A stretch of DNA of 37,063 nt from IMG/VR virus record IMGVR_UViG_3300023176_003816, positions 1 to 37,063 of that record. The stretch is one strand, 5' to 3'. The first letter of the stretch is position 1, and the number at the start of each line of letters is the position of its first letter. This document shows, piece after piece, positions 1 through 37,063 of this stretch. The DNA comes from a virus. The notes beneath the pieces were generated by a model. The model was not told where the DNA came from, did not search any database, and saw only the letters and a list, made by a program, of their open reading frames with translations. Both the position numbers and the translations under genes were made by a program.

Positions 1-82
1 CATCACCAACATCTACCCAAGTTCCTCTTTTCTTCCTGGCGAAGACCCTACTTAAACTAAAAACCCCTCTTGTATCTGCCAT
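1..82 (-). CDS. Partial virion protein, N-terminus only
   Basis: The first 27 codons of a minus-strand gene are visible before it runs off the left edge. The peptide begins MADTRGVFSLSRVFARKK and is basic. The ATG at 82 has an AGGTG-like ribosome site about 6 nt upstream. It starts 9 nt after the stop of the preceding fibre-like gene in the same direction, so it probably belongs to the same structural cassette. Too little is present to assign a family. Confidence 0.6.
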   Translation of the reverse strand, partial: MADTRGVFSLSRVFARKKRGTWVDVGD

Positions 83-91
83 CACTTACAC

Positions 92-1219
92 CTATGAAGT
101 TATTTGTTTGCCAGAGATTTGTGCCTCTATAGTTTCTGCTTGATCTACTGTAATTTTAATAACATCATCAGTGAGTAATCTCTTTGGTTGTGCTAATAGT
201 TCCACACTTCCATACTTTGGAACAATCAGATTATCAACAAGTTTAGTTGTTGAAGCACCAGTGGTAACATCAACTGTGACAGGGTATGAACCAGTGTCAG
301 TTTTGTTTACCAATCTAATGGACTGAACAACACTTGGATATGTTGATGAAGTGTAAACACCAACAGGAGTTGTAACTCCAAGTCCAGCGGTGCTAATACC
401 TACACCAAAGTAATCACTACCAGATTTCTCTTCATAGGTGATGAATACTTTTACAATGTCATCTGTACCAGCTCTACTATAATCAGTAGATCTGATTGTG
501 ATTCTGTCATTTGCATTCAGAATCTGAGGTTGCTCCAACAATTCAATGGATGTTCCTGTTGGAATTGGAATATTGTATGCAAAGTAACTTCTTTGTCCTC
601 CACCATATCCTGTTGTAAAGTCAAATGCTCCAATGAAATTAACTTCTGTATTACCTGTTGCTACATTGGATGCAAAGATAGAATAAACAAGATATTGTGT
701 ATCTGCTGTTGCAGGAAGTGTCAAGACAGTTGTGCCAATACCAGTTGCAGTTGCTACAACAGTGGTGGTGATACCAGTATTAAACTGACTACCATCACCA
801 CCACCTCCTCCACCACCAGCAATACTGATATCTACAGTATCAGTTCCTGCATCATATAAGAATGTATTTCCTGCTCCAATGAAATTCAGTACCTTAACTG
901 GATTTCCTGATGTAATGGAAGTGCCAGCAGAACTAATACCAAGAGTAATACCACCATCAGCATTGAGAACACCAGTGAGTGTAGAAACACCACTGACAAC
1001 CAAACTGTTGGTTCTTACATCAACAGTTTGACCAATACCAGTTAGTGTACTACCATCACCATAATAATTAGTAGCTGTTACAACACCAGTAACAAATACA
1101 TCACCCACCACATCCAGTTTAGTATCTGGAATGGTTGAGCCAATACCAATATTATTAGTAGAACTGGCGGTAATAGCATTCCTATTACCTAATCTTGATA
1201 AGTCTCTTGCTCTAGTCAT
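92..1219 (-). CDS. Fibre-like virion structural protein
   Basis: This 375-aa protein has the repeat chemistry of cyanophage fibre and appendage proteins. Near residue 25 it carries an IGIGST-P-KLDVVGDV unit, followed by a YYGDGSTLTGI unit and a TLVVSGVSTLTG-like unit. A Gly run (about residue 135) separates this from a C-terminal region of two similar beta-rich modules, each running from a TxYLVYSIFAS-like strand to an R(I/L)xxxDxI(T/K)I strand. No catalytic motif, signal peptide or membrane segment is seen, and it is likely exposed on the virion. It lies downstream of a GATAAATA late box that overlaps the stop of the previous gene. The exact appendage (long fibre, short fibre or neck whisker) cannot be told from sequence. 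Confidence 0.75.
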   Translation of the reverse strand: MTRARDLSRLGNRNAITASSTNNIGIGSTIPDTKLDVVGDVFVTGVVTATNYYGDGSTLTGIGQTVDVRTNSLVVSGVSTLTGVLNADGGITLGISSAGTSITSGNPVKVLNFIGAGNTFLYDAGTDTVDISIAGGGGGGGDGSQFNTGITTTVVATATGIGTTVLTLPATADTQYLVYSIFASNVATGNTEVNFIGAFDFTTGYGGGQRSYFAYNIPIPTGTSIELLEQPQILNANDRITIRSTDYSRAGTDDIVKVFITYEEKSGSDYFGVGISTAGLGVTTPVGVYTSSTYPSVVQSIRLVNKTDTGSYPVTVDVTTGASTTKLVDNLIVPKYGSVELLAQPKRLLTDDVIKITVDQAETIEAQISGKQITS

Positions 1220-1239
1220 TACACGACTACTTTTTTACT

Positions 1240-1247
1240 TATTTATC
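1240..1247 (-). promoter_or_regulatory. T4-type late promoter box (GATAAATA)
   Basis: Read on the minus strand the box is GATAAATA, matching the T4 and cyanophage late consensus NATAAATA. It ends 20 nt before the ATG at 1219. Its first bases lie inside the TGA stop of the upstream 160-aa gene. No -35 element is needed by gp55/gp33-type late transcription. Confidence 0.65.
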
Positions 1248-1728
1248 AAAGTCTAGCAGCAGCTTCTTCGTCTGCTCTTCTTCTCCACGGAGTAACAGGA
1301 GTATCTTTATAATACTTTCTTGGATTTAGAACCTTATCCTTTGCTTCAAGGACTTTTGCTTCTTGCTCATTCTGAACTTTGGTTTTGAGTTCTGATGCAG
1401 CAGTGAAACACCACCCAAGAACATCATCCTCTTCCAAGTCATCAAATGCAGTGAATGCATCAGGATCTAAACCTTCAGTGCTTAAATCCACATCATAATA
1501 AGTGAACTCTGTGATTGTCTTGGACTCTGTGACTGTGGTTGCAATACCTACTCTTGGATCCACATCCATATCATAAATGGTTGTCTCATAAGTATGGTCA
1601 AAGGTTGTTGATGAATGGAGATAGATTTGTGCTTTGTAAGCAACATTCTCCAATCCATCAACTTCACCAATGATATGAAGGTTTGGAATTGTGTATTCGT
1701 GCTGAACTGAATTTGATGTGACTATCAT
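1246..1728 (-). CDS. Conserved cyanophage virion protein, 160 aa
   Basis: A 160-aa acidic protein with a beta-rich N-terminal half (YTIPNLHIIGEVDGLENVAYKAQIYL) and a charged helical C-terminus rich in Glu, Lys and Arg that ends RRRADEEAAARL. No known enzyme motif is visible. It sits between two fibre-type genes on the same strand and has its own late promoter box, so a structural or fibre-attachment role is likely but is inferred from position only. The ATG at 1728 is 14 nt from the box, which implies a very short leader with no clear Shine-Dalgarno. Confidence 0.65.
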   Translation of the reverse strand: MIVTSNSVQHEYTIPNLHIIGEVDGLENVAYKAQIYLHSSTTFDHTYETTIYDMDVDPRVGIATTVTESKTITEFTYYDVDLSTEGLDPDAFTAFDDLEEDDVLGWCFTAASELKTKVQNEQEAKVLEAKDKVLNPRKYYKDTPVTPWRRRADEEAAARL

Positions 1729-1742
1729 TGGTCTTTTTTAGT

Positions 1743-1750
1743 TATTTATT
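1743..1750 (-). promoter_or_regulatory. T4-type late promoter box (AATAAATA)
   Basis: AATAAATA on the minus strand begins directly after the TAA stop of the 1064-aa adhesin gene and ends 14 nt before the ATG at 1728. It matches the NATAAATA late consensus. Confidence 0.65.
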
Positions 1751-4700
1751 TTACTTGGCATTAGCAGTAGTAAACGGAGACTCTGCGAAGGCAGCGAATA
1801 TCATAGTATCTCCATTTTCATTCCATATACCAGTATTGTTTCTTACCTTAAATCCATTTGATAACATATCAATTTGGTATGTGCTATCTGCAACTCCACT
1901 ATTTTCTATTTCAGTTTGATTTGGTTTTAATTGTTTATTGCAGGGGTTTGATGATGCTCTACTACTATCTTGAATACCCCAATCTCTACCACCAGTATCA
2001 TCAGCATTCTTCACCATGACCCATGCCGGCTTAAATCCACAATATACAAAAGGACCATCAGCATCTCCATTTCCAACATAACTTCCAAACTTACTGAAAC
2101 CTTCTATTTCTGCCCAACAGTAAGCAATATAAGGGGCACCGGAGGCGTTTGTTGTGGCAGATGTACCGGTACTAAACACCGTTGATGTTGGCGTTACATT
2201 TTGCCAGACACTTGAGTCCGAACTATATGCATTTGATAGGTCCAAATAGGCATATCTATTTGGACCCTCAACCGCATGGTAAACAGGCCAATTTTCAGTT
2301 GCACCACTTCTACGCTTTGCAATAATCATTTTTGGTTCCTTTTCAAGTCCGTGACCGATCGTAGCATTAGATCCAGTTCCAGTATAAGAAACAATAGAGA
2401 ACCCAGCATCCTGATTGACACTCACCACAGAATTGATTGAACCATCTGTGTTTGCTGTTGTGGTGCCTGCTCCTGCTTGCCAACACCAGGCGACAAAATC
2501 AGTACTACTATTATTCCAATTTGAAGATAGACTAAACCCATCGGCATTAAAACTATATGGACCATTTATTGCTTCTACGTTAGTTAAATTAGCATATAAA
2601 GTGCGTCTTGACCCACGAACAGAATCAAATATTCCATGATTGTACGCCTGATTTCTTGCTTTAACCCAAACCAAGTCAGGAGTAAATCCAATACCAGTAA
2701 TATTTCTACCATCAGAGCCATCAGCCCTATAAAGCACCGTCTTAAAGTGCTCACCAGGATTCTTAATCGCAGGAGTTGGTAAGTTGTCCTCACATAATGC
2801 TAGGAAATCAGTTGGAGGTTCATACTTAAAGAGTCCTTTGCCGTTGCTGTCTGTGAAGGTTCCTGCTGTGATGTTTCCAGAGAATGTTGGGTTTTGACCG
2901 AAGTTTAAGGAATGTTCCTCTGATCTGTAAATATACATTACTGGCGACCAACTTTCAGTAACAACACCAACAGTTCTAATTGCAGTGTTTCCAGCAGCAA
3001 CTTGGGCTTTGGTTAAAGTCACAACACTAGAACCATTATATCCATACCACTGATCATTAATACCAAACCATAACTTTCCGTCAGTACCATCACTTGACCA
3101 AGCACATTGTATAATGTCTCCTCCAGTTAATGCAGTATCACTTACTTTTGCAATAACATCAGTTGTATCAAAAATCAAATATGGTCTCAAACTATCAGCA
3201 CCATATGGTCTTATTTGGGTTGTTCCATCAGTAAGATATGTACTACTAATTCTTTGACCATTCTTTAAAATTCCAATATTTGGCCATCCACCGGTGGATG
3301 ATGTAATTCTTGTTTCCCAATAGTATTCTCCAGTTGTTGGGAATCCAATGGTTGCTCTTCTTCCTGTTTGATTGTTATTACTAGCAAATGTTAAATTTCC
3401 ATTAGAAAGAGTTCCTTGACTATTAGTATCAACAAAATTCAAAGTCGCAAAGTTATTCGCAGTCGTATCGGGAACTGCTCTCCAAGTCGCAATACCTACT
3501 GGTGTATAAGGTCTCGGCACATCAAATCCACCTTTGTATTTTGCTACACCTTTGTATACTCGGAGGTCTTGTATGTAACCATTGTAAAAAGATGTTTCAC
3601 TTTGGTCCATACCAAATCTTGCTTCAGTGTTGGGTGATACAACATTAGCAGTAAAATTAGTGTTAATTCCCGTAGCAACACCATTGATATATCTTGTTAA
3701 AAGACTTCCATTTCTTTCTACTGCTATATGTGTAAATTGTCCTGTTGTAATTCCTGTAGCAGGTGCAATTTGTTGAGAACCACCCAGATAAATTTCTCCA
3801 TTTGCACCAACAAATAAATTATTTGTTGCAGATGCTGCTCCTCTTAATTCAAATAAAGGTCTTTGCTCGGGGACACCAGAATACCAACACTCTAAAGTAA
3901 AGTCACCTGTACCAAAAGTAAAATCAGTGAGATCTGTAGAGGTAGTGAGTTCAGTATCTGATCCATTAAACAGCATTGCACTACCATAATATGAAGAGGT
4001 TGTGCCAATACTCGCATTTGTTGTCATTGTTTTATTACTTCCACTACCTTTAATATCAGCAGAGTAATCGCCAAATCCACTTGAAGTTCCACCACTAATA
4101 CCAGGAACAGCAAGAACCAAATTAGCAGCATAAGGGTCTGTTCTTAACTGACTTACATAAGCATCAGTAGTCGTTGGAGCACCGTTGCGTGGTTGTGGTA
4201 GATCTTCACCTTTCAGAGTGATAATACTATTTGGTGTGGTATGGAAGTCAGCACCAAAGTTGGAACTATCATTCAGTGGTATGTAGACACCATTGACTCC
4301 AAAACCACCATTGCGTTCAATTTGTGCTTTGATGACTCTTGGTGTCTTTGGAACCCATTGTCCTGGTCTGAAATCAGTTGCTTGTGTAGAACCAGCAGAG
4401 ATGTAACCGTTTCCGTCCTTATAGAAACCAAACACATCTGGTGTGAGTGCTTGACCGTCTACTAAGTAGAGGTCCATCATCTGCCCGTGCCAGTTGCCAG
4501 TAAGAACACCAATTCTTTTTCCAATGTAGTGAGCAACTCTTTGATTTATCCAAGATTCATAATTTATTGAAATTGGATCTACAGCATTGCCAGAACCGGA
4601 TTGCAGGACACCATTAATATATTCAGCGGCTTTAACTTCTTGTTCTCCCTCCTGTGTGGTATCAACATAAGCCAAATAGTGTGTCCATCCAGAATAATCT

Positions 4701-4945
4701 TGGTATTTTGCTGGTGGAGTTTGATAATACCCATATGTACCACCAACTCTATTCCACATGTGTAAGTTATGACCGCTATTCAAATACCATGCAAACGCAT
4801 CATTAAAATCTTCTGTGGGTCCAGCATTGAACAAATGACCTCTATGAGAGGTCGCATCTGAATTTCTCTTTGCCCAAACAGAAATTGTAAACCTATAACT
4901 GTTACCAGTGCTTGTGGGCGTTCTCTTTAAGTATTCTTGTGCCAT
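1751..4945 (-). CDS. LamG/SPRY-like multidomain adhesin
   Basis: A 1064-aa, apparently secreted-type beta protein with several lectin-like modules. Residues 1-200 look like a concanavalin/LamG fold (YRFTISVWAKRNS, then DLYLVDGQALTPDVFG). Residues 275-475 hold a second LamG module (MLFNGSDTELTT, FTLECWYSG, FNGYIQDLRVYKGVAKY-like end). Residues 500-685 resemble a SPRY/B30.2 sandwich (YYWETRIT, NIGILKNG, WFGINDQWYG). The C-terminal 330 residues match the phage adhesin type with repeated F-PDLVWVK, FNADGFSL and VAWCW strings. The likely role is host-surface glycan binding by a distal fibre or other appendage. An AGGAG-type ribosome site precedes the ATG at 4945. Domain names are assigned by eye, without a profile search. 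Confidence 0.75.
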   Translation of the reverse strand: MAQEYLKRTPTSTGNSYRFTISVWAKRNSDATSHRGHLFNAGPTEDFNDAFAWYLNSGHNLHMWNRVGGTYGYYQTPPAKYQDYSGWTHYLAYVDTTQEGEQEVKAAEYINGVLQSGSGNAVDPISINYESWINQRVAHYIGKRIGVLTGNWHGQMMDLYLVDGQALTPDVFGFYKDGNGYISAGSTQATDFRPGQWVPKTPRVIKAQIERNGGFGVNGVYIPLNDSSNFGADFHTTPNSIITLKGEDLPQPRNGAPTTTDAYVSQLRTDPYAANLVLAVPGISGGTSSGFGDYSADIKGSGSNKTMTTNASIGTTSSYYGSAMLFNGSDTELTTSTDLTDFTFGTGDFTLECWYSGVPEQRPLFELRGAASATNNLFVGANGEIYLGGSQQIAPATGITTGQFTHIAVERNGSLLTRYINGVATGINTNFTANVVSPNTEARFGMDQSETSFYNGYIQDLRVYKGVAKYKGGFDVPRPYTPVGIATWRAVPDTTANNFATLNFVDTNSQGTLSNGNLTFASNNNQTGRRATIGFPTTGEYYWETRITSSTGGWPNIGILKNGQRISSTYLTDGTTQIRPYGADSLRPYLIFDTTDVIAKVSDTALTGGDIIQCAWSSDGTDGKLWFGINDQWYGYNGSSVVTLTKAQVAAGNTAIRTVGVVTESWSPVMYIYRSEEHSLNFGQNPTFSGNITAGTFTDSNGKGLFKYEPPTDFLALCEDNLPTPAIKNPGEHFKTVLYRADGSDGRNITGIGFTPDLVWVKARNQAYNHGIFDSVRGSRRTLYANLTNVEAINGPYSFNADGFSLSSNWNNSSTDFVAWCWQAGAGTTTANTDGSINSVVSVNQDAGFSIVSYTGTGSNATIGHGLEKEPKMIIAKRRSGATENWPVYHAVEGPNRYAYLDLSNAYSSDSSVWQNVTPTSTVFSTGTSATTNASGAPYIAYCWAEIEGFSKFGSYVGNGDADGPFVYCGFKPAWVMVKNADDTGGRDWGIQDSSRASSNPCNKQLKPNQTEIENSGVADSTYQIDMLSNGFKVRNNTGIWNENGDTMIFAAFAESPFTTANAK

Positions 4946-4957
4946 TATTGTTTACTC

Positions 4958-5845
4958 CTATTCTAAAATGGTGGAACCAGAAGGGAAATAGTCACTGATA
5001 ATCTCTACCCAATCAGTGCCATTATAGAACTCCAGTGCAGAGTTTGATGTATTCCATCGCAAGTATGGATTGTTTCCAGAAGGTCTTTGTGCTGTAGTAC
5101 CTTGTGGAAGTGCAATACCAGTGGTTGTTTGTGATAAATCAACACCACTGGAGTCAATAGTAACTCCAGAACCAACATTAATTTTATTATTAGTACCATC
5201 AATGGTGATTGATGCTGTACCAACTGTGAGAATTCCAGTTACTCTTGCATTTCCCTCAACAAAGAGTGCTGTTGTTCCAATTCCAATGGTAACAGTTCCA
5301 ATACCATTAGATGATCCAAGTGTGGTGATGCCAGAAACCACAAGTGTATTTGCTCTTACATCAGATGTATTAGCAAGACCAGTGATAGTTACATTTCCTG
5401 TAGCACCACTTACAGAGATGTTATCACCTGCTGTAATGCCAGTAACAATACCACTGAGAGCAGAACCATCACCAGTTGTAGTTAAAACACTTACACCACC
5501 AACAGTTGCACTTCCATCAACTGTAAGGTCTCCACCTACAGTAAAGTTGCCAGGAGCATCAGTGACTGCTGCCACATTAAATGCTTTGTATGCAACAATC
5601 TCAACAACATCACCACTTACAGCAGCAGCATTCAGAACAACTGTGCTACCATTTGAGGCAACATAGTCATTACCAGAACCACTGATAAGTTTAGAACCAT
5701 TCAGATATACTTCAAGATATCCAACAGTATATCCTGAACTGAATGTGAATGTTGTTGTATCTGTTGTTGGAGCGTATACCTGTCTGGCAACAACTACAGA
5801 TGAGTCACCAGGAGCTCTTCCAATATATCCGTTTCTATCTGCCAT
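4958..5845 (-). CDS. Fibre-like virion structural protein, 295 aa
   Basis: The N-terminal 90 residues form a compact beta module (TTFTFSSGYTVGYLEVYLNGSKL, then VVEIVAYKAFNV). After it comes a long run of fibre repeats (GDLTVDGSATVGG, GDGSALSGI, DVRANTLVVSGITTLGSSNG, IGIGTTALFVEGNARVTG). The C-terminus (PYLRWNTSNSALEFYNGTDWVEI) is a common phage fibre ending. It starts at the ATG at 5845, which overlaps the TAA of the gene before it (TAATG), and is probably translationally coupled. A trimeric fibre or appendage component is inferred. Confidence 0.75.
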   Translation of the reverse strand: MADRNGYIGRAPGDSSVVVARQVYAPTTDTTTFTFSSGYTVGYLEVYLNGSKLISGSGNDYVASNGSTVVLNAAAVSGDVVEIVAYKAFNVAAVTDAPGNFTVGGDLTVDGSATVGGVSVLTTTGDGSALSGIVTGITAGDNISVSGATGNVTITGLANTSDVRANTLVVSGITTLGSSNGIGTVTIGIGTTALFVEGNARVTGILTVGTASITIDGTNNKINVGSGVTIDSSGVDLSQTTTGIALPQGTTAQRPSGNNPYLRWNTSNSALEFYNGTDWVEIISDYFPSGSTILE

Positions 5846-6384
5846 TAGCTAACTCCTGTGAGGATGCTGAGATTTACATCAATAGCATTTGCTGTATCAC
5901 AATATACTCTTATCTGATCATCTCCTTCAAGAACTGTCTTACCAGCATCAGAGATAACAAAAGAACTTCCAGAAGGAACAGGAATATCACTTGCTAATGC
6001 AGCAGTAACACTTGAACTATTATCAAGAACCTCAACTGTTAGGTTGACTTGATTTCCTGTATTGTTAGCAAATGTTCCACCAATCAAAATACTCTTCACT
6101 CCAGTAGATGAAGTGTATGCTGTTGTCATCCCTAAGAATCTAACAGTTTGACTTGATGCTGATGCAGTGTTTGTTGAATCCCTATCAACAACAACTTCAC
6201 CTGCACCAATGGATGAAACTCTTGACCCAGCAATAAAATGCTGTGTGTCAACGAGATCATTAACACTAACCAGAGAAGTTGAAATCCCAGTAATAAGGTT
6301 TGTGGTGATGCCAATAGAACCGCTGGAACTTGTAGTTACAATCCCTGCTGCTCTTGTTAATGAATTGGAAAATGCTTCTGCCAT
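5845..6384 (-). CDS. Small beta-rich virion protein, 179 aa
   Basis: A 179-aa Ser/Thr-rich protein. Its C-terminal half (TSSTGVKSILIGGTFANNTGNQVNLTVEVLDN, then VISDAGKTVLEGDDQIRVYCDT) resembles the beta modules at the C-terminus of the 375-aa fibre-like protein at 92-1219. No enzymatic motif is seen. It has its own late promoter box 20 nt upstream and is coupled to the next fibre gene by a TAATG overlap. It is probably a fibre cap or attachment subunit, but this rests on context. Confidence 0.65.
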   Translation of the reverse strand: MAEAFSNSLTRAAGIVTTSSSGSIGITTNLITGISTSLVSVNDLVDTQHFIAGSRVSSIGAGEVVVDRDSTNTASASSQTVRFLGMTTAYTSSTGVKSILIGGTFANNTGNQVNLTVEVLDNSSSVTAALASDIPVPSGSSFVISDAGKTVLEGDDQIRVYCDTANAIDVNLSILTGVS

Positions 6385-6404
6385 TGTTCTTTAAGTGTTA
6401 TGAG

Positions 6405-6412
6405 TATTTATT
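6405..6412 (-). promoter_or_regulatory. T4-type late promoter box (AATAAATA)
   Basis: AATAAATA on the minus strand shares bases with the TAA stop of the 324-aa fibre gene and ends 20 nt before the ATG at 6384. Confidence 0.65.
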
Positions 6413-7385
6413 AACCGCCAAGAGCGATTACAAGTCCAATTGATGCACCTGGTGTGATAGTAACTGTTGCTATTCCTGCTGTAGCAGCATCAACAGTAAT
6501 ATTAGTACCTGTGGTTGATTTGAAGTCAATCATTGTTGCACCAGCACCAATGAATGTACCCTCTGAACCAAGACCAACAGTTGCTGTTAAGTTTGTTGCA
6601 ACACCAGTCAGATTTGAACCATCACCATAGTAAGTAACAACACCAGATGTTGCTGTTACAATTCCAGATGAAATTTGTACTGTACCAAGAGTAGCAATAC
6701 CAGTAATTCTGATATTTCTACCAACAACTTCATCATAAACAATGTCATCAAGAACATAGAGATCACCACCAACATAAAGGTCTCCACCTGTTGTGGTAAT
6801 TCCTCCACTGGAAGCAAGAGTGGTGATTCCAGAAACAGCAAGTGTTCCTGTTAATGTTGCATTACGTGCTGTAAATTCATCAAATACCAGGTCATCAGAA
6901 ACATAAAGATCACCACCAACATAGAGGTCTCCTCCTGTTGTGGTAATTCCTCCACTGGAAGCAAGGGTTGTAACTCCTACTGACCTCAGAGTAGATGAGA
7001 AGTCAGCAATTGCAGCAGTAACTGTACCACCAACTGATAAATTCTCAGTCAGTGTAATGCCACCAGTAACATTGATGGCAGTTTCAGCTGTACCAACCTT
7101 TACAATGTCCAGAGTATATGCTGGACTTGTTGAATTGATACCAATAAGTCCACTGCTCTCAACAGCAAAAATAGTACCAGAAATTCCCACATCAAGGGAA
7201 TTCTGTGCTGTTAAGATTCCTGTGAACCTACCATTTTCTGCTTTGATGCCTTGACCAACGACATCAAGAGTGGTGGTTGGTAGTGTAGATCCAATACCTA
7301 CCTTATTAAGGTCAGAAGTTGCAAAAACTAAATTGTCTGCAACCTCTATACCGTTTTTGACTACAAAATTCTTATTGATAGCCAT
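6411..7385 (-). CDS. Fibre-like virion protein with duplicated 49-aa unit
   Basis: A 324-aa fibre-like protein beginning MAINKNFVVKNGIEV. It contains the usual units (KVGIGSTLPTTTLDVVGQG, IGINSTSPAYTLDIV, YYGDGSNLTGVA). Its middle has two nearly identical 49-residue blocks, each containing TTLASSGGITTTGGDLYVGG followed by a variable DD-V-DE segment. The 147-nt DNA repeat is described separately. A TATAAATA late box lies 34 nt upstream. This is a virion appendage protein; the receptor or partner is unknown. Confidence 0.75.
   Translation of the reverse strand: MAINKNFVVKNGIEVADNLVFATSDLNKVGIGSTLPTTTLDVVGQGIKAENGRFTGILTAQNSLDVGISGTIFAVESSGLIGINSTSPAYTLDIVKVGTAETAINVTGGITLTENLSVGGTVTAAIADFSSTLRSVGVTTLASSGGITTTGGDLYVGGDLYVSDDLVFDEFTARNATLTGTLAVSGITTLASSGGITTTGGDLYVGGDLYVLDDIVYDEVVGRNIRITGIATLGTVQISSGIVTATSGVVTYYGDGSNLTGVATNLTATVGLGSEGTFIGAGATMIDFKSTTGTNITVDAATAGIATVTITPGASIGLVIALGG
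6731..6977. repeat. Tandem in-frame repeat, 147-nt period
   Basis: About 100 nt at 6731-6830 recur at 6878-6977 with only scattered substitutions; the offset is exactly 147 nt (49 codons). The copies encode the GGITTTGGDLYVGGDLYV blocks of the 324-aa fibre protein. Most differences look synonymous or conservative (LDDIVYDE against SDDLVFDE), consistent with duplication followed by mild divergence. Confidence 0.8.
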
Positions 7386-7419
7386 TCGGGTTCACTCTCC
7401 CCCGTTGCTTGTTTTTTAT

Positions 7420-7427
7420 TATTTATA
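7420..7427 (-). promoter_or_regulatory. Perfect T4 late promoter box (TATAAATA)
   Basis: The exact T4 late consensus TATAAATA on the minus strand lies in the 50-nt gap between the 642-aa and 324-aa genes, 34 nt before the ATG at 7385. Confidence 0.75.
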
Positions 7428-7435
7428 TCAAACAG

Positions 7436-9364
7436 TTAGTCCAGGCGATATTCACCTGTTCCATTCCATCTACCAGCATTTGGAGTAACCTGAAGGTCAT
7501 TCCAGTCACTATCAGCACCAGCACCACGTCTATCATCAAGTTGCAGTGTGTTACCACTGATTCTTAGTCCAATAGATCCTGGACCACTACCAGATACACT
7601 GGACAATTTGTAAATTGTTCCAGGAGCAATTTCAGCAGTTAATGTACCACCATTAGGTCCAAATGAAAGGCTGCTTGGTCCTTCACCCTGAGACAATGTG
7701 TAAGTGACTCTGTTAGCATCACCTGCTTCTCTGGAAATGCTGAATGTAACTGTTTGTGTTGCTGGTTTCAGTGAGAATGTAATGTAAGAATCTGTACTAC
7801 TATTTCCACCCTGAGTGGACTTTCTTATGGTAGCAGTTCCATTGGTATAACCACTTCCACCACCTCCACCACCACCATTTCTACCACCTTCACCACCTGT
7901 TGCACCATTACCACCATTACCACCATTATTAACACCAACACCACGTGTAGTGGTTACAGTATAACCAGGTTTAAATCCTCTGATGACTGATGCACTTTCT
8001 GTTGCCTCTGTGCCATCATTATATCTAAACTTAATATTTCCTGAACTGTTATTGCTACAAGCAGAAACTCCCTGATCGATCCAATGTCTTCCTCTGGAGC
8101 AGGTAATAGTTCTACCACCAGCAGAACCAGAAGCAATAGAATCCCCAGAATACAAGTTGACACTTGATGCACTAATAATTGATCCCCAAACACCAGCAAG
8201 TGTTAAATTACTTGGAACTACAGCACCAGAACCTTGAATTGTAGCACCTCCATTGGCACCATTACCATTAGCTCCACCACCTGCGCCACCATCTCCATCT
8301 CTTCCAGCATCACCACCCTGTCCTGTAACAAGAATAAGAGTGGAACCTTCATAAACAAAAACAGCAGAGTTGTTTGATATGCCAATAATAGTATACTCAG
8401 TGTCCTCTTTTATTCTCAAATCAACTTCAGTGAATCCACCATTACCACCTGTTCTACTTCCATTGTTGCCACCTTTTGCAGCATAGATTTGCATTCTTGC
8501 ATCAAAGGATGTTTCTGGACTATGGAATGTGATGACACTATAATCACCACCAAAAGTATTTCTATTTACAGTATATGTTTCTGTACTGTCAAGATTAACC
8601 TCAGCAGTTTTATACCTGTTATTAACAACATCAAATCCTTCAAAGTTAAGAACATTTCTAGCTGCAACACCAGTAAAATCTACTGTGTTTGATGTAGCAG
8701 AAATAGTAGTTCCATCTATAACAATTGATGCTGTGAGAGCAATGTCATCAGTTCCAGTTCCCTCTCTTTCTATAGTCAGTGTCTCTGTTCTTGACCCACC
8801 AATGAAAGGACTGGATCTATCAGAAAGTGCTGTACCATTCTTAGTCCACTGGAATGACAGAGCACCAAAACTTGTATCACTAATAGTTGTATCAGCAGTA
8901 AACACTGCTTGACCACCTTCACCAACAGTATCATCAGATGGTTGTGTACTGAATGTAATTGTTGGATAGACCGTCAGAATTCCTACATTAGAATCTAAAG
9001 GTTCATTTCTGGCATTACCAGTATCAACTGAAGGAACATAATCTGCCTTTAGATAGAATCCTCTTCCATTGTCTCCTGGAGACGAAATATTACTAACTGT
9101 AAGTGTTGTAGTTGCTGTTCCACTTAGATTAGTTCCATCAGACAGAGCACCATTTTGATCATACCATTGATACGAGATAGAACCACTGTTTTCTGGAGAT
9201 GAATTTCCTGGAAAACTTACTGTTGCAATTCCCACAAAGGTAGCAGTTCCAGAGGCACTCCTATAAAGTCCCTCTGGTTGCGTTGTAAATGATAAGATAG
9301 GACCATTCAAATCTAATGTTGTTGGAATGTGCCTATAAACTTGGTGTATTGCTATTGGGCTCAT
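7436..9364 (-). CDS. Ig-like and Gly-rich adhesin-type virion protein
   Basis: A 642-aa protein with three visible parts. Residues about 20-135 and 135-230 are two Ig-like domains with the SYQWYDQNGALSDGTNLSG and SFQWTKNGTALSD signatures and TTTLTVSN / TETLTIER strands. The middle is a beta region interrupted by very Gly-rich loops (GGDAGRDGDGGAGGG, then a GGNGGNG run ending GGGGGGGSGY). The C-terminal 100 residues form a further beta domain (DDRRGAGADSDWNDLQV). The Gly-rich loops recall the polyglycine sandwich of T4-type gp38 adhesins; that is an analogy, not a homology claim. Its ATG overlaps the stop of the 1950-aa gene (ATGA). Confidence 0.75.
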   Translation of the reverse strand: MSPIAIHQVYRHIPTTLDLNGPILSFTTQPEGLYRSASGTATFVGIATVSFPGNSSPENSGSISYQWYDQNGALSDGTNLSGTATTTLTVSNISSPGDNGRGFYLKADYVPSVDTGNARNEPLDSNVGILTVYPTITFSTQPSDDTVGEGGQAVFTADTTISDTSFGALSFQWTKNGTALSDRSSPFIGGSRTETLTIEREGTGTDDIALTASIVIDGTTISATSNTVDFTGVAARNVLNFEGFDVVNNRYKTAEVNLDSTETYTVNRNTFGGDYSVITFHSPETSFDARMQIYAAKGGNNGSRTGGNGGFTEVDLRIKEDTEYTIIGISNNSAVFVYEGSTLILVTGQGGDAGRDGDGGAGGGANGNGANGGATIQGSGAVVPSNLTLAGVWGSIISASSVNLYSGDSIASGSAGGRTITCSRGRHWIDQGVSACSNNSSGNIKFRYNDGTEATESASVIRGFKPGYTVTTTRGVGVNNGGNGGNGATGGEGGRNGGGGGGGSGYTNGTATIRKSTQGGNSSTDSYITFSLKPATQTVTFSISREAGDANRVTYTLSQGEGPSSLSFGPNGGTLTAEIAPGTIYKLSSVSGSGPGSIGLRISGNTLQLDDRRGAGADSDWNDLQVTPNAGRWNGTGEYRLD

Positions 9365-12300
9365 GAGAAGTTCTGTCCTCCTGTTACACCATAGAGTGTA
9401 GATCCACCATCAAAAGTCATAAAGGAATAGATATCTGTCTTACTTGCTGTTGCAGTAACAACAGGAACCACTCCACCTGGCCAACGAACTGGGATGGTTG
9501 CCCCTCCAGCTGTCTTAAATGTATCTATACCAACTTGGTGACCTGTAGTATCTTGTGTAATCTTGATGGTAAATGCTGTAGCAGCATCAGCAGGAACATT
9601 AATCAGAGTGAATTCATTAACTTGTGCTGAAACTGTCAGTTCAAATGTTTGTGCCTTTGCAAGATCAACACTAACAACATTAGAAGAAATGCTAAGATCA
9701 GAAGCAATTTCATAGTATGACTTCAATCTTGCAGTTCCTTCAACATCCAGAGTTGCTCTTGGTGAGGATGTACCAATACCAACACCTGATGTAGCAGAGA
9801 GAATTGTACCTGCTGTACCAACTCTCAGTGTGGTTGAAGTAACAACTCCTGCTGTAATTCTACCACTGCTGCTATCATTGAGATTGAATCCACTGGCAGT
9901 GATAATTCCAGAAACATTGGCAGTAGAAAGTTTAACAGTTCCTTGGAACTGCGATTCATTTCTTACCATCAAAGCAGTTCCACCAGCACCAATCAATCCA
10001 AGATCCAAGTTGTAGTTGCTATCTGGTGTAGTGCTTCCAATGCCAACATTCAGATTATCAATAGTGTAGATGCCAGTTCCAAGACCAACACCAACACCTG
10101 CCCACAAACTATCATTTTGAAGGTTGACCAGTGCTGAACCATCTCCAACAAAAGCATTTGCTCTAACTGTTCCATCAACTCTCAGTTTATCACCATTAGC
10201 AGTGGTTCCAATTCCAACACCAGAAGATTCAACAGTAAATTGTGAACTTCCTGCACCTACCTTAAAGGTTGCTGTTCCTGGAGTTGTGGTTCCAATTCCG
10301 ACTTTATCAAAGATGAATACCTTAGAATCAGCATCCAAACTAATACCACCAAATGGATACCACCCTTTGTCTGTGGTATAAGTCCAACCAACAGTTCCTG
10401 CTTTAACTGGATTTGCATTAAATACTACATCTCCAGGATTACCTGCTGATGTGGGTGTAGAAATTCCAACAGTGTAGTTTCTGGAAACTGTTGCATCACC
10501 TTGAAGGAATACTGAGTTAGCTTCAATACCCTTACTGGAAGTGGATGTTAGTTTTTCATTGAATACAACAGGTCCATTGAATGATGAGAGAATGTCATTA
10601 TTCTGTCCACCATCAACATTGATTGATCTTGAAATATTTGCCTCAAGAGGACTGATGACATCAAAACCATCTGAACCTAATACATCTGGAGAGAAGATGT
10701 CTTCACCAGTGATTGATTGTACTGGTGCATTATAGAGTTCCTCTTTTCCAGTGTTGGATGATATTCTCTTATTGCCAATATAGAAGTCACCTTTGTCATT
10801 CATTCCAGTGTAGACCGTGATGCCTCCATTGGATACAACTGACTGCGATGTCAACTGCTCTGCCAGTGTAAGTTCTCTGGTTTGCTTATCAGGGAAAGCA
10901 GTTGAATAGTTACCAGGACCAAATCCAACATATTCAAATGTATGACCAGATGCTCTTGAAATAGAATTTCTTCTGAATTCAACTGGTCTTACTGCAATTT
11001 TCTTAACAACACTGGCATCAACATGAGTTGCAGCATTTGTTCCAAAGATACCTCTAAAGACCTTAACAGGATTTCCTGTTACAGTGGTCTTAATTCTCAC
11101 AATTTCATCATCAATTTTGAGGTAATCACCAATCTCAAAATTAAAGTTGCTTACATTTTCAATAGAAATTTCATCAATTGTAGTGCTGGTGACTGGTGAT
11201 GAAAGCACCGTGCTAATACCAGCATAGATGTCTGCACTTCTTCCACCAAAGTCCTCATCAAGAGATCCAATATTTCCACCTCTTGCAGAGAGTCCAGTAT
11301 AGTAACCTCTCAGAGTTCCACTTACTGTTGGAATATTGGTAGTGATACCAATATTGACTGTGAAAGTTGTCAGACCAACATTTTGTGCTACAACAAACTC
11401 ATTATTATAGAAGTCATTTGATGCTCCACCAATCCTGATGCTGTTATTGCTTCTCAGTCCATGATTTTGAACAGTTTTGACAGTTGCAATTCCAGTGACA
11501 TTATTATACTCAATTGAAGTGATGTCCAGTTTTGGACCTGTTGTACGAAGAGTAGCGAACTGAGTAACAGTTACACCAACACCAATTGTAGATTTATTAT
11601 AGACAGGTGATACTGATTCTACCTCAATCTGTTTGGTTGTGGAGATTCCAGTAATTCTATAGAGTTGATTATAGTCATCATAGGAAGCAGAACTTACACC
11701 AACAAGAGCAATTGTATCTCCAACATTACTATAGATGTTAGAAACAGTTACTGTTCCTTGTGAGAATCCAGTGGTTGTTGCTGTTCCAGTAACATTAAGG
11801 ACTTGTCCAACAGCATAGTTGGAACCACCACTCATAATTTTTACTGCTGTAATTTCACCAGATGCATTGACTGTGACTCTGGCATTAGCATTAATACCAG
11901 TAGCAGAACCTGTCAAAGTAGCATTGTAAAGGTTTTCAGTTCCACCAGTTCCATTGCCATATCCTGAACCAGCATCAGTAATTGTGACAGCAGTGATACC
12001 ATTCAAACTATGGTCACGATCAGTGAAGATGGTATGAGCAGTTCCTGCTGTGCTGGAAATAATATCAGTAATACCAATGCCAAGTCCACCATCTTGGAAT
12101 GACTTCTCTAATGACTCTCTTGTAATGCTGTGCTTTGGTTCAGCAATTACTACCTCACCAACTCTGTTTGGAAGAGCATAAGAAGAGGAGGATTTTGGAT
12201 TTGATTCTGGATTATCTCTATCCAATTGTGGATAAAGATTTCTTACTGGTTGTGAGAAATTGTGTTTTGTGTTGTTGAAAGGAGCAACTGCTGGTTTGTT

Positions 12301-15213
12301 GCTTGAATCTAAAACTGTGATGTAATAGATTCCATCTTGCTCTCCAGTTACATACTCTTTAACTTGCTGAATGTTATAAGCATAGTAGTTATTATTAAAT
12401 GTCTTGCGCTTATAAGTTGGTAAACTTGTTGTTCTTTGTGAAGTGTCATTTGTGAATGAACCTGGATTGCTGCTTACACCATCAACAAAGAACTGTCTTG
12501 CACTGGAAATTCCAGTAACCTTAAAGGTTCCATTGAAACCAGAGTTTGCTGTACCTACAGGGAAGTTGGCACTTGTGACATTGGATATTTGAACACTGGA
12601 ACCAATTGAAAGGTTGTGAGGAATTTCTGTGGTATAGTATGCAGTTCCACCAGACCAATCTGCATTTGAAATGAAACTAAAGTTTCTCATCTCAGTCACA
12701 TTAGACATTGTGACTGTAGTTGGACTAAACTGAAGTGCAACTTCAGTATCTGATGCTCCAGTTACATCACCAGATTCTTGAATGACAAAGTTTTCCAGTG
12801 GAGCTCTGGATGAAGTAATACCACTACCAGAAGGAATTACATATCTAAACTTGTAAACTCTGTCATCAGATGCTCTGGTATCAGGTGTTCTTGAAATGTA
12901 AGTTCTGGAAGTAGCATCTCCCAATGATGCTGTTCCAAGATCTACAATAGTAGGATAGATTGTATTATCTGTTGCTGCTGTTCCAACAGTAACATACCAC
13001 TGATTTACATCAGTATCATACTGAATTGGGTGTCCAATGTCACCAGCAATCTTATCACTTACTCTACTCTCAACAGTCAAATTACCACCAAGATTGTTGA
13101 TGGTCAGATTACTTCCAGTTTCTGCATCATTAGGAGTTTTTGCAACCTTGATTTGATCTGCATTGAGTCCAGTTGTGATTGCATAGTAAATTCTGTTCTG
13201 ATCCAGACCATCAGGGAGTCGACTGTTGTCACTGAAGAATCTGATGGTTTCACCATTGATGAAGTTATGATCTTCTTTAAGGGTCAGAGTTGAGCCACTG
13301 ATGCTGTTTCCTGTGGATACATTTCTACCAACTTCAGCAACTTTAATTGAAGTTACTTGATTACTACCCTCCTCTGTGTTGGGCATAATCACTCTTGCAT
13401 GGTAGGTGGTTGGAACACCCTCTTGCGTAATCAGAAGATTCAGTTTCTCATCTGACTTTGCACCAATTCTATAACCCTGAAGTATAGAATCTGGTTTTGA
13501 TTCTTGATTAGTTTGATTGTACAAATACAATCTACTTGTTGAACCAACACCAACAGTTCTTGATACATCAATAGCATCATACTCTAAAGTAACTGTTACT
13601 GGATCAACTATTTTTGGAGGAATAACATTAGTAATATAACCAACATCATCCTTGGAAAATGCCTCATCTCTGAATCCATCAGATTTGAATGCATTTTGAC
13701 CAAAGTTAGAGTTAGAGTTTGTTACAGAGAAATCACCACCAGATTCTGTGACAAACTGGTGTGAATATCCAATGGCAAAAATAGAAACAAGTTGAATGAA
13801 GGAATTATTAGATGCTTTAATATGGAAGTTCTCATAAGCAGGTTTATATTTTGCATTAGGATCACTTTGAAGATTATCTACTGTGGTGCTGTCATCATAA
13901 GCACCTGTTGTAGAATTGTATCTTACAAAAGCATTATCATCTGTCTGTAAACTGACACCAGTAAACTGAGCAACAACCATTGACTTGAATCCACTGGCTT
14001 TGGATCCATCAGCGTGCATACCACACATACCATAAACAGATCTCATTGAGACGTTGAATACGTATGGAGATGCTGAACCAACAGTATCAATAACAAGAGA
14101 TGCTACACCACCTGTTGGTGAAGGAAGTGCTGTAACTGGTGCAGTTGGAACTTCATACTTGAATTTAGTGGTCTTACCATCAGAATCTTGTGTTACAACT
14201 TCTGTAACGAAGTAGATTCCGTCGTATCCTGGAGAAGGAATGCCATCAATCAGAACTCTGGTATCAACATCCAAACCAGAGAGTCCTTCTGTCAGATCTA
14301 CTGTGATAGTTGTTCCAGTGACTACACCATCACCAGCTTTGATACTGGTAATACCAACTTCACCAGCAGTGGGACCAACAATTCTGTATTCATCAATCTT
14401 TGGTTGAATATCTACACCAGCACTTGGGTAATTTGGTGTAATTTCACGTCCAGAATCAGGTCCATAAACAAGACCAACTTTCTCATAGTACATATCCAGA
14501 TCAGTTCTGGATGTATAGAAAGATCCAATGAACTCATCTGCAATATTTGTTGCATTTGTACCATCTGCATACTCAAATGCAGTCAACTTATGGTGAGAGA
14601 AGTCAGGAGTAAAAGTATTTGCAGTATAATCTTTGTAGATGGGGGTGCTGGGATTAGCATCAAGGAGGGTAAATGACTGAAGATAGCAACCACCAGTCAA
14701 TCTGAAGATAGCACTTCTTTCAATATCATCATTCTCTGGGTTTGGGACATATTTTGGACGAACCTTACATTTACGAAGATCTTGACCTACAATAGATACA
14801 CCTCTTGGTACAATAACTCCACCATAGATACTATTCAGTTTATAAAGAATATTGTTTGAATTGTCTATATTGAAATTTGAAACAGAAGTGAAAGATTCAA
14901 AATCACTTGATGTTGTTCCATTTCTCAACCTAAAATTGCCAGATCCATCAGGAATCCATCCTGGTCTGTTGTCTATTAAGTGCTCTCCAGGAGCAAGCAT
15001 AATAGTTGTCTTCTCAAATCTATCATTGTCAATGCCAACCTGATAAGAAAATCTTGCTGCTTCAATCAGTGCCCTTTGAATAGTAATGAAAGGGCGTGCT
15101 GCAGAATTACCTTGGTTTGTTACGCTATCTGTAGCATCTAAACTGTTGGGGTCAACATAAATGATATTTCCTCTGACGTTCTTCAGGAAATTATCTAAGC
15201 GACTAAGAGGCAT
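9361..15213 (-). CDS. Giant fibre/appendage protein, 1950 aa
   Basis: This is the largest gene in the window. The N-terminus (LDNFLKNVRGNIIYVDPNSL, then RPFITIQRALIEAARFSYQ) is typical of right-handed beta-helix fibre proteins. Thousands of bases of Ser/Thr/Gly/Asn-rich beta sequence follow, and the last 450 residues hold at least four GIG[ST]T repeat units (KVGIGTTTPGTATFKVG, VGIGTSSPRATLDVEG). The C-terminal 120 residues (SSNVVSVDLAKAQTFELTV, TIKITQDTTGHQVG) form a distinct cap-like domain. It probably forms a long virion-surface fibre. No protease or hydrolase motif was recognised. A CTAAATA box lies 30 nt upstream of the ATG at 15213. Confidence 0.75.
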   Translation of the reverse strand: MPLSRLDNFLKNVRGNIIYVDPNSLDATDSVTNQGNSAARPFITIQRALIEAARFSYQVGIDNDRFEKTTIMLAPGEHLIDNRPGWIPDGSGNFRLRNGTTSSDFESFTSVSNFNIDNSNNILYKLNSIYGGVIVPRGVSIVGQDLRKCKVRPKYVPNPENDDIERSAIFRLTGGCYLQSFTLLDANPSTPIYKDYTANTFTPDFSHHKLTAFEYADGTNATNIADEFIGSFYTSRTDLDMYYEKVGLVYGPDSGREITPNYPSAGVDIQPKIDEYRIVGPTAGEVGITSIKAGDGVVTGTTITVDLTEGLSGLDVDTRVLIDGIPSPGYDGIYFVTEVVTQDSDGKTTKFKYEVPTAPVTALPSPTGGVASLVIDTVGSASPYVFNVSMRSVYGMCGMHADGSKASGFKSMVVAQFTGVSLQTDDNAFVRYNSTTGAYDDSTTVDNLQSDPNAKYKPAYENFHIKASNNSFIQLVSIFAIGYSHQFVTESGGDFSVTNSNSNFGQNAFKSDGFRDEAFSKDDVGYITNVIPPKIVDPVTVTLEYDAIDVSRTVGVGSTSRLYLYNQTNQESKPDSILQGYRIGAKSDEKLNLLITQEGVPTTYHARVIMPNTEEGSNQVTSIKVAEVGRNVSTGNSISGSTLTLKEDHNFINGETIRFFSDNSRLPDGLDQNRIYYAITTGLNADQIKVAKTPNDAETGSNLTINNLGGNLTVESRVSDKIAGDIGHPIQYDTDVNQWYVTVGTAATDNTIYPTIVDLGTASLGDATSRTYISRTPDTRASDDRVYKFRYVIPSGSGITSSRAPLENFVIQESGDVTGASDTEVALQFSPTTVTMSNVTEMRNFSFISNADWSGGTAYYTTEIPHNLSIGSSVQISNVTSANFPVGTANSGFNGTFKVTGISSARQFFVDGVSSNPGSFTNDTSQRTTSLPTYKRKTFNNNYYAYNIQQVKEYVTGEQDGIYYITVLDSSNKPAVAPFNNTKHNFSQPVRNLYPQLDRDNPESNPKSSSSYALPNRVGEVVIAEPKHSITRESLEKSFQDGGLGIGITDIISSTAGTAHTIFTDRDHSLNGITAVTITDAGSGYGNGTGGTENLYNATLTGSATGINANARVTVNASGEITAVKIMSGGSNYAVGQVLNVTGTATTTGFSQGTVTVSNIYSNVGDTIALVGVSSASYDDYNQLYRITGISTTKQIEVESVSPVYNKSTIGVGVTVTQFATLRTTGPKLDITSIEYNNVTGIATVKTVQNHGLRSNNSIRIGGASNDFYNNEFVVAQNVGLTTFTVNIGITTNIPTVSGTLRGYYTGLSARGGNIGSLDEDFGGRSADIYAGISTVLSSPVTSTTIDEISIENVSNFNFEIGDYLKIDDEIVRIKTTVTGNPVKVFRGIFGTNAATHVDASVVKKIAVRPVEFRRNSISRASGHTFEYVGFGPGNYSTAFPDKQTRELTLAEQLTSQSVVSNGGITVYTGMNDKGDFYIGNKRISSNTGKEELYNAPVQSITGEDIFSPDVLGSDGFDVISPLEANISRSINVDGGQNNDILSSFNGPVVFNEKLTSTSSKGIEANSVFLQGDATVSRNYTVGISTPTSAGNPGDVVFNANPVKAGTVGWTYTTDKGWYPFGGISLDADSKVFIFDKVGIGTTTPGTATFKVGAGSSQFTVESSGVGIGTTANGDKLRVDGTVRANAFVGDGSALVNLQNDSLWAGVGVGLGTGIYTIDNLNVGIGSTTPDSNYNLDLGLIGAGGTALMVRNESQFQGTVKLSTANVSGIITASGFNLNDSSSGRITAGVVTSTTLRVGTAGTILSATSGVGIGTSSPRATLDVEGTARLKSYYEIASDLSISSNVVSVDLAKAQTFELTVSAQVNEFTLINVPADAATAFTIKITQDTTGHQVGIDTFKTAGGATIPVRWPGGVVPVVTATASKTDIYSFMTFDGGSTLYGVTGGQNFS

Positions 15214-15243
15214 CTTATTAGCACGTGAGATTCTACTTGCTAA

Positions 15244-15250
15244 TATTTAG
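15244..15250 (-). promoter_or_regulatory. Probable late promoter box (CTAAATA)
   Basis: GCTAAATATTAGC is found on the minus strand between the terminator at 15254-15278 and the 1950-aa gene, 30 nt before its ATG. It deviates from NATAAATA by one base but is placed just where a promoter for this gene is needed. Confidence 0.5.
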
Positions 15251-15253
15251 CAT

Positions 15254-15278
15254 ACAACAAAACCTCCCAGAGGAGGTT
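15254..15278 (-). terminator. Intrinsic terminator after the 65-aa gene
   Basis: On the minus strand AACCTCC-TCTG-GGAGGTT forms a 7-bp stem with a 4-nt loop, followed by TTTTGTTGT. It begins a few nucleotides after the TGA of the 65-aa gene. The T-tract is imperfect, so termination may be partial. Confidence 0.6.
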
Positions 15279-15284
15279 CTGAAG

Positions 15285-15482
15285 TCACACTTTTTGGGTC
15301 ACTGATGCGATTGTATCGCCATCACATTCTAACATATATTCTACAGTTTTGGCAACATCTTCCATTGCTAATTTTAGATCTTGTCTCTGCCCTGACTCCA
15401 TTCTACACACAGGTCGTCTATTGTCTACAAGAGTCCATCTCCAAAATCCCATTTCTTGACAATACCACAGATTTATTCTCAT
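15285..15482 (-). CDS. Hypothetical protein, 65 aa
   Basis: A 65-aa protein, MRINLWYCQEMGFWRWTLVD at the start, with aromatic residues in the first 20 positions and an amphipathic segment (DLKLAMEDVAKTVEYMLE) later. It is not recognised. It begins 1 nt after the stop of the 89-aa gene and ends at an intrinsic terminator, so the two form a small operon. Confidence 0.6.
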   Translation of the reverse strand: MRINLWYCQEMGFWRWTLVDNRRPVCRMESGQRQDLKLAMEDVAKTVEYMLECDGDTIASVTQKV

Positions 15483-15483
15483 C

Positions 15484-15753
15484 TTAGTCTACTGGCAACA
15501 TTTCAGGATTTTCAAGTTCTAATTCAAACAACATAGGATGACACTCTTCATCAATCAAATAGAATGATGAGTAGTACAAATCCTCTGGTTCAAATTCCCT
15601 TTCCCTATCTGCCAATTCTAAAATTTCCTGATCATACCAATAACTTTCAGGAACATCATCAAAAGTAAATGGGACTTGATTGATGAAATACATCTGGACT
15701 AATTGAGTCCTTCCATTGTACCAACAGTAGCAGGTATCAATTCTGTACTTCAT
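15484..15753 (-). CDS. Hypothetical acidic protein, 89 aa
   Basis: An 89-aa protein rich in Tyr, Glu and Asp (RIDTCYCWYNGRTQLVQMYF, then ESYWYDQEILELADRERE). No family is recognised and there is no membrane segment. It is preceded by an AATAAATA late box 23 nt from its ATG, which suggests late expression, and is followed directly by the 65-aa gene. Confidence 0.6.
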   Translation of the reverse strand: MKYRIDTCYCWYNGRTQLVQMYFINQVPFTFDDVPESYWYDQEILELADREREFEPEDLYYSSFYLIDEECHPMLFELELENPEMLPVD

Positions 15754-15776
15754 AGAACTGAATTCCTATTTTGGTT

Positions 15777-15784
15777 TATTTATT
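15777..15784 (-). promoter_or_regulatory. T4-type late promoter box (AATAAATA)
   Basis: AATAAATA on the minus strand lies 3 nt beyond the 3' end of the tRNA-Leu gene and 23 nt before the ATG at 15753. Confidence 0.65.
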
Positions 15785-15787
15785 GTA

Positions 15788-15872
15788 TAGGACGAGGGGG
15801 ACTTGAACCCCCACGGGACTAACTCCCAACAGATTTTAAGTCTGGTGCGTCTACCACTTCCGCCACCGTCCC
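15788..15872 (-). tRNA. tRNA-Leu (UAA anticodon)
   Basis: The 85-nt sequence folds as a class II tRNA. The acceptor stem GGGACGG pairs with TCGTCCT (two G-U pairs), with discriminator A. The D-arm sequence GGCGGAAGTGGTAGACGC is typical of tRNA-Leu. The anticodon arm CAGAC-TTAAAAT-CTG carries UAA, a long variable arm (TTGGGAGTTAGTCCCGT) follows, and the T-arm is GGGGGTTCAAGTCCCCC. The 3' CCA is not encoded. It reads UUA and UUG, UUA being a codon favoured by AT-rich phage genes. Its 5' part overlaps the 3' end of an upstream ORF. Confidence 0.95.
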
Positions 15873-16019
15873 ATCATAAATGCGAGGATGAAAGGCACAA
15901 TACTCATTGAATGTGATTTTCATCTCTTTCCAGGAGAGACCACAGTTTGCTGCTGCTTTGGGAACATTCCACTTTGCTGCAAACAGCATTTCCATTGATT
16001 TTCTGGTCTCTGGTCGCAT
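15819..16019 (-). CDS. Hypothetical helical protein overlapping tRNA-Leu
   Basis: The likely start is the ATG at 16019 (MRPETRKSMEMLFAAKWNVP). A longer form from a TTG at 16088 would overlap the preceding gene and lacks a ribosome site. The first 50 residues look helical and resemble a small HTH-type protein (KAAANCGLSWKEMKITFNEY). The frame stays open into the tRNA and stops inside its variable arm, so the final 17 residues (GTVAEVVDAPDLKSVGS) are tRNA sequence read as protein. No Shine-Dalgarno is evident. The N-terminal part is probably real; the functional C-terminus is uncertain. Confidence 0.5.
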   Translation of the reverse strand: MRPETRKSMEMLFAAKWNVPKAAANCGLSWKEMKITFNEYCAFHPRIYDGTVAEVVDAPDLKSVGS

Positions 16020-16077
16020 TTGAAAAAAGTAATAGGGTTGATTTTTTACTGGGAAATTTTTTGCCCCGATTTTGGAA

Positions 16078-16275
16078 TCAAAGGTCAATTTTGGTTAGGG
16101 GGTCAACATAGGCAACATCCTCTGGGTCAACTAAGTTACGAACCACCTCTAACACATTCATAAACTGCTCAACACTGTCACAATCCACAACCTTCTCTTC
16201 CCCTGCACTGGACAAAAGCAAGAAGGATTTGGATAGAGGATTAACTACCACCCTTGTTAGATATTCATCTTCCAA
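16078..16275 (-). CDS. Conserved small phage protein, 65 aa, TTG start
   Basis: A 65-aa acidic protein (MEDEYLTRVVVNPLSKSFLL, then DCDSVEQFMNVLEVVRNLVD). The start is TTG at 16275: AGGAG lies 6 nt upstream of it and there is no in-frame ATG nearby. It resembles short hypothetical proteins I associate with cyanomyoviruses, but no function is known to me. It lies downstream of the structural gene at 23-kb scale neighbours only by position and upstream of the tRNA-linked small gene. Confidence 0.6.
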   Translation of the reverse strand: MEDEYLTRVVVNPLSKSFLLLSSAGEEKVVDCDSVEQFMNVLEVVRNLVDPEDVAYVDPLTKIDL

Positions 16276-16326
16276 TTGTGTCTCCTGATTGGTACTTATC
16301 CAGTATAGGGTGCTCAGGGGGTGGTG

Positions 16327-16989
16327 TCAAGCATCATACGGCCACTTGTCACCTTCGTCCATCTCAACAGGCAAAGGAACAACATCCTTTCTGGTGGCAT
16401 TGACAGTGTAATAGGCATTCACAGGTCCACCAGAAGCAGATTTCACAATGACCTGCTTACCCCAATTGATCTTTTCAACAAACAGATCTTGCCAACATCC
16501 CATTGGTGTCAGGTGAACAGTAATGGAATCAATATCAACCAGTCCATCCCAGTAGTCAGGCAAATTGATCACATTGCAGTCCTTCATAGTGCCACGGAAG
16601 TAGACACCATTCTCAGGTCCTTCCAGGCAAGCATGAACAAGCCTCTTACCTTCTTTAGTGGGGTGAGGAATGTTGAATGGTTTTACAGTAAAAGTTCCTG
16701 TGTTGGCAGTTACATTTCCACTGAGAGTGATAGAAGCACCAGTATAAACAGTAACTCCAGCTTGACCACAGGCAGGGATTGGTGTGATAGCAGTATTTAC
16801 TTGAAGAGTATTGATCTGTGCATTGCCATAATAGTATGGAGTGCAAGGTTCAAAACCACCAATGGGATCAGGATCTACATCATCATTTGTAGAGAACTTT
16901 TGAATAAAATCAAATCTTGTAGATGGTGTTCCAGTAACCACTGGATCTGTGCAATTTTGTGTTCCTAATGTTTGTGGTACAAATGTCAT
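16327..16989 (-). CDS. Virion structural protein with IPHP-type C-terminal domain
   Basis: A 220-aa protein. From about residue 100 it carries FNIPHPTKEGKRLVHACLEG, VYFRG, NLPDYWDGLV, SITVHLTPMG and NAYYTVNATRKD. This is the conserved domain found in cyanophage structural proteins and related to sequences near phage fibre C-termini. The N-terminal 100 residues are Pro/Thr-rich and contain several Cys. The next gene downstream has the same domain and order, so the two are paralogues. It overlaps that neighbour's stop-start context (ATGA) and lies in the hub-to-fibre part of the cassette. A tail-tip or fibre-base role is inferred. Confidence 0.7.
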   Translation of the reverse strand: MTFVPQTLGTQNCTDPVVTGTPSTRFDFIQKFSTNDDVDPDPIGGFEPCTPYYYGNAQINTLQVNTAITPIPACGQAGVTVYTGASITLSGNVTANTGTFTVKPFNIPHPTKEGKRLVHACLEGPENGVYFRGTMKDCNVINLPDYWDGLVDIDSITVHLTPMGCWQDLFVEKINWGKQVIVKSASGGPVNAYYTVNATRKDVVPLPVEMDEGDKWPYDA

Positions 16990-17777
16990 TTCTGGTTCTC
17001 CTTAACATCATAGTGGTATCCTGAGATAGAATACTCTTCATTATTACCTGGATAATCTCCTGGTGTCTTTCCTTCATACTCTGGAATCAGTTTCTCACCA
17101 TCTTTCCTTTCGGCATAGATGTGATAGAAGCAATTGATGGGAATGCCACTCTTAGATTGAAGATAGATCTTCTCAGCATCAATTCTCTTCACAATAATAT
17201 CCTGATGAGCACCAATTGGAGTCAGATTTACTGTGATAGAATCCTGATACACAAAATCCTTCCAATATTCTGGAAGATTGATTTCAGTTTTGTTCTTTAC
17301 CTTACCTCTGATGTATACATCATTAGTTGGTGCTTCTGGACAGGTGTGTCTCAATCTCCATCCTTTCTTTGATGGGTGTGGGATATCAAAGTTCTTCTTT
17401 GCAGAAAGAATATGAAGACCACATCTGGATGCCACTTCTCCTTGAGCAATAAGATTGGTTCCTACATTGATTCCTAAGTTAGTATCAATCTGACCAAGAA
17501 ATGCGGAAGATCCTTGAACAGCAAGAGAATATGGATTATTGATACCAGTGCAAAGTGCTCCTGGAATCAAAGGTGGTCCCAAGAGATCTGGATTGGTAAC
17601 AGGACCAATCATTGTAGTTGCCCAAACATTTGGAAAAACATTTGGGTTGCCCATGATAACTGGACCTTCCATATAGGCAGATCCACGAATCTCAAGAGGA
17701 CCTCTACCCAAACATTCAGGATTGCCTTGTCCTACAAATAATCTTTTACCAATATAGGCATCAGGTAACTTAGCCAT
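16986..17777 (-). CDS. Paralogous virion structural protein, 263 aa
   Basis: A 263-aa paralogue of the adjacent 220-aa protein. The shared C-terminal domain has FDIPHPSKKGWRLRHTCPEA, VYIRG, NLPEYWKDFV, SITVNLTPIG and CFYHIYAERKD. The N-terminal half differs: it is Gly/Pro/Asn-rich with short beta segments (YIGKRLFVGQG, PLEIRGSAYMEGPVIMG). It lies directly downstream of the spike-like 193-aa gene, its ATG overlapping that gene's TAA (TAATG), and overlaps the 220-aa gene by ATGA. The position after gp5 and the spike-like protein suggests a tail-tip component, not proven. Confidence 0.7.
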   Translation of the reverse strand: MAKLPDAYIGKRLFVGQGNPECLGRGPLEIRGSAYMEGPVIMGNPNVFPNVWATTMIGPVTNPDLLGPPLIPGALCTGINNPYSLAVQGSSAFLGQIDTNLGINVGTNLIAQGEVASRCGLHILSAKKNFDIPHPSKKGWRLRHTCPEAPTNDVYIRGKVKNKTEINLPEYWKDFVYQDSITVNLTPIGAHQDIIVKRIDAEKIYLQSKSGIPINCFYHIYAERKDGEKLIPEYEGKTPGDYPGNNEEYSISGYHYDVKENQK

Positions 17778-18358
17778 TATAAAATACTCCTATTTTTATC
17801 TTCATTAGCAGATCCTCCTTTAGATCCTTTTATTTCAGTGAATCCATCAGCAATATCCACCAATCCTCCATAAATGTCACAAATGGTTTTTCCAATTACA
17901 TTTACAGTTCCATCAGAAAAGATCTTGGCAGATACTGATGCATTGGCATCAAATATTTTTGTCTTTATTAGAACTTTCTCATTAGATTCTAACCTAATAA
18001 CTCCATTCTTTCCATTTGGTCCAGATGCAATTAGATCAATGTTTATCCCCTCAATTCTAACACGTCCATTGGGAGCACGCAATACTAAGTCACCACTAAC
18101 AGCATCAATATAAACACCTGGTTTACCTTTCCCTACACGATCTCCTGCTTTGACCTGAAATGAACCTAAAGATCTACAAATTGTACCATCTTTGCGATGG
18201 TCTTCTCCAGTAGAATCTAATGTGATGTAGTGTAGTTCTTCCTGACCACTTCTTAGCATCACTGCAGACAAATTGTTGTCTTCATGAATGTGACCAAAAG
18301 ATATGTCACCATCAGCATTACCATATCTAAGAGTATGGTAGTTCTTTCTTTCTGCCAT
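17777..18358 (-). CDS. Spike-like beta-rich baseplate protein, 193 aa
   Basis: A 193-aa protein following the gp5-type gene with a TAATG overlap. Residues 75-170 consist of short alternating strands and turns (GVYIDAVSGDLVLRAPNGRV, NVIGKTICDIYGG) resembling the C-terminal beta-helix needle of T4 gp5 and VgrG. No lysozyme or OB-fold motif is present. Because the adjacent 801-aa protein has the gp5 OB-fold but no obvious needle, this gene may supply the detached spike. That is an inference from repeat texture and gene order; it could instead be an unrelated beta protein. Confidence 0.6.
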   Translation of the reverse strand: MAERKNYHTLRYGNADGDISFGHIHEDNNLSAVMLRSGQEELHYITLDSTGEDHRKDGTICRSLGSFQVKAGDRVGKGKPGVYIDAVSGDLVLRAPNGRVRIEGINIDLIASGPNGKNGVIRLESNEKVLIKTKIFDANASVSAKIFSDGTVNVIGKTICDIYGGLVDIADGFTEIKGSKGGSANEDKNRSIL

Positions 18359-20763
18359 TAAAGTTTACCTACACAGTCAATTACTGTTATCAGATCACCA
18401 GTTACTGGTTTATCTACATCTTCACCAATTCTATCTATGCACAATTGTGGCAAGAGAATTGCATTATATCCAGTGGCACTCTCTATGGTCACAGTTGGAA
18501 GTTCAGTAAATCCTTCACCACCCTTTGTTACCTTGATACTTTCAACTCTACCAAATCTATTGAAGGTAGCAACTGCTTCTGCACCATTGCTTGGTTCAAT
18601 CACTACTCTATCATTAGCACTATAGTTTACACCAGCATTTTCAATAATGATGTCACAAAGATAAAGAACAGCAGGATATGCTCCAGTGCTTAATGTTGGT
18701 GCAAGACCACGCAATGATCCATAATTAACTTCTGGAGTTGTAATACATCCATCTCTCTTCATGATGTGTGGAACTCCTCCAAGAATTTCTTCCCCACCAC
18801 CAGAATCACTATTGGGTTCTGTAACAACTCTTGCACCAGCAGGAATTGTCACTGAGTCCCCTGCCACAACACAAACTCTATTGCCTGGTGGGATGGGGAT
18901 CTCATAATCACCATTCTCATGTTGAATAATGGTCTCATTATTCTCTGCCCAAGTTCTACCACTACCACCCAAACTACCATCAGGTGAAGGCAGATAACCT
19001 GTTCCACCATCAATAATTTCAATTCCAATGATACCTGTTGTCTCTGTACCATCTGGAAGAGTTCCTGTTGGATCTGTTGTAGTTTCTCCAACAATAACTG
19101 TACCAATAATAGGTCTAATTACAGCTCCATCACCTTTTCCACACTGATCATACACCTTACCAAAGGTATCACCAACCAAATAATTGATACCCGCATTGAC
19201 AACCTCTGCGCCAATGACTGATCCCTGACCACTTACAACAAGATTGACAGCAGCTCCTGTTCCACCACCAAAGAATTGTGCAAGTGGTGGTCCACATGCT
19301 ACTGGTCCAGTGAAACATCCACTTAAATCAAACATTGAATTGATATCGAGATTGAAGTTGAAGTTATCTCCATTCAAAGTGTCTGAAACTTCTCCTGGAT
19401 AAGATGTGACTTTGTTTATCAATCCTTGAATATTTCCTGCAACTGAGTTACCTGCACCTAACCACATGCTCCATTCATCCACAGTTGTACACTCTGGATC
19501 ATCATCACAACTCAGGAATGAAAGAACATCTTTGATCAGATCAAGAGCATCACCAACAATAGAAACTGCTCCACCAACAATAGAATTGAATGCACCAAAC
19601 ACTTGACCAATGACGCTATTGATCAATGATGCAATCTGACTCAGGATACTTCCTAAGAAATTATCAACTAAGCATTGTGCAGTATTGACAACCTTGAGAG
19701 CAGCACCTCTGATAAAATCAGCAATAACACTGATCAAACTTGCAATTATTTTTCTAAACAAGCAACTAAAGGCATCATTAGCAGATCTTCTTGCCTTATC
19801 AAGGGCTGGTTGTTCATTTGGAAACACTAAGTTGTAAAGTTTTTTGGCAACACTATCAATCTTTTTATTAATTTGTTTCTCTACATCATTCAAAACTGAT
19901 TTGATTGCTTCCATTATCTTTGCAGTTTTCTTTGCAATCCACTCATCAATGTCTTTTTGTATATCAGCAGTTTTCTTGGCAACATCAAACTGAAACTTGT
20001 AAACTGACTTCTTTATCTTCTCTATCTCATTGAGAGTATTTTGAAGTTCTTTGCTAATTTGTCCTAATTTGGATTTGCAATCAGTAGATGTTGCTAAGGT
20101 CGCTTCTATCTTTCCATCAGCCCTTTTACCTGCGCCATCAAGGTCCTTTATCTGACCACCAGTAGGGCTCTGTATAGTTACACTTGCAATACTATATGTT
20201 GAAGCACTTGGTGAAAATAAAGTGTCAGATTGAGAGATTGCTGCTGCAGTAGTAATGCCAGTCAGTGGAGCAACAACACCTTGATTTGGATTTAGTTTTT
20301 GTGCATAGACAGGAACTTTTGCCTCATCAAATCCATTGAAAGGTCTAAATCCACTGGCAGGTAATCCCTTTAGAATCTGATTGTAATTATTGTGTCCAAT
20401 AGCACCCATGATGATGGGATTCTGTGCATCCTCACCATCCAAAAAGAATCCAAAGACAAAAGTACCTTGAGTCAGGTTAGCAGATTGCCATGATGCTCCA
20501 CCACCACCTCCTGCAGTGGTTGGATACATGACATGTGCCCAAGGAAGATCCTTATCTGGCAATTCTTTTAGGTTATCTGTGTGATAACCCATAATGCGAA
20601 CCTTATATCTCTCACTAAAACCTGGAGTTTGGTTTGTAGAGGTGACAGTTCTTCCAGTCAGATTACCTTTCCATTCTTTTTCTGGAGCAATCTGACCTAT
20701 CCACCAGATGAAACCATCTCTACCTACAAAATGCTTTTTGAATAAACCTTGCTGTTCTATCAT
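18358..20763 (-). CDS. gp5: Baseplate hub protein, gp5 OB-fold type, no lysozyme
   Basis: The 801-aa protein has the gp5/VgrG OB-fold signature in residues 15-123: YKVRIMGYHT, LPWAHVMYPT, a Gly-rich loop, GTFVFGFFLDGEDAQNPIIMGAIG. T4 gp5 is 575 aa and carries a lysozyme domain after this. Here residues about 205-330 are a Lys/Glu-rich coiled coil, 330-420 are hydrophobic helices with Cys, and the C-terminal 380 are beta-rich and Gly-rich; no lysozyme motif is seen. It acts at the tail tip under the gp27-type hub. Candidate peptidoglycan hydrolases are instead in the two tape-measure-like genes upstream. No strong ribosome site precedes the ATG at 20763. Confidence 0.85.
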   Translation of the reverse strand: MIEQQGLFKKHFVGRDGFIWWIGQIAPEKEWKGNLTGRTVTSTNQTPGFSERYKVRIMGYHTDNLKELPDKDLPWAHVMYPTTAGGGGGASWQSANLTQGTFVFGFFLDGEDAQNPIIMGAIGHNNYNQILKGLPASGFRPFNGFDEAKVPVYAQKLNPNQGVVAPLTGITTAAAISQSDTLFSPSASTYSIASVTIQSPTGGQIKDLDGAGKRADGKIEATLATSTDCKSKLGQISKELQNTLNEIEKIKKSVYKFQFDVAKKTADIQKDIDEWIAKKTAKIMEAIKSVLNDVEKQINKKIDSVAKKLYNLVFPNEQPALDKARRSANDAFSCLFRKIIASLISVIADFIRGAALKVVNTAQCLVDNFLGSILSQIASLINSVIGQVFGAFNSIVGGAVSIVGDALDLIKDVLSFLSCDDDPECTTVDEWSMWLGAGNSVAGNIQGLINKVTSYPGEVSDTLNGDNFNFNLDINSMFDLSGCFTGPVACGPPLAQFFGGGTGAAVNLVVSGQGSVIGAEVVNAGINYLVGDTFGKVYDQCGKGDGAVIRPIIGTVIVGETTTDPTGTLPDGTETTGIIGIEIIDGGTGYLPSPDGSLGGSGRTWAENNETIIQHENGDYEIPIPPGNRVCVVAGDSVTIPAGARVVTEPNSDSGGGEEILGGVPHIMKRDGCITTPEVNYGSLRGLAPTLSTGAYPAVLYLCDIIIENAGVNYSANDRVVIEPSNGAEAVATFNRFGRVESIKVTKGGEGFTELPTVTIESATGYNAILLPQLCIDRIGEDVDKPVTGDLITVIDCVGKL

Positions 20764-20767
20764 TGTT

Positions 20768-22300
20768 TTATACTAATCTTGCTACTGGTACTAAATCCAT
20801 GGATGTATATGTTTCTGTTGGTGTAACTCTATGACAGACATTTGCTATCATATAATTTCCTGTTAAATTTTTATCTTCTTCTGGTTCATTACCCACAGAT
20901 GATCCTCCACCACCAACTGCTTCAAATATACAATGGATGATATTTCCAGCAACCATACTAAAATCACCAGATATAACAATATTTAACTTCTCTCTGAATA
21001 GATTATTATATTGCATGATAGACTGGACCATGTTCTTAGGTGCATCATTGGTGGGATTTAAAGGATCATTTCTCCAACTTTCCAACTCAGCTTCTGAAGT
21101 AACTCCAGATGGTAAAGTGCCAATGTCAAGAATATGGCTCATTAGTCTGGATGGAGAATATGTAAGTGTTCTATCTGGCAATGCTCTGAGTTGAGGAATT
21201 GTTTTACCCTCAAGCACTGCAGCAGTAAAAGTTTCCTTATACACTTCATTTCTATCTAAAATATCTGCAATAATATCAAAGTCTCTGACTTTATAATCCA
21301 TAGAATAAAAGTCAAAAAATATTGTTCTATTATTGTAGGATCCAAGAGCTAAATCTTTTTGAGTATCAAGAGAAGTATCTACAGTGTATGTTAAAATCAA
21401 ATTATCCCCTTGGTTCAGATCTATAGATTTTGCAGAAGTACTCACAAAGTTCTTGACCCTAAAGGTATATTTTCTACCCTCAGATGTGTTTACCACATTT
21501 ACTTTCCTCTTGGATCTGCTTTTTTTATCCTCTTCGCCAAAAAATCTATTAGCCAAGGAGACAAAATGCATACCCAACCTTGTCTGGAAAAATACAAATC
21601 CAGCCCTTCTATTAATTGTTGGAATGTTTGATACTGGAAGTGGAACTCCTTTACTTGCTAACTTTGTACAGACACCAAAAGGTTTACTATCATTTCCTAT
21701 AAAATTATAAGTCAATGCAGTTTCTTCAACTTCTATGAGACTTTCTTCTACTCTTAGAACATCTTTGACTATTTTTTTGACACTATCGCTAATTTTTCCA
21801 TCATATCTTTTTGATACTCTAACCAATTCATTAGTAAATGCTTCTCTTGAAACTAAATCTATGGCATAATAATTTTTCAAAGAACTTGTACTGACATCTC
21901 TTATTCTTGAGACATACATTCCATTATACATTTTTAAATTATTGAGAGATTTTCCTCTCCCATCTATATCAACTCTGTTATTATAATTATTATCCTCAAT
22001 ATCAAAATCAACTCTATTACCACCACCTATACCAGGATATAAATTGCCCTGAGAATTCCCCAAAATTCCACCAGGAGATGCTTTTAACTTGCCATTTGTA
22101 TAGATGTATCCACTATCAACAATTTCAACAGTTGCTGAAACATAATTAGATAAAACACTCTCATAAAAATAGAATTGAGTCAAAGATCCAGTGAGATCCA
22201 CTGCATTGCCTTCTCTGTCAGAAATGACAAATTTCTTTATATTTACTGGAGCAATTGCTGCATTGGTATTAAGGGGAACCTTTTCTTGAAAATTACTCAT
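20768..22300 (-). CDS. Baseplate hub protein, gp27-like candidate
   Basis: A 510-aa protein placed immediately upstream of gp5. Its architecture fits gp27/gp44-type hub proteins: N-terminal tube-like beta domain (VKKFVISD-type start, TQFYFYESVLSNYVSATVEIVD), a middle helical part (SDSVKKIVKDVLRVEESLIEVE) and the GFVFFQTRLGMHFVSLANRF string, which resembles the conserved phrase of hub domains that read out tail-tip position. The C-terminus (NLTGNYMIANVCHRVTPTETYTSMDLV) resembles their closing strand. T4 gp27 is 391 aa. Sequence similarity is weak, so this rests on gene order plus pattern. AGGT lies 5 nt before the ATG at 22300. Confidence 0.6.
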   Translation of the reverse strand: MSNFQEKVPLNTNAAIAPVNIKKFVISDREGNAVDLTGSLTQFYFYESVLSNYVSATVEIVDSGYIYTNGKLKASPGGILGNSQGNLYPGIGGGNRVDFDIEDNNYNNRVDIDGRGKSLNNLKMYNGMYVSRIRDVSTSSLKNYYAIDLVSREAFTNELVRVSKRYDGKISDSVKKIVKDVLRVEESLIEVEETALTYNFIGNDSKPFGVCTKLASKGVPLPVSNIPTINRRAGFVFFQTRLGMHFVSLANRFFGEEDKKSRSKRKVNVVNTSEGRKYTFRVKNFVSTSAKSIDLNQGDNLILTYTVDTSLDTQKDLALGSYNNRTIFFDFYSMDYKVRDFDIIADILDRNEVYKETFTAAVLEGKTIPQLRALPDRTLTYSPSRLMSHILDIGTLPSGVTSEAELESWRNDPLNPTNDAPKNMVQSIMQYNNLFREKLNIVISGDFSMVAGNIIHCIFEAVGGGGSSVGNEPEEDKNLTGNYMIANVCHRVTPTETYTSMDLVPVARLV

Positions 22301-22305
22301 TATAC

Positions 22306-23982
22306 CTATGCGTTATAAAGGGTGCTTTGAATAGTGTGGTCATAATATCTATTTAACGCTCCAGTGTCAGGTATCATAGCAAACTTTGTTCCACCTCCAC
22401 CAGACACTTGTTGTCCCCCTCCAGATGCAACAGGAACTATCAAAGTCTGTGCTACTTGTTCTTCATATGAAGCCTTTTTACTTACAGCAGTTGCTTGATC
22501 AAGTGCATCAGGTCCTGCTGGTTGAGCAGGTTTTACTTGTGCTGGCATTCTGTAATACTTTCCTTCTCCACCATATTCAGCAGCATATGCTGCAGGAGAT
22601 GCTTCCCAACTAAACGCTGCTTTACTACTGGAGTTTGATATGATGTTTCCATTATCTAAAACAATACCAACATGTTTTTGTCCAGGAGCAATATACAAAT
22701 CTCCAGGTTGCTGATTGCCAGGTTCAATGTATTGATATCCATCCTTTATCATAGCATTCTCTGCATCTGGAACCCAGTTAGAACTACCCCATGGTGTTTT
22801 CAATCCTGCTTTTGCAAATACTTTATTGACTGCCCATACACAACCATTTCTTCCACCATCAGGAGCTGCTGCACTACTGAATCCTTTCATAGATTGTGCT
22901 GCAGCTGCTAATGTTTTAGATGCTTGTCCAGGTATTGCAGGTGTTTGAGGATTAAAGAATCCATCTTTTATTTGCTGCTCTATTATTGCTCGTGATCTTG
23001 CTCGTTGGGGCTCCAATGCTGCTATGGACTTATCAAAATCAAGTTTGAGTTCTTGAAGAGTTTGCTTATACATCTTAAGTGCTTCTGGGTCCCATTTGTC
23101 TGGAGTAAGATGACCAAAAGTGCCTTCTATTATTGCCTTTCTCTGGGCAGGTTTTAGTCCTGGTTGTTTCCAAACTGCATTTGGTCCTGTTATTTCATCA
23201 TATTTTGCAGTTGGAGCTGCAAATACTGCAATCAAACCCAAAGCAGCCAGAGCAACCAATCCAGGTGGAGACAACAATATACTGGCAAGCAATCCAGCAA
23301 GTTTGAAGAATAATGGCAAACCAATGGTTAGTAATCCACCCAAACTCAAGAGAGATGATGCTGCAATTGTCCCCACAATTGCCATTGTTCCTATAAACAT
23401 GGCAACAAAGTTGTCTTCTAAGAATTTGAAGATTTGTGCTGTCTTCTTTGGATCACTAAACCAATTTAACAACTGCATGATGGCAGTTGAGAAAACAAAT
23501 CCCTTTAAGAAATTCAAAGCACCATCAAAAATAGATGACTTAGGACCTGCAATCTTTGCTGAATTTTTTACTACATCTTTCTGTTCCTTTATCTCTGACT
23601 GCTCTTCCTTGCTCTTCTTCTGAGCATCCTGTAAAGATTTTGCTTGAGCAACAGACTTTCTCTTCTCATTTGCCAATTCATTTTGCTTAATTTGAGTCAG
23701 AGTGTTAACATTCTGAGTTACAGAATCCAAAGTCTTTACCAATGCGCCATAAGATCCTTCTTCACCACCTTGTTTTGGAACAATACTGGCATTGATGGAT
23801 CTATAGTATGAGGTTTTTATAGTTGGAACTATTGCTGCCCTGGGTTTGACCACTATAGAGTTTGGTTTAGAAGTTTTAGTTTCTTCTGTTCCACCTCTTT
23901 TGGCTAGAGCACCTTTTTTATCTTTCTTGTCTTTCTTTTTAGATGCTATATTTTTTAGAGCACCTGTAAGTAACATCATCAT
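22306..23982 (-). CDS. Tape-measure-like protein with NlpC/P60- or CHAP-type domain
   Basis: A 558-aa protein. Residues 1-145 are basic and helical, with a coiled coil around 85-140. Residues 155-178 (FLKGFVFSTAIMQLLNWFSD) match the paralogue encoded just upstream. Residues 192-257 are strongly hydrophobic, as in tape-measure proteins. Residues 375-465 form a cysteine peptidase-type domain, with C381 in GRNGCVWAVNKV and H437 in KHVGIVLDNG, the order of NlpC/P60 and CHAP enzymes. It probably runs through the tail tube and cleaves peptidoglycan during DNA entry. Three ATGs in a row make the exact start uncertain. The hydrolase family needs a profile search to fix. Confidence 0.7.
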   Translation of the reverse strand: MMMLLTGALKNIASKKKDKKDKKGALAKRGGTEETKTSKPNSIVVKPRAAIVPTIKTSYYRSINASIVPKQGGEEGSYGALVKTLDSVTQNVNTLTQIKQNELANEKRKSVAQAKSLQDAQKKSKEEQSEIKEQKDVVKNSAKIAGPKSSIFDGALNFLKGFVFSTAIMQLLNWFSDPKKTAQIFKFLEDNFVAMFIGTMAIVGTIAASSLLSLGGLLTIGLPLFFKLAGLLASILLSPPGLVALAALGLIAVFAAPTAKYDEITGPNAVWKQPGLKPAQRKAIIEGTFGHLTPDKWDPEALKMYKQTLQELKLDFDKSIAALEPQRARSRAIIEQQIKDGFFNPQTPAIPGQASKTLAAAAQSMKGFSSAAAPDGGRNGCVWAVNKVFAKAGLKTPWGSSNWVPDAENAMIKDGYQYIEPGNQQPGDLYIAPGQKHVGIVLDNGNIISNSSSKAAFSWEASPAAYAAEYGGEGKYYRMPAQVKPAQPAGPDALDQATAVSKKASYEEQVAQTLIVPVASGGGQQVSGGGGTKFAMIPDTGALNRYYDHTIQSTLYNA

Positions 23983-23988
23983 TTCTTA

Positions 23989-25788
23989 CTATGCCCCCAC
24001 AATATTGTATTGACCTTTGATTGCATACAAATATGGATTTGTTGGGTCAAAAGCACTGAAGTTTGCTACCTTCTTTTGGTTTGGAGTTGCTGTAGAAACA
24101 TTTGTCCCATTAGTATTACCTCCCATAGGAAGTGCAGCAATACTTGGAGCAGGTGCAGCAGGTTTTGGTGGAGGTGGTGCAGAAGCTACAGTCTTTGTGG
24201 GGGAAACACTTGCTGGAGTTATTGAAGATGTAAATTGAGGTTTTGTTCCTTTCAAAGAGTTGATAGCATCCAATGCTTTTTGGTCAAATTGCAGTTTATT
24301 TCTTGGATCAGCAAGCCATGGTTGAGCACCTCTTTCGCTTGCCAACTGGACTGCCAATCTGTCTTGATTAGCTGCACTGAATTTATCAGTCATCTTCAGA
24401 CCAGCTCTTTGTGCTAATCCTGGTAAAGTATCTCCAGTGAACTGATATGCTCCTGCAGCATGAATAAATCCTTCAGCATTTGTGAGATTCTTATCCTGTC
24501 TCCTTATGACTTCGCCAAGAGTCATGTCAGTAATTCTTTGACCAAGAATGGTTTTTGAGTCACCACTCTTTGGAGCAGCACCAGTTCTGTCTGCAACAGT
24601 TCCTTGATTCATAGCATCATATCCACCAGAACCTGCAGATTCATACTTCTTAATGTACCCCAAAGCAGTTGCTTGCATTGAAGTGAGCCCCACTGTTGGA
24701 GTTGCAGTTACTTTAGTAGGACCAGTCTCTGATAAAATAGACGGTTCTGATTTTGGTTCAGGATATTTAATTAAAGGTATCTGCATTTTATCTGTGATTG
24801 ACTGTGTAGGAATCACAGGTACTTTAGGAATAGTCAGTGGACTACTACCCATCTTTTTAAGTAATGGATTTATAGCATTTTCAAGATTGACCAACTGAGC
24901 ATTGGCACCTTCAATTACCTTATTGATTGGATCAAATATTCCCTTCAAAACACTTGCTATTCCAGCATTGACTTTCTCAATGACACCATTAACCCAATTG
25001 ATCAGAGGTCTAAAGTATTCAATAGGATCCTCAAGGAATCTCAACAACTCCATTATGAGTGTAGAGAACAGGAACTTCTTCAAGAATCCACCAACAGTAT
25101 CAAAGATATTTGTTATAGGTTTCATGGCACTCTTCAAAGCACCTGGAACACCTGTCATTATTTTCTTTCTTTCTTTAGCAATCTCCTTTTCTTTCTGCTC
25201 TGCCCTTTGAGCAGCAACTCTTTCCTTTCTACTTTGCTTCTCCTCCTCTTTATCTTGTCTGATAGAAGTTTGTAAAAGTTTTCTTATTGCATTGTCAAGA
25301 TCAGATACCTTCTCAGCAACTTCAACATTAACAGGTGCTTCTGCTTCTTTTAAATCTTCCTGTGGTTTTGTAATTGCCCTTGGTGCTGCCTTTACAATAG
25401 CAGATGTTTTTGTTTTCTTTTTTCCAACAAAAGATTCTTTCTTTATCTTCTGCCCCTTGACCTTAAATCTACCAGTCTTACCTTTGACTCTCTTAAATTC
25501 ATCAGTCAGTAATTGAACTTCTTCTGTAGGAATCTTACTATCTGGCATTCTACCAGCAGCCATTCTCTCCCTCAGAAGAGTTTTGTATGTATCATAGTCA
25601 ATATCAAATACATCTTCCAGACCCAACAATCTAAGAATCTCTGGATCAATATCCTCATTCTCTACGCTATCACTTTCTTTCTTTTCTGCCTTTGGGACAA
25701 CAACAATCGCAGAGGATTTCTGAGACTTACCTTCGCCTCTAATGGAATTCAGTAAATCGTCCAAACCCTCTGGAATGTTATCCGCCAT
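23989..25788 (-). CDS. Tape-measure-like protein with lysozyme/transglycosylase-type domain
   Basis: A 599-aa protein, near T4 gp29 (590 aa) in length. Residues 1-215 are charged, with a Lys/Glu-rich coiled coil at about 160-210. Residues 234-253 (GFLKKFLFSTLIMELLRFLE) match the downstream paralogue. Residues 370-490 look like a lysozyme-fold domain: E383 in IKKYESAGSGGYDAMNQG is the likely catalytic acid, followed by MTLGEVIRRQ and IHAAGAYQFTGDTL. A Pro/Ala-rich linker (residues 510-570) precedes the C-terminus. The gene follows gp26 and its second-frame ORF, exactly where a tape-measure gene is expected, and overlaps the latter by 11 nt. Function is inferred from position and motifs. Confidence 0.7.
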   Translation of the reverse strand: MADNIPEGLDDLLNSIRGEGKSQKSSAIVVVPKAEKKESDSVENEDIDPEILRLLGLEDVFDIDYDTYKTLLRERMAAGRMPDSKIPTEEVQLLTDEFKRVKGKTGRFKVKGQKIKKESFVGKKKTKTSAIVKAAPRAITKPQEDLKEAEAPVNVEVAEKVSDLDNAIRKLLQTSIRQDKEEEKQSRKERVAAQRAEQKEKEIAKERKKIMTGVPGALKSAMKPITNIFDTVGGFLKKFLFSTLIMELLRFLEDPIEYFRPLINWVNGVIEKVNAGIASVLKGIFDPINKVIEGANAQLVNLENAINPLLKKMGSSPLTIPKVPVIPTQSITDKMQIPLIKYPEPKSEPSILSETGPTKVTATPTVGLTSMQATALGYIKKYESAGSGGYDAMNQGTVADRTGAAPKSGDSKTILGQRITDMTLGEVIRRQDKNLTNAEGFIHAAGAYQFTGDTLPGLAQRAGLKMTDKFSAANQDRLAVQLASERGAQPWLADPRNKLQFDQKALDAINSLKGTKPQFTSSITPASVSPTKTVASAPPPPKPAAPAPSIAALPMGGNTNGTNVSTATPNQKKVANFSAFDPTNPYLYAIKGQYNIVGA

Positions 25789-25960
25789 TTTGTGCTTGCT
25801 TGTACTTGAGTTCTTCTTCCTCTAAGTGTTGCTTCAAGAGTGTGACATAAACATCACGCTCCCAAGGCATCATATTTTCTATCTCAGTTAATGAATATTT
25901 ATGGTACTGCATCAAGGCGAAGTTGAGTTTATAATAGTTCTCAAGGTCCATATGGGACAT
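25778..25960 (-). CDS. Tail-assembly chaperone second-frame ORF, 60 aa
   Basis: A 60-aa helical protein (KLNFALMQYHKYSLTEIENM, MPWERDVYVTLLKQHLEEEE). The MPWERD..Y phrase is characteristic of the second-frame product of tail-assembly chaperones in other phages (lambda T, P2 E'). The ATG at 25960 lies 2 nt beyond the gp26 stop. In addition a T TTT TTC slippery heptamer at 25969-25975 would let ribosomes reading gp26 shift -1 directly into this frame, giving a 301-aa fusion (238 gp26 residues, RIG, then these 60). T4 has gene 51 at this place, but T4 gp51 is much longer, so no homology is claimed. Confidence 0.75.
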   Translation of the reverse strand: MSHMDLENYYKLNFALMQYHKYSLTEIENMMPWERDVYVTLLKQHLEEEELKYKQAQNGG

Positions 25961-25962
25961 GC

Positions 25963-26682
25963 CTATGCGAAAAAACTGGATAAACCCTCCAAAACTACAG
26001 TGCTCTTCTTCTTAGTCTTTGGATTAGTTACCTTAACTTCATAAGATAATTTAGGCATTGTCTCAAAGAACTTTTCAATCTGCTTGAACTGCAGTGAGTT
26101 CATCTGCTCAAGGAATTCAATAACTTCTTGTTTAGTGACATCAGCAGTAGACCAAACTTCATCTTCACTATAGATTGTGTCTACACAAGATGCAATCAAT
26201 TCAAATGATTGATCCATACTGACATTATCACTAAAATCAAAGTTACTTGTAATGAATTGTTCAAGAGATGGATATCTCATTTCCATCATCAGATCATCAG
26301 AGAGTTTGATTCTCTTTGAGTGATCTTTGTGCTCAATGACATTGATCTCATCAATGGGAATAGTGATGGGAATTTCTGTCTCACCATCATCAGGTGCAAT
26401 AATATTGACCTCTACTTCCTCACCAACTGACTTACCTCTGATGTTCAGAAAGAGATATTCAATATCAAAAGTTGGAAGTGCTTCTACTTTGATTCCCTTG
26501 GTCTCAATACAGTTTTTCAGAACTGTCTTGATTGCTGTGGTGATTTGTTTTGTATCTTCACTTTCTAATGCAAGGACCAATAATTTTTCTTCTTTGACAA
26601 GGAATGGTCTATATTGAATGGTCTTTTTAGTTGATGGCAATTCCAACTCATATGTTGGCGTAGCAATTCTTGGTAAAGGCAT
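25963..26682 (-). CDS. gp26: Baseplate hub / tail-assembly protein gp26
   Basis: A 239-aa protein matching the T4 gp26 family (T4 gp26 is 208 aa). The N-terminal region has TYELELPSTKKTIQYRPFLV, KEEKLLVLALESED and AIKTVLKNCI; the middle has LPTFDIEYLFLNIRGKSVGE, the family's best known phrase. The C-terminus is KLSYEVKVTNPKTKKKS followed by a short tail. In T4 it assists hub and tape-measure assembly. Its last codons contain a slippery heptamer (see 25969-25975). AGGTT lies just before the ATG at 26682, and a CTAAATA box lies upstream. Confidence 0.85.
   Translation of the reverse strand: MPLPRIATPTYELELPSTKKTIQYRPFLVKEEKLLVLALESEDTKQITTAIKTVLKNCIETKGIKVEALPTFDIEYLFLNIRGKSVGEEVEVNIIAPDDGETEIPITIPIDEINVIEHKDHSKRIKLSDDLMMEMRYPSLEQFITSNFDFSDNVSMDQSFELIASCVDTIYSEDEVWSTADVTKQEVIEFLEQMNSLQFKQIEKFFETMPKLSYEVKVTNPKTKKKSTVVLEGLSSFFA
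25969..25975 (-). promoter_or_regulatory. Predicted -1 ribosomal frameshift site T TTT TTC
   Basis: On the minus strand gp26 ends AGT TTT TTC GCA TAG. The heptamer T TTT TTC matches the X XXY YYZ form in the gp26 zero frame, so both tRNAs re-pair after a -1 slip. Translation then continues CGC ATA GGC ATG TCC into the 60-aa ORF with no stop between. Only a small hairpin, GTCC-CATAT-GGAC, is visible downstream, about 10 nt after the site. Confidence 0.65.
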
Positions 26683-26709
26683 AACAACCTATAAAGATTT
26701 CAGTGTGAT

Positions 26710-26716
26710 TATTTAG
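26710..26716 (-). promoter_or_regulatory. Probable late promoter box (CTAAATA)
   Basis: CCCTAAATAATC on the minus strand overlaps the TAA stop of the gp54-like gene and ends 27 nt before the gp26 ATG. It is one base short of the NATAAATA consensus. Confidence 0.5.
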
Positions 26717-27498
26717 GGTGTTCTAAAGACTGTCCCTCTTGTTTCAGATGGAGGACCTGATGCTCTTATATTGAGCCCTCTTCTAATGTAAGTTTCTGTA
26801 CTGGAACCACCAGACTCACCACCACCTCCTGTAGGTTGAGGTGATGATGGTGCAGTATTATCAGAGGTAACAGGAAAGTTAATGCCTCCTCTACGAACTC
26901 TTTGCTTGACGTATCTGATATAAGAGAATGAAACATTACATCTCAGAACATCACTTTGATCATAAGATACAGGCATGGATGTGATTGATGTTGGGAATGC
27001 CTTGATGAAAGTATAGGCTAAGTTTTCTCCCCTTGCATCCTTTTCAAATTTTGTGATGTGAACATCACTTCTATATGTGTCTGGGTAATTGAATCTGAAG
27101 TTTGCTACTGAACTCTTATATACATCTTGCTGACCCTGCCCAGAAATAAAATCAATCCACCCATCAAAGAAATCAACAATCTTATAATCCCTGTCAACAT
27201 AAAATGTCATATTCAATGTGTCATCATAAGAACGACGATATGCCATTTTCTCTGTCACACCATGGTAATCATTATTTGCTTCATGAGTGAACAAACTTGT
27301 TCCAGGAAGAGATGTTTCTGAGCAAAGAAGTTCTAAATCCTCACCATCAAATCCATAATAGATACCTCTTAGCGCAAGAAATGCACTCACATCTGGGGGT
27401 GGCTGAACCTTTACCTGATATACAGATGTTTGGGCAAGATTTAAAATCCTACTCTTCAAGTCTGATGTTTTGACTCTATTAGGACGTGGAGCAGGCAT
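26713..27498 (-). CDS. gp54: Baseplate tail-tube initiator, gp54-like
   Basis: A 261-aa protein that fits the tail-tube fold shared by gp19, gp48 and gp54. Key phrases are LPGTSLFTHEANNDYHGVTE, MAYRRSYDDTLNMTFYVDRD, FFDGWIDFISG and the closing MPVSYDQSDVLRCNVSFSYI, which align in order with T4 gp54 (320 aa: SYETDYNYNS, VISFRMDSEA, MQDWVNSV, VSAPELSYDG). A Ser/Gly-rich C-terminal tail follows residue 210. In T4 it caps the baseplate and nucleates tube growth. It is the first minus-strand gene beside the divergent plus island, with only 31 nt between. The assignment to gp54, not another tube-fold protein, is moderately supported. Confidence 0.65.
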   Translation of the reverse strand: MPAPRPNRVKTSDLKSRILNLAQTSVYQVKVQPPPDVSAFLALRGIYYGFDGEDLELLCSETSLPGTSLFTHEANNDYHGVTEKMAYRRSYDDTLNMTFYVDRDYKIVDFFDGWIDFISGQGQQDVYKSSVANFRFNYPDTYRSDVHITKFEKDARGENLAYTFIKAFPTSITSMPVSYDQSDVLRCNVSFSYIRYVKQRVRRGGINFPVTSDNTAPSSPQPTGGGGESGGSSTETYIRRGLNIRASGPPSETRGTVFRTP

Positions 27499-27499
27499 C

Positions 27500-27507
27500 T
27501 ATAAATA
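27500..27507 (+). promoter_or_regulatory. Perfect T4 late promoter box (TATAAATA), plus strand
   Basis: TATAAATA lies within the 31-nt divergent intergenic region, 22 nt before the gp4 ATG at 27530. It points into the plus-strand island. Confidence 0.75.
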
Positions 27508-27529
27508 ATCGTGACTACTATTACTATGT

Positions 27530-28039
27530 ATGGCTGAAAGTATCAAAAGTATCTTCAAGCCTCAACACCCTGAGAAGTATCAAGGAAATCCTAATAATAT
27601 TATTTGCAGAAGCAGTTGGGAAAGAAGATTCTGCCACTGGTGTGACATCAATGAGAATATCATAAGATGGGCATCAGAAGAATTTAGTATCCCATATTTG
27701 TCTCCTGTTGATAATAAAGTTCATAGGTATTATCCTGATTTTCTTATTGAAGTGAAGGAGATGAATGGACAGATCAAGAAATATGTTGTTGAGGTAAAAC
27801 CAAAGAAGCAAACTCTACCTCCAGTGAGGAAAGAAAGAGTCACTAAAAATTATCTCTATGAGTGTCAACAGTATGCTGTCAATCAGGCAAAGTGGAAATA
27901 TGCAAGAGAGTTTTGTTTAGACAATGGAGTTGAATTCAAGGTCATCACAGAAGACGAATTAGGTATCAAGCAGTATGGATCTAAAGCAAGCTCAGTATCT
28001 GGAAGATCCAAAAAATCGTATAAACGCAAAGGTAGATAG
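27530..28039 (+). CDS. gp4: Head completion nuclease gp4
   Basis: A 169-aa protein aligned by eye with T4 gp4 (150 aa). Shared phrases are KYQGNPNNIICRSSWERRFCHW, IIRWASEEFSIPY, HRYYPDFLIEVKE, YVVEVKPKKQTLPP and NQAKWKYAREFCLDNGVEFKVITEDEL. The D of YYPDF and the E-x-K of VEVKPK form a PD-(D/E)XK-type nuclease site. In T4 gp4 (gp50/65) completes filled heads before tail joining. It is the first gene of the plus island behind a TATAAATA box. No Shine-Dalgarno is visible. Its 3' end overlaps the next gene by 65 nt. Confidence 0.9.
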   Translation: MAESIKSIFKPQHPEKYQGNPNNIICRSSWERRFCHWCDINENIIRWASEEFSIPYLSPVDNKVHRYYPDFLIEVKEMNGQIKKYVVEVKPKKQTLPPVRKERVTKNYLYECQQYAVNQAKWKYAREFCLDNGVEFKVITEDELGIKQYGSKASSVSGRSKKSYKRKGR

Positions 28040-28373
28040 CATCAGTGAACTTGGTGATCCTGATGACATGATGATTGAGATCATGGATACCTTAACTGAA
28101 ACAGAACTCATTCCAGACATTGGTAGATACTATACTTTTGTTTATACTCCTAAGACACCAAGAATTGAATATGATCAGAACCCATTGATTGCTTGTGTTG
28201 GTTTATTCAAGTGGGGATTCAGAGGTATCAACTATCACTGGGCACTGAGAGATGCTAATCCTTTCAGAAATTATACCTGGGAAGAAGTTCCTGGAAGATT
28301 GCACTTGGTTTATCCCACTGAACTGCAGGACATGAGAGCAATACCTTATCAATATTTCAGAATAAATAACTAA
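27975..28373 (+). CDS. Conserved cyanophage virion protein, 132 aa
   Basis: A 132-aa protein with an acidic N-terminus and a well ordered C-terminal core (RYYTFVYTPKTPRIEYDQNP, FKWGFRGINYHWALRDANPF, YTWEEVPGRLHLV, then IPYQYFRIN). I associate this core with conserved structural proteins of T4-like marine phages, but no T4 counterpart or function is known to me. It overlaps the gp4 3' end by 65 nt in another frame, and a start further inside is possible (Met residues near 32-33). It is followed by gp48-like and gp53 genes, so a neck or baseplate role is plausible. Confidence 0.65.
   Translation: MDLKQAQYLEDPKNRINAKVDSISELGDPDDMMIEIMDTLTETELIPDIGRYYTFVYTPKTPRIEYDQNPLIACVGLFKWGFRGINYHWALRDANPFRNYTWEEVPGRLHLVYPTELQDMRAIPYQYFRINN
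28361..28368 (+). promoter_or_regulatory. T4-type late promoter box (AATAAATA), plus strand
   Basis: AATAAATA lies at the very end of the 132-aa gene, just before its TAA, and ends 30 nt before the ATG at 28399. Confidence 0.6.
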
Positions 28374-28398
28374 ACTGGACCAAGAGCCTTAATATCTG

Positions 28399-30069
28399 AT
28401 GGCAGCAAATACTAAAACTGTAAAAGTCACCACAGACAGTGGTAAATTCCAGATAAAGGCTGCAGACGGAACGCCAATTTGGGTCAGGGTAGAAACAGAT
28501 TCATTCCCAAAAATTGACGGACAACAAATAATTAATCCTAATAATGGATCCTCTGTGCAAAGACTCTATTACTATGAAGGACCAGGAATCTTAAATCCAT
28601 TTGGAACTTTAGGAGCAACCAGAACTGGACAAGGTGCTTGGACATATGAGGATTATCCTCCCAATTTACCTTGGCAACCACCAACAAACACTCCAGTATT
28701 TGGCGCATCCACTCAAAAAGCGCTTTCAAATAAATCAAGTGATGCTGTTAAGGCTATAAACAATGCCTCTGTGAATTCTACAGATGGTGCAACTGCTGCA
28801 TATTCTTCTTTTAATACACCAATCAAAATGACTATTGATGGTGCCAGATCTGGTCTTGGAATACTGCAGGTTGCTAAAGTAAATCCAAATGAAGAGGAAC
28901 CACTTCAACCAGGTCTTGGTGGAAATCCTGAAAGCAAACCAGTAGGAGAACAAGGTGGAGAGGTGCTTCCTTCAGTTGCTGCAGTACCACCTGTTGAGCA
29001 ACCATCCACTCCTATAACTCCCCAACCACAACCAGAACCATCTGGTCCAAAAATAACCCCAACTATTTTAAGGTATCCTCTTGCTAATTTAGATGCTGCA
29101 AGTGAATTAGGAATTACTTATGACTATATCAAAATTAAAGTTGTTGACCATATTTCATCACTGGATTTGGGAAGATTGTCAGGAAGTGTTGGAAGTGCTC
29201 AAGGAAGACCAACTGACTATGGCAATCAATTTGTAGAAACTTTTAATCAACTACCACCAACTCAAAGTTTGTCTAAAGCGTACTTTGGTTCTCAAGAAAC
29301 ATATGCTTATATCATATTACCAATGCAACCAAACCTTTCATCAACAAATAGTTCTGACTGGGGAACAGACAGTGCTAACATGTTGCAATTAGTTGCAGGA
29401 TCTATCTTCAACAGTTTTTATGGTGGAGTTGGATCTAAGGGATTAAGTTTTGACCAGATTGGAAAATTGGGAAATGATATTGTTCAAGGAGCACAGAGTT
29501 TGATCAGAGCTGGTGTTGGTGGAAAACAAGAAATTGCTGCTATGTTGGCAGGTCAAACTGTTGGAACTAATCTACTCACAAGGGCTACTGGAACTGTTGT
29601 CAATCCAAACTTAGAAATGTTGTTCAATGGTCCAAGACTAAGAACCTTTAACTTTACTTTTGATATGACTCCAAGATTCAAAGAGGAAGCTAAAGAGATT
29701 AGAAAGATAATAAGAATTTTAAAAAAATATATGATGCCTGCACAACATGAATCCAGTGCATTTTTGAAGTCTCCAAAAATTTTCCTGCTGGAGTACATAT
29801 ATAATGGAAATGCTTCTGATGAAGAAGCAGCAGACTTTAATGAAAAGACTTTATCATCACCAAAGTCTCATCCATATTTGAATAAAATTAAACCTTGTGC
29901 ATTGACTGATCTAAATGTCAACTACACTCCTGATGGATCTTATATGACATATAGAGATGGTGGTTCTATGACAAGATACACACTCACCATGTCATTTAGT
30001 GAAATTGAACCAGTATATCAAAATGATTATCAAGGTGATGATTTCAATCCACCAGATCCAGGTTACTAA
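28399..30069 (+). CDS. gp48: Baseplate tail-tube cap, gp48-like
   Basis: A 556-aa protein with a long Pro/Gln-rich linker around residues 165-220 and a tube-fold domain after it. Diagnostic phrases are YAYIILPMQPNL, NPNLEMLFNGPRLRTFNFTF, FKEEAKEIRKIIRILKKYMM, KIKPCALTDLNVNYTPDGSY and MTRYTLTMSFSEIEPV. These fit the tail-tube cap family (T4 gp48, 364 aa), which is related in fold to gp54. In T4 the protein sits between hub and tube. Residues 1-90 are an extra beta module. The gene lies between the 132-aa protein and gp53, consistent with a baseplate role. gp48 is favoured over gp54, but the two are hard to separate by eye. Confidence 0.8.
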   Translation: MAANTKTVKVTTDSGKFQIKAADGTPIWVRVETDSFPKIDGQQIINPNNGSSVQRLYYYEGPGILNPFGTLGATRTGQGAWTYEDYPPNLPWQPPTNTPVFGASTQKALSNKSSDAVKAINNASVNSTDGATAAYSSFNTPIKMTIDGARSGLGILQVAKVNPNEEEPLQPGLGGNPESKPVGEQGGEVLPSVAAVPPVEQPSTPITPQPQPEPSGPKITPTILRYPLANLDAASELGITYDYIKIKVVDHISSLDLGRLSGSVGSAQGRPTDYGNQFVETFNQLPPTQSLSKAYFGSQETYAYIILPMQPNLSSTNSSDWGTDSANMLQLVAGSIFNSFYGGVGSKGLSFDQIGKLGNDIVQGAQSLIRAGVGGKQEIAAMLAGQTVGTNLLTRATGTVVNPNLEMLFNGPRLRTFNFTFDMTPRFKEEAKEIRKIIRILKKYMMPAQHESSAFLKSPKIFLLEYIYNGNASDEEAADFNEKTLSSPKSHPYLNKIKPCALTDLNVNYTPDGSYMTYRDGGSMTRYTLTMSFSEIEPVYQNDYQGDDFNPPDPGY

Positions 30070-30071
30070 AA

Positions 30072-30743
30072 ATGGCAAGTCCTTATTTCAGTTACATTCC
30101 AAACTTTGAGTATGTCAATAGACTCAAAGAGAACAAAAACATATCTGCTTATCTTGTAGTCAAGAACCTTTTCAAGAGAGGTCAGTTACGTGAAGATATT
30201 TTTCAAAACTTAACTTTCTTCACTAAGTATAAAGTCATTGGAGATGATAGACCAGATAATGTTGCTTTCAAAGTTTATGGAAATCAATACCTTGATTGGT
30301 TAGTTCTCCTTTCCAACAATGTTATCAACTTTGAAAATGAATGGCCAATGGAACAGCAATCATTCATCAACTATCTCTATGGTAAGTACAGAACTGATGC
30401 AAATATAAATGCTGTTCATCACTATGAATCACCTGAAATAAAAGATAGTAAAGGCAAAATTCTCATTCACAAAGGAGTGAATGTTCCTTCTGATTTTTCA
30501 CTAACCTATTATGACTCTGGTCTTGGTACAGAAGTAACCAGAAGTAATATTGCAACTGCAGTTACAAACTATGAATATGAAAATAAAATAGATGAAGATA
30601 AAAGAAACATCTACTTACTCAAACCAAAGTATGTAAGTCTTGCAATTTCAGATATGGAAGATGGTTTGCCATACAAATCTGGAGGTAGTCAATATTATAG
30701 CAGCACTCTATCAGTAGCAGAAAACATCAGATTGTACTCATAA
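30072..30743 (+). CDS. gp53: Baseplate wedge protein gp53
   Basis: A 223-aa protein corresponding to T4 gp53 (196 aa). N-terminal phrases are YFSYIPNFEYVNRLKENK, LFKRGQLREDIFQNLTFFTK and the hallmark DNVAFKVYGNQYLDWLVLLS, equivalent to the PEELANAIYGNPQLYWVLL phrase in T4. In the virion gp53 joins wedges to the central hub. It starts 2 nt after the gp48-like stop with AGGTT as ribosome site and is the last gene of the plus-strand island, followed by a strong terminator. Confidence 0.88.
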   Translation: MASPYFSYIPNFEYVNRLKENKNISAYLVVKNLFKRGQLREDIFQNLTFFTKYKVIGDDRPDNVAFKVYGNQYLDWLVLLSNNVINFENEWPMEQQSFINYLYGKYRTDANINAVHHYESPEIKDSKGKILIHKGVNVPSDFSLTYYDSGLGTEVTRSNIATAVTNYEYENKIDEDKRNIYLLKPKYVSLAISDMEDGLPYKSGGSQYYSSTLSVAENIRLYS

Positions 30744-30761
30744 AAAAGTAATAGGCACAAA

Positions 30762-30792
30762 AAAATCCTGGGAAATTTTTTCCCAGGATTTT
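30762..30792. terminator. Strong bidirectional intrinsic terminator
   Basis: A perfect 14-bp stem, AAAATCCTGGGAAA paired with TTTCCCAGGATTTT across a 3-nt loop. It is flanked by A and T runs on both sides, so it can stop the plus-strand gp53 transcript and the convergent minus-strand gp32 transcript. Confidence 0.9.
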
Positions 30793-30796
30793 GGAA

Positions 30797-30913
30797 TTAC
30801 TTTCCAAATTTGCGATCCATCTTCAGTTTGATGTAATACATTCCAATCACCCATAGGGAGAAGAGGAAACCCTCTCCATACCCCATGGTATTCCATGCGT
30901 GTACTGCTTCCAT
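30797..30913 (-). CDS. Small membrane protein, 38 aa
   Basis: A 38-aa ORF beginning MEAVHAWNTMGYGEGFLFSL, with one hydrophobic segment (residues 15-30, FLFSLWVIGMYYIKL) and a basic tail KMDRKFGK. Its ATG overlaps the gp32 stop (TGATG), which implies translational coupling, and its stop lies 4 nt from the bidirectional terminator. Its placement and clean boundary favour a real gene. Function unknown; a membrane role tied to replication or lysis would be speculation. An overlapping 62-aa frame that runs through the terminator is less likely. Confidence 0.7.
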   Translation of the reverse strand: MEAVHAWNTMGYGEGFLFSLWVIGMYYIKLKMDRKFGK

Positions 30914-31971
30914 CACATGTCAGCAAGTTTGCTGAAGTAACTCAGAGCATCATCCTCATCCTCATCATTAGAAGATGCTTGGGGAGTTGATTGAGATGCC
31001 TTGTAGCTTTGCTCAAGTTTCTCCATCACTTGCTCTTCACTCACACGCTTGGTTTCAACTGCAGCATAGTTGTCATACTCAGTCTCTTCATCCACAGTAG
31101 AAATACGAGTGGACTTCTTACCAAGCACATAGTCAAGACGCTTTTTCAAGTCATCATAGGACTTGAATTGGTCAGCAGCAGTCAGAGCAGCAAGAGAATA
31201 CTGCTTCTTCCAGAGTGCTTCCAGTGCATCATCATCTTCCAGCAGAGCACTGGGACGATCAAACTCAGACTTATCATAGTTCCAGTAACCATCCTTCTTC
31301 TGAAGTTTCAGTTTGAAGTTAGCACCACCCCAGAAGTCAAAGGGGTTGATGGGAGTTTCATCTTCAAACTCAGGTTGCATGACATCCATGATCTTGTCGA
31401 AGATCTTCTTACCAAACTTGTAAAGGAACACCCCACCCTCATTCTGAGGATTGGCAGGATCTTTCACAACATAGATGTTTGCATAGAAGGAGAGTTTGCG
31501 CTTTTGCTTACGCACAGTGTCTTTATCTGCATCATTACCACTGTTCCACAGTTCACGATTCAGTTCACTAACAGGATCCTTTTGGTTGAGAGTAGTGAGA
31601 GAATTCTCAATGTACCAACCACCAGGACCTTGGAATGCATGGGAGAACAGTTTGACCCAAGGCAGATCTTCTCCTTCAGGAGCAGGCAGGAAGCGGATTA
31701 CAGCATATCCATTACCAGACTTATCCATTTCTGGTTTCCACAGGCGGTCATCAGCACCACCACTACCAGTATTATTCATCTTTTCAACTTCCTTCACCAG
31801 TTTGCTGGTGAGAGAACCCAGAGAAGATTGCTTTTTGAGATCTTTGAAAGACATTTGGTATACTCCGTATTTGTTGTATTTGGTCTGTTCCCTTGGCTTT
31901 GTCTGGGGATCGGGTAGCCCCTTGAACCATGAACTATAGGACTTTTTCAGTGGATTGTCAAGGAAACTCAT
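30913..31971 (-). CDS. gp32: Single-stranded DNA-binding protein gp32
   Basis: A 352-aa ssDNA-binding protein (T4 gp32 is 301 aa). Conserved parts are GNGYAVIRFLPAPEGEDLPW at residues 87-105, KLFSHAFQGPGGWYIENS, and SFYANIYVVKDPANPQNEGG followed by FLYKFGKKIFDKI. The C-terminus is acidic (SSNDEDEDDALSYFSKL), the part that in T4 contacts replication partners. The protein has no Cys: where T4 has CPVC for zinc, this one has KDPVSELN, while the His (H111) is kept. The start is the ATG at 31971, which overlaps the previous stop (TGATG). It works with gp59 to load helicase and covers replication forks. Confidence 0.93.
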   Translation of the reverse strand: MSFLDNPLKKSYSSWFKGLPDPQTKPREQTKYNKYGVYQMSFKDLKKQSSLGSLTSKLVKEVEKMNNTGSGGADDRLWKPEMDKSGNGYAVIRFLPAPEGEDLPWVKLFSHAFQGPGGWYIENSLTTLNQKDPVSELNRELWNSGNDADKDTVRKQKRKLSFYANIYVVKDPANPQNEGGVFLYKFGKKIFDKIMDVMQPEFEDETPINPFDFWGGANFKLKLQKKDGYWNYDKSEFDRPSALLEDDDALEALWKKQYSLAALTAADQFKSYDDLKKRLDYVLGKKSTRISTVDEETEYDNYAAVETKRVSEEQVMEKLEQSYKASQSTPQASSNDEDEDDALSYFSKLADM

Positions 31972-32306
31972 CAAGAATCATGGATGTTTTTCTTCATTGA
32001 CTCCAGCACTTTAGTCATGTTGGAGAAGATGTAGTTCAGATCTACATCCTCAGGAAATCCCAAAGACCTTGCAGAGTCAAGGATCTTTTCCTTCATTGCT
32101 TTTGCATCTGGATCATCAGACAAACTCATTCTGGTGTAAAGAATTTTCTGCTTCTCCAATAGTTGAGCCATGACTTCCACATGCTCAACCTTTTGTTCCT
32201 TTGTCATGGTAGGAAACTTCCAGACACTATCATATACTTCCTCTTGAAGTCTGGTTATTTCCTCCATCTCTTGTCTGACTAATTCAGACCCAAAAAAATC
32301 ACTCAT
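31971..32306 (-). CDS. DUF1825-family protein, cyanobacterial type
   Basis: A 111-aa helical protein. FFGSELVRQEMEEITRLQEE, VEVMAQLLEKQKILYTRMSL and SNMTKVLESMKKN follow the pattern of DUF1825, a short family conserved in cyanobacteria. The start is the ATG at 32306, which forms an ATGA overlap with the gp59 stop and has GGAG 6 nt upstream; a TTG further out is unlikely. It sits between gp59 and gp32 in a coupled operon. Function of the family is unknown to me. Cyanobacterial ancestry is an inference. Confidence 0.75.
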   Translation of the reverse strand: MSDFFGSELVRQEMEEITRLQEEVYDSVWKFPTMTKEQKVEHVEVMAQLLEKQKILYTRMSLSDDPDAKAMKEKILDSARSLGFPEDVDLNYIFSNMTKVLESMKKNIHDS

Positions 32307-32914
32307 GTTTCTCCGCAAATTATACCCTTCAGGGTTTTTCTGTATTGGAATATATCTATATGTAGGAAAGCATCATACTTTTTCATCCTCATTGATATAA
32401 ATTTCCAGACAGGATCATCCAGTTTCTTATCAAACTTATTCTTGAATCCAAGAATTCTATTGAGGATCAATAGTGTTTCTAAAGAGATATTCTTTTGAAG
32501 ATGTTCTTTGATGATTGGTGGATGCTTTGTTCCCACAATCTCAAACATTGCATCAAAGTTCTTTCCATCAAAGACAGACTCAACTTCTCCCTTGAAAAAG
32601 TAAGATAAAGACTGCACTTTTCTTTTCCAAGAGGTGTAATTGTCTTCACCATTTTTCATGATCTCCCCAATCCAAAGAGTTTGAGGATCATCACAGTTCA
32701 CAAAATTAGAGACGAAGAAATCAATAGTCTCTTCATCATTCTTTTGTCTGCTCAACTTTTCAAAGAAGAATCTGTCCTTCCTTTTATAGAAGGATTGAAG
32801 AGATGCTCTGGACTTACCACAGTATTTGTGGTAGTCATAACTGTCTCTTGTAAAGTGATTCTTCAATCCAAGGTAAGACTTATAAACTTCAAAGGGAGTC
32901 ACTTTGGGGATCAT
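32303..32914 (-). CDS. gp59: DNA helicase loader gp59
   Basis: A 203-aa basic protein with T4 gp59 (217 aa) features: VTPFEVYKSYLGLKNHFTRD, YDYHKYCGKSRASLQSFYKR, FVSNFVNCDDPQTLWIGEIM and WKFISMRMKKYDAFLHIDIF. In T4 it binds forks and gp32 and loads the gp41 helicase. It starts with an ATGA overlap on the gp33 stop, and the same arrangement follows to the DUF1825 gene. The order 33-59-32 matches T4, with one gene inserted. Confidence 0.9.
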   Translation of the reverse strand: MIPKVTPFEVYKSYLGLKNHFTRDSYDYHKYCGKSRASLQSFYKRKDRFFFEKLSRQKNDEETIDFFVSNFVNCDDPQTLWIGEIMKNGEDNYTSWKRKVQSLSYFFKGEVESVFDGKNFDAMFEIVGTKHPPIIKEHLQKNISLETLLILNRILGFKNKFDKKLDDPVWKFISMRMKKYDAFLHIDIFQYRKTLKGIICGET

Positions 32915-33174
32915 AAAGGAAGTTTAGCATGAGATGTTCTTTTGAGAAAATTCAAATCCATTGCTTCACATTTGATTTTCTCTTTCAATGGTTTAGAGAT
33001 CAGTTTGGGAACTGTCTCAATATCAATGTTGTTTTTCTCACAGAAGAATACAATGGCATCAATATACTTCATGTCATTGTTATCCTTCACAAGAGTTTCA
33101 ATCTCTTCTGAAAATTTTCTTGAGCAATAAAACTTACTCTCTAATAATTTGTTGATGTCATTTTCCTCTTTCAT
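32911..33174 (-). CDS. gp33: Late-transcription coactivator gp33
   Basis: An 87-aa protein matching T4 gp33 (112 aa). MKYIDAIVFFCEKNNIDIET and KLISKPLKEKIKCEAMDLNF align with T4 YLEATTAFLEENSIPETQ and FIPSGIIEKIQSEAIDEN. In T4 gp33 bridges RNA polymerase, the gp55 sigma and the sliding clamp. The start at 33174 (MKEENDINKLL) has AGGA 3 nt upstream and leaves only a 17-nt overlap with the exonuclease gene; the longer reading frame is rejected. The C-terminus ends SHAKLPL and lacks the LDFLL clamp-binding tail of T4 gp33. Confidence 0.85.
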   Translation of the reverse strand: MKEENDINKLLESKFYCSRKFSEEIETLVKDNNDMKYIDAIVFFCEKNNIDIETVPKLISKPLKEKIKCEAMDLNFLKRTSHAKLPL

Positions 33175-33832
33175 ATTCCTGAAGTTTGAACTCAACAAAT
33201 TCTCTAATATATTCGGAAAGTAATTTGATGTACTTTCTTTTGTCATACTCTTCATAGACAACACATTCTCCATCTTCACAAGACATTATGATTACAAATT
33301 TCTTGACAGCAATTCCTGTCAATTCATAGAGCATACATGCATATGCTGCACACTGTACAAAGTAGTGCTCAATCCACTTCTTTGGTTTTGGTTTCTTTGA
33401 AGTTTTGAAGTCAATGATGGCTAGTTCACCATCATACTCAGCAATACAATCTACAGTTCCAGCAACACCAAGTTTTAGACTATAGAGTGATGATTCCAGA
33501 GCATGAATATTATTTATGAGATCAAGTTGTGGCTTGGATTGCTTGAACAAAAATTCAGAGAGTGGTTGGACTTCTGGAAGTGACTCATTCTTCAGATAGT
33601 ATTCAACAAGAGTATGCATGTCAGTACCACGACTGGTAGCAGCCTTGGTGATCTTATTTGCTTCATCATTTCCAACTCTTGCACGCCACTGACGAAAGAT
33701 CTCTCTATTGTAGTGACTGATGACAGAGGTGATAGATACTAACTTCTCACCATTGGGAGTATCATAGTACCTAACACCATCAATAGTCTGCCTATCAAGT
33801 TTTGGAATTTCAATATCTACATGTTGAAACAT
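33158..33832 (-). CDS. PD-(D/E)XK exonuclease (RecB/MGME1-like)
   Basis: A 224-aa nuclease. SRGTDMHTLVEYYL (H73) is followed by LGVAGTVDCIAEYDGELAII and DFKTSKKPK: D128, D141 and K143 form the D...(D/E)XK centre. QCAAYACMLYE supplies the QxxxY motif (Q160, Y164). This set is typical of RecB-type and mitochondrial MGME1-type single-strand exonucleases. In T4 the region beyond gp33 carries dsbA and rnh; here this enzyme occupies the place and might process Okazaki primers or flaps, an inference. The ATG overlaps the PhoH stop (TAATG). Confidence 0.82.
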   Translation of the reverse strand: MFQHVDIEIPKLDRQTIDGVRYYDTPNGEKLVSITSVISHYNREIFRQWRARVGNDEANKITKAATSRGTDMHTLVEYYLKNESLPEVQPLSEFLFKQSKPQLDLINNIHALESSLYSLKLGVAGTVDCIAEYDGELAIIDFKTSKKPKPKKWIEHYFVQCAAYACMLYELTGIAVKKFVIIMSCEDGECVVYEEYDKRKYIKLLSEYIREFVEFKLQEYERGK

Positions 33833-34593
33833 TACATACCCAGTTGCAATTTAGCCATGATGTACTCTTTAACAAGTCCACTTCTGCAGATATCTTCTGC
33901 ACCAAATTCTATTGTATCAAAAGATGGCATATTTTGCAAGATTCTCATGAAGTCCATGATACCAGTTCTTTCTGATGTCTTCACTAAGTCGGACTGAGTG
34001 GCATCACCACAGAACATAATCTTAGAATCCAAACCAATTCTGGTGATAATGGAATCCAGTTCATGGAAGTTCAAGTTCTGGAATTCATCAACAATGATGA
34101 TTGCATTATCAAAGGTAGTACCACGAATGAATGAGGTGCTCCAGAAACTAATTGTCCCTTGTGTTTTGAGATTTGCATACAGCATTTCAAATGCAGCATC
34201 ATCAGGCATCTCAAACATGTACTTCACCATATTCTTATATGGGATTTGGTACAGAGATGACTTATCCTCATGGTCCCCAGGAAGGAATCCAATCTCTCTG
34301 GTAGCTACAAGAGACCTGACAAGGTAGATCTTCTCATAGGGTTTCTTGGGATCCAATACATCCAGAAGAGCATTGTAGAGGGTAATAAAGGTCTTACCAG
34401 TTCCAGCACATCCATATGCTACCAGGTTTTTATCCTTCTTATACTCCTCAAAGAATTTTTCCTGGTTATCTGTGAGTGGTTCAATCTTCTTGATGTAATC
34501 AAGGTTGATTGGTTTCTTTCTCTTCATGGTTTTGTTGCTCATACCAAAGGGAACTGGATTGGTACCGATACCTGCTTTTGCTTTTCTTGGCAT
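33832..34593 (-). CDS. phoH: PhoH-like P-loop ATPase
   Basis: A 253-aa PhoH-family protein. Walker A GCAGTGKT is at residues 61-68, YLVRSLVATREIGFLPGDHE at 90-109, Walker B AIIIVDEFQN at 164-173 and a sensor-like MFCGDATQSDL near 193. The family links to phosphate starvation in bacteria, but its role in phage is not established; RNA helicase or nucleic acid processing is a common suggestion. It is very widespread in marine phages. The start at 34593 is 6 nt after the stop of the 82-aa gene. Confidence 0.95.
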   Translation of the reverse strand: MPRKAKAGIGTNPVPFGMSNKTMKRKKPINLDYIKKIEPLTDNQEKFFEEYKKDKNLVAYGCAGTGKTFITLYNALLDVLDPKKPYEKIYLVRSLVATREIGFLPGDHEDKSSLYQIPYKNMVKYMFEMPDDAAFEMLYANLKTQGTISFWSTSFIRGTTFDNAIIIVDEFQNLNFHELDSIITRIGLDSKIMFCGDATQSDLVKTSERTGIMDFMRILQNMPSFDTIEFGAEDICRSGLVKEYIMAKLQLGM

Positions 34594-34599
34594 ACTTAA

Positions 34600-34848
34600 T
34601 TAGAAAGGTTTTACTTTTGCACCAGGTGCTTTGGATGCTTTACGCAGCACATCATTCCATCCTGGATGGGACTTTTGCAGTTTGTCTGCCCACTCCCCAA
34701 CTTCACCTACCCCAGGAGCAGTAGATGGATCCGAATAGTCTCTTGTCCATTCAGGATTGTCTGCTTTCCACTGGTCCCAGTCATGAACACTCATCACAAC
34801 TTCTTTTTGTTCACCAGTTTCGATATTGACTACAGGATAAGTTGCCAT
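34600..34848 (-). CDS. Conserved small phage protein, 82 aa
   Basis: An 82-aa protein (ATYPVVNIETGEQKEVVMSV, then GWNDVLRKASKAPGAKVKPF). It resembles small proteins of T4-like phages that begin M[AP]TY..N..TGE.KE and end GW.D.LR..., which are sometimes annotated as FmdB-type zinc ribbons. No Cys pairs exist here, so zinc binding is not expected. It heads the PhoH-gp32 operon, with a CTAAATA box 21 nt upstream and no clear Shine-Dalgarno. Function unknown. Confidence 0.65.
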   Translation of the reverse strand: MATYPVVNIETGEQKEVVMSVHDWDQWKADNPEWTRDYSDPSTAPGVGEVGEWADKLQKSHPGWNDVLRKASKAPGAKVKPF

Positions 34849-34869
34849 ATTAAAAAATAATGTGTGTAA

Positions 34870-34876
34870 TATTTAG
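34870..34876 (-). promoter_or_regulatory. Possible late promoter box (CTAAATA)
   Basis: GTCTAAATATTAC on the minus strand overlaps the TAA stop of thyX and ends 21 nt before the ATG at 34848. It would drive the PhoH-gp32 operon; one base from NATAAATA. Confidence 0.45.
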
Positions 34877-35511
34877 ACCCACTCAAGGGCTTCTGCAATC
34901 ACAGGGAACTGCTCAGCAAAGATTGCTTTGCACATCTCTGCAATTTCCATGTGTTCTTTCTGAGTTCCATTGGCAGATCTCAGATCAATGTAGTGCATCC
35001 AACTGCGCAGAGAACCTGACATGTAAAGTCTGGTAGGAGTTGCCAGAGGGAGAACAAAGCGAGCACACTCTTTTGCCACACCATTATCAAGCAAGTGCTG
35101 ATACAGACTCATACCTTGAGCAAAGTAGGTTTCAATCTGCTTGTTAGACAATGCTACAAACTCAGGATCCAGGTCGTCAATAGAATTCTGGCGATTCTTG
35201 GTGTCTTGACGACGAAGTTCTGGGACTGGGATCGTCTCTGAGAGTAGGGAAGAATCAGCATAGCGTTGTGAAAATTCCTGGAATGTAAATGACCTATGAC
35301 GCAAAATCTGAGCTGCCAGACCTCTGGTAGTTTCAATCTCCAGAGTCATAAATGCCTGCTCAAAGATGCTCCAGTGCTTGTGTTTGATGCAATACTTCAG
35401 GAGACCAGCAAACTTATCATTGTCCTGGTTGTTGGGGTTAGAAACCCTTGCACAGTAAGCAATGTGTTGCTCTGCGTCTGGTGTGAAAGAAACTAATTTT
35501 ACTTGTTGCAT
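34873..35511 (-). CDS. thyX: Flavin-dependent thymidylate synthase ThyX
   Basis: A 212-aa ThyX. The signature RHRx7SxR is complete at residues 71-83 (RHRSFTFQEFSQR), with a conserved Y following. It uses FAD and methylene-tetrahydrofolate to make dTMP from dUMP, supplying phage DNA synthesis. A near-ideal AAGGAGG ribosome site lies a few nucleotides before the ATG, inside the 3' end of the preceding 62-aa gene, which overlaps by 13 nt. High translation is expected. The length is usual for the family. Confidence 0.95.
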   Translation of the reverse strand: MQQVKLVSFTPDAEQHIAYCARVSNPNNQDNDKFAGLLKYCIKHKHWSIFEQAFMTLEIETTRGLAAQILRHRSFTFQEFSQRYADSSLLSETIPVPELRRQDTKNRQNSIDDLDPEFVALSNKQIETYFAQGMSLYQHLLDNGVAKECARFVLPLATPTRLYMSGSLRSWMHYIDLRSANGTQKEHMEIAEMCKAIFAEQFPVIAEALEWV

Positions 35512-35687
35512 GGTTCTCCTCCTTTGAATTGTTTACGACACTTCTTTACTTCTTTCAATTCTGTCTTGATCATCTTATATGCAGTTTCACTATCAATCTT
35601 ATCACCCATTTCCATGGCAATGATAACATCTACACGTGTACCAAAGTGCTGCAGTGCTCTCTCAAAACAATCCAACTCTTCATACAT
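35499..35687 (-). CDS. Hypothetical protein, 62 aa
   Basis: A 62-aa helical, Lys/Glu-rich protein (MYEELDCFERALQHFGTRVD, SETAYKMIKTELKEVKKCRK). The start at 35687 is chosen because it overlaps the preceding gene's stop by 8 nt; a frame extending upstream would lie over that gene. Its last codons carry the thyX ribosome site. Function unknown. Confidence 0.6.
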   Translation of the reverse strand: MYEELDCFERALQHFGTRVDVIIAMEMGDKIDSETAYKMIKTELKEVKKCRKQFKGGEPCNK

Positions 35688-35850
35688 GATCCTCTTCTCC
35701 ATAATAGACTTCATCATAGTCATCAATGTAAGGAACAACTTCCTCATACTGATAGTTGACCATTGGATTCTCATCAAGAAGTTCTTCTTTCAATCCTTCA
35801 AGAACCAACTCAAGTTTGCAGATTAGTTTCTGAACTTTTTCTTTATTCAT
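35680..35850 (-). CDS. Hypothetical acidic protein, 56 aa
   Basis: A 56-aa ORF, MNKEKVQKLICKLELVLEGL at the start, with a helical N-terminal half and an acidic, Tyr-rich C-terminus (VVPYIDDYDEVYYGEEDHV). It begins with an ATGA overlap on the stop of the gene before it and overlaps the next by 8 nt. The continuous chain of overlaps supports translation. Function unknown. Confidence 0.6.
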   Translation of the reverse strand: MNKEKVQKLICKLELVLEGLKEELLDENPMVNYQYEEVVPYIDDYDEVYYGEEDHV

Positions 35851-36077
35851 TTGTTACCATTGATAAAATATGCATTGAAGTAAGCAATTATGCCATGAGA
35901 GATTTGGTTACCTTGAGAAACCCAATCATGCGCACACTCATAGATGTCTTGGGTTGAGTATGGTGCTTCATCAATCTGAGCACCACCATATTTTAGCATA
36001 AGAATGCTCAGACATTCCTGCCTCAGTTTCATTCTTTCTGGAGTGTACCTCCAATCAGAATTCTCCGTCATCATCAT
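35847..36077 (-). CDS. Hypothetical protein, 76 aa
   Basis: A 76-aa protein (RYTPERMKLRQECLSILMLK, YECAHDWVSQGNQISHGIIA). Three ATGs in a row begin it; AAGGA lies 7 nt upstream of the first. It overlaps the preceding gene by 23 nt and couples to the 56-aa gene by ATGA. No family recognised. Confidence 0.6.
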   Translation of the reverse strand: MMMTENSDWRYTPERMKLRQECLSILMLKYGGAQIDEAPYSTQDIYECAHDWVSQGNQISHGIIAYFNAYFINGNK

Positions 36078-36213
36078 TCACATCCTTATAGGTCAAAGAT
36101 TGATGTGGTGCATTTTCCACATATTGTTCTGGATCAGAGTAGACTTCTGCTTCCAAGGACTCTACTAATAATTTTAGGTTTTTTACAATTAATTTTAGGC
36201 GTTCCTTTTCCAT
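36055..36213 (-). CDS. Hypothetical protein, 52 aa
   Basis: A 52-aa protein beginning MEKERLKLIVKNLKLLVESL, with a Leu-rich amphipathic helix, then an acidic tail ending DDDGEF. The ATG at 36213 is taken as start; the frame extends upstream only from a TTG in the terminator. It is the first gene of the minus-strand string that leads to thyX. Function unknown. Confidence 0.6.
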   Translation of the reverse strand: MEKERLKLIVKNLKLLVESLEAEVYSDPEQYVENAPHQSLTYKDVNDDDGEF

Positions 36214-36243
36214 TTGATAGAGTGTCTTTGTTTTTATTTTACA

Positions 36244-36272
36244 TAAAAAAAGAGGGGCAGTCAACCCCTCAA
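36244..36272 (-). terminator. Intrinsic terminator
   Basis: On the minus strand GAGGGG-TTGACTG-CCCCTC forms a 6-bp GC-rich stem with a 7-nt loop, followed by TTTTTTT. It follows the 60-aa gene and separates it from the thyX string. Confidence 0.88.
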
Positions 36273-36278
36273 CAAAGA

Positions 36279-36461
36279 CTATTCTAAAATCCTCCTACAT
36301 ATCCTTTTGCATGTGCCTTGATCTTCATCACATTCAATTAGACAATTATAGTAATCATTAATAATATCAGACTCATCAATGCTCCTATCTAAAGTTTGGT
36401 CTAATTTAGTTATACTTTGTTTCCACCCAGCTAACTGGTTATAAGAAATTAGATTGTGCAT
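36279..36461 (-). CDS. Hypothetical Cys-containing protein, 60 aa
   Basis: A 60-aa protein (MHNLISYNQLAGWKQSITKL, then DYYNCLIECDEDQGTCKRIC). Four Cys lie within 20 residues near the C-terminus, compatible with a small metal or disulfide site. The start at 36461 has GGTGG 6 nt upstream; an ATG four codons earlier (36473) is an alternative. The gene ends at an intrinsic terminator. About 130 nt upstream (36474-36595) holds no gene; only weak AT-rich promoter-like runs are seen. Confidence 0.55.
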   Translation of the reverse strand: MHNLISYNQLAGWKQSITKLDQTLDRSIDESDIINDYYNCLIECDEDQGTCKRICRRILE

Positions 36462-36595
36462 GATAACCACCATTGATAATTAAGCACATGATATAGATCG
36501 AATTTAGTACACTTTTCTCACCTCTATAATTCTACACTATCTATTAGATTTTGGTTCAGAAAGATACAAAAATTTATGCCTACGTGTTTATACCT

Positions 36596-36623
36596 AAAAA
36601 AAAGAGGGAGATCAATCCCCCTC
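36596..36623 (-). terminator. Intrinsic terminator
   Basis: On the minus strand GAGGG pairs with CCCTC across a GATTGATCT-type loop, followed by TTTTTTTT. The TGA stop of the 51-aa gene lies inside the hairpin. Confidence 0.8.
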
Positions 36624-36767
36624 AAACTTGAATATTTTATCAAACCACTCATCCAAATGAATGAGATAGCATGACCAGTAATTGCAACCTCTGTATGTTA
36701 ATTGATAACATGCAGGAGGTCTATTGTCTTTATCCATGTCATCATAATGATAGACATAGTTATCCAT
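36612..36767 (-). CDS. Hypothetical aromatic-rich protein, 51 aa
   Basis: A 51-aa ORF, MDNYVYHYDDMDKDNRPPAC at the start, rich in Tyr, Trp and Asp (CNYWSCYLIHLDEWFDKIFK). A strong GAGGTG site lies 5 nt before the ATG. It directly follows the 40-aa gene and ends in an intrinsic terminator. Function unknown. Confidence 0.6.
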   Translation of the reverse strand: MDNYVYHYDDMDKDNRPPACYQLTYRGCNYWSCYLIHLDEWFDKIFKFEGD

Positions 36768-36770
36768 TTT

Positions 36771-36893
36771 TCACCTCTTTGCTACACAGTGACCTGCCAT
36801 GCAAAGTTGTGCGTTCTTTAGTTTTTTCTCCTTAACTTCTTTTGCCTTAATGACAGAAAGCCAGTTAAGTTTATTGACCTGAGGTTGTGTCAT
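36771..36893 (-). CDS. Hypothetical basic protein, 40 aa
   Basis: A 40-aa ORF, MTQPQVNKLNWLSVIKAKEV at the start, Lys-rich, ending MAGHCVAKR. It forms an ATGA overlap with the preceding DUF4278-like gene and has GAGGTGG upstream; 3 nt separate it from the 51-aa gene. Small size, but clear boundaries and ribosome sites. Function unknown. Confidence 0.5.
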   Translation of the reverse strand: MTQPQVNKLNWLSVIKAKEVKEKKLKNAQLCMAGHCVAKR

Positions 36894-37021
36894 GATACCA
36901 CCTCAACCTTCTCAGTGTGCTTGATACCACGGTAGGTTTCTACCACAGTATGATGCTCAACCTTTTGTTGGTTAGGGCGATTGGATGTGTCATACTTGAC
37001 ACCACGATAAGTAACCTGCAT
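36890..37021 (-). CDS. DUF4278-like small protein, 43 aa
   Basis: A 43-aa protein with two copies of the YRG motif, VTYRGVKYDT near residue 3 and ETYRGIKHTE near residue 29. This motif is typical of DUF4278, small proteins widespread in cyanobacteria and their phages. AGGAG lies 7 nt before the ATG at 37021. It starts a three-gene mini-operon that ends at the terminator at 36596. No biochemical function is known to me. Confidence 0.65.
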   Translation of the reverse strand: MQVTYRGVKYDTSNRPNQQKVEHHTVVETYRGIKHTEKVEVVS

Positions 37022-37063
37022 TGGTTTACTCCTGAAATACTAGGGTGAAATTAATCTCCCGTT

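Follow-up and report, generated by a model that had tools for sequence, protein, structure and literature searches.

Genomic context of the hub and the 193-aa protein

The window analyzed here is the whole 37,063-base stretch of an IMG/VR virus record, a fragment of a genome. Pfam and PHROG matches identified a set of T4-like tail genes within it (tail tube, a gp26-type hub protein, gp5, a tail protein and a small protein), together with two proteins resembling cell wall enzymes and with wedge and fiber-like genes. The best matches among named phages for its gp5-type hub protein and for the 193-aa protein encoded next to it (hereafter the spike, for reasons given below) were to Synechococcus and Prochlorococcus phages. 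An initial annotation had placed the 193-aa ORF directly after gp5; its coordinates proved right, the ORF lying on the minus strand as the next gene after the 801-aa hub (Table 1), and the plus strand at 17777-18358 is interrupted by stop codons throughout. By position only, the 510-aa tail protein upstream of the hub is a candidate gp27-like component. Elsewhere in the window, a 1064-aa virion protein (1751-4945, minus strand) carries DUF7483 and a lectin-like Laminin_G_3 domain.

Table 1. Coordinates of the hub, the putative spike, their parts and the adjoining genes
Feature	Position	Strand	Basis
Putative stand-alone central spike (needle) protein, 193 aa	17777..18358	-	PHROG 26118 (function unknown); fold, kinship, gene order
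Spike residues 10-62, short strands	18173..18331	-	AlphaFold monomer; comparison: T4 gp5 needle, opening with four strands
Spike residues 91-160, confident but strandless	17879..18088	-	pLDDT 81-91 as 10-residue averages; no intrachain strand
TAATG, hub stop overlapping spike start	18356..18360	-	zero offset likewise in 36/64 loci
gp5-type hub protein, 801 aa, needle not found within	18358..20763	-	Pfam, PHROG, predicted model, profile comparison
Hub residues 16-132, OB fold	20368..20718	-	VIA-align to 1k28_A; Pfam Gp5_OB
Hub residues 232-416, long helices	19516..20070	-	predicted model
Hub residues 480-680, intrachain beta domains	18724..19326	-	predicted model
C-terminal beta domain of hub (residues 695-778), putative adaptor for spike docking	18430..18681	-	predicted model, VIA-align
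510-aa tail protein upstream of hub	20768..22300	-	PHROG 350 tail protein, E 3.2e-71
263-aa protein, first of related pair	16986..17777	-	start codon overlaps spike stop codon
220-aa protein, second of related pair	16327..16989	-	ORF, PHROG, profile comparison

Base 18358 is common to the hub stop codon TAA (as its last base) and the spike start codon ATG, and the gene after the spike likewise starts on the spike's own stop codon. As the hub and spike frames share TAATG, their co-translation is probable; taken alone, the junction is weak evidence for coupling, because the window shows no enrichment of TAATGGC (6 occurrences versus 3.6 expected).

Relatives of the 193-aa protein were found at 31 IMG/VR loci and in 18 phage records (some of them GenBank/RefSeq pairs), and an alignment of the window protein with 25 of the 31 loci (A1, 26 rows; L001, L004, L014, L016, L020 and L031 were omitted as near-copies or an incomplete copy) contained 22 invariant columns; given these relatives and this conservation, the ORF is, on sequence grounds, a real gene. 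Its sole PHROG match at E ≤ 0.1 was to PHROG 26118, and the window protein had no Pfam and no NCBIfam match. Among the 18 phage records, 13 relatives are annotated as hypothetical, two as tube protein, and three carry no annotation. The GenBank name of S-SCSM1 gp154 (L034:8962-9546), contractile injection system tube protein, is probably a misannotation.

Domain composition of the 801-aa hub

Assignment of the 801-aa protein as a gp5-type hub follows from its Gp5_OB domain (Pfam E 3.3e-6, above the cutoff), which VIA-align superposed on T4 gp5 (1k28_A; Z 9.4, rmsd 3.4, 93 aligned residues, 27% identity). The predicted hub model has confident intrachain strands in its C-terminal half (481-680, 701-780), and pLDDT is below 50 in 250 of the 801 residues, the last 21 included. 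No needle family was found in the hub by Pfam at E ≤ 1, and the hub profile gave no match when compared with eight T4-type needles (0.2%). The initial annotation had seen no evident needle in the gp5-type protein and had taken a needle in its C-terminal part as grounds for abandoning a detached spike; none emerged there from Pfam, from the profile comparison or from the predicted C-terminal half. Nor did Pfam detect a lysozyme family in the hub at E ≤ 1; hub residues 7-611 match PHROG 1922, whose name is hub subunit and tail lysozyme. Two proteins upstream of the hub (22306-25788, minus strand) both have endolysin-family PHROG matches, one with additional CHAP/NlpC-P60 similarity below the cutoff, and these proteins may account for wall degradation, an activity not detected in the hub. 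In VIA-align, residues 703-775 of the hub superposed on a domain of the T4 tail sheath protein gp18 (Z 7.9, rmsd 2.5, 73 aligned residues; VIA-align Z values below 8 can mean only a shared arrangement), and the C-terminal stretch at 18430-18681 also matches wedge and virion protein PHROGs.

Predicted fold of the spike

The best AlphaFold monomer of the 193-aa protein had a mean pLDDT of 71.8 and a pTM of 0.52 (mean pLDDT of the other four models, 56.7-63.6), with five strands at residues 10-14, 17-24, 30-37, 44-48 and 59-62. The T4 gp5 needle (389-575) is described as four antiparallel strands (389-427) followed by a corkscrew (428-575) (PMC4576200). The outline of the spike model agrees with this layout, but it has five strands against four, and its corkscrew is read from the strandless stretch, such that residues 91-160 would form one chain of an intertwined triple β-helix trimer. 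A non-helical fold had been named beforehand as an outcome that would argue against a spike; the predicted monomer instead resembles the spike layout. The initial annotation had also pointed to short alternating β units: the stretches it quoted are present and short strands are predicted, but the repeat analysis it proposed gave no statistically clear signal (autocorrelation at 7-8 residues, z of ∼1.8 for hydrophobicity and ∼2.3 for G/N/D, unremarkable among 30 lags).

In VIA-align searches with the spike model, rows 1 to 10 consisted entirely of chains from VgrG, eCIS spikes or T4 gp5 (Z 4.3-6.2, in the range that can reflect shared arrangement only, with rmsd near 9 in several alignments). 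They included 8gra_G (Z 6.2, rmsd 9.0, 151 aligned residues), 7b5h_AJ (Z 5.8, rmsd 3.1, 122 aligned), 9gtr_q (Z 5.7, rmsd 3.9, 162 aligned, covering model residues 1-184), T4 gp5 (residues 386-571 on model residues 4-193, thus spanning the whole needle domain; Z 4.9, rmsd 8.9) and Francisella VgrG 6u9e_B (Z 4.6, rmsd 5.5, 76 aligned); the tenth row was 7aef_q (Z 4.3), and the next a dystrophin-complex chain (Z 4.2). As the Z values are middling, they were weighed by their mutual agreement and not singly, and absence from VIA-align lists was not used as evidence. The top Foldseek row in the PDB was an eCIS spike (E 0.08, probability 1.00), followed by a dystrophin-complex chain (0.31) and T4 gp5 (0.52), and the BFVD matches at E ≤ 0.001 comprised three rows, of which two were cyanophage proteins with names and the third was unnamed.

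It could be argued that the real needle is an unrecognized part of the 801-aa hub, with the small protein serving as an extension, collar or tip; the many hub residues of low pLDDT and the monomeric state of the hub model leave room for this. We regard it as very improbable, since the C-terminal half of the hub has confident intrachain strands and a conserved C-terminal domain, the hub has no profile match to needles, and the small protein covers the whole needle domain by itself.

Probable sequence kinship of the spike to VgrG

Searches of PDB sequences with the single 193-aa protein returned nothing significant, as did those with the A1 profile (γ-sarcoglycan, 0.44; transposase, 0.65; VgrG, 2.5 and 4.1). 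Iterating an HMM over the 2,740 ORFs of the loci (duplicates included) yielded 101 matches, and 17 divergent members hand-chosen from these and their kin formed a sister profile (A4), which aligned to A1 in hhalign with 97.9% and E 4.9e-13 over 73 columns (spike residues 64-142). The sister profile retrieved 14 PDB sequences at E ≤ 10, led by VgrG 8gra (1.3e-4) and followed by VgrG 6sjl (0.0053), the tail-tip protein gp86 (0.006), VgrG 9jg8 (0.0071), eCIS All3320 (0.015) and Francisella VgrG (0.023); the weaker rows were eCIS and VgrG chains and phiKZ164 (0.35), with four unrelated rows interspersed from 0.27 on. DUF2345, which we take to be the VgrG β-helix family, was matched at E ≤ 0.05 by 16/17 sister members, 3/26 members of A1 and 0/6 of a neighboring family (displayed scores below the Pfam cutoff), and other β families were matched less strongly by the sister group. 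One sister member also matched the NCBIfam TssI/VgrG model of Francisella (3.5e-5, below the cutoff).

Other Pfam matches of A1 members were to Sarcoglycan_1 (3/26, best 1.4e-6) and AcetylCoA_hyd_C (4/26), and sarcoglycan was matched by 5/17 sister members as well. As sarcoglycan chains also form a triple β-helix, these matches, which were set aside, may reflect the fold. Comparison of A1 with the eight T4-type needles failed (2.4%, E 0.019, with the unrelated neighboring family A5 reaching E 0.039), and so did that of the sister profile (3.2%). Because both profiles fail against T4-type needles, kinship is claimed to VgrG and not to T4 gp5: judged by profile comparison through the sister group, the spike looks VgrG-like (DUF2345). 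The earlier suggestion of a gp5 needle encoded by its own gene is thus supported as to the detached spike, but the protein resembles VgrG and not T4 gp5 in sequence.

Gene order across related loci

With the window hub as the query, 80 gp5 loci were retrieved, of which 15 had fewer than 300 nt beyond the last hub-profile ORF and were set aside. A spike-profile ORF (142-278 aa, the shortest being cut by contig ends) lay directly downstream of the hub in 64 of the 65 usable loci; the exception, L102, had 308 nt remaining. In all 64, the ORF preceding the spike carried the C-terminal hub region, and this holds for the split hubs of L064 and L113 too. Over both query sets, the spike directly followed the OB-bearing ORF in 81/89 cases, the eight exceptions being the split hubs of L029, L064 and L113, then L103, L104, L105 and L109 (four of the 15 loci set aside above; no spike is seen because a second long hub-like ORF after the OB ORF reaches the end of the locus), and L102. 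Splitting of the hub over two ORFs was observed in L064, L113, L029 and L033 (S-SM2), and its C-terminal part stays beside the spike. No single ORF among the loci examined matched both the hub and spike profiles, in a sample biased by the use of the window hub as the query and therefore unlikely to bring fused forms to the surface.

Needles fused to gp5 do appear to occur in the cyanophages Syn9 and S-SM1, whose gp5 proteins (gp20, 835 aa, and gp5, 850 aa, respectively) have needle-like ends with weak Gp5_trimer_C matches below the cutoff. A 64- or 65-aa ORF follows gp5 in these phages instead of the spike gene, which seems to be absent, and a search of both genomes with the sister profile gave no match. 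The fused form is likewise our reading for HTVC008M and BUCT-ZZ01. Gene "5_2" of avDM6, considered as a split gene, was rejected, as it is a fused 611-aa gp5.

These comparisons bear on whether the 193-aa protein might instead be a small trimeric fiber or baseplate protein with a β-helical stem, the central spike lying elsewhere or being absent. Triple β-helices are common in phage fibers, and in RN05-S the two genes that follow the spike are annotated as collagen-like, with tail-fiber genes further on. Such a role is nonetheless improbable: the structural and sister-profile matches are mainly central spikes, the gene directly follows the hub in all but one of the usable loci, and the needle appears to be hub-fused in Syn9 and S-SM1, precisely where the small gene is missing.

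The initial annotation had held that separate hub and spike genes would differ from T4. They probably do so here, but the arrangement is not unique to the window. P-HM1 and P-HM2, S-CREM2 and Melnitz likewise encode an OB hub and a needle on separate neighboring genes; unlike that of the window, their needles look T4 gp5-type (on weak or partial matches), they fall elsewhere on the OB tree, and three of them (P-HM2, S-CREM2 and Melnitz) yielded PAAR candidates. The label gp5 is borne by two genes in P-HM1 and by two in P-HM2, the second being needle-like (in P-HM1 one gene separates the two); both P-HM2 genes are already gp5 in GenBank, and the P-HM2 needle, missed by the spike HMM, is assigned from position, Gp5_trimer_C (0.002, below the cutoff) and tblastn. 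In Melnitz, the OB gene is followed by a needle gene that retains a weak OB-like stretch, and S-CREM2 ORF212 matched the T4-type needles in hhalign with 95.9%, but the alignment spanned only 55 columns, all in the N-terminal part of those needles. A tree of 21 hand-picked OB rows separates the seven rows with a VgrG-type spike from the rest by a single branch (support 93/90, present in 95% of bootstrap trees), and the gp5-type splits need three changes on it. Hub and spike may therefore have been separated more than once; repeated detachment is likely from this tree, though not forced by its well-supported branches. Among the titles and abstract openings of the open-access literature in the matches listed, none described a detached spike in T4-like cyanophages.

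Virion evidence and proposed role of the spike

The S-SCSM1 record carries the note "(virion protein)" on hub gp155 and four other proteins and not on the spike relative gp154, which slightly reduces confidence in a central-spike role; tail protein gp157 is likewise without the note. The S-SCSM1 paper reports 45 virion proteins, 13 of them of unknown function (PMC9602691). Virions of S-CREM2 contained ORF212, a counterpart of another needle type and not of this spike type, at 29.2% coverage from 14 unique peptides (PMC10665884, Table 3); that paper names it inner wedge protein. A virion proteome is also reported for S-SM1 (Sullivan 2010; PMC3037559). The missing note on the S-SCSM1 relative would suit a protein that helps the hub to assemble, as a chaperone or scaffold, and stays outside the virion, and fiber chaperones may be encoded just 3′ of the fiber gene (PMC4576200). 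Against such a role, which we consider extremely improbable, stand the predicted fold, which is that of a spike, and the reported presence of the S-CREM2 counterpart in virions.

Fold, gene order and the sequence kinship of the sister group all point the same way, and we interpret the 193-aa protein as the central spike of a contractile tail, encoded by its own gene and detached from the hub (probability of roughly 0.85). The basis of this interpretation is gene order, conservation, the predicted monomer fold, VgrG kinship via the sister group, and a hub in which no needle was detected. In the mechanism we infer, which comprises coupled translation, trimer formation, docking and piercing, hub and spike would probably be co-translated via TAATG. 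Three 193-aa chains would intertwine into a needle, with short antiparallel strands on top and then a corkscrew, and the needle would sit below the trimeric OB fold of the 801-aa hub. The likely socket for docking of the spike is the conserved C-terminal domain of the hub, whose coding region adjoins the spike gene in all loci counted. On sheath contraction, the spike would lead the tube across the outer membrane, after which enzyme domains of neighboring proteins would open the wall.

T4 gp5 resembles the predicted arrangement in its OB fold, in a short-strand start followed by a corkscrew, and in a similar needle length. In T4, hub, lysozyme and needle are encoded by one gene, whose product is matured by cleavage, whereas in the window the needle would have its own. 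The window hub also differs in having long helices and no lysozyme family that was found, and the spike in having no clear VxGxxxxx octad repeat and no PAAR (gp5.4) partner that was found. Canonical VgrG/eCIS spikes (All3320, 9gtr) gave the best structural rows and most of the top sister-profile matches, and in these spikes the needle shares one polypeptide with gp27-like and OB domains. The spike of the window has neither a gp27-like nor an OB domain, and its hub is on a separate gene. Fusion of the needle to gp27-like and OB domains is described for VgrG in PMC5924787, in which the Francisella T6SS VgrG is a 164-aa stand-alone spike thought to be without the gp27-like head and OB fold, the hub is a separate protein (PdpA), and IglG is the proposed PAAR-like tip. 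As far as that account goes, Francisella VgrG/PdpA is the nearest described case, with a short spike and the hub on another gene as in the window. Unlike that secretion system, the window belongs to a phage, the OB fold stays in the gp5-type hub, and a PAAR tip was not found. The comparison indicates that phages, like Francisella, can encode on separate genes the hub and spike that T4 has fused, and offers a likely function for PHROG 26118 and its sister groups, which are mostly annotated as hypothetical. T4-like cyanophages are abundant in the sea.

The tip of the spike and the adjoining protein pair

The tip was surveyed in 16 hand-picked records, seven with a VgrG-type spike (the window, RN05-S, S-SM2, S-SCSM1, P-SSM2, S-CAM9 and ACG-2014f) and nine others. 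At E ≤ 0.01, PAAR (PF05488) was detected in 0/7 of the former (the window fragment and six whole genome records; a divergent tip could escape such a search) and in 8/9 of the latter (5 above the cutoff; S-SM1 without; one of the two P-HM2 matches crosses a stop). Gp5_trimer_C at E ≤ 0.1 was found in 0/7 versus 7/9. The 263-aa and 220-aa proteins after the spike (16327-17777, minus strand) have a conserved C-terminal domain in common and overlapping start and stop codons; their family lies beside the spike in 5/7 records with a VgrG-type spike (three of which, the window, S-SM2 and S-SCSM1, supplied the profile rows) and in 0/9 others, with one weak match elsewhere in P-SSM2 and none in ACG-2014f. 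Of 49 loci, 36 have the family no more than 1.5 kb past the spike (21 of them twice) and 13 lack it. Fisher values (PAAR: 0.0014, or 0.034 counting only matches above the cutoff; Gp5_trimer_C: 0.0032; pair: 0.0048) overstate these differences because relatives are treated as independent and the seven records are one clade; all three differences may be one correlated change.

The apparent absence of PAAR makes the identity of the needle point directly testable, and the 263/220-aa pair is a possible replacement tip or fiber. Rather tentatively, one T4-like cyanophage clade may have a VgrG-type stand-alone spike where others have a T4-type needle, and no PAAR tip. The spike would be held by a dedicated C-terminal adaptor domain of the hub, encoded beside it even when the hub gene is broken in two, and would in many of these phages be finished by the translationally linked pair rather than by a PAAR cone; we hold this combination to be doubtful, and the part that has the pair as tip is weakened because 13 of the 49 loci have no pair and three of the five matching records match by construction. 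A scan of the window ORFs with a PAAR motif gave one match, which was irrelevant. In S-CREM2, gp215 (L121:10281-10625) has a Pfam PAAR match above the cutoff and is labeled central spike, and in P-HM2 the protein labeled PAAR (PHM2_082, L131:1932-2267) is encoded two genes before gp25.
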